Below, one piece after another: positions 1 through 64,000 of a DNA stretch of 64,000 nucleotides. The notes beneath the pieces are model-generated. The model had not been told where the DNA came from and ran no database searches. It saw nothing but the letters and a program-made list of their open reading frames with translations. Origin of the DNA: an uncultured Gemmata sp. (GTDB lineage Bacteria > Planctomycetota > Planctomycetia > Gemmatales > Gemmataceae); contig CALDUT010000016.1 in the NCBI GenBank assembly GCA_937924775.1, positions 62,001 to 126,000 of the forward strand, given 5' to 3'. How positions within the stretch are numbered: the first letter of the stretch is position 1; each line of letters begins with the position of its first letter. The translations under genes were made by a program, and so were the position numbers.

Positions 1-4643
<4,643 letters not shown>

Positions 4644-5015
4644 TGAGGGGGACCCGTTTCATGGCCACCGGTTATACCGCCGATGGCGCAGGGAAGGGAA
4701 CGTGTGGCTGGTTCGCCGGCAAACCTGCTCCGGTTACGTCCGAGTTGTGCCGCCGGTAGCTCAGGAAAGGGAGCTGTCGGTGTTGGAATGGCGACGGGGG
4801 AAGGTGACGTTCCCATCGGCGGACCGCCGAGAAACGGAAACGGTACCCGCTGGGTTCCGACGGCTGGTGGATAGCGTCGTGGCGAGTTATGCCACGGCCG
4901 GCGTTGACATGTGGGCGGTTCCGAAGTTCCGGCAGGCTGTTCAGTAGCTTGGCCACTATCATTGGTCCGCGTCGTGACGATGGCGGCTAGTGGTTCCGAA
5001 GTTCTAGCGGGGTAT

Positions 5016-5477
5016 TCAGTGGTTTTTCAGCTTCAGCGTCTGCACGGTGCCGGTGCCGTCGCACAGCGGCACGCTAGTACTCGATGGATCGGCCAGCACT
5101 TCGGCCAAGGTGGTGTTGCGAAAAGCTTCTTCCACGGCGGCCATGGCGGCATCCATCCGCCGGTGCAGTGGGCAGAGGTTGGTTCCATGGTTGGGCAAAT
5201 TCAGTGGGCAGGTATAGTAGCGGGTAATCGGTTCCACCGCGTTGACGACATCCAGAATCGTCACGTCCTCAGGCGATTTGGAGAGGGAAATGCCGCCACC
5301 AACCCCGCGTTGCGTTTGTAGAAGTCCTTTCTTGGCCAGACCTTGCAGAATTTTCGACAGATAATCCTTAGGAACTCGCGTGGCTTCGGCGATCTGTGCG
5401 GTAGTCCGCGCCGCCGGGGCTTCGTGGGCCAGGTGAATCACTGCGCGTAAGGCGTATTCCACCGTCTGCGAAAACAT
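5016..5477 (-). CDS. Rrf2 family transcriptional regulator
   Basis: MFSQTVEYALRAVIHLAHEAP..TTAQIAEATRVPKDYLSKILQGLAKKGLLQTQRGVGGGISLSKSPEDVTILDVV; CPLNLPNHGTNLC motif. Confidence 0.92.
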   Translation of the reverse strand: MFSQTVEYALRAVIHLAHEAPAARTTAQIAEATRVPKDYLSKILQGLAKKGLLQTQRGVGGGISLSKSPEDVTILDVVNAVEPITRYYTCPLNLPNHGTNLCPLHRRMDAAMAAVEEAFRNTTLAEVLADPSSTSVPLCDGTGTVQTLKLKNH

Positions 5478-5502
5478 TCCCCGCCTCCGGGTTGGTTGCA
5501 TT

Positions 5503-5575
5503 ATTCGCGGTTGGCTGGTCAATCGACCCGCACGCTGGCCGTACAGGTCGATTGTCAAATTCGCGGTTGGCTGGT
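5503..5575. promoter_or_regulatory. Operator-like repeats between Rrf2 gene and protoglobin gene
   Basis: Perfect 17-bp direct repeat ATTCGCGGTTGGCTGGT at 5503-5519 and 5559-5575, enclosing inverted repeat GTCAATCGACC (5518-5528)/GGTCGATTGTC (5546-5556, 10/11). Confidence 0.5.
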
Positions 5576-5584
5576 TGACATTCG

Positions 5585-5613
5585 ATTATAGCGAGATAAG
5601 TTGAAAGTGTTAA
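5585..5613 (-). promoter_or_regulatory. Candidate sigma70-type promoter for the Rrf2 gene
   Basis: On minus strand: -35 TTAACA (5613-5608), 17-nt spacer, -10 TATAAT (5590-5585). Confidence 0.5.
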
Positions 5614-5703
5614 ATTTTGGAATTTGGAGTCCAATTTCCAATTTCGCCGAAATCACGGGGATTTTGGCTGTTCTCTCTCCCTCCCTACCCGGAGCCTCCT
5701 GCC

Positions 5704-6279
5704 ATGACACACATCGACGAACCGCGGTTGGAATCAGATTTGGGTTATCGGTTTGAGTATGTTGCGAACTTCATCGGCTTTGGTCCGGAAGATGTTGCGG
5801 CCATTCACGGGGCTGCCGGGCGGTTGGCCCCATTGGTCCCCACGCTGGTGGATGCCGTTTACGACAAGCTGATTCAGCAAGACGCGACTTGGCGGCATTT
5901 CCTGCCGCGTCAGTTCGGTTATGAGGGGGAAATCCCGACGACGCTGGAACACCTGACGATGGACCATCCGCAGATTGCTTTCCGCAAGCAGCATCTGGCC
6001 CGCTATTTAAGCGCTTTGGTGACAAGACCTTACGATGGGAAAATGGTGGAATATCTGGACATGGTCGGCAAGATTCACACCCCGAAGGCGGGCAACCCGG
6101 CGATCCATGTCCCGTCGGTGCAAATGAATGCTCTGATGGGGTTTGTGGCCGATGCTCTGACCGCGGCCATTCTGAATCTGGGGTTGGATCGCGAGACGGA
6201 AGCTCGAACGCTGCGGGCGTTCGGCAAATTGTTATGGATTCAAAACGATTTGATCCATCGGCACTATGTAGCCGCGTAA
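5704..6279 (+). CDS. Protoglobin-domain protein (globin-coupled-sensor type globin without output domain)
   Basis: YRFEYVANFIGFGPEDVAAIHGAAGRLAPLVPTLVDAVYDKLIQQDATWRHF..HPQIAFRKQHLARYLSALV resembles protoglobin. Confidence 0.83.
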   Translation: MTHIDEPRLESDLGYRFEYVANFIGFGPEDVAAIHGAAGRLAPLVPTLVDAVYDKLIQQDATWRHFLPRQFGYEGEIPTTLEHLTMDHPQIAFRKQHLARYLSALVTRPYDGKMVEYLDMVGKIHTPKAGNPAIHVPSVQMNALMGFVADALTAAILNLGLDRETEARTLRAFGKLLWIQNDLIHRHYVAA

Positions 6280-6305
6280 GCCGAGCACAGCAGCGATTGA
6301 GAGGC

Positions 6306-6331
6306 CCACAGGGGCTTTTCCGCCCCTGTGG
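6306..6331. terminator. Stem-loop between convergent genes
   Basis: CCACAGGGGC-ttttcc-GCCCCTGTGG, perfect 10-bp stem just after protoglobin stop. Confidence 0.6.
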
Positions 6332-6398
6332 TTGGTTGCGGGAACTCGGGTTCTAGTTCACACACGCAAAAATCCGCGGGCGAGGAAACGTCCGCGGT

Positions 6399-7070
6399 TT
6401 AGCGCTTGATGCTCTTGAGCAGGCTTTCGACGGTAGCCCGGTAGTCGTCGGGCACTTCCTTCAGATCAGTGGTTTCGATTTTTTGTTTGTCGTCCTGGAT
6501 AATGATTCTGGGCGGATCGTTGCCGGCGAGCGAACCGGTGATGGTGTAGTTGACGTTGTTGCGCCGGGCGCGGATCGTGAAGTGATCGTTGACGATCGAA
6601 ATCGATTGGGTGGTGACCCCGGCCGCGTTTTCGATGGTAATACCGTTGATGACAATACGGGCTCCACCCCGGCCATCGCGGAACGGTGGCAGTGGCTCGA
6701 ACTTCTTCTCCGGCTGCTGCGGGCGTTCGAACGCCCGGCCGGTGAGGGCTTTTTCGATGCGGCCCAACTCGTGAGAGATGGCTTCCACATCTTCGCCCTT
6801 TTTATGGGCGGCTTCCACGGCTTGCCGGAGTGCGGTCAGCTCGGGCGGGGCTTGCCCAGCTTTGAACGCTGGATTGGCCAGGGCTTTTTCCAAGGCCGTG
6901 AGGGCGTCGCTGATCATTGCGACGTTGGCGCCTTTTTTCTCGGCTTGTTCCACCGCGTATTTGAGGTCGTCCACATTCACGGGGGGGGCTTGAGGGTCGG
7001 CGGCCGGCAGAGTCAGAGGTCTGGCGGTCAGTACGACCATCAGCGCCGCGAAGAGTCGTGAGCGGATCAT
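6399..7070 (-). CDS. Secreted hypothetical protein with two N-terminal helical repeats
   Basis: Signal peptide; repeats LKYAVEQAEKKGANVAMISDALTALEKAL and LRQAVEAAHKKGEDVEAISHELGRIEKALTGR. Confidence 0.75.
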   Translation of the reverse strand: MIRSRLFAALMVVLTARPLTLPAADPQAPPVNVDDLKYAVEQAEKKGANVAMISDALTALEKALANPAFKAGQAPPELTALRQAVEAAHKKGEDVEAISHELGRIEKALTGRAFERPQQPEKKFEPLPPFRDGRGGARIVINGITIENAAGVTTQSISIVNDHFTIRARRNNVNYTITGSLAGNDPPRIIIQDDKQKIETTDLKEVPDDYRATVESLLKSIKR

Positions 7071-7110
7071 GAGATGGTCCTCCCGTCGTACAGAAACCGG
7101 TGGAGTTTGG

Positions 7111-8220
7111 TTATTTGATTTCTTGCTCGAGCCGTTTTTGCAGTTCGTCGAGTTCCCGCTGCAGTTGCGGCAAAATATTGGGGAAGCCGGGCAGGTCGTT
7201 GGGGACGGCGACCCCCGCTTCGGGCAACTCAATGTCCTTGATTTCGACTTTCTTGCCCTTGCGAAGCACGACGACGGTGAATTTTTCTCCGGCTTTGGCT
7301 TCGTTAATCCGGCGAGCGAATTCGTCTGGATCGTCCCCGACGGGCTTACCGGCGAATTCGAGGATGATGTCGTTGGCCTTCAGCCCGACTTTTTCCGCGA
7401 CGGTGTTGGGAATGACCGAGGAAACAACAATCCCGGTATTCGGTTCAAGGCCCAGTTGGTCAGCGGCGACCGCCGGGACGCGTTCCATGCGGATACCGAA
7501 GCGGACTCGCTCGGCCGGTCGTGCGACATCCGGCAGATTGGCATCCGGGAAGTTCGGCAGCATCGGCAGAAGCCGCGGCAAACGGCCGGCTCCTGCGGCT
7601 TTGAGCATCAGTTCTTGCGATTCGGCCAACAATTTCCGCGCTTCAGGGTCGCGGGGGTTACGCATCAGCAGTTCGGTGGCTTTCCGCCGCAAGTCCATAG
7701 CTTTGTTGAAGCTCGGAACGTCGATACCCCCGATGATGCCGAAATCGCCCATACCTGGGTCGGGCAGAATCGGTGGGAACGGTACATCCGGCACGAAGGG
7801 CCGTGGTGGCCGGTTGTTGGGGGTGGGTTGGGGTTCGGGCTTGGGTTTGGCTAACGATCGCCCAGCGATGGCCATTTCTACCGCGAGTAATTCCTTAGTA
7901 ATCCGATCAACATTCTCGCCTTTGCGGGTCGCGGCATCGACGGCATCACGCAGCGCTTGCAACTGGGGCGGTACTGTGCCCGGTTGGACAGTCGGCAATA
8001 CTTTCTCGAAAGCTTCAAGGGCCTTGCTGATTTCATCGACATTAGCCCCGTGTTGGGAATCGGCCTCAATGGCCTCACGCAACGCGGTCAGGTCTACCGG
8101 TTTGTTGGCAACCCCCTCAACCGTGGGCTTGGGTTGGTCCGCGGCCAAGGCGAATCCGACCGCCGCCAGCAACCCCATCGCCGCTGCTAAAATTCCCGCC
8201 ACTAAACCTTTCCGAAACAT
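7111..8220 (-). CDS. PDZ-domain secreted protein with the same N-terminal helical repeats
   Basis: PDZ segment NTGIVVSSVIPNTVAEKVGLKANDIILEFAGKPV; AGGAGG upstream of ATG at 8220. Confidence 0.82.
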   Translation of the reverse strand: MFRKGLVAGILAAAMGLLAAVGFALAADQPKPTVEGVANKPVDLTALREAIEADSQHGANVDEISKALEAFEKVLPTVQPGTVPPQLQALRDAVDAATRKGENVDRITKELLAVEMAIAGRSLAKPKPEPQPTPNNRPPRPFVPDVPFPPILPDPGMGDFGIIGGIDVPSFNKAMDLRRKATELLMRNPRDPEARKLLAESQELMLKAAGAGRLPRLLPMLPNFPDANLPDVARPAERVRFGIRMERVPAVAADQLGLEPNTGIVVSSVIPNTVAEKVGLKANDIILEFAGKPVGDDPDEFARRINEAKAGEKFTVVVLRKGKKVEIKDIELPEAGVAVPNDLPGFPNILPQLQRELDELQKRLEQEIK

Positions 8221-8577
8221 GTTTCCCATCCTCCTCATCGTTTGTGTCTTCGGCCAATAGTCGTCCGCCGGTAGCATCTTCTCGTTTTTTCCACCCATTT
8301 TATCGTCAGGAGTATTTCACCAAATGGCCGAATGGGTAGCAAGTCTGCGATTCGATCGTTCTACCGAGTTGTTACAGAGAATTTCTCCCAGAATAATGAG
8401 AGACCCCTTTCCCAAGGAATAAGATAGCCCTGTCGATGGTTGGGATTCACAACCTCTGGATGCGTTCGCCTGGCTGGAAGAAGCCTTGAAGGATGTGGAT
8501 GTGATCATCGGCCTGCGGTGGGGCCACGTTCGGTGATCCCGAAGGCGGCCCCTGAGGGGTGGACGGTGGCCACCGGG

Positions 8578-9132
8578 CTAACTGTAGCTGCCTTGGCGGA
8601 CGGCGGCGAAGCCAGCTTTCACCTCAGGTTGAGCCAGGATCACCAATGTCCAAATTCCGAACACCAAACCAAGGAAACAGCACGGACTGATGCACGGAAT
8701 GAAGGACAGAATCGCCCCCGTTTTCACCAACCCGGAACTGGTGAGTTTCTGGAGATTCACCCCGGCGAGCAGGATGATCAGCGAGGTCAACAGCGCGAAA
8801 AAAATGGCTTGGGGGATGATCAGCAGTTGAATAATCCGGCCGATCTTGTCCATCAACTCTAGTTGCTCTTTTTTCTCGTCGGCGGGAATCGTGGGATTAT
8901 CTTCAATCTCCTCCATTTGCTTCTGCCACAGCTCTTCGAATCGGGTGGCTTGAACAGCATTAAGGGCTGCGAGGGCCAAACCCAGTACACCGGTGATAAT
9001 CAGGCCGATGGCGGGCCCGATCACCCGGCTTTTGGCGGCGGCGATGATTTGCGGATTCGGTTCCGAATCGGTGTAGCGATCGTCGAAACGGTCGCCGTGG
9101 CGTTCGTAGTCATCATCGGGATAGTTCGACAT
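8578..9132 (-). CDS. Multi-pass membrane protein, hypothetical
   Basis: MSNYPDDDYERHGDRFDDRYTDSE.. followed by hydrophobic helices. Confidence 0.75.
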   Translation of the reverse strand: MSNYPDDDYERHGDRFDDRYTDSEPNPQIIAAAKSRVIGPAIGLIITGVLGLALAALNAVQATRFEELWQKQMEEIEDNPTIPADEKKEQLELMDKIGRIIQLLIIPQAIFFALLTSLIILLAGVNLQKLTSSGLVKTGAILSFIPCISPCCFLGLVFGIWTLVILAQPEVKAGFAAVRQGSYS

Positions 9133-9191
9133 GGTATCCTTTCTTTGACTGAGAGTGTGTCTGAGATACAGGTGAAAGCCCGGGGAGACGG

Positions 9192-9704
9192 TCAGTAAGT
9201 GATCAGACTGAAGACATCGCGGCCGGCGAGCTGTTGCGCGCCGTGGAGGAATGTCAATTCGATGAGAAACGCACATCCGACCACTACGCCGCCCGATTCT
9301 TCGACGAGCTTGCACGCGGCCGCCATGGTCCCGCCGGTGGCCAGTACGTCGTCCACCAATAGGATCCGTAATCCCGGCGTGATCGCGTTGGCGTGGACGT
9401 GCAATTCCGCCGTGCCGTATTCGAGGTCGTATTTGTAGCTACGGGTTTCCCCCGGCAGCTTACCCGGCTTCCGGAGGGGAATGAGCGGTTTTTTCATCTG
9501 CAACGCCATGGGAGCTGCGAAGAGAAAACCCCGGGCCTCCGCTGCCGCGATCGCTTCCACATTCGCCGCCTCGTAATGCCGGCACAGGGCATCCACCGCG
9601 TAGGCGTAGGCCTCCGGGTGGGCCATCAGCGGCATGATGTCTTTGAAGAGTACGCCGGGTTTGGGAAAATCGGGCACGTCGCGGATGTAGGCTTTGAGAT
9701 CCAT
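9192..9704 (-). CDS. apt: Adenine phosphoribosyltransferase
   Basis: IRDVPDFPKPGVLFKDIMPL..LLVDDVLATGGTMAA PRPP motif. Confidence 0.96.
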   Translation of the reverse strand: MDLKAYIRDVPDFPKPGVLFKDIMPLMAHPEAYAYAVDALCRHYEAANVEAIAAAEARGFLFAAPMALQMKKPLIPLRKPGKLPGETRSYKYDLEYGTAELHVHANAITPGLRILLVDDVLATGGTMAAACKLVEESGGVVVGCAFLIELTFLHGAQQLAGRDVFSLITY

Positions 9705-9790
9705 AGTTGCCCCCTCTGGTACGGTGCTTGTCTTAGCGTAACATGCTAGACAATGGTAGCACCGCGAGTTTCTTTCTCCCAAAAAGTGGT

Positions 9791-10270
9791 ATGAACTTGC
9801 ACATTCGCCGGGCGACTGTGGCCGATCTTCCGGTTCTCGTGACGTTTAACCAAGCTATCGCTTGGGAAACCGAACACAAACGACTGGATGAACAAATTGT
9901 AACCACCGGGGTTCAGGCGGTTTTCGACGACCCGACCCGGGGATTCTACACCGTAGCCGAACGCGACGGGCAAGTGGTTGGCCAAATGATGATCACCTAC
10001 GAATGGAGCGATTGGCGCAACGGGTGGTTCTGGTGGATTCAAAGTGTCTATGTTCGAGAGGATGCCCGACGTAGCGGCGTGTTTCGCGCACTATATGAGG
10101 CCATTCTGCAACAAGCCGCTCACGACCCAACGGTCATCGGCCTCCGCTTGTACTTCGACATCACTAACACGCGGGCCCACGCCACGTACCAGGCGCTGGG
10201 TATGCACGACACCAGCTATGGTATGATGGAAGTCTACCCTCTCCCGGGCCGAGAATCGCACATTCGCTGA
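9791..10270 (+). CDS. GNAT family N-acetyltransferase
   Basis: MNLHIRRATVADLPVLVTFNQAIAWETEHK..QSVYVREDARRSGVFRALY..NTRAHATYQALGM. Confidence 0.92.
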   Translation: MNLHIRRATVADLPVLVTFNQAIAWETEHKRLDEQIVTTGVQAVFDDPTRGFYTVAERDGQVVGQMMITYEWSDWRNGWFWWIQSVYVREDARRSGVFRALYEAILQQAAHDPTVIGLRLYFDITNTRAHATYQALGMHDTSYGMMEVYPLPGRESHIR

Positions 10271-10337
10271 CCCAGGGAACCGCGGCTGGCACCGGGGGAC
10301 GCTGCGTGAACGTTACGATGCCCTGAGGGCCGAGGCC

Positions 10338-10676
10338 ATGGAACCGCTGTTTGGGCCAGCGTGGTTCGCGGCGGGGATCGTGACCGACCCCATCGCCGCG
10401 GCGTTGGCCCAGGAAGCTCTCGCCGCACCGCATTATCCTCCGCGGCATTGGCGTTGGCTGGCTTTTCGCGATTGGAGCGAAGAATGCGAACCGCTGACGG
10501 CGGAGCAATGCCGGGCCGCGTATGAACTGGGTGTGACCGAAACCGCCCGCGACATCAACCTCGGCGTGGCCATCCTCTGCCATGTGCTTTGGCAACGTCA
10601 TTGCCCGGCCGACATCCGCCAAGTTGCCGCTCAAAGCCCCTTCCCCGCGGTGCAGCGAGCGGCCCAGCCGCGGTAA
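10338..10676 (+). CDS. Hypothetical protein
   Basis: Intact 112-aa ORF in a gap between supported genes; no recognised domain. Confidence 0.45.
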   Translation: MEPLFGPAWFAAGIVTDPIAAALAQEALAAPHYPPRHWRWLAFRDWSEECEPLTAEQCRAAYELGVTETARDINLGVAILCHVLWQRHCPADIRQVAAQSPFPAVQRAAQPR

Positions 10677-10757
10677 CCGTGCTGTTCTGATGCCCAACGG
10701 ACTGATCCTGAGAACCGGACTCTGTCCCGCAGCGATCGATTTCAGCTCGCGACTTGC

Positions 10758-10806
10758 ATGTTCAATTTTTGAACATCTCTTTACAAATCACTGCGAAAAG
10801 TGATTT
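10758..10806. promoter_or_regulatory. Two adjacent perfect stem-loops upstream of the glycine-zipper stress-like gene
   Basis: ATGTTCAA-TTT-TTGAACAT (10758-10776) and AAATCACT-gcgaaa-AGTGATTT (10785-10806). Confidence 0.5.
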
Positions 10807-10885
10807 TCGGCATCTCATATGCTGCACAAGAGGCAGGGGATGGACTGACGCGTGTTTCAACCTCGCTGTGAGAGGAGCAACCACG

Positions 10886-11431
10886 ATGTGGAAATCGAAC
10901 AGCAGCACGGTTGTGGGTGTTTTTTCGACACGTTCGGAAATGGAACAAGCGATTCAGGAACTCCGCGCGGCGGGGTTCCCGGAGGATCGCATCGGCATGA
11001 TCACCCGTGACCCGGAAGGCCGGTTGGTGAGCGAAAATGGTGGTCAAACATTGGTCACGGAAGGGGCGGCGGCCGGTGCCGTGGTGGGGGCCAGTGCTGG
11101 GGCGTTGGTGGGCTGGGGCATGGTCAGCGGTACGATCCCCGTGATTGGGCCGGTGTTAGCCTTGGGTACACTCGGCACCATTCTGGTGAACGCGGCCGGT
11201 GGGGCGGCGATTATGGGGGTTGTGGGCGCCTTGGTGGGCCTGGGTATCCCGGAAGATGAGGCCAAGTTTTATGAAGCGGAGGTCCAGTGTGGCCGTTTTT
11301 TGGTCACCGTGGAGGCCGGGGAACGTCAAGTCGAGGCTTGGACGATCCTCAACCGGGCCGGGGGCTACAACCATGCCACGCACAGCCGCGATCGCCACAC
11401 CCCGCCGCCGATCGCTTCCGTGTCCAATTAG
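10886..11431 (+). CDS. General-stress-17M-like / glycine-zipper membrane protein
   Basis: VVGVFSTRSEMEQAIQELRAAGFPEDRIGMITRD..AAAGAVVGASAGALVG..GGAAIMGVVGALVGLGIPEDEAKFYEAEVQCGRFLVTV. Confidence 0.78.
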   Translation: MWKSNSSTVVGVFSTRSEMEQAIQELRAAGFPEDRIGMITRDPEGRLVSENGGQTLVTEGAAAGAVVGASAGALVGWGMVSGTIPVIGPVLALGTLGTILVNAAGGAAIMGVVGALVGLGIPEDEAKFYEAEVQCGRFLVTVEAGERQVEAWTILNRAGGYNHATHSRDRHTPPPIASVSN

Positions 11432-11600
11432 GAAGAATTTCCCTCGGGGTTGTCGTTTCCCGCGTCCGGCGTCGCCCTTCGGTCCTCCCTAATCCCCCGC
11501 CCAACCACACGGTGTCACGATAGCGCCACGGTGGCTTTTGTGAGGGTGACGGCAGCCAGAGTTCCAAGGGGCGTTGTTACCGGCCCTGGCTGCCGCGGTC

Positions 11601-11632
11601 AGGGTCGCTGGCCACCAATCGCCAGCGACTCT
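11601..11632. terminator. Stem-loop between convergent genes
   Basis: AGGGTCGCTGGC-caccaatc-GCCAGCGACTCT, 12-bp stem with one wobble. Confidence 0.5.
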
Positions 11633-11714
11633 CAGCGGTTGTTGAAATCCGAATCACTCCATCGTCGTCAGCGACCCTCAGGGGCTGTTGAACCCGGATC
11701 ATTCCATCGTCGCA
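11623..11714. repeat. 46-bp imperfect tandem duplication at the 3' end of the M20 peptidase gene
   Basis: CAGCGACTCTCAGCGGTTGTTGAAATCCGAATCACTCCATCGTCGT followed directly by CAGCGACCCTCAGGGGCTGTTGAACCCGGATCATTCCATCGTCGCA. Confidence 0.75.
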
Positions 11715-12922
11715 AGGGCCAAGGCAACCCGGCAACCGTCTTCAAATTCCTTCAGGTCCACGTATTCCTTGACGGTGTGAATTTCGTTTTGCCCCGCTCC
11801 GAAGGTCACGGTCGGAATTCCGTGTTTGACCATCCAATTGGCATCCAGCCCTCCGTTGGTGACGCGCAAATTGGGTTCGCGCTCGATCGCCCGGACGGCA
11901 GCTTGGGCCCGCACCACCACCGGAGCATCGGGCTTGAGCCGAAACGGTAGATAATCCAGCCGCGAGGTGAACTTGACTTTGGCTGTCCGCCCTTCGTGAT
12001 CCTTCACTTTCTTGGCCGCATTGGCGAAGGCGACTTTGTAGGCCGCGGTGATTTCCCGCACGAATTTCGCATCGTGACTGCGGCTTTCCCCCTTCACATG
12101 GACAAAATCCGTCACCACGTTGGTAGCGTCGCCCGCGCTTTTTCCATCAAGCGTGCCGACATAGCCCACGTTGCTGGTCCCTTCCCGGCCGTTGTTCGTC
12201 ACTTTGCCGAACCAACCGCCCTGGTGAACTTCCGCCAACGCCAATGCCAAGACCATCGTCGCGGAGATGCCCTTCTCGGGAGCCACCCCGGCGTGAGCGG
12301 CTTTGCCGTGAATGTCGACCGTCCAGCGGTCGGCCCCAATGGCTCCAATAATCACCTCCGCCGCGCTTTTGCCATCGAAGTTGAAGCCCATGACCGGACC
12401 GCCCAGATCGGCCGGGTTGAGGTGCTTGGCTCCAAACAACCCGCTTTCTTCCCGAACCGTGAACAGCAGCGTGATCGGCGGATGCGGCAGATTCTGCTGC
12501 AATAGTTCCGCGGCCAGCGTTACCAACACAGCACAGCCACTGCGGTTATCCCCGCCCAGCGCAGTGGTTCCTTCCAGTTCGTTGACAATCCGCCGCCCGA
12601 CACGTTTCGGTTTCGCCCCCGCGCACAGCGGCACGGTGTCCATGTGCGTCATGAACAGGAGCGGTTTTGCGTTTTTGCGGCCATTGGCGGGTAATTTGAC
12701 GATCAAATTGCCAATCGGGGTGGGTTCGGGAATGCGGCTGTTGGCGTCGTCGAAACTGATCGCTTTAGCCGGCACACCCGCTTCCTTGAGAGCCGCGACG
12801 AGTTCGTCGCCAATTGCCTTTTCCTGACCGGTGATGGCCGAAACCGACAGAAAGCGCATCAGCCGGGCAATCGCGGCTTCGGTGTCCAGATGAAAGGCTG
12901 GTGGGGTCGCAGTCGCGGGCAT
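11699..12922 (-). CDS. M20 family metallopeptidase (peptidase T-like)
   Basis: LLFMTHMDTVP..LGGDNRSGCAVLVTLAAEL..TVREESGLFGAKHL..HGKAAHAGVAPEKG. Confidence 0.9.
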   Translation of the reverse strand: MPATATPPAFHLDTEAAIARLMRFLSVSAITGQEKAIGDELVAALKEAGVPAKAISFDDANSRIPEPTPIGNLIVKLPANGRKNAKPLLFMTHMDTVPLCAGAKPKRVGRRIVNELEGTTALGGDNRSGCAVLVTLAAELLQQNLPHPPITLLFTVREESGLFGAKHLNPADLGGPVMGFNFDGKSAAEVIIGAIGADRWTVDIHGKAAHAGVAPEKGISATMVLALALAEVHQGGWFGKVTNNGREGTSNVGYVGTLDGKSAGDATNVVTDFVHVKGESRSHDAKFVREITAAYKVAFANAAKKVKDHEGRTAKVKFTSRLDYLPFRLKPDAPVVVRAQAAVRAIEREPNLRVTNGGLDANWMVKHGIPTVTFGAGQNEIHTVKEYVDLKEFEDGCRVALALATME

Positions 12923-13041
12923 AGCGGGCCACTCACACAAGGATGACAGAAAACCAGAACTCTCAAAACAACCAGAACCATCCGTTAGAATAAGGACACT
13001 CGGGCGAAATCAGGCGATCTTTCGGCCGCACTGGTACGCCC

Positions 13042-13485
13042 TCAGCGGCTGCGGAGCAATTTCGCCATCCGCTGTTCCAGACGCTGCCAGACGGTGCCTG
13101 GGGGCCGGGCGACGGGCGGCAACGCCTCGGGAAATTGCGTCAGCTTCCCCTTCGCCGTGACTTGGGCAAAGCCGAACAGGGCTTCCATCCACGGGTCGGC
13201 CGCCTCGTTATCCCACGGGATGCCGACCAGCCCGCAGATGAGGTAGCCTGCGGTCCGGTACAGCACCGCCCCCTGAATTTCCACTACCACCCCCACCGGG
13301 ACCGGCCGCAAACACTCCATGTTCAGTACGCGGCGCAACACCAGATTGGCCTCGGGGCCGATGTGTTTCCATGCCGTGGCGTAGGCCGCTTCCAGAGCCA
13401 ACCGCAGCATCGCCCCGGCATAGAGTGTCCCGTGGTGGTTGGCGTCCGCGGGTAGCACCAACTTGTGCGTATGAGTGATGCTCAT
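13042..13485 (-). CDS. Hotdog-fold acyl-CoA thioesterase-like protein
   Basis: [35 protein letters not shown]. Confidence 0.78.
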
Positions 13486-13627
13486 AAGACTATTGTGGGA
13501 AAAACACTCGGTGGGGAAATCGTACCGGTTCCCCCCCTTCCAGGACACCCAAAACAGCGTAGACGATGTCCCGGCCGATTCGCACCATGACCGGGACACC
13601 TGCAACGTCTTTCCCAAGGATCGCGCC

Positions 13628-14074
13628 ATGCAACGAACTCTCATTCTCCTGAAGCCGGATGCGGTGCAACGACGATTGGTCGGCGAGATTACCGCTCGCT
13701 TCGAACGCAAGGGGCTGCGTCTTGTCGGTCTGAAGTTGGTGCAAGTGAGCCGCGAATTGGCCGAAAAACACTACGCCGTGCATAAAGGTAAACCGTTTTA
13801 CGAGAGTTTGCTCAGCTTCCTGACCAGCGGGCCCACGGTGGCCATGGTCTGGGAAGGACGCGAAGCCGTCGCCGTTTGCCGCAACCTCATGGGCGTGACC
13901 GATGGGGCCAAAGCGCCGCCGGGAACCATTCGCGGCGATCTGGCGATCAGCGTGCAGAATAACCTCGTCCACGGGTCCGACAGCCCCGAAAATGCCGCCG
14001 CCGAAATCGCCTTGTGGTTCCACAACGACGAATTGGTGAACTTCACCGCCACCGATGCCACATGGGTGGGCTGA
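13628..14074 (+). CDS. ndk: Nucleoside diphosphate kinase
   Basis: [65 protein letters not shown]. Confidence 0.98.
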
Positions 14075-14201
14075 AGCCCCGGCGGTGTGATCGTCCTATT
14101 CGCTGCCAACGGAATATTCGCCGCTTGGTCCGGGCCACGGGGGCAAAACGGGTCGCAGAAGCCGCTTCGGGTGGTCGAAAAAAAGAACGGAGGAGCAGGC
14201 G

Positions 14202-14474
14202 ATGCGCAAACTGATGGTGGCTCTGGTACTTTTCGGAGCGTGGGCGGGCGAAGGATTGGCAGCCGGAGCCCCCCGCTACCCGCTGATGCGGACCGCGGCT
14301 CTCGATAGCCGTACTGGCAGCGTCCAGACGGCTGTGACCCGCGTTCAACCGGTGGTCGGTTCGTTGCAGCGGACCAGCCGTTTCCGCAATCCCTTCACCC
14401 ACAAAGCCAGGTACGAAATGCTGACGTACAACCCGCTTTTGGGAAGTTTTCAGCCGGTCAAATTCCGGCGGTGA
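14202..14474 (+). CDS. Small secreted basic protein, hypothetical
   Basis: MRKLMVALVLFGAWAGEGLAAG signal peptide; 90 aa. Confidence 0.55.
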   Translation: MRKLMVALVLFGAWAGEGLAAGAPRYPLMRTAALDSRTGSVQTAVTRVQPVVGSLQRTSRFRNPFTHKARYEMLTYNPLLGSFQPVKFRR

Positions 14475-14513
14475 AATTCCGGCGGTCCGGGCCTTGGTTC
14501 GCTGAAGCCGGGG

Positions 14514-15866
14514 TTACCCTTTCGGCTTCATCAACTCCCGTTCAATAAACGTGGTATCGACCGTGCCAGCGATAAAGGCCTCGTTGTTGAAGATTGTTTG
14601 GAGGATGGGAATGGTGGTGTGAATCCCCGCGACGCGGAATTCCCGCAGGCAGCGGCGCATCACCGCGAAGGCTTCTTCCCGGGTGGGTTGGTGGACGAGC
14701 AATTTAGCCACCATGCTATCGTAGTTCGACGGGACCCGATAGCCAGCACAGACGTGAGAATCGAGCCGGACCCCCGGGCCGCCGGGCGGTCTCCAGGTGT
14801 GGACCACACCAGGGCTGGGGCGGAAGTCGTTGGCCGGATCTTCCGCGTTGATTCGCACTTCAATGGCATGCCCGCGTTGGATGATATCTTTTTGCTGGTA
14901 GCGTAATTTTTCGCCAGCAGCAATACGAATTTGTTCGCGGATCAAGTCCACCCCGGTCACTAACTCCGTCACGGGGTGTTCCACTTGGATCCGGGCGTTC
15001 ACTTCGATGAAATAGAAGCGATTCTGCTGGTCGACGAGGAATTCACAGGTGCCGGCATTATAATAGCCGGCTTCTTTGGCGAGGCGGACCGCGGCCGCGC
15101 ACATTGCCTGCCGCACCGAATCGGGCAATAGCGGCGAGGGGGATTCTTCCACCAACTTCTGGTGGCGGCGTTGCAAGGAGCAGTCGCGTTCGAATAAATG
15201 GATAACGTTGCCGTATTGGTCGCCGAGCAGTTGCACTTCGACGTGGCGGGGCCGATCCAAGTATTTTTCGAGAAATACGCTGCCGTCTTTGAAGGCGGCT
15301 TCGGCCTCAGCACGGGCTTGAGCAAAGCCGGCCACCAACGAGGCTTCATCGCGCGCCACCCGCATGCCGCGGCCACCGCCGCCGGCCGACGCCTTGATCA
15401 GCACCGGGTAGCCGACCGCATGGGCGAATTTCTTCGCGTCCTCCTCACTGTGAACCAGACCATCGCTGCCGGGCACCGTTGGTACGTTCGCGGCTTTGGC
15501 AACGGTTTTGGATTTGTCCTTATTACCCAGCCGTTCCATCGCTTCGACCGGAGGGCCAATGAATTCGATGCCTGAGGCCCGGCACTGTTCGGCGAATTTG
15601 CTGTTTTCCGACAAAAACCCATAGCCCGGGTGAATGGCTTGGGCCCCGGTCACTTCCGCCGCCGCAATAATCCGGGGAATCTTCAAATAGCTTTCCGAAG
15701 AGATGGCCGGGCCAATGCAAATACTCTGATCGGCCACATCCAGCCACGGGGCCCCACGGTCGGCTTCAGAGTAAACCGCGACGGCTTCGATCCCGAGATC
15801 GTGGCAGGCACGAATGATACGGAGGGCTATTTCACCACGATTGGCGACAAGAATTCTGCTGAACAT
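14514..15866 (-). CDS. accC: Acetyl-CoA carboxylase biotin carboxylase subunit
   Basis: [53 protein letters not shown]. Confidence 0.98.
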
Positions 15867-15978
15867 GACTGGCGTCCTGAGTCCTTAGCCGTTCAGTAGG
15901 GGGCCCAATGGGTTGGCGGAGACGTGGTCGCTTCCGAACCGCGGCCAACCTCTCACACTCCCCGTGGCGAACAAACGG

Positions 15979-16521
15979 CTAAGCCGGATCGACCCGGAAG
16001 AGGACTTCGCCGTATTCCACCGGTTCACCACTTTTCTTGCAAATCTCCACGATGGTTCCGGTGCAATCGGCGTACACCTCGTTGTAGAGCTTCATGGCTT
16101 CAATCGTGCAGACAACCGTTTTGGGCGTGACTTTGCTACCGAGGGTGACGTAGTCGGGTTTTTTCGGGTCGGGTTTGGCGTAAAAGGTGCCAACCATGGG
16201 CGATTTGATCTCGATGAGATTTTTGGTGGTGCTACGTGGCGGTGGCGGCGGAGCGATAGCGGAGGAATTGCCGTTGGCCGGTAGCGGTGGTGTCGTGGCG
16301 GCTGGCGGAGCCGCGGGGGGCGTCAGGGCCACCGGCGACGGAACGGCGGGCGCGGCAGGATAGATCGCCGGGGCCCAGGCAGCCCCTTTGCGCAGGCGAA
16401 TGCGTTGCTCGCCTTCTTTGAGGTCGATTTCCGCAAGTTCATGCGCCGTCATCAGTTTTAGCAAATACTCGACCGTGCGGACGTCGAACGGTCGGGGCAT
16501 ATCCCGTTTGTCGTCGGCCAC
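15979..16521 (-). CDS. accB: Acetyl-CoA carboxylase biotin carboxyl carrier protein
   Basis: Biotin site TIEAMKLYNEV, Ala/Pro linker, immediately upstream of accC. Confidence 0.96.
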   Translation of the reverse strand: MADDKRDMPRPFDVRTVEYLLKLMTAHELAEIDLKEGEQRIRLRKGAAWAPAIYPAAPAVPSPVALTPPAAPPAATTPPLPANGNSSAIAPPPPPRSTTKNLIEIKSPMVGTFYAKPDPKKPDYVTLGSKVTPKTVVCTIEAMKLYNEVYADCTGTIVEICKKSGEPVEYGEVLFRVDPA

Positions 16522-16698
16522 TACGCCACCCCCACAACGAAACGCCCGGCCCTGGCCGGCACCATGAGAAAGCTAATGTACAGGGGAACGGGGCGATTGG
16601 CAGCGGGGCGCCAAAGGCGACCGCGCTGTTTCTGATGCGAGTGGAAACACCCCATCCAGAGTGCAGCGTCAGTCGTCGTTCAACCTTGACGGTGATGG

Positions 16699-17844
16699 TC
16701 AGACGACGGAAAAGGTGCTGATTTCCCGCGGCAGCGTACTCAGTAACCGGTAACCGTCGTGCGTGACCAACACATCATCCTCGATGCGTACGCCGCCCCA
16801 ACCCGGAATGTAGATCGCCGGTTCGATGGTAATCACCATGCCCGATTCCAGAACGTCTTCCGAGTTGGCCCGAATCTTGGGCGCTTCGTGCACCTCCAAG
16901 CCGATGCCATGCCCCAAGCCATGGGTGAAGTAATCGGCCAAATTGCCTTCGGGGGCGCGGTGGATTTTGGCCGTGGCGATGGCTTTGCGGGCAGCGGCGT
17001 CGACATCTTGGGCTTTCACCCCAGGGCGAATCATGGCCAGCGCCGCGTTTTGGGCGTTGAGGACCACCTGATAAATCTCTTCGAAGTCGTAACCGACACG
17101 TTCCATCTTGTTGCGGCGGCTGGGCGCGGTTCCGAAAGGGCTGCGCAGAGTGCGGGTCAGATCCGACTTGTACAGCAGGTCGGCTCCCCAATCGACAAGG
17201 AGCTTACTGCCTTCGCTCAATTGCCGAGTGGTGGGCGGGGCATGCGGCAATGCCCCGCGGTCGCCGACCGCCACAATTGGCGGGAAGGACGAACCGCGGG
17301 CCCCAGCGCGGCGGATGTAGTTCTCGAGGGCATCGACCATGTCCTTTTCCGTGTCGGCCTCGCGGAGCGTGGCGATAAACATGCGGAAGGCCCGTTCGGC
17401 CACCCGGACCGAGTCTTCGATCTTCTGGACTTCACTGGGGTCTTTGATCACCCGCTGCGCTTCAATCACCCCGCTGAGCGGGACGAAATGGATTTTCGGA
17501 GCCAACGCCTTGAGTTGCTCCAATTCCCCCCAGGTTAAACGATTCCCCTCAACACCGACCGATTTAACCCCCGCTTTGGTCAGCACTTCCGCCGTCGCTT
17601 CGAACGTGGTGCGGTGGTGCGGACGGATCTGAGCGTCCAAATCGCCGCATTCATCCTTGATCTGCTCTTCAAAGCGACTGTCACTGATCAGCAGACCGTT
17701 TTTCACAGTGGTGAAGAAAGTGTCTTCACCCGTGAAACCAGTCAGGTAGGTGACATTCACCGGTGTGGTGACCAGAAACGCATCCACACCGTGGGTTTTG
17801 AGGGTCCGAGTCAATACGGCACGACGTTCAAGGAGGTAGTTCAT
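16699..17844 (-). CDS. M24 family Xaa-Pro peptidase
   Basis: LLVDWGADLLYKSDLTRTL..THGLGHGIGLEVHEAPKI..SGMVITIEPAIYIPGWGGVRIEDDVLV. Confidence 0.94.
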   Translation of the reverse strand: MNYLLERRAVLTRTLKTHGVDAFLVTTPVNVTYLTGFTGEDTFFTTVKNGLLISDSRFEEQIKDECGDLDAQIRPHHRTTFEATAEVLTKAGVKSVGVEGNRLTWGELEQLKALAPKIHFVPLSGVIEAQRVIKDPSEVQKIEDSVRVAERAFRMFIATLREADTEKDMVDALENYIRRAGARGSSFPPIVAVGDRGALPHAPPTTRQLSEGSKLLVDWGADLLYKSDLTRTLRSPFGTAPSRRNKMERVGYDFEEIYQVVLNAQNAALAMIRPGVKAQDVDAAARKAIATAKIHRAPEGNLADYFTHGLGHGIGLEVHEAPKIRANSEDVLESGMVITIEPAIYIPGWGGVRIEDDVLVTHDGYRLLSTLPREISTFSVV

Positions 17845-18081
17845 ACAAGCGTTAGTGCAATTAAGGTGCGGTAATACTTGATTGATCCATCAAGCGATCA
17901 ACGCCTTTTCATAACACAGGCGTTTCACACAAAATTAAAGGTGTTAATATCTTGTGTGGCATGAGAATTCAACAATCGACTGAAATATTTTAAGCGGTTT
18001 CTGTCGCGAATTTCATTGAGAGCTGAATTCGGATCAACCAAGATATAAAGCTCAAGTCCCCCTAACATACAGTGGCGGTAA

Positions 18082-18651
18082 GTGATTGATCCAAGCGACC
18101 GATACATGATAAATATCATGAATGATCTGACCAATGAAGAACCCGCCCAGCCAGACCGCCTGTGGGTTGGCTATCATCCGCGGGCGGCGATTCCCCTGAT
18201 GGTGGCCGCGGCAACGCTTTCCATGCTGATTTCTACGGGAAAATGGTATCTCAACGATCTATCCGAACTGGCCGACGAGATCGGTTCCCTCGCCCTGTTC
18301 GCGGTGGCGTGGGGGCTGTGGCCGCTGTTGATCGCGGTCATTCTGTATCGCACAGTGACATATACGTACCGGCTGACCGATCGTGCGCTGTACTATGATT
18401 TTGGTTTTTGGTATGCTCCACAGCCACCCGTGGGGCTGCGTGACATCACCACGGTCTGCGCCGGGGGCGGCTGGCTGAGTCGCGCGTTGGGGGTGGGCTG
18501 GGTTGAGATCCGCACGGCCGATCGCGTGGTTCGCTGGCCAGGTGTGCGGCATCCGCAGCAAGTGGCCGAAGCCATTCGCGCCGCGGTCGCCGCGGCTCAA
18601 CAGGCCAGCTCTCCGTTGCAAGACACCGTTCCGGCAGCAATCAAACCCTGA
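18082..18651 (+). CDS. PH-domain (YdbS-like) membrane protein
   Basis: Two TM helices then YRLTDRALYYDFGFW..GLRDITTV..; start may be 18106 or 18118. Confidence 0.75.
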   Translation: MIDPSDRYMINIMNDLTNEEPAQPDRLWVGYHPRAAIPLMVAAATLSMLISTGKWYLNDLSELADEIGSLALFAVAWGLWPLLIAVILYRTVTYTYRLTDRALYYDFGFWYAPQPPVGLRDITTVCAGGGWLSRALGVGWVEIRTADRVVRWPGVRHPQQVAEAIRAAVAAAQQASSPLQDTVPAAIKP

Positions 18652-18731
18652 AAGCGATGCGCAATGCCCGCCGGGACAGATTGCCACCACGCGACCGCGT
18701 GGCCGTCAGATATTGGCGAAACCCTATTTCC

Positions 18732-21700
18732 TTACGCGGCTTGCGATGCTTCCGCCGATTCTTCGTCCGGCCAATCCTCAAACCGCATCGGTAGCAGCCG
18801 GCTGATACCGCTTTCCTGCATGGTGACGCCCCAGAGCCGATCGGCTGCCGCCATCGTTCGCTTCTTGTGCGTAACCACGATGAATTGACTGCGATCGAGG
18901 AACTCCCGCAACACGCCAGCCAGCCGCTGGGTGTTGGCTTCATCGAGTGCCGCATCGACTTCGTCGAGAATACAAAACGGCGACGGCTTGTTGCGAAAGA
19001 TCGCCAACAGCAGGGCTACCGCCGTGAGGGTTTTTTCCCCGCCCGACAATAACGATAGCGACCGCAGTTCTTTCCCCGGTGGCCGGGCCGTGATTTCGAT
19101 ACCGCATTCGAGAACGTCGTTTGCGTCTTCCAGCAGAATGTCGGCTTGGCCCCCGCCGAAGAGCTTGCGGAACAATTCCTGAAAGTAACCACGAATGGCC
19201 GTGAGCGTTTCGAGGAACAATTTCCGGCTATCAGCGTTGATGGTGTCGATGACGTGTTGCAGCGATTGCCGCGCGGCGTTGAGGTCGTCGTGTTGCGCTT
19301 GCAGGGCCGTGAATTCGCCTTCGACACGGGTCAATTCGTCGAGAGCTTCCATGTTCACGCTGCCCAAGCGTGTCAGTTTGCGCTTCAATTCGTCGATTTC
19401 CTCGAACGGATGGGTGGGGATGGGTTCACCGACTACCGCGGGGGGCGGGTCGGTGGTGGCCAAGTCGCTCAGCTCGATCGAATAGTCGTCGCGGATGCGG
19501 GCAGCGAGCGCTTCGCGGCGAGCGACCAGATCATGAACGGCCAGTTCGCGGCTGTGGGCGGCGGTTTGTTTGTCGTGCCAGCCGTGTCGCAGCTCCTGTA
19601 GCCGGTCGCGGATGTGTTCGCGCTGGTGCCGATCGCGGGTGGTTTGTTGGACGATTTCGGCAATGGTTTGCTCGCGGTTCTCTTTGTCGCGGTAGGCTTC
19701 CGCCTGCGTGGCGCTGGCCCGGAGGGCCGCCAGGATGTGATGGTCCCGCCGATCGCGGAGTTCCGCGGCCACCGCCGACAGATTCACGGCTTCAATCTTG
19801 CGCTTGCGTAAGTCGGCATCGATCTGGGCAACCCGCTCGCGGGCTCGGTCGCGATCGGTGATGGCCCGGCTGAGGGCCACCTGGGCGGCGGTGTGTTCGG
19901 CCTGGCGTTGTTCACGCTGAGCCACCGACTCGGCGAGAAGTTGCTTCAATTCAGCCAGGCGGGCGGTCAGGGCCGCGGCCGCGGCCTCGGCCTTCTCAGC
20001 AGCCATCCGCGCGGTGACCCAAGCGGCTTCCCCGTCTTGAACTTGCCGTTCCAGCAGGCGGATTTCTTGCTCGAGCAGGTCAATTTCGCCATCCAACGAT
20101 TCGACCGCTTGCCGTTGCCGGGCGATTCGCTGCAAAAGGTCGCCGGCCTCGTCGGAGAGTAGCGCGATTTCGGCATGGACCGCCGCGATCACGCCATCGG
20201 CGGTATCGGCTTGGCGGCGTAATTCGGCGACTTCGACTTCCGCGTGGCTTACGGCTTCCGAGGTGAGGCGGTGCAGTTCCCGCAGTTCCCGCAGCTCACT
20301 TTTGCGGGAAACCAGCCCCGTTTCGCTTTTGAAGGGCCCCACGGTGAGCGTGCCATCGGGTTCGAGCAATTCGCCACCGCGGGTCACAATCCGGCAGTGC
20401 GGATAACGGGCCGCCCAGTACCGGGCTTCAACGAGCGTTTCAGCCAAGAGAACGTGACCGAGCAGTTGCCGCGGCAGCCCTGCGGCCTCGGGATGTTCAC
20501 AAGTGACGAAAACGTGCAGTGCCTGTCCAGATTCTGGATAGGCGTGCCTCTCGTCGGCGGGCCGAAGTGGGATGAAGCCGACGCGACCGTTGATATCCCC
20601 CATCGCGCTAGCCACAGCATCGACCAGTTCCGGCGAACGGACGACGAACCGCTGCGCGGTTTCGCCCAAGGCCAATTCCACCAGCGGGGCGAGTTCGCGT
20701 GGCACCGTGAGCAAATCTGCGACCAGACCGAGGATGGCGGAATGCCCTTGCTGCGCTTCCTGGTGAAGGCGGCGGAGAACCGCGGCGACACCGGCCCCGA
20801 GACCGTCGAGCGAGCGTTCGAGGTCTTCGAGAATGTCGAGACGTCCGCGGAGGTCACTTTGCCGTAAGCGGAGTTGCTCCAAGCGGGCTTGGGCGGTGTG
20901 CAGGCGGTCGGCCAGTGTTTCGCGTTGCGTTTGCAGTTGCTGGGCTTGTTCGCGGGCAGCTGCCAAGCGGGCTTGGACGTTCGCATCGGCTTGCGAGAGA
21001 GCCGCGAGAGCATCGGCCAAAGCGGCCCGGTTAGCGACCCGTTGTTCGCGGAGGTGCCGCTTATGGGTGTATTCCTGTTGCAACCGTTGCACCTGGGCCA
21101 GGGTGGCGTTGGCTTCAGCCCGGCTGGAGCCGGCTTGCCGGACCAATTCGAACTGCTGGGCGGCTCCGTCGGTGTGTTCGCGGTCGAGTTCGGCCAATTG
21201 GGTGATGATGGCGTTCAAGGCGGTGGTAGCCGCATCGGCCTGTTGCTGTTGCGCGGCCAGCGTGGCTTCGGCGGCGTTGGCCGCGGTGGCGGCGCGAGCG
21301 GCTTCGGCTTCCAGCGCTTGAATCCGATAGCCCAAGTCTACCTGCTGTTGACCCACTTTCAGCAATTCAGCATCGAGGGCCGCGGCTTGAGCCCGTTCAT
21401 GCTTGAAGGTGGCTTCGAACGCCGCGATGTGCTGCCGGGCCAGGGCCAATTGCGATTCATGATGGCGCAGCGTTTCTTCTCCGCGGCTGACCGCCCAATC
21501 GAGTTCCTTGGCCTGCCGTTCCAGCTGTTCGGTCTCTGCGCTGGCTTCGGCCACGTCCGCTTTCAAGGCAGCGAGGGCCTGTTGTTCCCGCTCGAGAGTC
21601 GCCGTCAACTCGCGGTATTCCCGCACACTCAAGCCGACACGCAATTCCCGCAGCCGTTCGGAGTATTCCTTGTATTTTTGGGCTTTGGCGGCTTGCATCC

Positions 21701-22313
21701 GCAGGGTGCGCAGCTGTGCATCGAGGGCATCGAGTTTGTCTTGCGAGCGGGTGAGATTGATTTCCACTGCGGCCAGTTTGCGGAGGGTTTCCGTTTTCCG
21801 GGCCTTGAAGCGGCTGATGCCCGCGGCTTCGTCGAAAATCTCACGACGATCTTTGGTGGACGCTTGCAGCAGCTCGTCCACACGGCCCTGGGCGATAATG
21901 GTGTAGCCACCGGCCCCGGCACCACTGCCCAGAAACATCTCTTTGAAGTCTTTGAGCCGGGCCATTTGGCCGTTGATGAGATATTCGCTGGTGCCGTCGC
22001 GGTACACCCGCCGCGTCAGTTGCACTTCGTCGGCATCGAGGGCCAACAGCCGGCGGGAATTGTCGAACGTGACGGACACTTCGGCCATGCCGAGGCTTTT
22101 GCGGGACGACGACCCATTGAAGATGACATCGGCCATTTCTCCGCCGCGGAGGCTTTTGGCCGATTGTTCGCCGAGAATCCAGCGGACGGCATCCACCACG
22201 TTGCTTTTGCCAGAACCATTCGGGCCAACGATGGCAGTGATACCCGGTGCGAAGTCGAACCGGGTCTTATCGGCGAAGGACTTGAAGCCCACCATCTCGA
22301 GTCGCTTGAGCAT
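18732..22313 (-). CDS. smc: Chromosome segregation protein SMC
   Basis: MLKRLEMVGFKSFADKTRFDFAPGITAIVGPNGSGKSNVVDAVRWILGEQSAKSLRG; coiled coils; C-terminal SLLSGGEKTLTAVALLLAIF. Confidence 0.98.
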   Translation of the reverse strand: MLKRLEMVGFKSFADKTRFDFAPGITAIVGPNGSGKSNVVDAVRWILGEQSAKSLRGGEMADVIFNGSSSRKSLGMAEVSVTFDNSRRLLALDADEVQLTRRVYRDGTSEYLINGQMARLKDFKEMFLGSGAGAGGYTIIAQGRVDELLQASTKDRREIFDEAAGISRFKARKTETLRKLAAVEINLTRSQDKLDALDAQLRTLRMQAAKAQKYKEYSERLRELRVGLSVREYRELTATLEREQQALAALKADVAEASAETEQLERQAKELDWAVSRGEETLRHHESQLALARQHIAAFEATFKHERAQAAALDAELLKVGQQQVDLGYRIQALEAEAARAATAANAAEATLAAQQQQADAATTALNAIITQLAELDREHTDGAAQQFELVRQAGSSRAEANATLAQVQRLQQEYTHKRHLREQRVANRAALADALAALSQADANVQARLAAAREQAQQLQTQRETLADRLHTAQARLEQLRLRQSDLRGRLDILEDLERSLDGLGAGVAAVLRRLHQEAQQGHSAILGLVADLLTVPRELAPLVELALGETAQRFVVRSPELVDAVASAMGDINGRVGFIPLRPADERHAYPESGQALHVFVTCEHPEAAGLPRQLLGHVLLAETLVEARYWAARYPHCRIVTRGGELLEPDGTLTVGPFKSETGLVSRKSELRELRELHRLTSEAVSHAEVEVAELRRQADTADGVIAAVHAEIALLSDEAGDLLQRIARQRQAVESLDGEIDLLEQEIRLLERQVQDGEAAWVTARMAAEKAEAAAAALTARLAELKQLLAESVAQREQRQAEHTAAQVALSRAITDRDRARERVAQIDADLRKRKIEAVNLSAVAAELRDRRDHHILAALRASATQAEAYRDKENREQTIAEIVQQTTRDRHQREHIRDRLQELRHGWHDKQTAAHSRELAVHDLVARREALAARIRDDYSIELSDLATTDPPPAVVGEPIPTHPFEEIDELKRKLTRLGSVNMEALDELTRVEGEFTALQAQHDDLNAARQSLQHVIDTINADSRKLFLETLTAIRGYFQELFRKLFGGGQADILLEDANDVLECGIEITARPPGKELRSLSLLSGGEKTLTAVALLLAIFRNKPSPFCILDEVDAALDEANTQRLAGVLREFLDRSQFIVVTHKKRTMAAADRLWGVTMQESGISRLLPMRFEDWPDEESAEASQAA

Positions 22314-22378
22314 AGCCGCGAATACCCAGAAGGTCGAGAACACGCACGGGCGGCCGGTCGATTCCAGGATAGCCGGCG

Positions 22379-24379
22379 TTACTGCCCGCCGGCGGGAACT
22401 ACGGCCGGATCGAGGATGGGCGTATCCGGGGTGCGGCGGGGGCCAAAGAGCCGGCCGGGATCGCGGTTGAGGGGTGGCCGCACAATCGGGGCCCCCACGG
22501 GGGTGATCGGTTCTTCGGCCACGGTGGGTACTTCGAAGCCGTGGGCATCGACCGCGGGCCGGACCGTGCCCACTTTGGCCACGTCGAGGTTGGCGCGGGC
22601 CAGAGTGGAATCGGTCTTCGCGTATTGCGCCAGTTGCTGAATGCTCAGTTCACGCGGGATGGCATCGACCACCAATTCGCCATGTAGCAATTCGGCCCGG
22701 TGGGCTCGGCGAACCAGTTCGATCGCGTCGCTGTAGTTGCCGCCGAGGTTGGCCATAGCCCCCAAAATCGCCACCAGTGTGGGAGCGCAGCGGACCTCGC
22801 GGACTTCGGCTTCGTCGCGGCCTTTGACGATCCGCGTCACTTTGGCGTGTTTGTCGCCATTGGGCCACGACACGGTGAACTCGGTACCCACCGCGAAGGG
22901 TTGAACCGGTCCACGGAGCCGAACGCCATCGCCGAAGACAAGAATTTCGCTACGGCCCGACGTACTCAGGTGAACCGCCGCAGCGGCCTCCGGGGCCAAG
23001 CGGTGCAGCCAATAGGAGCGATTCATCAGCGTTGGATTGAGTGCGGGATGCCGTTCATCGGCCAGGCGCAAGGCGATGAAAGCCCCTTGGCGCAGTTCCG
23101 GGTCGGAACTGGACAGCATTTCCACCAGCCGATCGGTGCTGATCGCGTCGTCGATGGTGGCTAGTGCTTTGAGGCATTGGACGCGGAGCGCGGGGTGATC
23201 TTCGGCCAATCGGGCCAGTTCCGCGGCACCATCGTTTTGCCCCAAGTAGGCCAGGGCTTCCGCCGCGGCAAAACGCACCCACGGCGAGGGGCTTTCCAGG
23301 CCAATTCGCAAGCTGTCGCGGCAATCCCCGCCTAGGGCTTCGAGTTTGACCGCGGCGGTCAGTGTGGTGGCCGGGTCCATCAGCTCCTCTTCCAGTTTCT
23401 GCCGGTAGGGGCTGTCAGGACGAACGGGGTTGTACGGTATCTGCCGGGCGACCAGCAAGAAGCGGTAATGGTTGTGGCGGTACAGAAGTGGGACGTTGAG
23501 CAGAATCAATTCGGGCGTTTTCGCTTCGGCAATTTTCAAATTCGGCTCGTGCGTGGTGTGGAAGACGCTGTTGATGCGGGCGGCGATACTGGCCGCGATG
23601 CGGGAACTTTGCTCATTTTGATTGAGAATCAGGTGATAGGGCCGGGTTTTGATCACGGTTCCTCCCCCGGCGATGAAGCCGGCGCGGTAGGCCGGCTTAC
23701 CTTCGTTATCGACGGGCGCTGCCGTTGTGGACCCGGTTTCCGGGACGAAGTTACCCGCGACCAGTGGCCCCCGAGCTTCGGCCCACACGTCGCCGCGGAG
23801 CAAGCGCCCGCTGGGTTCGGCCGGCGTTCCCTCCCGCAGCCAGGAACGCACGTTCCCGGTGGTATCTGCGGTGAACAATTCGCAGGGAAACAGGACCCCG
23901 CCTTGCAAGCTTGTGGTTTTGCTGCCATCGGGCAGTGTGACTTGAACGTCGATAGCGTCGCCCTTGCGGACTCCGGGGGGAACGAGCGCCGACACCAGCA
24001 CCAGCGACGTCGTTCGCTCGGGGTTATCGAGTAATTCCTTGATGTTGATGGGCTGGTCGCGTTTCATCTTCTTGAGATTTTGTTCCAACATGGCTCGCCA
24101 GCCGTCGGGCTGTGGGCTGCTGCCGGTGCCGGCCAGCATGTAGACCAGGCCGACCCCATTGACCACCAGCGGTTCCGTGTTGGAAACTACCGTTTTGGCA
24201 CCAACGGTGACGACTGCGTCGGCCTCGGACGAGTCTTCACCAATTTGCGAGCGCGATTGGAAGATGACGTTCTCCGCCGTGTTCTTGCACCCGGTCCAAC
24301 CGGCGACGCCCACCGCGGCCGACCACGCCAGCAGTTGACGCCGACTCACCCCCGCCGCGAGTTTCCACGCCCGGTTCAT
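22379..24379 (-). CDS. Lipoprotein with FlgI/P-ring-like N-terminal region and HEAT-like C-terminal region
   Basis: SRRQLLAWSAAVGVAGWTGC (RR plus lipobox-like Cys); VNGVGLVYMLAGTG..SLVLVSALVPPGVRKGDAIDVQVTLPDGSKTTSLQGGVLF resembles FlgI; ALAYLGQNDGAAELARLAEDHPALRVQCLKAL resembles HEAT. Confidence 0.7.
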   Translation of the reverse strand: MNRAWKLAAGVSRRQLLAWSAAVGVAGWTGCKNTAENVIFQSRSQIGEDSSEADAVVTVGAKTVVSNTEPLVVNGVGLVYMLAGTGSSPQPDGWRAMLEQNLKKMKRDQPINIKELLDNPERTTSLVLVSALVPPGVRKGDAIDVQVTLPDGSKTTSLQGGVLFPCELFTADTTGNVRSWLREGTPAEPSGRLLRGDVWAEARGPLVAGNFVPETGSTTAAPVDNEGKPAYRAGFIAGGGTVIKTRPYHLILNQNEQSSRIAASIAARINSVFHTTHEPNLKIAEAKTPELILLNVPLLYRHNHYRFLLVARQIPYNPVRPDSPYRQKLEEELMDPATTLTAAVKLEALGGDCRDSLRIGLESPSPWVRFAAAEALAYLGQNDGAAELARLAEDHPALRVQCLKALATIDDAISTDRLVEMLSSSDPELRQGAFIALRLADERHPALNPTLMNRSYWLHRLAPEAAAAVHLSTSGRSEILVFGDGVRLRGPVQPFAVGTEFTVSWPNGDKHAKVTRIVKGRDEAEVREVRCAPTLVAILGAMANLGGNYSDAIELVRRAHRAELLHGELVVDAIPRELSIQQLAQYAKTDSTLARANLDVAKVGTVRPAVDAHGFEVPTVAEEPITPVGAPIVRPPLNRDPGRLFGPRRTPDTPILDPAVVPAGGQ

Positions 24380-24632
24380 ACGTTCATCCTTGAACAGTTG
24401 TGCGACTGCCGGTTCCCCCGAACCGGCTGTTGTGTCGCGCCTGAGGCTTTACCCACGAAGGGCCGCGTGATAACCAATCGCCCAGTCGCGTCAAGATCAA
24501 GCCCGGGGGAACCGGAGAAAAACCACCCTCACCAGTGAGCAGTACGGTGAAGCCAGGGAAACAGGGACGAATCGCGACACTGGGTCAGAAGCGATCCCTC
24601 CGGGAAGGGACAAGGAGGCTTTCGGGGCAGGC

Positions 24633-24796
24633 GGATGTCTACTTTTGTCTATTTAGAAACGCATGCCAATTCCGGGGCAAAATGGTGAAAAATGGATGAA
24701 TATTCTGTATGTTCAATGGTAGCAATCGTTTCGGCGCGACGTTCTAACATTCGCCGACGTTCCACGTGGAACATTTTTCAACAAAAGTAGACATCC
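24633..24796. repeat. 164-bp segment bounded by perfect 16-bp inverted repeats
   Basis: GGATGTCTACTTTTGT (24633-24648) and ACAAAAGTAGACATCC (24781-24796) are exact reverse complements; interior AT-richer than surroundings. Confidence 0.75.
24758..24773. promoter_or_regulatory. Candidate parS centromere-like site (ParB binding)
   Basis: CGTTCCACGTGGAACA: 14-bp perfect palindrome GTTCCACGTGGAAC; differs at one end base from the parS variant TGTTCCACGTGGAACA; intergenic. Confidence 0.8.
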
Positions 24797-24924
24797 CAGG
24801 AGGCGATAGGAGTTGCGCACCGCTTTTCCGGCTCCAGCGCGAGAGAGATTCTCCTTGACTGATGAGCCGCCCCCCGCGGCTTCCATCGAACTGGCCAATT
24901 CTGCATATCGGCCCAAAACATCAT

Positions 24925-25917
24925 TCAGTCTTGCGGGTACAACGCGGTGCTGAGGTAGCGTTCGCCCAGGTCCGGCAGCACCACGACAATCACCTTGCCG
25001 GCATTTTCGGGCCGCTGGGCGACTTTCACCGCGGCGGTCGCCGCGGCCCCGCACGAGATACCGCAGAGCATCCCTTCCTCTTTGGCCAAGCGGCGACCCA
25101 TTTCAAACGCTTCATCGTCGGTCACTTGGATGATTTCGTCGATAATCGCGGTGTTCAGTACATCGGGGATAAACCCCGCCCCGATCCCTTGAATTTTGTG
25201 CGGCCCCAACGGTTTGACCTGGTTGCGGGGAATGCCTTGGATCAAGTGTTGTGTGAGTACCGGGCTTTGCGTGGGTTCGACCGCGATGCATTTTACGCTT
25301 GGTTTGCGGCTTTTGAGCACTTCACCGCAGCCGGTGATGGTGCCGCCGGTGCCCACGCCGCACACGAGGATGTCGATTTCCCCTTGGGTCGCTCGCCAGA
25401 TTTCCTCCGCGGTGGTTTTGCGGTGAATTTCAGGATTCGCGGGGTTCTTGAACTGCTGCGGCATGAAGGCTTTGGGTTCGCCACCCAATTCTTGGAAGAT
25501 TTTGTTGGCTTCGGCGACGGCTCCGCTCATGCCCAATTCGCGTGGGGTCAGGATCAGCTTCACGCCGAAGGCTTTCAGAAGCCGCTGCCGTTCCAGCGAC
25601 ATACTTTCGGGCATCGTAACGGTCAGTTTGTAGCCGCGTGCAGCACAGGTGAACGCCAGGCCAATGCCGGTGTTGCCGCTAGTAGGTTCCACGATCATCG
25701 TTTCGGGGGTGATTTTCCCGGCTTTCTCCGCCGCGTTGATCATCGCCACCGCGATACGATCTTTCACCGACCACAGCGGGTTGAAGTTCTCCAATTTGCC
25801 TAAGACGGTGGCTTGAGCATTCCCCACCACGCGGCGCAGGCGGATCAGCGGTGTATAACCGATAGTTTGGGTGATGTCGTCGTAAATGTGGCCACGAAAG
25901 CCATTGTCGGTTGCCAT
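24925..25917 (-). CDS. cysK: Cysteine synthase A
   Basis: [53 protein letters not shown]. Confidence 0.96.
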
Positions 25918-26030
25918 AGTGAAAGTCCTTCGGTCGATGTTCGAACAACGCTCCAGTTCAACATCGTTATCGGCAGTCTAAGCCGCGTTCGCCACCAGGA
26001 CAAGCCGAAGCCGTCGGTAACAGGCCCCAC

Positions 26031-27305
26031 CTACGGCAGATCGCGACGCGGCAATAGCCCAACCCCCACCGCAAGCGCCAACACCGCGACAGCCAACGGC
26101 CGGTGGAAATCGAAACCTATCGGAGCCAGAACCTGAAGAGGAATCGCTTGTAAACCCAGCGCCACCGCCGCAACCGTGCCAATCCATGGCGAACCAACAG
26201 TGAACAGGTCGCGAATCCACGGCACCGTCAGGACCAAGATCAACGCTTCGTACCCCAGCACCTGCGGGCACCCCACGGCGGCTACGGCCGCCGCTGCCAG
26301 CACCCACGCTGCTGCCGGTTTCTGCCCCGCAACGGCGCAGCGGACCAATACCATCCCCCCCCACACCCCATACGCGGCCAAAGTGATCGACGCCGTCTGT
26401 TCGATCACGACCGGCTGAGCCATGAGCCAATCGGTGGCCACCAATAACAACCGGTTCCAACTGGTGATCTCATAATTCCGTGCGGCTTGATTGAATACCA
26501 CCGCCCGGTGGCTGTCGCGGAGAAAGTCGAAGTAGTCCTGCAGAAATTCGGGAGAACCGCTCACCAGCCAACCGCCCAGCAGGTTGAACGCCGCCACCAC
26601 GCCCACCAGAGCCGCCGCACGCTTCCAACCGCCCAGATACCATGCGAGCGGAATCAACGGCAACGCCACATGCGGTTTGATAAACGGCACCGACCACAGC
26701 AACACACCAAGCCAAAATCCCAACCGCGAAGGCCGTGACCAACACCACAACCCTGCGGCGATGCACCCGGTCGTCAGTACCGTCGTTTGGCCCACCATGG
26801 CCACGCCCAGCGTCAGAAAATTCAGCAGCAACAGAAACGGGAGTAATCGTCCAATCAGCGACCGGTTCGCCGGCCCGGCGGTGGGAAGCCAAGCCCGAGG
26901 CAGAAGGGCGATCGCGAAGGCGGCAGCTCCCTGCACCACCACCCACACGACCTTGGCCATCCCCCACGGCATAAAAGCCCATGGGGCAAACACCATCAGC
27001 GCTTGCGGCGGAAGAAAGTAGCCACAGTTGTTAACGAAGCTATCTGGCGACGGCTCCGGGTCCGGGAATTGGACGGCCACCTGGGCGCGGATCGTGGCTA
27101 GGTTGTAGGGCGACTGTCCCTGCAGAGCCAATTCCGAGCCGAGCCGATAGATGTAAAAATCCGGCAACAGCTGCGGGGAGGTGGTGAAACCCCAGGCGAT
27201 CGCGGTAAATAGCGACGCGGCCAGGCACTCGGCACTAAACGCAGATCGCAGCGTGCCCGAAAGCCACGCCAACCCGGGTCGCGCACGCCACGAGGCCTCA
27301 CACAC
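26031..27305 (-). CDS. GT87-like (DUF2029) multi-pass membrane protein
   Basis: Polytopic; DFYIYRLGSELALQGQSPYN..; GTG start overlaps stop of the upstream E2 gene. Confidence 0.72.
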   Translation of the reverse strand: MCEASWRARPGLAWLSGTLRSAFSAECLAASLFTAIAWGFTTSPQLLPDFYIYRLGSELALQGQSPYNLATIRAQVAVQFPDPEPSPDSFVNNCGYFLPPQALMVFAPWAFMPWGMAKVVWVVVQGAAAFAIALLPRAWLPTAGPANRSLIGRLLPFLLLLNFLTLGVAMVGQTTVLTTGCIAAGLWCWSRPSRLGFWLGVLLWSVPFIKPHVALPLIPLAWYLGGWKRAAALVGVVAAFNLLGGWLVSGSPEFLQDYFDFLRDSHRAVVFNQAARNYEITSWNRLLLVATDWLMAQPVVIEQTASITLAAYGVWGGMVLVRCAVAGQKPAAAWVLAAAAVAAVGCPQVLGYEALILVLTVPWIRDLFTVGSPWIGTVAAVALGLQAIPLQVLAPIGFDFHRPLAVAVLALAVGVGLLPRRDLP

Positions 27306-28728
27306 CGGTTTTCTCCGGTAACAACAACAATGCCGGGGTCTGCAGATACCGCATCACTACGTTGCCGAACGCAGCCCCAATCGCCCCATCCACCACCCGA
27401 TGATCGAAAGAAAACGACAAATACACAATGTCGGTAGGCTTCAAATTTCCTTGGGCATCGTACAGCGGCCGCTTCACTACCTTGCCCACCCCCATAATAC
27501 CCACTTGCGGATGATTGATGATCGGGGTTGATATCAGACCGCCAATTCCACCCACCGACGTTACCGTGAAAGTACCACCGCGGAGATCATCGAGTTGGCT
27601 TTTGCCGTTTTTCGCATCGTTACTGAGCCGTTCAATATCGGCGGCAATGGTGACCAGGTCTTTCTTATTCGCGTCCTTGACCACAGGAACCATCAGCCCC
27701 TGCGGAGCGGCCACCGCGATGCCGATATTGTATTTGTCGTGCAGAATCACTTCGCCGGCGCTTTCGTCGAAGGTACTATTGACAATCGGCACTTCTTGGA
27801 GGGCGCGGGCCACGGCTTTGACGAAAAACGCCAGGTACGTCAGTTTCACCCCGACTTGGGCCAAGGGTTCGCGCAGTTGGTTCCGCAGCCGGACAATGTC
27901 GCTCAGGTCACATTCGTCGATGTACGAGTAGTGGGGAATGTGCCGTTTCGACTCGACCATATGTTCGGCGATCTTGCGGCGCAGGCCGAGGAGTTTCATC
28001 CGGGTGCCGGCGATGCCGAAGTCGAGTCGCGATGTGTCGGTTCCGTGCGTAGCCGGGGTTTGCGGGGCCGCGGGAGTGGCTTTAGGAACCAGGAAAGGGG
28101 TGAGGTCGTCCAGCAGGATGCGGCCGTGCGGCCCGCTGCCGCGGATCCGCGACAGATCCACCCCCAATTTGCGGGCCAAAGCCCGGACCGAGGGGGCCGC
28201 CGGGGGCAAAGGCGTTCGGGGGGCTGAAACCGTAGCCGAAGATGCCGCCGGCGACGAAGGGAGAGCCCCAGGAGACGGTGTGGCGGGGAGACCACAACCA
28301 GCCAGCGGGGGATGACCGTTGGTCGATGTACCTCCCCGGCCAGGAGCAGGGAGGGTGGCTGTTGTGGCTGCCGCGGCGGCCGTCGTGGCCACCGGAGGAC
28401 GTTCGCTGCTGCCAGCGGTACTCGTGGCGGCGGTTGCGACTGTTGTGGCAGTACGAGCTATTTCTTCGGGGGGTGTGGGCTTTTCGGCGCCGGTGACCAC
28501 CGGCTGGTAGCTGAGAATCCGCTGCCCCACACGCACTTTCGCTCCGGGGGTGGCGAACAGTTCCGTGATGGTACCGCTGAAGGGGGCCGGTAGTTCCATG
28601 TTCGCCTTGTCAGACATCACCTCAGCCAGGACCTGCCCGGGAACGACGGCATCGCCGGGCCGCACCTGCCAGCGTACCAACTCCACTTCCAGCAAACCTT
28701 CGCCAACCGGAGGAAGAGAAAAATCCAT
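27298..28728 (-). CDS. 2-oxoacid dehydrogenase E2 (dihydrolipoyllysine acyltransferase)
   Basis: Lipoyl domain VMSDKANMEL, Ala/Thr linker, E3/E1-binding segment, catalytic FSFDHRVVDGA. Confidence 0.94.
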   Translation of the reverse strand: MDFSLPPVGEGLLEVELVRWQVRPGDAVVPGQVLAEVMSDKANMELPAPFSGTITELFATPGAKVRVGQRILSYQPVVTGAEKPTPPEEIARTATTVATAATSTAGSSERPPVATTAAAAATTATLPAPGRGGTSTNGHPPLAGCGLPATPSPGALPSSPAASSATVSAPRTPLPPAAPSVRALARKLGVDLSRIRGSGPHGRILLDDLTPFLVPKATPAAPQTPATHGTDTSRLDFGIAGTRMKLLGLRRKIAEHMVESKRHIPHYSYIDECDLSDIVRLRNQLREPLAQVGVKLTYLAFFVKAVARALQEVPIVNSTFDESAGEVILHDKYNIGIAVAAPQGLMVPVVKDANKKDLVTIAADIERLSNDAKNGKSQLDDLRGGTFTVTSVGGIGGLISTPIINHPQVGIMGVGKVVKRPLYDAQGNLKPTDIVYLSFSFDHRVVDGAIGAAFGNVVMRYLQTPALLLLPEKTGV

Positions 28729-28915
28729 AGATGCACCGGGGGATTGGGTCGGTTGTTGTGCGGTCCGCACGGCCAGTGGGGCGGGTCTGATCCGGGAGGC
28801 GAGCCGCCACAGGGTCGATTCGTGTTCCGATATCTCGGGCTCGGGGCACCTGCCGTCGCGGTGTAATCCGCGGTGGGCCAGCGACCAACCGACCAGCCGT
28901 GCCGCCGGGTGTCGG

Positions 28916-29974
28916 TCACGCCGGTTCGGTAGCCAAGTCCCACAGGGCCGTGCGAATATCGCCCAACTGCGGGACGCTGTTGAGTTCATAATTCTGGTTC
29001 ATGCCGATGCCCGGCACATGTTTGCCCATCAAAGTGCGGGGACAAACGGCCAGATCGTAGAAGTGTTCGTCGATCACTCGGCGAAGGAGGTGTTCGCCGA
29101 AATTGGTCACTTCTGTATCTTCGTTGACAATCAAAACCCGGCCGGTTTTCACCACACTTTGGGAGATCATCGACCAATCATAAGGGAACAGGCTGCGCAG
29201 GTCGATGACGTCGAAGGTATAACCGTGTTCGCGGGCCAGTTCGTCGGCGGCTTGTACGCACAACGGCAGCGGGCGGCCATACGCAATGACGGTACCGTGG
29301 GACCCTTCGCGAACCAAATTCCCCACACCCAACGGGATGGTGTAATCTTCCAAAGGCGGCCATTGCGGCTGCCAGTTCGATCGGTCGCCGATGGGGGCGT
29401 CGATCATCCGGCTGAGTTCGTCAGGGTCGGCCGGTTCGCCAGGGATCAATTGTTCGCCGCGCACCCGGAGAAGTGCTTTGGGCAACAGAACCAGGACCGG
29501 GTTGGGGTCTTTGATGGCCGCCAGCATCAGACCGTAGGCATCCAGGGGCGTGGACGGCATGACGATCTTCCAACCGGCCAGGCGGGTGGCGAAACTCTCG
29601 AAGCTGTGGGAATGGTAGATGCTGCCACGGATGCCGGCGCCGTTGGGCGTCATCACGACGATGGGTAGATCGAACGCCCCGCCGCTGGCCCAGCGTTGGT
29701 TGCCCGCGATTTTGAACAAGTCCATGATATTCAGGGCGTAATCGCAGAACTGAATCTCGCAGACCGGTCGGCCCCCGGCGTAGGCGATGCCCAGGGCCGT
29801 ACCGAGGATGCCGCGTTCATCAAGCGGGGTATTCCACGCTGTTTTCAGCCCTTGCGTGACGGTGAAGACGCCGCCCAACGGGGGGCCGACATCTTCCCCA
29901 AACACATCGGTGACACCCAGATACTCTTCACCGTAGTGCAGTGCCATGCGCACTGCTTGGGCCATGTTTGCCAT
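28916..29974 (-). CDS. 2-oxoacid dehydrogenase E1 beta subunit
   Basis: MANMAQAVRMALHYGEEYLGVTDVFGEDVG..GVFTVTQGL..DERGILGTALGIAYAGGRPVCEIQFCDY. Confidence 0.93.
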   Translation of the reverse strand: MANMAQAVRMALHYGEEYLGVTDVFGEDVGPPLGGVFTVTQGLKTAWNTPLDERGILGTALGIAYAGGRPVCEIQFCDYALNIMDLFKIAGNQRWASGGAFDLPIVVMTPNGAGIRGSIYHSHSFESFATRLAGWKIVMPSTPLDAYGLMLAAIKDPNPVLVLLPKALLRVRGEQLIPGEPADPDELSRMIDAPIGDRSNWQPQWPPLEDYTIPLGVGNLVREGSHGTVIAYGRPLPLCVQAADELAREHGYTFDVIDLRSLFPYDWSMISQSVVKTGRVLIVNEDTEVTNFGEHLLRRVIDEHFYDLAVCPRTLMGKHVPGIGMNQNYELNSVPQLGDIRTALWDLATEPA

Positions 29975-30140
29975 AACATTTCGGAGAGGTTGAAACGTTC
30001 GTCTATGATCGGTCAGCGCCCTGGGAAGAACCGGTGAAAAGGGGAGCCTCTGCGACGCGGAGTTCCCCCCCCGGCGGTCGCGAGGGTAACCGATGTCGGG
30101 TCTTTCCCCGCGGAGTAATAGTTGTTGGGGCCCCCGCGAG

Positions 30141-31286
30141 TTAGCGGGGTGGCCATTCGGGGCGTCCGGGTAAGCCGGTGTAGTCGTGGGGATAGACGGC
30201 ATCAACCGGACTGGGGGCGTAGGTGAACCGGTAGACGTCTTCGCGGGTCGGTTCTGGTTCTTTCATGGTTTGGGCTACAGCGTCGTCGGCTTCTTTTTTC
30301 GCTTCCTCTTTGAGGGCGCGAACAGTCGCGGCATCGATGGCTCCGGCGTCGATGAGCTTTTGCTCGAATTGGGCCAAGGGATCGACTTCCTTCCAATTGC
30401 GTTGGGCCCCGCTGGACGACGAGTGGCCGTGCAGGCGGCTGACCATCGCTTCGAGCAAATACGGTTTGCGTTCGCGGCGGCAGTAGCGCATGGCGCGGTC
30501 GATCGCATGCCAGGCGATGACCGGATCGTTGCCGTCAATGGTTTCGTGGCGCACGCCGTAAGGGATGGCTCGGTCGGCGATGGGCCGATGAGCGTGGACC
30601 GTGTCGATGTCGGTCGAAATGCCGAAGCGGTTGTTAGTAACGATCATCAGCACGGGCAATTCCATGCCCGGGCGGGTACTCCAGTTGAGACAGGTTTCGA
30701 AGTCGCCTTCGGCCGCGCCGGCTTCGCCGCCCACAACAATAGTGATGCCTTCATTTTCTGCCGGATTTTTCAGACCATGACGTTTTTGCACCAGGGCCGT
30801 TCCGGGGGCCATCGCATACTGCACTTCGATGACGCTGGTGACCGGAACGACATTCCACTCCGGTACAGCATAATGACCGACGAAATTGCGACCCCGGGAG
30901 TGCCGATCGGTCCACCGCATGGCCAGTTGCCGGGTGTGGTCGATCATGGGCATGCCCATGGCCAACAGAACGCCGGCATTGCGGTAATGCAGGTGAAGGT
31001 AATCGTAGGCGGGGCCGCGGCCTTTGTGAACTTGCAGACCAAGGCAGACGTTGAAAGCTTCTTCGCCAGGCCCACCGATCCAGAAGTAGGCTTCCCCGGA
31101 TTTGGACATTTTGATGCTGCGTTCTTCCAGTGCGCGGGTACGCAACATTTGGCGGAAGACTGTTAGGGCCAGCTCAACCGACATGGCTTCGCGGCCCGAA
31201 CGGATCACCGCGGGGGCGGCGGTTCGAGTGGCCCGCCGCCGCAATTCATCTTCGAAATCAGGCGGATCCTCGTGCGTTTCAGGCAT
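30141..31286 (-). CDS. 2-oxoacid dehydrogenase E1 alpha subunit
   Basis: MLRTRALEER..GPGEEAFNVCLGL..VGGEAGAAEGDFETCLNW..NNRFGIST. Confidence 0.93.
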   Translation of the reverse strand: MPETHEDPPDFEDELRRRATRTAAPAVIRSGREAMSVELALTVFRQMLRTRALEERSIKMSKSGEAYFWIGGPGEEAFNVCLGLQVHKGRGPAYDYLHLHYRNAGVLLAMGMPMIDHTRQLAMRWTDRHSRGRNFVGHYAVPEWNVVPVTSVIEVQYAMAPGTALVQKRHGLKNPAENEGITIVVGGEAGAAEGDFETCLNWSTRPGMELPVLMIVTNNRFGISTDIDTVHAHRPIADRAIPYGVRHETIDGNDPVIAWHAIDRAMRYCRRERKPYLLEAMVSRLHGHSSSSGAQRNWKEVDPLAQFEQKLIDAGAIDAATVRALKEEAKKEADDAVAQTMKEPEPTREDVYRFTYAPSPVDAVYPHDYTGLPGRPEWPPR

Positions 31287-31658
31287 TAGTAATACTCCCC
31301 GGCTCTGAGTCGGCTTTCGGAGAGGGGACTGTTGGCGGAAGAACCGTCTGGGTCCCAACCGACAACAATCAAGCGGACAGGCCGACCAAGGTCCGTTGAA
31401 AGAGTGACAGTTCCGGGAACAGGGTTGTTCGCGACCCGTCGCAGTTCCGTGGGCCATAATTTGGCAAACTTCGCGCCATGGTGATCACCGCGGGCGAATT
31501 TTTCGTTTCCGACGGTTCCTGCGGGGCGTTTCCACGACCCCTACAATATTTTACAGGGGAATCACTGTCGCGTGATTCGGCAATAGCTGTCGAATTTTTG
31601 GGCAGTAAACGCTTCCTCCTGGGTAAAAAAGGATGACCTTACCATACATCTATCGGCA

Positions 31659-34175
31659 TTATACGCTCGAATCTGCCGCGCAGGTGGGCAGTTCTTGGTT
31701 CGCAAACAATGCCGAGAGCAAATAAAATCCGATTGCAACGCACAAGAGCAATTGGAAGCCCAAAATGATCGAGGTATTTTCCGCCAGCCCACCGACCAGG
31801 GCCCCCGCGACGTTGGCTCCAAAGACGCGGTCCGGCTGTTCGGTGCGGCGAAAACTCGTGGCGAAGATCACGCCGGCGAACGCAATCGGCACGAACACCA
31901 ATAAACACGCGCCCACGATTTGTACAGTCGGGTTGTAACCCAAAAAGGCACTGGGCGAGACCATCAAACCGACCGCCAAGGCCGCAAACAGGCCGGCGTA
32001 ATACGGTTCCAACCGCCGCGGCTTCACCCAACCGGCGAACAAGTTCCCGGCCAAACTCATCACCAAGATCGCCGCGAACACCGCGGTGTTGACCATCCAG
32101 GTTCCGCCAAACAACAAGGCCATCTCAACCACGGCTTTGGTTTCGACCAGCATAAAGCCAGCGCCGAGGAAAAACGCCCGGAGCATGGAACCATAGTCGG
32201 GGGCGATCCCGGCTTCGGCCGCCAGTGCCTGCCGGCCACCGTAGACGAACCACAACACTATCGACAGACCGAAGATGAGAGCCATACTGCCCGCAGTTTG
32301 CGAGGGAATCCGCGGATAGCGGGCATAGAGGAAGGGCCAATCGTCGGTGGCTTGGCAGAGCGTGGGATCGGAGGCTTCGATCCGCGCGGGGTACAACCCG
32401 AGCCATTGGGGGTCGAGCTGATCGACGATCGGTTCTCCAGTGGCCGGATCGAGTTCAAATTCAAAAGTATTATTCCCGTCGGCATCTTTGAGATAGCGAA
32501 CGCGATACACCGGGCTGGGCGACGGCGGCGGTGGTTCGGCTGGCGGTTGGGTTCCGAAACGGGCTTGGGTATCGGCCGTCACGCCGGTGTACCATGGGTA
32601 CCAGTACTTCACCGGTTGGCCGTTCTGCGGGGCGAAGGCTTGGCGCAGTGGCTCGAGAACTTCCGCGCGGCCGCCGAAGAAACAGGTGCTGGTGGTGGGG
32701 AAGAACTTATCTAGCGGCACATCCGCCATCGGCGGCGTGGTGATGGCGACCGGTTCAACACCATCGAAGGCCGCTTGCAATTGGTCGCGGATGCGGGCCG
32801 TGATCCACCCCTGGCGGAAGAAGTTGTAAACCGCATACACTCCGGTGGGTTTCAGTACACGCTTAACGTCTTGGAAGCTTTCGCGAGTGAACAGATAGCT
32901 TTCCAACCGCAAGTTCGAGTACCCAGATTGTAACACCAGGGAGTCGATGAGGGCGAAAACAACCAGATCGTAGGTTTCTGCCGGAGCCTGACGGAGAAAG
33001 TTGCGGCCATCATTGATGTGAACTTTCACCCGCGGATCCTGGAACGGCCGGTCGGGGTGGTAGAGTTCCCCGAGTCTCTGGATGACCGGATCAATCTCTA
33101 CTGCGTCCACTTGCACCCCTGGCTCGTTTTTGAGAAACATCAGGGCCCGCGATACGTCGTTGCCATTCCCCGCGCCGATGATCAGCACTTTGCGGAATTC
33201 TGGCCACGCTGGGGAACCATCTGGCTTTTTCAGATCGCGCTGAAACAGATACGGCAAGGCATACGGTACGTCGGCCACCGGCGGTTCCGACCGCGGCTCC
33301 ATCAACTGATGGCTGATCAGATTCGTGATGATGAAGCGGCGTTTGGCTTCATAGTCAATGCGATAGTATTCGCTCCAGATCGTTTGCAGCCCGCGATTGC
33401 TGATAAATCCCGAGGTGATCGCGGTCAGAGCGATGGCGACCACCAAACAACCCAACGGAACCACGGGCGAAACGGGGGGCGGCGGCGATGAAAGCGAATG
33501 GGGCGCAGCCGAGGCCGTCACCCCCGTGACCGACGGCGGCAACGCTTCGCGCACTTCCGTGGCGGCATCCGGGTTGGGCCGCACTAGCAGATAGGTGAGG
33601 ACAATTCCCGCCAAAGCAAACCACACCAGCGGGGGTAGTTGTTCCACCGAACAGATGGCGAAAGTACCAATCCCGAACAAACTTCCCAGCAAGTTCGCGG
33701 AATACGCTGTGGTGCGGCTGGGCACACGGTTGAATGCCCGGCCCATCTCCTGCCCCGGCCCCACCAGGATGGCGGCGATAATCCCAAAGAATAACGCCCC
33801 CACAAATTCCATCGGGATTGTGAAAGGCAGAGGGTTCTTCAGGATCACCGACGTTTCGGTGCCGAAGTACACCACCTCCGGGTTGGCCTGATTGCCGACC
33901 TTGAAGACCGGCATCAGGTAGGGGGCGAAATAGTCAATCGTCAAACCGAGGAATATCCCGATCAGAAGCCAGACCGGGGTTTGCCGGATCAGGTTGGTTT
34001 GCCGCCGGGCCACCAAACAACCCACCGACATGCCGACAAAGCACGCCAACAGCACAAGGTTGACGAAGAATGTCAGAAACAACACATGCGACGGAAACCA
34101 GCGGATGCAGGCGAGTTCCAGAAACAGCACCAGCCAACTGATGATAAACAGGTCGAGGGCCGGGCGGTGACGCAT
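31659..34175 (-). CDS. Polytopic spermidine-synthase-like protein
   Basis: TM helices at both ends; central methyltransferase-like core VLIIGAGNGNDVSRALMFLKNEPGVQVDAVEIDPVIQRLGELYHPDRPFQDPRVKVHINDGRNFLR. Confidence 0.82.
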   Translation of the reverse strand: MRHRPALDLFIISWLVLFLELACIRWFPSHVLFLTFFVNLVLLACFVGMSVGCLVARRQTNLIRQTPVWLLIGIFLGLTIDYFAPYLMPVFKVGNQANPEVVYFGTETSVILKNPLPFTIPMEFVGALFFGIIAAILVGPGQEMGRAFNRVPSRTTAYSANLLGSLFGIGTFAICSVEQLPPLVWFALAGIVLTYLLVRPNPDAATEVREALPPSVTGVTASAAPHSLSSPPPPVSPVVPLGCLVVAIALTAITSGFISNRGLQTIWSEYYRIDYEAKRRFIITNLISHQLMEPRSEPPVADVPYALPYLFQRDLKKPDGSPAWPEFRKVLIIGAGNGNDVSRALMFLKNEPGVQVDAVEIDPVIQRLGELYHPDRPFQDPRVKVHINDGRNFLRQAPAETYDLVVFALIDSLVLQSGYSNLRLESYLFTRESFQDVKRVLKPTGVYAVYNFFRQGWITARIRDQLQAAFDGVEPVAITTPPMADVPLDKFFPTTSTCFFGGRAEVLEPLRQAFAPQNGQPVKYWYPWYTGVTADTQARFGTQPPAEPPPPSPSPVYRVRYLKDADGNNTFEFELDPATGEPIVDQLDPQWLGLYPARIEASDPTLCQATDDWPFLYARYPRIPSQTAGSMALIFGLSIVLWFVYGGRQALAAEAGIAPDYGSMLRAFFLGAGFMLVETKAVVEMALLFGGTWMVNTAVFAAILVMSLAGNLFAGWVKPRRLEPYYAGLFAALAVGLMVSPSAFLGYNPTVQIVGACLLVFVPIAFAGVIFATSFRRTEQPDRVFGANVAGALVGGLAENTSIILGFQLLLCVAIGFYLLSALFANQELPTCAADSSV

Positions 34176-34585
34176 AGTGCGGCTCGCAGTTCAGGGACTC
34201 GGGCGAAATCCAACAATTCCCAGCTCCCCCAGGTCATGAATCCCACAGCGGACATCGAATCCGCCGTCCAGTACACCGGGGGGAAGCCGTACCAACACGG
34301 TTTACTAACGGTCGCGCTTAGCGGAAACCCTTGCCGGTTCAGCCACCACGCAGGCTGCCGCGGTCAGCGTTTCGGTGGCTCGTCGGGTGCTGGTGCGGAA
34401 AGCTCTGGCCGTTTCGGCCCACACGATCCATCGGGCCGCCGACGGCCAGCGTTTCGCGAGTAAAATCGGCGGACCCAGGCCACAAGCCTATGTGCAAATT
34501 CCCTGCGGCGCGTATAACGAAGCGCCCCGGCGCCACTTGAGACCTCGAGTTGCGCGCCGGAGTTTCCCTTCGCGGAGATGCACCT

Positions 34586-36727
34586 ATGCGTTCTCGCGTC
34601 CTTCCATTCGCGGTAGCCGCCGCTACGCTGGGACTGCTCATGATTCCCGACATCCTCCAGGCCGACGAGGGCATGTGGTTGTTCAACAACCCGCCCCGGG
34701 CGCAACTGAAGAAGAAGTACAACTTCGATCCGGATCAAAAATGGCTCGACCATGTCCGGCTGGCCAGCGTACGCTTCAACTCCGGCGGTTCTGGCAGTTT
34801 CGTTTCCCCCCATGGTTTGGTGATGACCAACCACCACGTCGCCGCCGACGATTTGCAAAAAGTCTCCACGCCACAAAACAATTACCTCCGCGATGGTTTT
34901 CACGCCAAAACACTCCAGGACGAAATTCCCTGCAAGGGGTTGGAGCTGAACGTTCTCATCGACATCAAGGACGTCACGGCGGAGGTGGAGAAGGCGGTAC
35001 CGCCAGGAACCAATCCCGCGGAGGCCTTCCGCCTTCGGCAAGCTAAGATCGCCGAGCTGGAAAAGGCTGTGGCCAACCCCGAGAAGAACATTCGCGCCGA
35101 TGTCGTCACGCTCTATGCGGGTGGTCAGTATCATCTGTACACGTTCAAGAAATACACTGATATTCGCATCGTTTTTGCTCCCGAAAAGCAAGCGGCATTT
35201 TTCGGGGGCGACCCGGACAACTTCGAGTATCCCCGCTACTGCCTCGACGTGGCCTTTTTCCGCGTCTACGAGAATGGCCAACCGATCAACAGCGAGCACT
35301 ACCTGAAATGGAGCGAAGCCGGCTGCCAGAAGGGCGATCTGGTGTTCGTCTCCGGCCACCCGGGCCGCACCAACCGGGCCAACACGGTCGCGGAGCTGAA
35401 GTATCTACGCGACACGGGCTACCCCTATTTGCTACAACGGCTCAACCGGCTGGAAGTTCTTCTGGGCGCGTGGGTCGCTCGCAGCGAACGCAATGCCCAA
35501 CGCGGCGAAGACGAACTGTTCGGCATTCAGAACAGCCGGAAAGCCCGTATGGGCGGCCTGGCCGGGTTGATGGACCCCAAGCTGATGGGCCGCAAAGAAA
35601 AAGAGGAACAGCGGTTACGGAACTACATTGTCGGCCTGCAACAGGTAGGCACCGCGCTGCCGCCGTGGCACGCCGACGCGATAACCGCGTTCGACGTGGT
35701 CGCCCAGGCCGAAAAAATCCGGGCGGAAATCATCAAAGAATACGCACTTCTGGAAGGCGGCGGCGGCTTCAACAGTGCCTCCTTCGGCATTGCCCGCACC
35801 CTGCTGCGGGCCGCAGAAGAATTGCCCAAACCCAACGGCGAGCGGCTCCGCGAATTCACCGACGCCCGGCTCAGCAGCCTGAAATTCAGCCTATTGTCCG
35901 ATGAGCCGATCTATGACGACCTCGAAATCCTCAAGTTAACTGATGGACTTCAGTTCACTGCTATAACTATGGGCTATGAAAGTGACTTTGTCAAGAAAAT
36001 TTTGGCCGGAAAATCGCCCCGGGAACGCGCCTTCGAACTGATCAGCGGAACCAAAGTCCGCGATCCGAAGCTGCGCGAACGCCTGTGGAACGCCATCGAA
36101 GCGGCCGCCAAAAACGGCCAGACCTACGATCTGGCGGCTCTCAACGACCCGATGATCGAATTGGCCCGGCTGGTGGATGCCCGCTCGCGGGCTGTTCGCA
36201 AACGGCAAGAAAACGAAGTCGATGAACCCAAACGGCAAGCGCACGCAGCGCTGGCCAAAGCCAAATTCGCGATGGATGGCGACGCGGTCTATCCCGATGC
36301 CACCTTCACCCTGCGGTTGGCCTTCGGGACTGTCAAAGGCTACACCGAAGACGGTGCGGACATACCTGCCTTCACCACACTCGACGGCATCTACCAGCGC
36401 AGCGCCGAACAAGGCAACAAAGGCCCATTTGAACTGCCGCCGCGCTGGGTCGAACGCAAAAACAAGATCGAACCCAAAACCCCGTTCAACTTCGTCTGCA
36501 CCGCCGACATCATCGGCGGCAACTCCGGCAGCCCAGTGATCAACCGCAACGCCGAAGTCGTCGGTTTGATCTTCGATGGCAATATCCACTCCCTGGTTCT
36601 GGACTTCATCTACGATGACGAACTGGCCCGTGCCGTATCGGTGGATAGCCGGGCGATTATCGAAGCGTTGCGGAAGATTTACGACGCCAACGATCTGGCC
36701 GACGAAATCACCGGCCAGAAGAAGTAG
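34586..36727 (+). CDS. S46 family peptidase (DPP7/DPP11-like)
   Basis: ADEGMWLFNNPP..SGSFVSPHGLVMTNHHVA..IIGGNSGSPVINRNAEVVGLIFDGN. Confidence 0.92.
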   Translation: MRSRVLPFAVAAATLGLLMIPDILQADEGMWLFNNPPRAQLKKKYNFDPDQKWLDHVRLASVRFNSGGSGSFVSPHGLVMTNHHVAADDLQKVSTPQNNYLRDGFHAKTLQDEIPCKGLELNVLIDIKDVTAEVEKAVPPGTNPAEAFRLRQAKIAELEKAVANPEKNIRADVVTLYAGGQYHLYTFKKYTDIRIVFAPEKQAAFFGGDPDNFEYPRYCLDVAFFRVYENGQPINSEHYLKWSEAGCQKGDLVFVSGHPGRTNRANTVAELKYLRDTGYPYLLQRLNRLEVLLGAWVARSERNAQRGEDELFGIQNSRKARMGGLAGLMDPKLMGRKEKEEQRLRNYIVGLQQVGTALPPWHADAITAFDVVAQAEKIRAEIIKEYALLEGGGGFNSASFGIARTLLRAAEELPKPNGERLREFTDARLSSLKFSLLSDEPIYDDLEILKLTDGLQFTAITMGYESDFVKKILAGKSPRERAFELISGTKVRDPKLRERLWNAIEAAAKNGQTYDLAALNDPMIELARLVDARSRAVRKRQENEVDEPKRQAHAALAKAKFAMDGDAVYPDATFTLRLAFGTVKGYTEDGADIPAFTTLDGIYQRSAEQGNKGPFELPPRWVERKNKIEPKTPFNFVCTADIIGGNSGSPVINRNAEVVGLIFDGNIHSLVLDFIYDDELARAVSVDSRAIIEALRKIYDANDLADEITGQKK

Positions 36728-36947
36728 AAGCCGTTTCCTAACCTTCCTAGACGGCAGGCGTTTCCCGAAACGCCACCATCGTGTTCGAGGGTTTAGAAAC
36801 GGGCCGGGAGTCTGCCGCGCGGCGGTGCCCGCGTACAATATCTGCAATTCCTCGGCGGGGGGCGCAAGCCCCCTGCTCTGTTTTGCCCCAATCCCCCCCA
36901 ACCGGACACGCCTTCGTCTGTGGACGAACGCAATAGGAGAAAACACG

Positions 36948-38366
36948 ATGGCCGACGTTCGCGAAGTGCCGCTGCTGGTGATCGGTGGCGGACCCGGCGG
37001 GTATCCGGCGGCGCTGCACGCTGCCGACCACGGCTTGAAAGTCGCACTGGTCGAGGAAGGCCCCCAACTGGGCGGGGTGTGCCTCAATCGCGGCTGCATC
37101 CCGTCCAAAGCCCTGCTGCACACGGCCAAAATCATTCGCGAAGCTCACGAAATGGCCCAGTATGGGGTCACCTTCGGCGAACCCCAGATCGACTTGGCCA
37201 AGCTCCGCGAATTCGTGCAGGCGAAAGTGGTGGGCAAGTTAACCAGCGGTATCAACCAACTGACCAAAGGCCGGGGCGTGGAGGTGATCACTGGGCGAGC
37301 GGTGTTCACCTCCCCGCACAGCGTGGAGGTGACCGGCCCACAACCGCAGACGATTCACTTCGAGAAGTGCATCATCGCCACTGGGTCGCTGCCGGTTATT
37401 CCCAAGCCGTGGCAAATCAACGACGATCGGGTGATGGATAGCACCGCGGCGCTACTGCTGCCCGACATTCCCAAGAAACTGCTGGTGATCGGTGGCGGCT
37501 ACATCGGCCTCGAATTGGGGAGCGTCTATGCCGCCTTGGGCAGCCGCGTCACGGTGGTGGAAGCGTTGGAACGCATTCTCTTCATGGCGGATAAAGACCT
37601 GGTCGATCCGTTGGAAAAGCGTTTGCGGGCGGAATTCGAAGCGATTTACACCAGCACCAAGGTGCTGGGGCTGGAAGCCACCCACGACGGCATTGCCGTG
37701 CGGTTGGAAGGCGCGGGCGTGCCTGCGTCGCTGGTATTCGATCGCGTGTTGGTGGCCGTGGGGCGCCGGCCCAATTCGGCCGGATTGGGACTGGAAAAAG
37801 CCGGCGTGCAGGTGAACGAGAAAGGCTACATCCCCATCGACAAACAGCGGCGAACCAACGTGCCGCATATCTTCGCCATCGGCGATGTAGGCGAAGAACC
37901 GGCCCTGGCGCACAAAGCCACCGCGGAGGCCCGGGTGGCCGTGGAGGTGATTCTGGGCGAACCGGCGGAGTGGAATCCCCGGTGCATTCCCGCGGTCATT
38001 TTCACCGACCCGGAGATCGCCTGGGCGGGTTTGACACAAATGGCGGCCGAAAAAGCCAACATTCCCCACGAAGTTCTCAGCTTTCCCTGGGCGGCCAGCG
38101 GCCGGGCTGTGACGATCGCCCGCACCGAGGGGCGCACGAAGATGATCGTGGAACCGGAAACCAAGCGCATTTTGGGGGTTGGTATTGTGGGCGCAGGAGC
38201 CGGGGAGATGATTGCCGAAGGGGTGCTGGCTATCGAAATGGGCGCGGTGGCTCGGGATGTGCTGGAAAGCATCCATCCGCACCCGACCCTGAGCGAAACG
38301 GTGATGGAAGCGGCGGAATTGGCCTACGGGGCGGCCACGCACATGGCCAAACCTCGCAAGCGCTAG
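36948..38366 (+). CDS. lpdA: Dihydrolipoyl dehydrogenase (E3)
   Basis: LLVIGGGPGGYPAALHAADHG..GGVCLNRGCIPSKALLH..IHPHPTLSETVMEAA. Confidence 0.95.
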   Translation: MADVREVPLLVIGGGPGGYPAALHAADHGLKVALVEEGPQLGGVCLNRGCIPSKALLHTAKIIREAHEMAQYGVTFGEPQIDLAKLREFVQAKVVGKLTSGINQLTKGRGVEVITGRAVFTSPHSVEVTGPQPQTIHFEKCIIATGSLPVIPKPWQINDDRVMDSTAALLLPDIPKKLLVIGGGYIGLELGSVYAALGSRVTVVEALERILFMADKDLVDPLEKRLRAEFEAIYTSTKVLGLEATHDGIAVRLEGAGVPASLVFDRVLVAVGRRPNSAGLGLEKAGVQVNEKGYIPIDKQRRTNVPHIFAIGDVGEEPALAHKATAEARVAVEVILGEPAEWNPRCIPAVIFTDPEIAWAGLTQMAAEKANIPHEVLSFPWAASGRAVTIARTEGRTKMIVEPETKRILGVGIVGAGAGEMIAEGVLAIEMGAVARDVLESIHPHPTLSETVMEAAELAYGAATHMAKPRKR

Positions 38367-38737
38367 GTCGACGTGGTTGAACCCCATCGACCCAGGACGG
38401 AGTGTCATTCCGCCATCACGGCCGGAAGTCGGCTCGCCCCGCTTTTGGGTTTCATCCGTGGCCTGACCGGTGTCGTTCTTCCAGGGACGGGTGGGCTGAG
38501 GGCTTTGGGTCCGTTTTCCCGCTCACCGCGACGGACCGGGGCCGATCTTCTCCGCCGCAATCGCCCATCGCCGGCCGGAGGAATTCCCACTCTCCGGCCA
38601 GTTGTTGAGGATAGCTGCGCAGGACATCAGCTTTTTGCTAAAGTCCTTTCGCGCATGGACTTGCGGCAGATAAGCTGGCGTTGTCGCAGGTGGGAATTCA
38701 CCAAATTTTTCGCGGTGAACGTCAGGGACTTTGATAA

Positions 38738-38766
38738 TCGACAGCCGCTGATTCGTCCGATATAAT
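38738..38766 (+). promoter_or_regulatory. Candidate sigma70-type promoter
   Basis: TCGACA (38738-38743), 17-nt spacer, TATAAT (38761-38766), upstream of the 38881 CDS. Confidence 0.55.
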
Positions 38767-38880
38767 GCGGAACTTGCGGGGGGCGTTTCCTTTCATTCCG
38801 GCCTGACGCGAAACGTCCAAAAACCCCCCAACTGGTCCCACCGAAGACGCTTTCTCTCTCACGCTGCCGAGGGATTCATC

Positions 38881-40131
38881 ATGTTCCGAGCCAGTGTCGC
38901 GGTGACGGTTTTGGGGCTGGGGTTGGTTCCGATCGCCGCGGCTCCCCCTGCGGCCCCCAAAGTGGACCCCAACCCCAAATCGTTGGAAGTATCGGCGGAA
39001 GACCTCTCCAAAGCCCGGGAACTTGTTCAAAAACTGGGCAGCGAGAGGTACCGCGAGCGCGAAGAAGCCGAGCGGGCCTTGGCTGAAATGGGCCGCTTGG
39101 CTCGGGCCGCCCTGCTCGATGCCGTTAACCTCGACCCGGACCCGGAGATTCGCCATCGGGCCGCGTTTCTACTTCCCAAAGCGAATGCCGACGAAATGCA
39201 AGCCCGCCTGGCGGTATTTTTGGCGGACACCAAAGGGGAGTATGAACACGATTTGCCCGGTTGGCATCAACTCCGCGCTGTGGTTCGGGGGGAAACAACG
39301 TTATTCGGCTGGTCGCATGTGGCCCGGCCGCATTTGGAGAAAGCGGCGCGAGAACTGTTTATCGAACTGATGCAAACGCCGGCGGCCCGACCGCTGCTGG
39401 TGGCCCTGGAACGCCCCCCGGCGGAACTCGGCCCCCTGATTGCGGCCCGCAAGCAGGAGATTTACAACGCAATGTACCCCCGCCGCAGCGGTGTGGCTCC
39501 TCGCAATCCCACGCCCGCGGAAATGACGGCGGTTCTGTTGGCCGAAGCGTCTGTCCCTTCCCGGTATATTCCCCGCTCCATGGTCATTACCAACTTTCTC
39601 ACCCAATCGGGCATCCCCGGGGTGATCCAAGGGGCCAACGACCGCGCTCAGGCCATCCACGCCGTGCTGACCGCGTGGATTGAAACCCGGAGCGAAGTGG
39701 CGGAAATCACAACCGCACTCAACATCGCCGGGAACATCCTCCGCGATCCGGACGTTGCCGGCCGCCTGGCGATCCGCATTCTGCAAACCCCCGGCCTGAC
39801 TGGCATCCAGAAGAGTACGGCCATCACCCATCTGGTACAATCGGGGGCCAAGCAGCATCTTTCGCTTCTGGAGAAAGCCCTGACCGATACGACAGTGGTG
39901 ACCACGATGGTGCGCGTGGTCAACGGCCAGCAAATCCGCGAAACGATTGAGGTCCGGGATGTGGCCCTCGCCGGGGCGATTCTTCTGAGCGGACAAGACC
40001 CGGTCGACTATGGCTTCGAAAAAATCGCCGGTGCGGGGGGAGTTTTCAATTACAGCCGCGCCCGCATCGCCAGCGACAAACGACCCGCCGCTCTCGAAAA
40101 GTGGCAGCAATGGCGAGAAAAGAATCCGTAA
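38881..40131 (+). CDS. Secreted HEAT-like protein, tandem paralogue A
   Basis: Signal peptide; LSKARELVQKLGSERYREREEAERALAEMGRLARAALLDAVNLDPDPEIRHRAAFLLPKANADEMQARL. Confidence 0.8.
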   Translation: MFRASVAVTVLGLGLVPIAAAPPAAPKVDPNPKSLEVSAEDLSKARELVQKLGSERYREREEAERALAEMGRLARAALLDAVNLDPDPEIRHRAAFLLPKANADEMQARLAVFLADTKGEYEHDLPGWHQLRAVVRGETTLFGWSHVARPHLEKAARELFIELMQTPAARPLLVALERPPAELGPLIAARKQEIYNAMYPRRSGVAPRNPTPAEMTAVLLAEASVPSRYIPRSMVITNFLTQSGIPGVIQGANDRAQAIHAVLTAWIETRSEVAEITTALNIAGNILRDPDVAGRLAIRILQTPGLTGIQKSTAITHLVQSGAKQHLSLLEKALTDTTVVTTMVRVVNGQQIRETIEVRDVALAGAILLSGQDPVDYGFEKIAGAGGVFNYSRARIASDKRPAALEKWQQWREKNP

Positions 40132-40251
40132 GCCGGGTTTTGTCGTCATACAATAGAACGTGGCAAAGTCGTGAATTCCCGTTGGTGCGGTGGGGCCAAT
40201 TCGCCATCTTTAACGGGTAGCGGCGGTGTTCCTATCGCTAGGGGGCAACCT

Positions 40252-41721
40252 ATGAATTGGTTCAGGGTGGTGGTGGTAATGGCGTGCGTGGGGATGGCGT
40301 TCCCCGTGGGGGCCGCTTCGCCCGATCCGAAAGACCTGATCGTTCCACCGGAGGAACTCTCCAAAGCCCGGGAACTTGTTCAAAAACTGGGCAGCGAAAG
40401 CTTCCGCGAACGCGAGGAAGCCCAAGCCGGACTGGCGAAAATGGGCCGCCGAGCCCGGCAAGCCCTCGCGGAAGCTGTCCTCAAGGATACAGACCCGGAA
40501 ATCCGCCTGCGGGCCTCCCTGCTTTTGCCCAAAGCCAACGCCGATGATCTCAAAGCCCGCATCGAAACCTTCATGGCCGATACGGAAGGCAAATACGATC
40601 ACGACCTGCCCGGACTCAAAGTGTTCCGCCAATATCTAGGCGCGACGCAAAAATCCCGCGATTTGTACGCCGAGATTCTCAAATCGCCCTACAATATGGA
40701 ACTTTTCACCGCCATTGACAAAGGCGAAGAAGAAGGTGGCCGCGCCATCGCCGACCGCCGCACCACCATGTGGAACGACATGAACGGCCAGAATCTCCGC
40801 TTCCCGGGCCGGCCGTTCACCCCCAAACAGCCTTCTCTGCCCGACATCGCCGCGCTACTGTTTGCCGAAAGTGTCGTCCCCTCCGAACGTATCCCGCAGA
40901 TGCAGCAATGGCAGTGGATCAACGGCACCCAGTTCATCCATCAGCCGGCGTCCATGAATACGTTGAATAACTCCAACGCCGCCCATGCCGAAGTGTACCG
41001 GGCCATTATCGCCCGCTGGCTGGCTACCCGCACCGATCCCAATGAACTAGCCAACCTCTCATACCAACTGGGCCAAATGCCCCTGAAGCAATTCAAAGAG
41101 TCGCTGCCGCTGTTGCGCCGCATCGTGTTGACTGAAGGTGTGCAGAACTACGCGAAAGGCCAGGCTCTCAATTCCCTGGTCATGTCGCGCGGTAAGGACG
41201 AGGCGAAATTCCTCCGCGACATTCTCCGCAACGAGATTCGCGTGGGCGATTACCCCGACCTCTTCCCCAACGAGAAGAACCCCGATCGCATGATTACCGT
41301 CAACAACGATCAGATGATTCAGCAAGTGTGGTTCGGCAAACCCAATGGCCAGGCCGAAATGCACAACTGCACCATGAAAGATGTGGCCCTGGCCTTCCTG
41401 ATTTCCCAATCCGGTGGCAACATCCGCGACTACGGCTTCGAGACGCAACCCGGGGTGGTCATCAATCCCAATCAACTGGGTTACGGGCAATACGCCTTCA
41501 CCTCCGAAACCAAGCGTGCCGCCGGTTACATGAAATTCGGCTGGAAACAACTGAAAGACCAACTGAACGGCCCCTCGACCGATAAACCCGCGGATCCGCC
41601 CAAGGAAGAGCCCAACCCCGGTGGGCGGCCAGGTCGCCGACCGGGCGTTCGGCCGCTGCCGGCCCCCGTTCCTCCGGTGCAGATCCAACCGCTCCCGGTG
41701 CAGCCAGTACCAGACAAGTGA
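40252..41721 (+). CDS. Secreted HEAT-like protein, tandem paralogue B with Pro-rich C-terminus
   Basis: LSKARELVQKLGSESFREREEAQAGLAKMGRRARQALAEAVLKDTDPEIRLRASLLLPKANADDLKARI. Confidence 0.8.
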   Translation: MNWFRVVVVMACVGMAFPVGAASPDPKDLIVPPEELSKARELVQKLGSESFREREEAQAGLAKMGRRARQALAEAVLKDTDPEIRLRASLLLPKANADDLKARIETFMADTEGKYDHDLPGLKVFRQYLGATQKSRDLYAEILKSPYNMELFTAIDKGEEEGGRAIADRRTTMWNDMNGQNLRFPGRPFTPKQPSLPDIAALLFAESVVPSERIPQMQQWQWINGTQFIHQPASMNTLNNSNAAHAEVYRAIIARWLATRTDPNELANLSYQLGQMPLKQFKESLPLLRRIVLTEGVQNYAKGQALNSLVMSRGKDEAKFLRDILRNEIRVGDYPDLFPNEKNPDRMITVNNDQMIQQVWFGKPNGQAEMHNCTMKDVALAFLISQSGGNIRDYGFETQPGVVINPNQLGYGQYAFTSETKRAAGYMKFGWKQLKDQLNGPSTDKPADPPKEEPNPGGRPGRRPGVRPLPAPVPPVQIQPLPVQPVPDK

Positions 41722-41816
41722 ACCAGACTCTGACCCGGGCTCCGGGATGGATCCTTCGTGTATTGCGACTGAGCAGGTACGGCCGACCTTCCCGGTCGGC
41801 CGTGGTTTTTCCCAAC

Positions 41817-42392
41817 TCAACGCCGGCGGCGGAGCTGCGTACTAGAAATGTCTTCGCGAAAATCGGCTTCGCTTAGGGCGATAAACAGTGGTACGAATTC
41901 GTCGCCCACCTCATGACCATTCCAGACGCGGAAAACGCCCTGCCCGTCGATCCGCCCACCGACAACCAGGCGGCACCCGGATTCCAACAGCCGACGTAAG
42001 GCGGCATCGCGGGCAGCCGGGCTACCGTAGTATTTCGGATCGATCACACGCAGCGCTGTGTCCCACCCGAGGACGAATGCAACTCCAGGGAATAAAGCCG
42101 CTTTTTCCAGAAACGTCGGGGCTTGCGTCAGCCACAGCGGACCCACGCCGACAAACTGCGCCACGCGGCGTTCCACGTCTTCTGGAGCCAGCGGCGGTTT
42201 ATCGACATTGTGCCAACTGAGTTCGAAGTGAACGTCACAGCCCAGCCGCAGGGCGGCCGCACGGGCCAGAGCCGTGTGCCCGCGGTGAAGTGGGTTGAAC
42301 GAGCCGGGCAACAAGGCCCGCGGCGGTGGTGCCGATCGAACTTCGCCGCGGTCGATGCATACCGGGGTTGGGGTCAGCCAAAACCGTGTCAT
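41817..42392 (-). CDS. Nucleotidyltransferase-superfamily protein (NadD/cytidylyltransferase-like)
   Basis: LLPGSFNPLHRGHTALARAA HIGH-type motif; ISSTQLRRR at C-terminus. Confidence 0.78.
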   Translation of the reverse strand: MTRFWLTPTPVCIDRGEVRSAPPPRALLPGSFNPLHRGHTALARAAALRLGCDVHFELSWHNVDKPPLAPEDVERRVAQFVGVGPLWLTQAPTFLEKAALFPGVAFVLGWDTALRVIDPKYYGSPAARDAALRRLLESGCRLVVGGRIDGQGVFRVWNGHEVGDEFVPLFIALSEADFREDISSTQLRRRR

Positions 42393-42462
42393 GCTCGGGA
42401 TGGAATGTCGCGGGTCTGTTCTTCCCCGTTTTGCAGTCGCTGGTCGGTCCCGCTTAGCGACG

Positions 42463-43731
42463 TCAGGAGGCCGACAGCTTCGCCCACGCCGGGGCGGTGA
42501 CTTGGCCGTTGGCCGCCAGCGCCCGGGCACTGACTTGCAACACTCGCAGGAAGCCTTCGCTATCGGCATGATCGAACGAACCGATCGCTTCCATACTCGC
42601 ATTCGCTTCCGAATAGAGCTGATGTGGGACATTTTCGGCCCCGGCGAATTCCGCCCGCCCTTTATAGAGCTTCAGCCGAACGGTGCCGGTGGCCAGGGCC
42701 GTGATGGGGGCCAACGCCGCCCGGGCTATGTGCGTGCCCAGGTCGAAACCGTAGCCCTGGTAAATTTGCTTGGCGACATAAAGCGACAACTGATCGAACA
42801 ATTCCCGGCTGCGCCGGTCGAGAATCAGTTGCAGCAAGTAGGCATACGCGCTGCCCAGCAATTCCATACCCGGGGCTTCGTACACGCCGCGGCTTTTGAT
42901 CCCCACATACCGGTTTTCCACCAGATGGGTGCAAATGCCAATCCCGTGTTTGCCGCCCAACGCATTGGCGGTTTGAATCGCGCCAAAGGCTGAACAGGAT
43001 TGGCCGTTGATAGCCACGGGCCGGCCCTTCTCGAAGCGGATACTCACCACCTCTGGCGTATCGGGGGCCTGAGGGGGCAATACACCCATGCCCGGGGTGA
43101 CAAACCACGGATCGGTCGTGAGGTGTTCGAGCTTACCGGCTTCGTGCGTCAGGCCCAAAAGGTTCGCGTCGGTACTGTAAGGGGCGTCTTTACTCGCCTT
43201 GATCGGTAAATGGTGATGGTGGCAGAAATCGATCATTTCGCTGCGGCCGGGGAATTGTTGGAGGAATTCGCGGTCACGCCAGGGGGCGTAGACTGTGAAT
43301 TCCGGAGCGAGCATATTCGTACAAAGTTGAAAGCGAACCTGATCGTTGCCGCGGCCGGTGGCCCCGTGCGACAACACTGTGATGCCACGTTTCTTCATTT
43401 CGGGCACCATGCCGGCGACAATCACATGGCGACCAATACCGGTGGTGTTCCAATACGCCCCTTCATATTTCGCCTGAAACTGAATCACTTCCAGACCGCT
43501 TTCCGCGATCATGTCGTGCAGCGGAAGGGCGACGTAGTCAGCGGCTCCACAGGCGCGCATTCGTTTCTCGATGGCCTCGAAGTCCGTTTCGTCCGGTTGG
43601 GCGATGTCCGCAGTGAAGCACACCACCTTCACGCCATGGTCCGTGAGCCATTTGGTCACGGTACACGAATCCAGTCCGCCACTGGCCGCGAAGGCAATGG
43701 TCTGCCCCTTCAGATCATGAACCGTGGTCAT
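42463..43731 (-). CDS. argG: Argininosuccinate synthase
   Basis: IAFAASGGLDSCTVTKWL..GATGRGNDQVRFQL.. Confidence 0.95.
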   Translation of the reverse strand: MTTVHDLKGQTIAFAASGGLDSCTVTKWLTDHGVKVVCFTADIAQPDETDFEAIEKRMRACGAADYVALPLHDMIAESGLEVIQFQAKYEGAYWNTTGIGRHVIVAGMVPEMKKRGITVLSHGATGRGNDQVRFQLCTNMLAPEFTVYAPWRDREFLQQFPGRSEMIDFCHHHHLPIKASKDAPYSTDANLLGLTHEAGKLEHLTTDPWFVTPGMGVLPPQAPDTPEVVSIRFEKGRPVAINGQSCSAFGAIQTANALGGKHGIGICTHLVENRYVGIKSRGVYEAPGMELLGSAYAYLLQLILDRRSRELFDQLSLYVAKQIYQGYGFDLGTHIARAALAPITALATGTVRLKLYKGRAEFAGAENVPHQLYSEANASMEAIGSFDHADSEGFLRVLQVSARALAANGQVTAPAWAKLSAS

Positions 43732-43962
43732 TTCCTCTCCTTACCAGCAACAGATCAGCGCCCTATACGCGGTGATAACAATTTACAAAGTTCAACAAAA
43801 AAAACGCCCCAACTCATTTGACAAATCCACTGGCATTGCGCAAGATACAGTCAAGGGATGTGAACATTAGATCATAAACAGGAGCATCGACAAATGCGGC
43901 GACACACCCATGCATCCATTCCCAAGCTTTGAACCATCACTCGCTTAGGAATTATTCCCCGT

Positions 43963-44388
43963 ATGCCGCCGTTTCTCCGCCTGGTCATTCCGGTGGCTAT
44001 CCACGATGACGTTATTGGCCACGCGCAACAGCAGTGGCCCCGGGAATGCTGCGGGCTTTTGGCGGGACGCGTGGCCGATGGGATCGCGGTAGTGTCTGCC
44101 CGCTATCCGATCATCAACGATGCCACCAGTGCTACCGAATACACGACTCATCCGCCAGATATGCTGAAGGCTTTCCGCGCGATGCGAACGGCTGGTCATG
44201 AGTTACTGGCGATATATCACTCCCACCCGATGTCTGAACCGGTGCCCAGCCCCCGCGACATCGCAGGCAACACGTATGGCGAAACGGTCGTCCATCTGAT
44301 CGTAGGTTTTGTGAATTCCCTGCCCCAAGTCCGCGGATGGTGGTTGAGTGCCACGGCTTTTCACGAAGCTGCATGCGACGTGATGTGA
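43963..44388 (+). CDS. M67/JAMM family metallopeptidase
   Basis: PRECCGLLAG and IYHSHPMSEPVPSPRD (E..HxHP..SxxD). Confidence 0.88.
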   Translation: MPPFLRLVIPVAIHDDVIGHAQQQWPRECCGLLAGRVADGIAVVSARYPIINDATSATEYTTHPPDMLKAFRAMRTAGHELLAIYHSHPMSEPVPSPRDIAGNTYGETVVHLIVGFVNSLPQVRGWWLSATAFHEAACDVM

Positions 44389-44526
44389 GGATTGCAAAGC
44401 AGCTGATGCTCTTCCGCAAGCACAGCTGCCTGATTCAACAATCAGCAATGTTCGCGATTACCGCGGCATCCGGGGAGCCTTTGGAGGGTTATTGGTGTCT
44501 TTCTTCACACTGGTCGGGTGGCCGCT

Positions 44527-45381
44527 TTAAACCTTTTTGAAAGGTGTGGTGACTTCGTAAGTGCCGTCGGGGAGTGGGGTTTTCTGATAGTCTCCGAAAA
44601 GGTTGGGGGCGTCGTGTTGCAAGATGTCCAGGAGGGCACCGGCGAGTTTGCGGATTTCCGGCTCGGCCGCCGCAGAACCCCGCAGCTCGAGGAAATGACG
44701 CAAGGCTCGGGCGTTGGCCGTCACGAAGATCTTGGTTTCGCAAGCGTTCGGCAAGACGCTGCGAGCGGCTTGACGAGCCGTTTTGCGCTGCGTGGTGCGG
44801 TCGGCGGACTCCCCCAACCACCGCGCGGCAAAGGCGGGGTCCTGGAGCTTGTCGTTTAACAGATCGGCCAGTTGAACATACGCGGCGTGAGCAGCACGGA
44901 TGGCCTCGAGCCAACGGGCGTGCAGCTCGGCATCGGATGCGATAATGTCCGGCTCGACATATTCCGCGACCGATTCATCCACGTATCGTTGGCTCAGTTG
45001 GGAGTACGCCCAGCCGGCCCGATGCCGTACCAGCTCATGCGTCAGCGACCGGGAGACCCCCGTGATGAGGAAGTTCCACACGGCATGTTCCAGCACGGAG
45101 CCATGGCCGACATCCTTGATATGGTTCAGGTAGGCCGCGTTACCGCCGGGGCGTGGCCGGGCGAACGACATGTAACAGACGCGGCCCGCCGTTTCGGTCA
45201 GTACCTCGGCGGCCACGTCGGTGTCCGTCTGCCAACTGACACCGTGATCGGCCAAGAAGCGGTCCAGCTCGGCCGCGTTGATCATCTGCTGGCCGAGACG
45301 ATAGACCGTGGGGGCGGTGATAATGCGAATGTCGTTTGTCACTGCTGCCGCCGTTGCCGGAGTTGGCACAACCATATGCAA
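44527..45381 (-). CDS. thyX: FAD-dependent thymidylate synthase
   Basis: VGHGSVLEHAVWNFLITGVSRSLTHELVRHRAGWAYSQLSQRYVDES. Confidence 0.95.
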   Translation of the reverse strand: MHMVVPTPATAAAVTNDIRIITAPTVYRLGQQMINAAELDRFLADHGVSWQTDTDVAAEVLTETAGRVCYMSFARPRPGGNAAYLNHIKDVGHGSVLEHAVWNFLITGVSRSLTHELVRHRAGWAYSQLSQRYVDESVAEYVEPDIIASDAELHARWLEAIRAAHAAYVQLADLLNDKLQDPAFAARWLGESADRTTQRKTARQAARSVLPNACETKIFVTANARALRHFLELRGSAAAEPEIRKLAGALLDILQHDAPNLFGDYQKTPLPDGTYEVTTPFKKV

Positions 45382-45478
45382 AACTCATCCCAAAGACGTT
45401 GTTGACAGATATAAAGAATCGGTTGTTGTGGTGAATTGCTGCAGTGTATAAGTTGACCTTCAACGGAATTTCCGCTGC

Positions 45479-46384
45479 GTGAATGAGCTTACCTATACTC
45501 CGCCATTTACCGTGTCGCGAGCGGCGGTGAGCGAATGGCCGACCGTGTGTCGGTGGCTGTTTCCCAAAACCGACGCCGCAACCCTTGGCAACCAACTGTC
45601 GCACAGCCGCGATCCCGTGGGAGCGTTTGTCGCTCGCGATTCGGCCGATCAGATTCGGGCCGCAGCACTCGTGCAAGCTCTGCCGGGTGCTTTGGGGGTG
45701 GCGTGGCCCCCGCGAGGGGATTCCCCCGCTGCGACCGTTGCGGTTCTGCGGGCCGCGTGCGAGTGGTTGCGTTCGAACCATGTAAAAGTGTGCCAAGCCT
45801 TTCCGGAAACTCCGACCCCCCCCGACCGGGCTTCCTGGGAACGCTGTGGATTTCGCCTCACCACACAGTTGATTTTCCTCGAATACGATTGCCTCCGGGA
45901 GGGAATTCCTCCCCAACCGCCCCAGTGGGAGTTCACGCTGACGGCCATCAGCGATCCGCACGAGCCAAGCTTCACACGCACTGTTGCGGTCACTCACGAC
46001 GAAACCGGCGATTGCCCAGAGTTGAATTTCGGCCGTACTCCCGAGCAAATCGTTGAAGGGATGGCTTCTTTGGAGGGGCAGTGGTTTTTGGCTCAACAGG
46101 CCACAGACCCGGTCGCCGTGATGAACCTGAAACGCCATGCGGACCGCAACGCGGTGGAATTGCAGTATTTGGGTGTGGTTCCCGCCTATCGCCGCCGCGG
46201 TTACGGGACCGACCTTCTGAAATACGCTATTCTCGGGGCCATCGTGGCCCAAGCGGAGGTCGTTACGGTCGCGGTGGACGCTCGCAACACAGCAGCGTTG
46301 CAGTTGTACACCCGCAGCGGCTTCGTGGAACGCGACCGCCGCGAGGTATGGTTAGCTCACCTGAGCGAACTGAAACGGAAATGA
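45479..46384 (+). CDS. GNAT family N-acetyltransferase
   Basis: VELQYLGVVPAYRRRGYGTDLLKYAI..VAVDARNTAALQLYTRSGFVERDRREVW; GTG start. Confidence 0.88.
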   Translation: MNELTYTPPFTVSRAAVSEWPTVCRWLFPKTDAATLGNQLSHSRDPVGAFVARDSADQIRAAALVQALPGALGVAWPPRGDSPAATVAVLRAACEWLRSNHVKVCQAFPETPTPPDRASWERCGFRLTTQLIFLEYDCLREGIPPQPPQWEFTLTAISDPHEPSFTRTVAVTHDETGDCPELNFGRTPEQIVEGMASLEGQWFLAQQATDPVAVMNLKRHADRNAVELQYLGVVPAYRRRGYGTDLLKYAILGAIVAQAEVVTVAVDARNTAALQLYTRSGFVERDRREVWLAHLSELKRK

Positions 46385-46472
46385 TCAGCCCGCACCAGAC
46401 AGCAGTGCCCAAATGGCTCTTCTAATAGAACGAACCGTGCCAATCGAGTGCCGTGGAATAACCACCCAGGGG

Positions 46473-46498
46473 CGGGGGCCTCGTCAAGTTGGCCCCCG
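46473..46498. terminator. GC stem-loop downstream of the GNAT gene
   Basis: CGGGGGCC-tcgtcaagtt-GGCCCCCG, perfect 8-bp stem. Confidence 0.45.
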
Positions 46499-46586
46499 AG
46501 CAGCCACACAGAAACGCTAGGCCGCAGGGGGCAACTTCACAATTTTTTTCCTCCTAGAAGTTCCGTGCAGTCGGAGTTTATCGTTT

Positions 46587-46665
46587 GCGCCCAACAGCGC
46601 AGCGATGCGCCACCTGGCGCGATTACGGCGCAGACAACGACGGCGCGAAACTCTAGCGACTGCGC
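46587..46665. promoter_or_regulatory. Phased GCGC motifs upstream of dnaA
   Basis: GCGC at 46587, 46597, 46607, 46617, 46628, 46643 and 46662. Confidence 0.4.
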
Positions 46666-46736
46666 TAGCGGCTGTCCCGGCTTTCCTCGTTCAACTGGCC
46701 TTGATACGCGTTGGCGCAGGAGATTCCTGACAGATA

Positions 46737-48332
46737 TTGAAACAGGGGATTTTCTGCACCACACCGGGGATTGCCACCGTGCCGGCCCGACTCGCTAGCA
46801 CTGCCGCAGTTGCAATGCCTTCCGTACTCGCACAACGGCCTTCGCGGCCAGTAACGGTTCCGTCGGTGGTTTCGCCGGACGCTTGGCCCCAGCGGTTGGC
46901 CGAGGCCGTAATGGCCCGGGTGGGCACTGCGCGATTCAACCTGTGGTTTTTGGGCCATGCGCAGTTTGTGGTGCGGGATAATCGCGTTGGTGTGGTCGTT
47001 CGCAACTGGCACACGCAAGATTGGCTGCAAAAAACCTTCGGGTCGGTGGTGAAGCAAGCCGTTGCAGAAGTGTGCGGCGAAGACGTTGAACTCCAATGGA
47101 TTGTCGATAGCGCCGCGGCGGGAAGCGAAGTTCAGGTTCATCCGCCGTCGCCGGGGACCGACGTCACGCAGCCGCCGGTGGTGCGACCGCAACAAACCGA
47201 TTTGTTCGGCGATCCGGTGGCTCCGCCCAAACCCAAGCTCAAGCGGCCTGACCCGGACGAACTCGCTTGGGCCAAACCGCTGGCCGCGATGAAAACCGGG
47301 CGGCGGTGGAAGTCGCTGGCCGATTTCGTGACAGGGCCTTGTAACCGCGTGGCGTATGCCTCGGCGGTCAGTGTGGTGGAAGAACCGGGGCAGTGTGCCA
47401 ACCCGCTGGTGATTCACGGGCCCGTCGGGACCGGGAAAACGCATTTGCTCGAAGGCATTTATGCTGGACTGAAAAAGCAAAGCGATCAGCGGCCCTGCTA
47501 TGTGACCGCGGAAGAATTCACCACCCGCTTTGTGCAAGCGTCGCGTTTGGGCAAAATGTCGGCCTTCCGGCGACAGTTCCGCGAATGCACAGCGCTTTTG
47601 CTCGACGATTTGCACTTTCTGGTCAAGAAAACCGCGACGCAGGAAGAATTCCTGCATACCTTCGATGCTCTGGTCGCCGACGGACGACAAGTGGTTGTGA
47701 CCACCGATTGTCACCCCCGCCTGGCCGATGAACTGATGCCAGAGCTGGTCGATCGCTTGCTGGGTGGTGCGGTGTGGGGCCTGCTGCCCCCCGACCCCGA
47801 AACACGCTTGGAGATTCTTCGCAAAAAGGCCACAGGCGGATGCCCCTTGATTCCCGAGGCCGTGCTGAAGACCTTAGCCGTCAGCCTTCGCGGCAATGTG
47901 CGGGAACTCGAAGGCGCGGTCAACAGCATCCGCCATTATGCCAAAGTGACCGGCCGCCCGGCCGATCTCGCAACCGCCCGCGAAGCCTTGGGCGAATTGC
48001 TCCAACATGCCGTGCGCGTGGTGACCATGGCCGATGTTGACGCCGCGGTGTGTTCGACACTCCGGTTGCCCAAAGGAACCCTGCAATCGAAGGCCCGCTC
48101 GTGGGCCGTCAGCCATCCGCGGATGATTGCCATCTATTTGTGCCGCAAACACACGGCCGCAACGTATGGTGAAGTCAGCAAGCATTTCGGGGCCAAAACG
48201 CACAGCACTGCGGTGGCCGCCGAGAAGAAAGTTCGTAACTGGATCGACCAAGGCTTGAGTGTGGCCATTGGCGAACGCGAATGGCCGGTCAAGGAACTGA
48301 TCGACCGCATCGAACGCGAACTGCACCGCTGA
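46737..48332 (+). CDS. dnaA: Chromosomal replication initiator DnaA (divergent)
   Basis: Domain I-like N-terminus; GPVGTGKTHLLEGI; LLLDDLHFL; SLRGNVRELEGAVNSI; C-terminal YGEVSKHFGAKTHSTAVAAEKKV. Start uncertain (TTG 46737 or ATG 46815). Confidence 0.93.
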   Translation: MKQGIFCTTPGIATVPARLASTAAVAMPSVLAQRPSRPVTVPSVVSPDAWPQRLAEAVMARVGTARFNLWFLGHAQFVVRDNRVGVVVRNWHTQDWLQKTFGSVVKQAVAEVCGEDVELQWIVDSAAAGSEVQVHPPSPGTDVTQPPVVRPQQTDLFGDPVAPPKPKLKRPDPDELAWAKPLAAMKTGRRWKSLADFVTGPCNRVAYASAVSVVEEPGQCANPLVIHGPVGTGKTHLLEGIYAGLKKQSDQRPCYVTAEEFTTRFVQASRLGKMSAFRRQFRECTALLLDDLHFLVKKTATQEEFLHTFDALVADGRQVVVTTDCHPRLADELMPELVDRLLGGAVWGLLPPDPETRLEILRKKATGGCPLIPEAVLKTLAVSLRGNVRELEGAVNSIRHYAKVTGRPADLATAREALGELLQHAVRVVTMADVDAAVCSTLRLPKGTLQSKARSWAVSHPRMIAIYLCRKHTAATYGEVSKHFGAKTHSTAVAAEKKVRNWIDQGLSVAIGEREWPVKELIDRIERELHR

Positions 48333-48531
48333 GGTCGCGCCGGGTATTGTGCGTTGGGCAAGCGAGTTTCTGGAACGTATTGCCGCGGCTTCTCCTCAAG
48401 TCCGCTGGCAAAGCCGACGCGCCGTGGAACCGAACTCCACCGGCGAGGCGATGATAGCTTGATGAATCGCCGGAAGTTGTCACATCCTGTGGCGACGACG
48501 GCTTGTGCAGCATTCGCCTCAGGTTCGGGCA

Positions 48532-50973
48532 TCAATTTCGCGGCGTTTTTCGCGTGATCTCCAGGCGCTGGAGAGCCCGTTGGGCTTCTTGCGTGCGGAA
48601 CGCCGCTTTGTCCCCGTGGGCCAGCTCGTTGAGCAGTTGAATCGCTTCCGGGGTGCCGAGGGATTCAAGGAGTTCGATCGCCCGAGCATCGGCCCGTTGA
48701 GCTACGGCGGAGTCATGGCCACTGGGTGTGCCGGGGCGAAGCTTCATCCGCGCCATTTGGACGGCCGCTGCTGGTTCGCGGGCCAGCCGGGCCATCGCGA
48801 GGTGAGCCTCGGGGGCATTTCCGGTGGCGAGCAGGTCCCACAATTTCACCGCGCTCGTTTCTTTTTTGAAAGGCTCGGTGAGAGGTGCGTTGGTCAGTTG
48901 AACGTCCCACACCAACACGGTGTGGTCGCCCCCTGCGGTCAACAACTTCGATCCATCGGGCGTGAAACCAAGAACCCGAATCGCGCCGCGGTGACCACGG
49001 AGTTGGCGGCGGATTTGGCCGCTCGCCGTCTCGCCGAGAACCACGAGCCGTTCCCGTGCCAGTGTAGCCGCGAATTGCCCACCCCTGGGCGAAAGGGCCA
49101 TTCCGGTGCGGGCAAACGGCAGCAGTTTTTCCCGGGGGGCGAGAACGTGGAACAGAGAAAGGGGCTTTTCAAGGCCAGCTTCGAGGAATTGCGGAGCCAG
49201 GCCGCAGGGTGTGTGCAGCACAGGTGTGAGGTGTGAACGCAGCCCGACGAGCGGCCACAAAGCGTTGGGATGATCACTGTGATCAGGTGGTGGAAGTTCC
49301 TGGCCAGTTTGGGCATCCCATCGCGACCCCGCGTGGCTGTCCGTGAACACCACAGAACCATCCGCGGAGAAGCGGGCCGGCTGGGGCGGCCCATCGGGTT
49401 TCACCGCGAAACGCTTCTTCCCACTCGGCCAGTCGTAAACAGTGATCGTCGGCTCTTGCTCGCTCCAGGTGAGGACAGCGTGGCCTTGGGGATCGAAGAC
49501 TGCGAGGTGCGGCGGGGCATCAGCCAGTTCGCCTGGCAGGGGAACCTCCAAGCCGGTTTGCCAATCGCGGGCGATGAGCCGCTCGGCGGTTCGCAACACC
49601 ACCGCGGTACCATCCGGAGTGAACGTCGGCCGGTCATAGACCTCATGGACCGAGAACTTTCCCGATGGTGAGGTGAAGGCGCGGAGTTCGGTTCCCGTGG
49701 CGATGTCCCACAAACGGACTGTCCCATCGCGGCTCCAGGTGAGCAGCCGGCGGCCCTCGGGGGAAAGTTCCGCATGGTCCACGGGGGCGCGATGATGTGG
49801 AACTTCATGAACCGGTCGCAGGCTGGACGCATCCCAGACGCGGACCAGACCGAATTCATCTGCCGTGGCAATGCGGTGGCCGTTCGCTGCGATCGCGACA
49901 TGAACCACACGCCCCGCGTGCCCTCCGAGCCGGCCAAGTTCTTGTCCCGTTTCAACATCGACGAGGAAAGTCTGACGCTCAACGGCCAGCGCGAGGCGGT
50001 TTCCCGAGCAGGAGAACGCGAAACGGCCGTCCCGGGGCCACTGCGCGTTGGACCAGCGGACGATTTTCCGTCGGGGTTCTGCCGTGGAATCTTTCCACTT
50101 CACCCCTAGTGGAACCTGGTCGAGGCCCCACTGGTCGCCATCGTGGACGAGAACGAATATCGCTCGGCCATCCGGGGTGAGGTCAAGGAGGGGTGAGACG
50201 GCCGCGGCCGCGGTTGTGCTGATACGCACGGGGCGTGCGGGGGGGCGCCCGCGTCGCAGCGGCCATACGGTCGCGGTGTAGTCTCGGCTGCCGGGCTTCT
50301 CAGGGTTGGCCAGTTCGCGGAAAGTCACCACCGTTTCGCCATCGGCGGAAATGCGCACGGCATCGGCTTCTTCTGCGCCGAGGTCGAGAATGTCCAAGCG
50401 TTCTAACCGCGCGGTACTTGCGCCTTGTTGGAACGAGTAGACATGCACCGCAAATCGTCTTTCATGCGATTGCCACAGAGCCGCCACGCAGCGGCCATCG
50501 GCACTGAAGTGGAAACTACGGTACTTTGCGGAAAAGCGCGATACGGTTTCCCTCGCCCCGCGAATCGACGGTGGTAACTCCGCGTGGGGGTCGGTGAAGT
50601 TCCAGACACACACATCGGCTGGGGAACCATGAACAGATAGGTTCTCTTGTTCATTTTTTGAACAGGTGGCCACTGCGAATCTTCCGCGTTCGCCCCAGAC
50701 CAGCCCTTGGAACAGTTCGCGGGGGATGAGTTGCTCGCCGAGGGGTTCGCCTGTTGCAGCATCCCACAGTGTAAGCGCCAACTGATCGTTCGCAGCACTC
50801 TGCACCGTGGCGAATTGCTGACCATTGGGGGCGATGGCGAAATGTTCGATGGTGCTGCCGGCGCGGAAACGGTCGCTGCCCAGCCGAACCGGTTGACCAC
50901 GAGGCCCGTTGGCCCCAGCTACCGGCATCACGGCGAATAGCCCCACGGCCAGCGCGGACACGATGCGAACCAT
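48532..50973 (-). CDS. Secreted WD40-repeat protein
   Basis: Signal peptide; GHAGRVVHVAIAANGHRIATADEFGLVRVWDAS; HRAPVDHAELSPEGRRLLTWSRDGTVRLWDIATG; GHRGAIRVLGFTPDGSKLLTAGGDHTVLVWDV. Confidence 0.92.
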   Translation of the reverse strand: MVRIVSALAVGLFAVMPVAGANGPRGQPVRLGSDRFRAGSTIEHFAIAPNGQQFATVQSAANDQLALTLWDAATGEPLGEQLIPRELFQGLVWGERGRFAVATCSKNEQENLSVHGSPADVCVWNFTDPHAELPPSIRGARETVSRFSAKYRSFHFSADGRCVAALWQSHERRFAVHVYSFQQGASTARLERLDILDLGAEEADAVRISADGETVVTFRELANPEKPGSRDYTATVWPLRRGRPPARPVRISTTAAAAVSPLLDLTPDGRAIFVLVHDGDQWGLDQVPLGVKWKDSTAEPRRKIVRWSNAQWPRDGRFAFSCSGNRLALAVERQTFLVDVETGQELGRLGGHAGRVVHVAIAANGHRIATADEFGLVRVWDASSLRPVHEVPHHRAPVDHAELSPEGRRLLTWSRDGTVRLWDIATGTELRAFTSPSGKFSVHEVYDRPTFTPDGTAVVLRTAERLIARDWQTGLEVPLPGELADAPPHLAVFDPQGHAVLTWSEQEPTITVYDWPSGKKRFAVKPDGPPQPARFSADGSVVFTDSHAGSRWDAQTGQELPPPDHSDHPNALWPLVGLRSHLTPVLHTPCGLAPQFLEAGLEKPLSLFHVLAPREKLLPFARTGMALSPRGGQFAATLARERLVVLGETASGQIRRQLRGHRGAIRVLGFTPDGSKLLTAGGDHTVLVWDVQLTNAPLTEPFKKETSAVKLWDLLATGNAPEAHLAMARLAREPAAAVQMARMKLRPGTPSGHDSAVAQRADARAIELLESLGTPEAIQLLNELAHGDKAAFRTQEAQRALQRLEITRKTPRN

Positions 50974-51123
50974 GACCGACACTCCCCAAGAGGCCGCATC
51001 GTACCCGAAAGGGCCCGCCAGATGCGAGAGCAACTCGATTGCCGTTTCCTGCCGCGCGGGCAGGGGCTACGATGAGCCACCGGAAAGAATCGCCCGATTC
51101 GCGAATCACCGAGGTTGTGGCCG

Positions 51124-51489
51124 ATGAAGAAAACGCAGCGACTTGCGCCGATGGCCGGCCTGCAGTATGCGGTTCCGTGGCCGACTCCGCTCATCCCCGG
51201 GGCGGCCATTATCAGCTTTTGGGGAGCCGGCGATCAGACCACACAGGAGTTCACTCTGCCAGCGGAAGCCTCCCTGCGGATGGCCGTGGAGAAAGGACCG
51301 CTGACGGTTCACGTTCGCCGGCCTGATGGCTCGGAGCCTGCCCCAGTATCGCCCATTCCCACAGCAGGGTTGGCGCTCGCCGCGATTCCCGAAGCCGGGA
51401 CGTACTACCTGGAAGTGGAAGCCACCGGAGCGTGGGGAATTTCGATCGTGTTCCTGACCCCGCCTCCGGCGGCTACCGCGACTCAATGA
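51124..51489 (+). CDS. Hypothetical small protein
   Basis: Intact ORF ending 17 nt inside the convergent neighbour. Confidence 0.5.
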   Translation: MKKTQRLAPMAGLQYAVPWPTPLIPGAAIISFWGAGDQTTQEFTLPAEASLRMAVEKGPLTVHVRRPDGSEPAPVSPIPTAGLALAAIPEAGTYYLEVEATGAWGISIVFLTPPPAATATQ

Positions 51490-52015
51490 GGGATTGGGTT
51501 TTTAAGACCGCGAATTCATCCGGGAACGTATGAAACGCCGTGATGCTCAAGCACCGCGGCAAAGCCTCGACGATCACCAGACCCAGTGGTGAAAGCCCGA
51601 TCCGGTTGGCGGTTTTGCAGTGGTACACCAGCCCTTTGCGTTCCCCGTCGGCGACTAATTCCGCATGGTAATGCACAAACGGCTCCGGCGGCAGCACCTC
51701 CACCTGCGATTCGAGATGGTAGCGGACGGTGGCGAAGTCGCAGCGAGCCCGGCGGCGGTTATCGAAACGGTGCGTTAGGCGAATGCCGGTGTCGGGCAGT
51801 TGTTGCTCGAGTGTGACGGTCACTTCTTCGATATGCGTCTGGCCGTTGGTCCAACTGAGGGTATGACCGGTGCGGGTCAGACGCACCACTAGCCGATAGT
51901 TGTCGCGTTCCACGCTGCGGGTCGCCGCGACATCAAAAAATTCGGGATGCAGTGGCCGATCGTACACCCGAAAGACCACCTCCGCCACGCGCGGCCGAAC
52001 AAACACCACACCCAT
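51473..52015 (-). CDS. DUF2617-like protein
   Basis: VRPRVAEVVFRVYDRPLHPEFFDVAATRSVERDNYRLVVRLTRTGHTLSW..AFHTFPDEFAVLKTQSLIE. Confidence 0.7.
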   Translation of the reverse strand: MGVVFVRPRVAEVVFRVYDRPLHPEFFDVAATRSVERDNYRLVVRLTRTGHTLSWTNGQTHIEEVTVTLEQQLPDTGIRLTHRFDNRRRARCDFATVRYHLESQVEVLPPEPFVHYHAELVADGERKGLVYHCKTANRIGLSPLGLVIVEALPRCLSITAFHTFPDEFAVLKTQSLIESR

Positions 52016-52177
52016 AGATTCACAACCTTGACCGCATGACACATCATCAATGCAGAATTATACCACGGCATGATGGCGGTCGGTTAGAATCCGGGGGGCG
52101 AACCACAACCGCGGCAAGTGCGTCGTGTGGATGCGTTTCGTGTTGGATGGTCGCTCCGATTCCGTGAAGGCTGGGCT

Positions 52178-52804
52178 ATGGCGACGTCATACTTTCCGTC
52201 GGAAGAATGGGCGTTTCTCCGGACCATTCTCGATCTGCCCGAAGACCGCCACACACTGTGGATTTACGCCGACTGGCTCGAAGAACGCGCCGATGGCCGG
52301 GCCGAATTTGTCCGGCTTTTGGCCGAGCGACTGGAATATTCCGCGGACGATCCCGCCCGGGCCGACCTCGACGCCCGCATCGACAAGTTGCGGGCCAACC
52401 TCGACCCGAATTGGCTCATGATCTTTGACCCGGCTCCAGTGGCTGGTTGCGTGCCATCCCTTGGGGCGGCGACCAGCTTCTGCGGAACCCAGTGGCCGGA
52501 TTTAGCCCCCACCGATATGCCCGACATCCGCATCTGCCACCGCTGCCGCAACGCGGTGGTCTACTGTGCGAGTCTGGAGGAAGCTCGACAATTCGCGGCC
52601 TGCGGCCAAAGAATTGCCCTCTCAACACGCATTCCCAGTGCGGACTTGGCCCGCGAGCCGGCGTTTCAACCGCCACCTCCCGCATGGAATGCCGAAGAGG
52701 TGATCGAATTCGACATCCAGGAATTTCTCGACGCTGAACCCCCGGCCGGTCCCGCCCATCCCCCGCCGCCAGCGCCGCGGCGCTGGTGGCAATTCTGGGC
52801 CTGA
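52178..52804 (+). CDS. TIGR02996-domain planctomycete protein
   Basis: EEWAFLRTILDLPEDRHTLWIYADWLEERADGRAEFVRLLAE. Confidence 0.85.
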   Translation: MATSYFPSEEWAFLRTILDLPEDRHTLWIYADWLEERADGRAEFVRLLAERLEYSADDPARADLDARIDKLRANLDPNWLMIFDPAPVAGCVPSLGAATSFCGTQWPDLAPTDMPDIRICHRCRNAVVYCASLEEARQFAACGQRIALSTRIPSADLAREPAFQPPPPAWNAEEVIEFDIQEFLDAEPPAGPAHPPPPAPRRWWQFWA

Positions 52805-52967
52805 CTCACCACTCCCCTCGGGCCTGTCATCGCGTGGGGGAGCGGTACCCGGGGGCACTACGGAGGAACTCGTCCATCCCCCAAAGGCCCGAGACTTGTC
52901 GTCCCAAGATAGTGGCTGAGTCCCCAAAATTGAGGAGATTGTCCTTGCGGTTGCGACGAACTTGTGT

Positions 52968-52989
52968 TATTTCATGAATTGATGAAATA
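52968..52989. promoter_or_regulatory. Candidate ArsR/SmtB operator
   Basis: TATTTCAT-gaattg-ATGAAATA, perfect 8-bp inverted repeat 7 nt upstream of the regulator start. Confidence 0.7.
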
Positions 52990-52996
52990 CTGAGTT

Positions 52997-53392
52997 GTGA
53001 AAATGATGAATTCCGAGCACCACCCAGTCTGTTCCCATACACTGGCCGCGATCCCCGGGCCGCCGCTGGCCGATCCGGAATCGCTCGAACGGTCTGCACG
53101 GCTCTTTCGTGCCCTGGGCGATGCGCCGCGGTTGCGGATTTTGCACTTGTTGTTACGTGGAGAAACCTGTGTCAGTGAAATCGTGACCGCGACCGCCGAA
53201 AAATTCTCCACCATCTCCCAACGCCTGCGGATTCTGCGCAGTGAAGGCTTGGTTCGCCGGCGGCGCGATGGTTCGCATGTGTATTACGCCTTGGCCGACG
53301 ACCACGTCAAAGACCTGGTCTTCAACGCCTTGGCACATGCTCGGGAATTGGATTCGCCCACGATTTCTCAACCCCAGTCGGAGGACGACTGA
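52997..53392 (+). CDS. ArsR/SmtB family regulator, probable zinc sensor
   Basis: LFRALGDAPRLRILHLLLRGETCVSEI..STISQRLRILRSEGLVRRRRDGSHVYYAL; alpha-5 DDHVKDLVFNALAHARE matches DxH..HxxE. Confidence 0.92.
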   Translation: MKMMNSEHHPVCSHTLAAIPGPPLADPESLERSARLFRALGDAPRLRILHLLLRGETCVSEIVTATAEKFSTISQRLRILRSEGLVRRRRDGSHVYYALADDHVKDLVFNALAHARELDSPTISQPQSEDD

Positions 53393-53745
53393 TGACGATT
53401 CCTGTTTGCCATCCCCATCACCACCACACGCACGGCCCCGGCTGCGGGCACACCGGCATTCAGCACGGCGACCATGTGTGTTACGTTCACGATGGGCATT
53501 TGCATTTCACTGCGGCCGACGGCAGCGTGCACGAACACACCTTGGATGTGAACGCGATCAACCCCGGCGGTTGCTCCGGCGGCCATACCTGCACGGCCCA
53601 CGCGGCGGGGCATGTGCATGGCCCCGGCTGTGGCCACGAAGCAGTTCCGCATGGCGACCATATCTGCTACATCGTCGATGGCCACTTGCACTATCCGCAC
53701 AATGGCCATTGCGATCATCACGGCCCGGTCAGCGTGGTGGCCTGA
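53392..53745 (+). CDS. His/Cys-rich putative metal-binding protein with internal duplication
   Basis: MTIPVCHPHHHHTHGPGCGHTGIQHGDHVCYVHDGHLHF..GPGCGHEAVPHGDHICYIVDGHLHYPHNGHCDHHG; start overlaps upstream stop (TGATG). Confidence 0.9.
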   Translation: MTIPVCHPHHHHTHGPGCGHTGIQHGDHVCYVHDGHLHFTAADGSVHEHTLDVNAINPGGCSGGHTCTAHAAGHVHGPGCGHEAVPHGDHICYIVDGHLHYPHNGHCDHHGPVSVVA

Positions 53746-53815
53746 CAGCCGCGGTCCGATGGACCTTCTCGGAAATGTGCCGTTCCGACCCCGCTGGGGA
53801 TTCTCGTTGAATCTC

Positions 53816-53899
53816 CAGCGGTTTTTGTTGCTAGCCCCCAACAGATTGGGGCGGAATCAGCAGCGGGTTTTGTTGTCGGTCCCGAACAGGGTTGTGCGG
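53816..53899. repeat. 39-bp imperfect direct repeat, 45-bp period
   Basis: CAGCGGTTTTTGTTGCTAGCCCCCAACAGATTGGGGCGG (53816-53854) and CAGCGGGTTTTGTTGTCGGTCCCGAACAGGGTTGTGCGG (53861-53899). Confidence 0.7.
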
Positions 53900-53931
53900 T
53901 TGTGCCTCTATACTGATAGAAGGAGGTACTT

Positions 53932-55053
<1,122 letters not shown>

Positions 55054-55329
55054 ACCCCGCTTCCGCGGGCGATCGAATCGAACCGTAAAAGGCTCTCCCC
55101 CCGGCCGTTTCCGTACGGGGATTGAGCTGCGGCAGGCCACCGGCTCACGTTGAAGTGACTTGAAGTGATAGGCCCGAGCCTCTGGCGGAGGCCCACCCAC
55201 ACTTCCTGTGGGGTCTTTGAAAAAGCTGTGAAGAGCCGGTCAGAAGAGCCATTTCCGGTTGCCGCGACCGCCGGACGGCGTTCAATAGACGCCGTTCCGG
55301 TTCTCTGTTTTCACCCACGGAATTGTCCC

Positions 55330-56721
55330 ATGCGCAACCGCTTGCTGGTAGGCTTTCTGGTGGCGGCGGTGATCGTTCCCCCCCTGCGGGCCGACGATCC
55401 CAAAATCATCCGCACCATCGCCTTCGGTTCCTGCGTCAATCAGGATAAACCCGTACCGATCTTCGACACCATCGCCGCGACCAAACCCGACCTGTTTTTG
55501 ATGATCGGCGACAACATGTACGCCGATCTGGACCGCACCGTGAAAGTGACCCCGGAGGTGATTCGCGAGAAGTATCAGATTCTGGCGAAAGTGCCGGGGT
55601 TTGTGAAGATCAAGCAAGTTTGCCCACTCATCCTCGGCACGTGGGACGATCACGACTACGGCCGCAACGATGCCGGGGCGGAGTGGGAACACAAAGACGC
55701 GGCCCAAAAGGAATTCCACGATTTCTTCGGCACGCCGGCGAACGATCCGCGCCGCCAGCAGAAAGGCATTTACCACGCAGCCATTTTTGGACCGGTCGGC
55801 CGACGCTTGCAAGTCATCTTGCTCGACACCCGCTATTTCCGCAGCCCCCTGAAGAAAGGGAAATTCGATCCCACCACCCGCATCACCCCATATCTGCCCA
55901 ACACCGATCCCGACGCGACAATTCTCGGCCCTGAGCAATGGCAATGGCTCGAAGAGCAATTGAAAACGCCCGCGGACGTGCGGCTGCTGGTTTCCAGTAT
56001 TCAAGTGATTGCGGATGAACACCCCTTCGAGAAATGGGCGAATTTTCCCAAAGAACGCGAGAAACTCTACGCCCTGCTGAAACGGACTGGAGCCAACGGC
56101 GTCGTCATTCTTAGTGGCGACCGGCATTTGGCCGATATCAGCGTCGATCCTCAGGCGATCGGCTATCCGCTCTACGACATCACCAGCAGCGGGTTCAATC
56201 AAGCGTCCAAGAATTGGCGGCCACCGGAGAAGAACTCTTACCGTGTCGCCGGCATGCCCTACGGGGATAATTTCGGCTTCATCACCATTGATTGGAACGA
56301 CGAAAACCCGCGGCTGACTCTGCAAATCCGCGATGAAGACGGCGATACTGCCTGCGGTGTCAAGATGCGGCTCAGTACGCTCAAAAGCACCGGTCGGGTT
56401 CCAGAGTCGCAACGGCCGCAGGGTGTTCTGACACCCGCGGAAGCCGCCCAGAAACCTGGAGAAACCGTCACCGTGCAGTTCACGGTACAATCGGTCGGCG
56501 GTAAAACGACGATTTACCTGAATTCGCACAAAGATTTCCGGGCCAAAGACAACTTCGCCGTTCACCTGACGCCACCAGCCCAAACCGGTCCATGGGCGAA
56601 GGTGACCCCGGAGCGTTTCCTCGGCCAGACGATCCGCGTCACTGGGAAGGTGCAGATCAACAAGTACGACCAGCCGCAGTTGGAAGTGGTGGACGAGAAA
56701 GCCCTTCAGATTGTCGACTAA
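55330..56721 (+). CDS. PhoD-like alkaline phosphatase, secreted
   Basis: IAFGSCVNQDKPVPIFDTIAATKPDLFLMIGDNMYADL..GTWDDHDYGRNDAG..LSGDRHLADIS. Confidence 0.9.
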   Translation: MRNRLLVGFLVAAVIVPPLRADDPKIIRTIAFGSCVNQDKPVPIFDTIAATKPDLFLMIGDNMYADLDRTVKVTPEVIREKYQILAKVPGFVKIKQVCPLILGTWDDHDYGRNDAGAEWEHKDAAQKEFHDFFGTPANDPRRQQKGIYHAAIFGPVGRRLQVILLDTRYFRSPLKKGKFDPTTRITPYLPNTDPDATILGPEQWQWLEEQLKTPADVRLLVSSIQVIADEHPFEKWANFPKEREKLYALLKRTGANGVVILSGDRHLADISVDPQAIGYPLYDITSSGFNQASKNWRPPEKNSYRVAGMPYGDNFGFITIDWNDENPRLTLQIRDEDGDTACGVKMRLSTLKSTGRVPESQRPQGVLTPAEAAQKPGETVTVQFTVQSVGGKTTIYLNSHKDFRAKDNFAVHLTPPAQTGPWAKVTPERFLGQTIRVTGKVQINKYDQPQLEVVDEKALQIVD

Positions 56722-56792
56722 GGCTGGGAAGGAGGGGAGTGCCCACGGCGGACACAACGGTTTCGTCGTGTCCGCCGTGGATTCACCGTGGG

Positions 56793-57206
56793 CTATTGGT
56801 CGAATCGGATCGTCTTGATGCCATCTCCGGCACCGTAAATCTTGACGCCCTTGAGGTCGGCGGGCGGGTTGTTCCATTGGTACTTCGCAGTCACTTTCGA
56901 GAGGGCTTGCGTGACGATGCCATCGGGGCGGATCGCCGTCAGGTCGAATTCATAGATGCCGTCTTTGGGCGGGGTGGTAGTTTTCCGGGGCGTGAGTTTA
57001 GCTCCAGTCCAACCGCCGGTTGGCACTTGCCCCACCGCGGTGAGCGTGAGTTTCTTTTTGTCTGGGCTGAATTCGTGGCTGACGCTGATCACGGTTTTGA
57101 GCAATTCGCCCTTCTTCTGGTCGTCCCGGTCTTGGCCGGCAGAAGGGGGCAGTGCGAGGGCGGCAACGCCCCATGCTACGAAAGCTACAGTCGCCCTGTG
57201 CAACAT
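56793..57206 (-). CDS. Secreted hypothetical protein
   Basis: MLHRATVAFVAWGVAALALPPSAGQ signal peptide. Confidence 0.65.
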   Translation of the reverse strand: MLHRATVAFVAWGVAALALPPSAGQDRDDQKKGELLKTVISVSHEFSPDKKKLTLTAVGQVPTGGWTGAKLTPRKTTTPPKDGIYEFDLTAIRPDGIVTQALSKVTAKYQWNNPPADLKGVKIYGAGDGIKTIRFDQ

Positions 57207-57417
57207 GGGTGAAACTCCTGGGGGAAGCTCCCGGCCGCACGGCCGGCTACTGCCATCATATGCCTGGGGATGCCGCGGTTTGTAACAAGTGACCCGAATC
57301 GAAGATGGGGCCGGTTGCGGCCGCCGGAATTCGCCAAAGCGCCCTTGTCGGTGGGCGGATGGCTGATATGCTGAGATTTTACCGGAATCTGCGGATTGTG
57401 CGGATGGTAGGTGCGTT

Positions 57418-57531
57418 ATGAAGGTTCGCTCGAGTGTCCGCCGCATTTGCGATAAGTGTAAGCTCATCAAACGCAAAGGCGTTGTGCGTGTCATTTGTGA
57501 AGACCCCCGCCACAAACAACGGCAGGGCTAA
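57418..57531 (+). CDS. rpmJ: 50S ribosomal protein L36
   Basis: [37 protein letters not shown]; below ORF-track length cutoff. Confidence 0.97.
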
Positions 57532-57595
57532 CCACGCGGACACCCGCACGCCGAGGGGATTTTTCCGGCAACAGCAATTGACTGGGTAATCGACC

Positions 57596-57979
57596 ATGCC
57601 GCGTATTCAAGGCGTTGACATTCCCCCCAAAAAACTCTTGCACATTTCCTTGCGCTACATCCGCGGGATCGGCCCGACCACGTCGCTGGAAGTGTGCGAG
57701 AAGCTCAAACTCGACCCCATGCGCCGGGCCGACACGCTGACCGACAAAGAAATCGCGGAAATCGCGGCCCTGCTCGATAAGGAATACCTTGTCGAAGGTC
57801 CGCTGCGCCGGATGGAAGCCGCGAATATTGCCCGCTTGAAGGAAATCAAATGCTACCGAGGCGAGCGGCACCGCAAGAACCTGCCGGTCCGCGGTCAACG
57901 CACCAAGACCAATGCCCGCACCCGCAAAGGTCCACGGAAAACCGTCGCGGGTAAAAAGGGCGTCAAAGACCTGCGCTAA
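57596..57979 (+). CDS. rpsM: 30S ribosomal protein S13
   Basis: MPRIQGVDIPPKKLLHISLRYIRGIG..RGQRTKTNARTRKGPRKTV. Confidence 0.98.
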   Translation: MPRIQGVDIPPKKLLHISLRYIRGIGPTTSLEVCEKLKLDPMRRADTLTDKEIAEIAALLDKEYLVEGPLRRMEAANIARLKEIKCYRGERHRKNLPVRGQRTKTNARTRKGPRKTVAGKKGVKDLR

Positions 57980-58083
57980 TCGCCTCCCGTTGGCGGTCAG
58001 CAAGCCCGCGGCGGGCCTCATGATCGGTTACCGCGTATTACTGTCACCGGAACATACGAACTTATTGAACCCGCAAAGTTGCT

Positions 58084-58464
58084 ATGGCGAAGAGCAAAAA
58101 GAAGAAAACACGGCGGAACGTCAGCCGGGGCATTGCTCATGTCCAAAGTACGTTCAACAACACGATTGTGACCATCACCGATACCAACGGCGATACCCTG
58201 TGCCACTCCTCCGGGGGCGCTGTGGGCTTCAAAGGCAGCCGCAAAAGTACTCCCTTCGCCGCGCAGCGGGCCGCCGAAGAGGCCGCGGCCAAGGCCGCGA
58301 AATTCGGTGTGAAAGAAATTGAAGTCCGTGTGAAAGGACCGGGCGCGGGCCGCGAATCGGCCATCACCGCCCTGCAAGCGGCTGGGCTGAACATCAAAGC
58401 GATCGAAGATGTCACCCCCCTGCCGCACAACGGTTGCCGCCCGCCGAAGAAACGTCGCGTCTAA
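58084..58464 (+). CDS. rpsK: 30S ribosomal protein S11
   Basis: [61 protein letters not shown]. Confidence 0.98.
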
Positions 58465-58487
58465 ACTCGTGTGAGTGGCTCGCCGAC

Positions 58488-58529
58488 GGTGGTCAGTGGT
58501 CGCTTGCTTCGGCAACGCCGCTGACCACC
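58488..58529 (+). promoter_or_regulatory. Long hairpin with C(UUCG)G tetraloop between rpsK and rpsD
   Basis: GGTGGTCAG..TTGC-TTCG-GCAA..CTGACCACC. Confidence 0.65.
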
Positions 58530-58660
58530 CTGTTGTTGGTGGATGATCCGCTGTGACGCAGGGGTTCGCCCGGACCATCCCCCCAACCGACCGGCCAGCC
58601 CTCCTTGTCGACCCGCGCTGCGGGTCTATTGACCCCTGGTGGGACATTCCTGAACTTTCC

Positions 58661-59299
58661 ATGGCACGAACACTTGATCCCAAATGCAAACTCTGCCGCC
58701 GGGAACAGATGAAACTGTTCCTCAAAGGCGACCGCTGCTTCAGCCCCAAATGCCCCATCGATCGCGAAAAACCTCCACCCGGCATGCACGGGACTCGTCG
58801 GGGTAAAATCTCCGAATACGGCCTGCGTCTTCGTGAAAAGCAAAAACTCAAACGCTTCTACGGCGTTCTCGAAGCGCAGTTCCGCCGCTACTACCGCCTG
58901 GCCACCAAAACCGTGGGCAACACCGGCGAACAATTGCTCTCGATTCTGGAACGGCGCTTGGATAATGTCGTTCACCGGCTCGGTTTTGCCATCAACCGCA
59001 ACACCGCGCGGCAAATGGTGGTCCACGGCCACATTCTGGTCAATGGGGTCAAGTGCGACATTCCTAGCATGTTGGTGAAACCCGGGGATGTCATCAAAGT
59101 GAAGACCCGCGAAAAAAGCCTGAAAATGGCCCGCGAAACACTGGCCAAAGGCACTGTGCGGATTCCCGACTTCCTGGAATTGACCAACAACCAGGAAGCC
59201 CCCGAAGGCCGCATGACCCGCTTGCCAACCCGCCAAGATGTCGATGAACGCATCACCGACATCCGCGAACAACTCATCATCGAAATCGCCACGCGGTAA
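58661..59299 (+). CDS. rpsD: 30S ribosomal protein S4
   Basis: MARTLDPKCKLCRREQMKLFLKGDRCFSPKCPIDREKPPPGMHG; Cys-containing N-terminus. Confidence 0.97.
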   Translation: MARTLDPKCKLCRREQMKLFLKGDRCFSPKCPIDREKPPPGMHGTRRGKISEYGLRLREKQKLKRFYGVLEAQFRRYYRLATKTVGNTGEQLLSILERRLDNVVHRLGFAINRNTARQMVVHGHILVNGVKCDIPSMLVKPGDVIKVKTREKSLKMARETLAKGTVRIPDFLELTNNQEAPEGRMTRLPTRQDVDERITDIREQLIIEIATR

Positions 59300-59323
59300 G
59301 GCACAGCAGCTGCCATTCGATCA

Positions 59324-59353
59324 CGTCGGCCCGTGGCGGCATCCTCGGGCCGA
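59324..59353 (+). promoter_or_regulatory. Stem-loop in rpsD-rpoA spacer (1)
   Basis: GTCGGCCCG-12 nt-CGGGCCGAC, perfect 9-bp stem. Confidence 0.55.
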
Positions 59354-59402
59354 CCCCCCACCGCCCCGGCGGTGCGCGACCCACTGCCGGTTCCGTTTTG
59401 CG

Positions 59403-59426
59403 GATGTCGGCGAGCCCGCCGACATC
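59403..59426 (+). promoter_or_regulatory. Stem-loop in rpsD-rpoA spacer (2)
   Basis: GATGTCGGCG-AGCC-CGCCGACATC, perfect 10-bp stem. Confidence 0.6.
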
Positions 59427-59500
59427 GCTTCTCCGTCTGGCTCGTTGCGCCTGTGGTCGCCGGGTGGCAGCGGAAAGCCGACGGTTTGGAGGATACCATC

Positions 59501-60511
59501 ATGCGCGTTCGTTGGCGCGGATTAGAACTACCCAGTCGCGTCCACGCAGATCGCTCTGCGGGGCTGAGCGATACTTACGGCAAATTCTATGCGGAACCTT
59601 TTGAAAAAGGCTTCGGCATGACCATCGGCAACAGCCTCCGCCGCATTCTCTTGTCCAGCCTCGAAGGCAGTGCCGTCACCCGCGTCAAAATCCAAGGCGT
59701 TCAGCACGAAATCTCCACGATCACCGGCGTGGTCGAAGATGTGACCGACATCATCCTCAACATCAAAAGCTTGGTGGTGAAGAATCTGTCGGATCAACCC
59801 AAGACCATCCGCATTCAAAAGCATGAAGCCGGTTCGGTTCGCGCGGTCGATATTCAACATGATGAAACGATCCAAATCATCAACCCCGAACACCACATCG
59901 CTACACTCACGAGCGATGTGCCGTTTGTCATGGAAATGACCGTCGAGAATGGCCGCGGCTACCGTACCGCCGACGAAAACGCCGGCAAGGAGCGGGAAAT
60001 TGGCGTCATCCCCGTGGATAGCAGCTTCTCGCCCGTGGTGCGGGTCAAGTACGACATTGAAGAAACCCGCGTCGGCCAGCGCACCAACTACGACCGGCTG
60101 GTGATGGAAATCTGGACCAACGGTACTGTCACACCGCAGATGGCTTTGGTCGAAGCCGCGAAAATCCTCCGCAAACACCTCAACCCGTTTGTGCAATACA
60201 CAGAACCAGGGCCGGAAGTGCCGCTCGATGAGCCCATCGAGATCGGGCCGGCGGCCTCGGTGGCCGATGCCCAATTGGCCGAACTCGAACGCAAGCTCAA
60301 CATGAGCCTGGCGGAACTCGATCTGTCGGTCCGGGCCACCAACTGTCTGGAAAGCGAAGGAATCACCACCGTGCGGGAACTGGTGATCCGCACGGAAGAT
60401 GAATTGCTCGAAGTTCGCAACTTCGGGGATACCACGCTCCGCGAAGTCAAGGCCAAGCTCGCTGAGCGGGGCCTGTCGCTGGGGATGCGTCTGCCGCCCC
60501 CGCGCCGTTGA
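59501..60511 (+). CDS. rpoA: DNA-directed RNA polymerase alpha subunit
   Basis: [49 protein letters not shown]-terminal domain [23 protein letters not shown]. Confidence 0.98.
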
Positions 60512-60639
60512 TCGCTGTGAGGCCCGCCGGCCTCGCGTAACTGCACGGTGGGCGAACCGTATCCCTGGTGACCCGTGGCACGGCACCGGGTTCTTACGCT
60601 CATAGCAATTTTTTCTTTCAACCCGTATGAGGGAATGCC

Positions 60640-61266
60640 ATGCGTCACCGGAAACGCGGTCGTCACCTGAATCGCACGCCGGCCCACCGGCGTAGCCTGC
60701 TCCGCAACCTCAGCCGTGCGCTGATCACACACGAACAGATCACCACCACATTGCCAAAGGCCAAAGAACTGCGCCCCTTTGTGGAAAAGCTCATCACCCT
60801 GGCCAAGCGGGCGCACTTGGTCGTGGCCCAAGCCGCGGGTAAGGACGAAGCCGAAGTCCAAAAAGCCAAAATCCGCGCCCTGCACTACCGCCGCCAGGCG
60901 ATGGCCCTACTCGGACCGACCCACGGCACAGGCATTTGGAACAAAAACGGCGAGTGGATGGAAGACCCGCTCAACACGTCCACCAAGAAAAGCTCGGATA
61001 CGGTACTCAAGAAGCTTTTCCGGGAACTTGGACCACGCTACGCCGATCGCCCTGGGGGCTATACCCGCATCCTCAAACAGCACTACCGCCGCTTGGGCGA
61101 TGCCGGCGTCACTGCGGTCATCGAGCTACTGAAAGCCGGTGAAAAGAAAGTGACGCTCAAGGGCAAGACCGCGGCCGCCCCCGCCCCGGTCGTCCCCACG
61201 CCAGCCCCGGCCAGCCCACCCGCGTCGACTTCCACTCCCAGCGAATCCAGCAGCTCCACCAATTGA
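60640..61266 (+). CDS. rplQ: 50S ribosomal protein L17 with internal insertion and C-terminal extension
   Basis: [71 protein letters not shown]. Confidence 0.96.
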
Positions 61267-61428
61267 TCGTGGCTAACAGTTTCCACCTCAGGGGCTTCCA
61301 CGGCATGATCGGCGATATTCTTGGCCCGGGATGCTGTGGAAGCCCCTCCATTTCAGTTTCACTGGCGAATATATAATTCCTGAATCTATATCTTCGGTAC
61401 AATTTTGTTGCGCTTTCAGGAGATTCTG

Positions 61429-62220
61429 GTGAATCTCGGGTTGCAGGGGCAGGCCGCGGTGGTTGTTGGCGGAGCACGGGGGTTGGGCCGGGCCATTGCC
61501 ACGCTTTTTGCCGCTGAAGGCTGCCGTGTGGGGTTGTGGGACATTTCGCCACAGCTGGCGTCGACCGCGGCCGCATTGGCTGCGCCGGCATGGCGTGTCG
61601 ATGTCACCGATGAGGCCGCCGTGCGGGCATCGGCCACCGAGACCTGGGCTCACTTTGGTGCGGTCGATCATCTGGTTTTTGCTGTCGGTGTCGGTTCGGG
61701 GCAGTTCGGTTTCCCATTTTGGAACGTTGAGCTGTCGCGGTGGGAGCCGGTGCTGCGGGTGAACCTGATCGGGGCCGCCGCAGTGGCGCAGGCGTTCGCC
61801 CCGCTTTTCGCGGCTCGCCGCCAAGGGACGTTGCTATTCCTTTCGTCGGTCGCTGGTCAGATCGGTTCGCAAACGGATCCGCCGTATAGTGCCGCCAAGG
61901 CGGGCCTCATCAACTTCGTCCAATGTGCGGCGAAAGATTTGGCCCCGTTTGGCGTGCGGGTCAATTGCCTGTGTCCGGGCATGGTGGCGACCGAGTTGAA
62001 CCGTTCGGTGTGGCAAGCGTGGGCCAACCGGCAATCGCCCGAAACTTATCAAGATTATGAAACGTGGGCCGCGGCGAAAATCGCCCAAGTGGTACCGCTG
62101 AAACGGTGGCAGACACCCGAAGATATTGCTGCGATGGCCGTTTTTCTGGCCAGCGCACAAGCCGCCAATGTCACGGGGCAGACAATCAATGTCGATGGCG
62201 GTTTCGTGATGCACTGGTAA
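61429..62220 (+). CDS. SDR family NAD(P)-dependent oxidoreductase
   Basis: VVVGGARGLGRAIATLFAAEGCRVGLWD..YSAAKAGLINFVQCAAKDLAPFGVRVNCLCPGMV; GTG start. Confidence 0.92.
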   Translation: MNLGLQGQAAVVVGGARGLGRAIATLFAAEGCRVGLWDISPQLASTAAALAAPAWRVDVTDEAAVRASATETWAHFGAVDHLVFAVGVGSGQFGFPFWNVELSRWEPVLRVNLIGAAAVAQAFAPLFAARRQGTLLFLSSVAGQIGSQTDPPYSAAKAGLINFVQCAAKDLAPFGVRVNCLCPGMVATELNRSVWQAWANRQSPETYQDYETWAAAKIAQVVPLKRWQTPEDIAAMAVFLASAQAANVTGQTINVDGGFVMHW

Positions 62221-62303
62221 ACCGCCGTGGCAGAGTTTTCGTTAGTAACCGATGGTGATTACTCAGAAACAATCTCTTCTGAAAAACTCTACTATGGTCG
62301 GGG

Positions 62304-62319
62304 TTCCCACCGGTGGGAA
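62304..62319. terminator. Perfect 16-bp palindrome between convergent SDR and map genes
   Basis: TTCCCACCGGTGGGAA. Confidence 0.4.
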
Positions 62320-62364
62320 TGCCACGGGAACAGGGGTGGGGCTGGCGGTTGATTTTTCGGCGGC

Positions 62365-62382
62365 AAACAACCATTGTTGTTT
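62365..62382 (-). terminator. AT stem-loop just after map stop
   Basis: AAACAAC-CATT-GTTGTTT. Confidence 0.45.
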
Positions 62383-62383
62383 G

Positions 62384-63211
62384 TTAGCTGCTGCCGGCTG
62401 GGGGTTCATCGTCGCAGGCTCCTTCATCCGCGGTGATAATGACGACACCGTTGGATGTTAGGGCCAACGTATGTTCGACATGGACACTGGGCATCCGGTC
62501 GCGAGTGACGACGGTCCAATGGTCGCTGAGCAGATCCACTTCGGGCCGGCGCATGTTGACCATGGGTTCGACGGCCAGAGTCAGCCCCGGTTCGAGGCGG
62601 AAGTCGGCTTTGCGGGTTTCGCGATCGACGTAATTGGGCACCTGCGGGTTCTCATGCATGCTCCGGCCAATACCGTGGCCAACGTAAGACGTGACCACAC
62701 TGAAACCGGCCTGTTGCACATGCCGCTGCATTTCGCTGGCCACTTGCGACCACCACTTGCGTTTGGGTAGCAGATCAATGGCGATTTGCAGGGTTTCTTC
62801 GCCCACTTTGAGCAAGCGGGCCTTTTCCGGGGAAATCGTACCGATCGGAACCGTGATAGCCCGGTCGGCGCACCAGCCGTTGAGTTTGCACGCGGTATCA
62901 ATTTTCAGCAAATCACCTTCTTTGAGGACGCGATTGCCCGGAATGCCATGCACCACCTGCTCGTTAACGCTTAAACATGTGACGGCGGGGAATGGGGTTT
63001 TGCCGGGATAACCCTTGAATAGCGGGATGGCCCCGTGTTGGGCGTAGAAGGCTTCCACCGCCTGATCAATCTCGATGGTGCGGACGCCGGGTTGGGCCAT
63101 GTCGCGGCAGATCTTCAGCGCGCGGGCCACCAGTTTGCCGGCTTCACGCATCAAGGCGATTTCGCGGGCCGACTTCAGTTCCGGAGGGCGGTTGGTATTG
63201 GCTCGTAACAT
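62384..63211 (-). CDS. map: Methionine aminopeptidase, type I
   Basis: GVRTIEIDQAVEAFYAQHGAIPLFKGYPGKTPFPAVTCLSVNEQVVHGIPG..VTSYVGHGIGRSMHENPQVPNY. Confidence 0.96.
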   Translation of the reverse strand: MLRANTNRPPELKSAREIALMREAGKLVARALKICRDMAQPGVRTIEIDQAVEAFYAQHGAIPLFKGYPGKTPFPAVTCLSVNEQVVHGIPGNRVLKEGDLLKIDTACKLNGWCADRAITVPIGTISPEKARLLKVGEETLQIAIDLLPKRKWWSQVASEMQRHVQQAGFSVVTSYVGHGIGRSMHENPQVPNYVDRETRKADFRLEPGLTLAVEPMVNMRRPEVDLLSDHWTVVTRDRMPSVHVEHTLALTSNGVVIITADEGACDDEPPAGSS

Positions 63212-63265
63212 TGAGACGATTCGATAACACGAGGCTATGAACTTCCGTTATCAGCATTATAGCCA

Positions 63266-63847
63266 TCAACTGGCGGATTTCTTCGCGGTTTCGGGGGTTA
63301 ACCCCAGGGCGCGGAGGATATTGGCGTAAATCTCTTCGACTTCACCGACGGCGGGAACGGTTTTGAGTAATCCGCGTTTCTGGTAGAAGTCGATGAGGGC
63401 ATCGTTGTTGGCGTGGAATTCCGCGAGCCGTTGGCGGATAGTGGCTTCGGTGTCGTCCTGACGGGCGCGGGCCAGCAGGCGGCGGACCACTTCATCATCG
63501 GAGATGCTGAGGTTGATCACCGCGGTGAGTTCCAGATGTTCGAGCCGCAGAAGGGCATCGAAGGCTTCCGCTTGGGCATAGGTTCGCGGATAGCCGTCGG
63601 TGACGAATTTTTCAGGGCGATTCGGGCCGCGGAGCAGCTCGGCGACCACTTCGTTGACGATGGCATCCGGAACCAGTCGTCCGGCTTTCATGATGGGTTC
63701 GACGAGTTTTCCCGTGGGTGTACCGCGGGCAATGGCATCGCGTAAGAATTCGCCGGTGCCGATGTAAGCGAGCCCCAGCCGCTCGACGAGCAACTTGGCT
63801 TGTGTACCTTTGCCGGCACCCGGCATTCCCAGAAGCACCAATCGCAT
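63266..63847 (-). CDS. adk: Adenylate kinase
   Basis: MRLVLLGMPGAGKGTQAKLLVERLGLAYIGTGEFLRDAIARGTPTGK..DGYPRTYAQAEAF. Confidence 0.97.
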   Translation of the reverse strand: MRLVLLGMPGAGKGTQAKLLVERLGLAYIGTGEFLRDAIARGTPTGKLVEPIMKAGRLVPDAIVNEVVAELLRGPNRPEKFVTDGYPRTYAQAEAFDALLRLEHLELTAVINLSISDDEVVRRLLARARQDDTEATIRQRLAEFHANNDALIDFYQKRGLLKTVPAVGEVEEIYANILRALGLTPETAKKSAS

Positions 63848-64000
63848 GAGCCGCCCGCCTTCGGCCACCGGGCCGTGTCGCGGTTCGCGAATCGCGGCCG
63901 TCGGGCCTGATCGCGCTGTGGAGAGGGACACCAATTCTTCACACAACCCCCGTATTTTCGGTCGATCGCAGGCGATCTGCAAGGGCGGTGGCCGATACCT

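What the first reader, a model, noticed from the sequence alone, without database searches (positions are those of the whole stretch)
52968..53745. Putative SmtB-type zinc operon in which a His/Cys-rich repeat protein replaces metallothionein
Seen: the regulator's last helix DDHVKDLVFNALAHARE has D-x-H-x10-H-x2-E, matching the alpha-5 Zn(II) site of SmtB/CzrA. The alpha-3N region has a single Cys (ETCVSEI), so an alpha-3N Cd/Pb site looks degenerate. The start codon of a 117-aa protein with 27 His and 8 Cys overlaps the regulator stop (TGATG). Inference: a coupled zinc sensor plus zinc buffer/chaperone, analogous in logic to SmtB-SmtA but with a His-based rather than Cys-based sink.
Basis: partly seen in the sequence, partly recalled or inferred. 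Interest (0 to 1): 0.78.

Follow-up and report, generated by a model that had tools for sequence, protein, structure and literature searches.

The report
Zinc-sensor and histidine-rich sink operon
A planctomycete bacterium carries a tiny self-contained two-gene switch, a zinc-type sensor followed by an unstudied histidine-rich protein likely to soak up metal, and the same pair, with a matching control site and sometimes fused into one gene, recurs in unrelated bacteria.

Summary
Window 53003-53392 encodes an SmtB-like ArsR repressor with an intact alpha-5 site (D99-x-H101-x10-H112-x2-E115). Its stop codon overlaps the start of a 117-aa protein with 27 His and 8 Cys, built from two copies of one repeat. 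The His-rich protein belongs to a conserved family with no Pfam or NCBIfam model and no PDB relative by sequence. It occurs in Planctomycetota (42 of 95 genomes of the host's own family), Acidobacteriota, Verrucomicrobiota, Pseudomonadota, Bacillota and Actinomycetota. Of 75 family loci, 41 have an alpha-5 ArsR directly upstream and 3 are fused to one; all 44 regulators keep D-x-H-x10-H. Most paired promoters share a 12-2-12 operator. Several loci sit beside ZIP, CDF, ZnuA or COG0523 genes. Best reading: an autoregulated zinc-responsive repressor that induces a cytosolic His/Cys metal sink when zinc is in excess. Metal identity, binding and induction remain untested. This is a new sink family in a known operon logic (SmtB-SmtA, BxmR-BmtA).

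The parts
52966..52991 (.). Predicted ArsR operator, 26-bp imperfect inverted repeat (12-2-12): GTTATTTCATGAATTGATGAAATACT
   Evidence: Found as a palindrome; scored p=0.0025 by a matrix trained only on sites from other families; the core pattern has its only 0-mismatch match in the 4.8-Mb genome here
53003..53392 (+). ArsR/SmtB-family repressor, 129 aa (alternative GTG start at 52997)
   Evidence: NF033788 E 4.8e-25 over cut-off; PF01022 E 3.8e-11; best solved structure SmtB 1r1t E 7.6e-18
53297..53347 (+). Alpha-5 metal site D99, H101, H112, E115
   Evidence: Aligns with the SmtB alpha-5 residues; D-x-H-x10-H kept in all 41 paired regulators
53030..53032 (+). Cys10 of the N-terminal arm (SmtB Cys14 position)
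   Evidence: Alignment
53168..53170 (+). Cys56 of the alpha-3 region (SmtB Cys61 position)
   Evidence: Alignment
53392..53745 (+). His-rich protein, 117 aa, 27 His, 8 Cys; start overlaps the regulator stop (TGATG)
   Evidence: family alignment; no Pfam or NCBIfam family
53425..53508 (+). Repeat 1 (residues 12-39, HTHGPGCGHTGIQHGDHVCYVHDGHLHF)
   Evidence: Internal alignment
53611..53694 (+). Repeat 2 (residues 74-101, HVHGPGCGHEAVPHGDHICYIVDGHLHY)
   Evidence: Internal alignment
53791..53821 (+). Intrinsic-terminator-like hairpin (13 pairs) followed by T5, closing the operon
   Evidence: consensus match only, 1.1 expected by chance in the scanned region on both strands

Best explanation
This is an autoregulated metal-stress operon. 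An SmtB-type dimer binds the 12-2-12 operator next to its own start codon and represses both genes. When cytosolic zinc (possibly also Co or Cd) is in excess, the metal binds the alpha-5 site between the dimer's C-terminal helices and the repressor leaves the DNA. The His-rich protein, translationally coupled to the regulator, is then made and binds the surplus metal in two repeat modules with His, Cys and Asp donors. Free metal falls and repression returns. Shown: gene order, overlap, alpha-5 motif, shared operator sequence, conserved pairing and fusion. Inferred: zinc as the metal, derepression by metal, and metal binding by the His-rich protein.
For: The regulator's best solved match is SmtB, and the alpha-5 motif is kept in 41 of 41 paired regulators but in 0 of 5 other ArsR proteins inspected in this genome. 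Pairing: 29 of 57 loci have an upstream ArsR, and one more of these is a fused ORF, L082; in the host family 12 of 18 new loci are paired and 2 more are fused. Regulator and sink diverge together (Mantel r 0.77, p 0.0002). A 12-2-12 operator lies upstream in 26 of 29 paired loci at leave-one-out p of 0.05 or less. A matrix trained without the host family finds the window site at p=0.0025. Zinc genes next to family members: a CDF gene follows L074, CDF and ZIP flank the fusion L082, ZIP and COG0523 flank L009, ZnuA is next to L089 and L044, ZnuABC next to L022. AzuR, an alpha-5 SmtB relative, binds a 12-2-12 site of a metallothionein promoter and is released by Zn and other metals (PMC8790569).
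Against: No zinc gene lies beside the window copy. About 40% of family loci have no adjacent ArsR, so the His-rich protein can work without it. Some of these sit by zinc-uptake genes, which a pure detoxification sink would not predict. Zinc-gene enrichment in 16-kb regions over control regions is only borderline (10 of 40 against 1 of 20, p=0.056). There are no binding or expression data.
Confidence: 0.68

Rival explanations
1. The His-rich protein is a zinc reserve or chaperone that hands metal to client proteins or COG0523 GTPases, and matters in scarcity as much as in excess; the ArsR partner only sets its amount.
For: Members next to ZnuA/ZnuB/ZnuC (L022, L089, L125-L127) and COG0523 genes (L009, L023, L130, L159, L162). 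Many Pseudomonadota members lack an ArsR. C. metallidurans CobW2, with a His-rich region, is described as a zinc-storage compound (PMC11340326).
Against: No convincing Zur-like box was found upstream of the unpaired copies tested, although the znuA-like gene of L112 shows a clear one by eye. In the host family the gene is mostly tied to an alpha-5 ArsR, whose known relatives respond to excess.
Confidence: 0.17
2. The His-rich protein is a partner of the regulator: it passes metal to or takes metal from the alpha-5 site and so tunes the sensor, in addition to buffering.
For: Three ORFs fuse the regulator directly to the His-rich domain: L082 in Acidobacteriota, L152 and L157 in the host family. 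Correlated divergence of the two proteins. One-base overlap of the genes.
Against: Fusions are rare (3 of 75) and two are from one genus. Co-divergence also follows from joint inheritance. Unpaired copies exist.
Confidence: 0.1
3. The operon handles nickel or cobalt, as in His-rich nickel stores, and not zinc.
For: His-rich proteins bind Ni and Co well in general (own knowledge); ArsR-family Ni/Co sensors exist (NmtR, 2lkp, E 6.3e-10).
Against: The best match is SmtB, and the four-ligand D-H-H-E site lacks the extra C-terminal His ligands that NmtR uses (own knowledge). All recognised metal-gene neighbours were zinc-type families, though only those families were sought.
Confidence: 0.05

Closest known systems
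SmtB-SmtA divergon of Synechococcus PCC 7942
   Same: Alpha-5 SmtB-type repressor controlling a small metal-binding protein through a 12-2-12 operator
   Different: Here one co-directional overlapping operon and not a divergon; the sink is His-dominated and has no PF02069 match
BxmR-BmtA operon of Oscillatoria brevis (cited in PMC8790569)
   Same: Regulator and metal sink of one system in an operon
   Different: BmtA is a Cys-rich metallothionein; [quoted passage not shown]
AzuR-NmtA of Anabaena PCC 7120 (PMC8790569)
   Same: Alpha-5-only SmtB relative with DxHx10Hx2E, single Cys in alpha-3 and at the N terminus, 12-2-12 site upstream of the sink gene
   Different: Regulator and metallothionein genes are far apart; the sink is Cys-based
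His-rich regions of COG0523 GTPases (CobW2/CobW3 of C. metallidurans, PMC11340326)
   Same: His-rich zinc-binding or storage segments in zinc homeostasis; COG0523 genes flank several family members
   Different: Those are GTPases of the Zur regulon; here a stand-alone 117-aa repeat protein behind an ArsR gene

Membership tests
SmtB/ArsR metalloregulator, alpha-5 group | ArsR-type winged helix-turn-helix | tested here: met
   PF01022 and NF033788 above cut-offs; SmtB 1r1t E 7.6e-18
SmtB/ArsR metalloregulator, alpha-5 group | DxHx10Hx2E ligand motif in the last helix | tested here: met
   D99, H101, H112, E115 aligned to SmtB
SmtB/ArsR metalloregulator, alpha-5 group | 12-2-12 inverted repeat in the operator/promoter | tested here: met
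   Site 52966-52991, p=0.0025 with a matrix from other families; predicted, not bound in vitro
SmtB/ArsR metalloregulator, alpha-5 group | Metal-dependent release from DNA | not testable with these tools
   Needs EMSA or reporter assay
SmtB/ArsR metalloregulator, alpha-3N group | Two Cys in alpha-3 (Cx1-2C) plus N-terminal Cys (definition from PMC8790569) | tested here: not met
   One alpha-3 Cys (C56) plus C10; CxC in 0 of 41 paired regulators
Prokaryotic metallothionein (PF02069) | Match to the family profile | tested here: not met
   No match of the 117-aa protein nor anywhere in the genome
Prokaryotic metallothionein (PF02069) | Binds several metal ions in a cluster | not testable with these tools
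   Needs metal titration or mass spectrometry

The most novel reading that the evidence does not exclude
The His-rich family is a new two-module metal-binding fold that acts as a dedicated partner of its sensor: covalently fused in some species, it donates metal to or withdraws it from the alpha-5 site, so that sensor and buffer form one homeostat.
Probability: 0.15. Interest if true: 0.78.

Novelty: new variant of a known kind. Interest (0 to 1): 0.6.

Why it matters
Known bacterial zinc sinks under SmtB-type control are Cys-rich metallothioneins. A widespread, unnamed His-based sink under the same kind of regulator would suggest that many bacteria solved zinc buffering in a second way. It would give a function to a protein family that databases leave as 'hypothetical' or misname 'zinc transporter permease'. 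The closed two-gene operon with its own operator is a compact candidate metal biosensor.

Tried and rejected
Zur control of unpaired copies: a scan of 24 upstream regions for Zur-like boxes gave nothing beyond one weak hit. Fold comparison: the AlphaFold model (pLDDT 79.6, pTM 0.70, two beta modules) had no PDB match below E 1.4; the five models ranged from 47 to 79.6 and only 12 sequences were used, so the fold is provisional. Palindrome test alone: too weak locus by locus; replaced by a leave-one-out matrix and validation on loci not used before. Regulon search in this genome: no second strong copy of the operator. Zinc genes in 16-kb regions: only borderline over controls. Literature: no paper with the family's sequence motifs or with a His-rich protein in an SmtB operon was found in the held library. 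PADLOC: only generic HTH matches for the regulator, none for the His-rich protein.

Full report
What is there. The span 52966-53821 is a compact two-gene operon. At 53003-53392 lies a 129-aa ArsR-family protein. At 53392-53745 lies a 117-aa protein with 27 His, 8 Cys and no Lys or Arg. The TGA of the first and the ATG of the second share one base. A hairpin of 13 pairs followed by T5 lies at 53791-53821, and the next gene, mnmA, starts at 53932. Upstream of the regulator, at 52966-52991, is the inverted repeat GTTATTTCATGAATTGATGAAATACT. The genes around (DUF2617, a TIGR02996-domain protein, mnmA) have no evident metal role.

The regulator. It scores above the cut-offs of PF01022 and of the NCBIfam metalloregulator model. 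Its best solved relative is SmtB (1r1t, E 7.6e-18), with alignment over almost the whole length. The alpha-5 ligands D99, H101, H112 and E115 fall on the SmtB ones. Cys10 and Cys56 fall on SmtB Cys14 and Cys61 (SmtB numbering from own knowledge). A published comparison treats one alpha-3 Cys plus one N-terminal Cys as no functional alpha-3N site (AzuR, PMC8790569), so the functional conclusion of an alpha-5 sensor holds. Across 41 paired regulators D-x-H-x10-H is present in 41, a single alpha-3 Cys in 39, an N-terminal Cys in 35 and CxC in none. Five other ArsR proteins inspected in this genome lack the alpha-5 motif.

The His-rich protein. It is two copies of a 28-residue unit (HxHGPGCGH....HGDHxCYxxDGHLH) joined by a linker. 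An alignment of 18 relatives has 23 invariant columns, 13 of them His and two Cys. No Pfam or NCBIfam family covers it or its relatives, and no PDB sequence is similar. The model predicts two beta modules with fair confidence and has no match in the PDB; it rests on 12 sequences. Most members have no signal peptide by eye; L076 and L077 start with one.

Distribution. There is one copy in this genome. The family was found in 17 of 393 Planctomycetota, 7 of 399 Pseudomonadota, 12 of 247 Acidobacteriota and 42 of 95 genomes of the host's own family. Further hits lie in a Verrucomicrobia MAG and on plasmids of Pantoea, Paraburkholderia, Cupriavidus, Vibrio, Pediococcus, Enterococcus, Streptomyces and Rhodococcus. 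On two of the plasmids inspected the ArsR gene next to it is annotated (Pantoea, Pediococcus).

Pairing. The family searches used the His-rich protein only, so pairing was not selected for. Of 57 loci, 29 have an ArsR directly upstream on the same strand. L082 in the same set is a single ORF of both parts. Of 18 further loci of the host family, 12 are paired and 2 (L152, L157) are fused (L153 repeats L008 and was left out). Total: 41 paired and 3 fused of 75. The three fused ORFs keep the alpha-5 motif as well (read from the sequences). Loci are related to each other, so these are not independent events, and a few loci (L019, L090) are fragments. In most pairs the genes overlap or abut: 26 of 41, with 11 more within 60 bases. 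Sequence distances of the two partners correlate (Mantel r 0.77), which fits joint inheritance.

Operator. A symmetric 26-base matrix found a site upstream of 26 of 29 paired regulators at p of 0.05 or less, each scored without its close relatives. The matrix was refined over several rounds, so these p values are somewhat optimistic. As a cleaner test, a matrix from 20 sites outside the host family was applied to host-family loci. It picked the window site at p=0.0025 and reached 0.05 or less in most of the others, and gave nothing around the six other ArsR-like genes of this genome. Near-perfect examples such as AACACTTGAACA-AC-TGTTCAAGTGTT (L014) have the 12-2-12 layout reported for SmtB-type operators (PMC8790569). 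The core of the window site has its only exact match in the genome here, so the regulator probably controls only its own operon.

Zinc context elsewhere. Zinc genes confirmed by Pfam or strong similarity lie next to several members: CDF after L074; CDF and ZIP on the two sides of the fusion L082; ZIP and COG0523 beside L009; ZIP beside L096 (the longer copy of L035); ZnuA beside L089 and L128 (the longer copy of L044); COG0523 beside L130 (the longer copy of L032). ZnuABC lies beside L022 and COG0523 plus WD40 beside L023 by annotation (COG0523 there from the GTP-binding annotation). COG0523-like ORFs flank L159 and L162. In 16-kb regions the excess over control regions is borderline (10 of 40 against 1 of 20, p=0.056). 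The link is to zinc as such, with both export and uptake genes.

Mechanism. The best reading is an autoregulated repressor released by excess zinc, which raises a His/Cys sink. The steps from DNA sequence to predicted repression are supported by comparison; metal identity, release and binding are inference. The uptake-gene neighbours and ArsR-free copies leave room for a reserve or chaperone role. The fusions leave room for direct exchange of metal between sink and sensor.

Known or new. The logic is that of SmtB-SmtA and BxmR-BmtA. The sink is not a metallothionein by profile, and no description of this family or pair was found in the held papers, which do not include most subscription journals. 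I rate it a new variant of a known kind.

Noticed in passing
window 17873-17898: Palindrome AATACTTGATTGATCCATCAAGCGAT scores as high as the real operator with the cross-family matrix; it lies about 28 bases upstream of an ORF (16699-17844, minus strand) that reads like an Xaa-Pro peptidase. It does not match the host-family form of the site and may be chance or another regulator's site.
   Followed up: partly
L082:1492-2256, L152:1495-2250, L157:1495-2085: Natural single ORFs in which the ArsR regulator runs straight into the His-rich domain.
   Followed up: partly
L076:1486-1896 and L077:1435-1782: Family members that begin with an apparent signal peptide, suggesting exported versions.
   Followed up: no
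L027:3965-4114: A 49-residue single-repeat relative on a Rhodococcus plasmid is annotated 'zinc transporter permease', which its size and sequence do not support.
   Followed up: no
L112, upstream of the ZnuA-like ORF (792-1892, minus strand): A clear Zur-type palindrome (ATGTTATGTTATAACATAAC) before a znuA-like gene about 6 kb from an unpaired family member; none before the family member itself.
   Followed up: partly
window 57596-60511: Ribosomal protein and RNA polymerase alpha-like genes follow downstream of the operon region (read from the ORF list, not tested).
   Followed up: no
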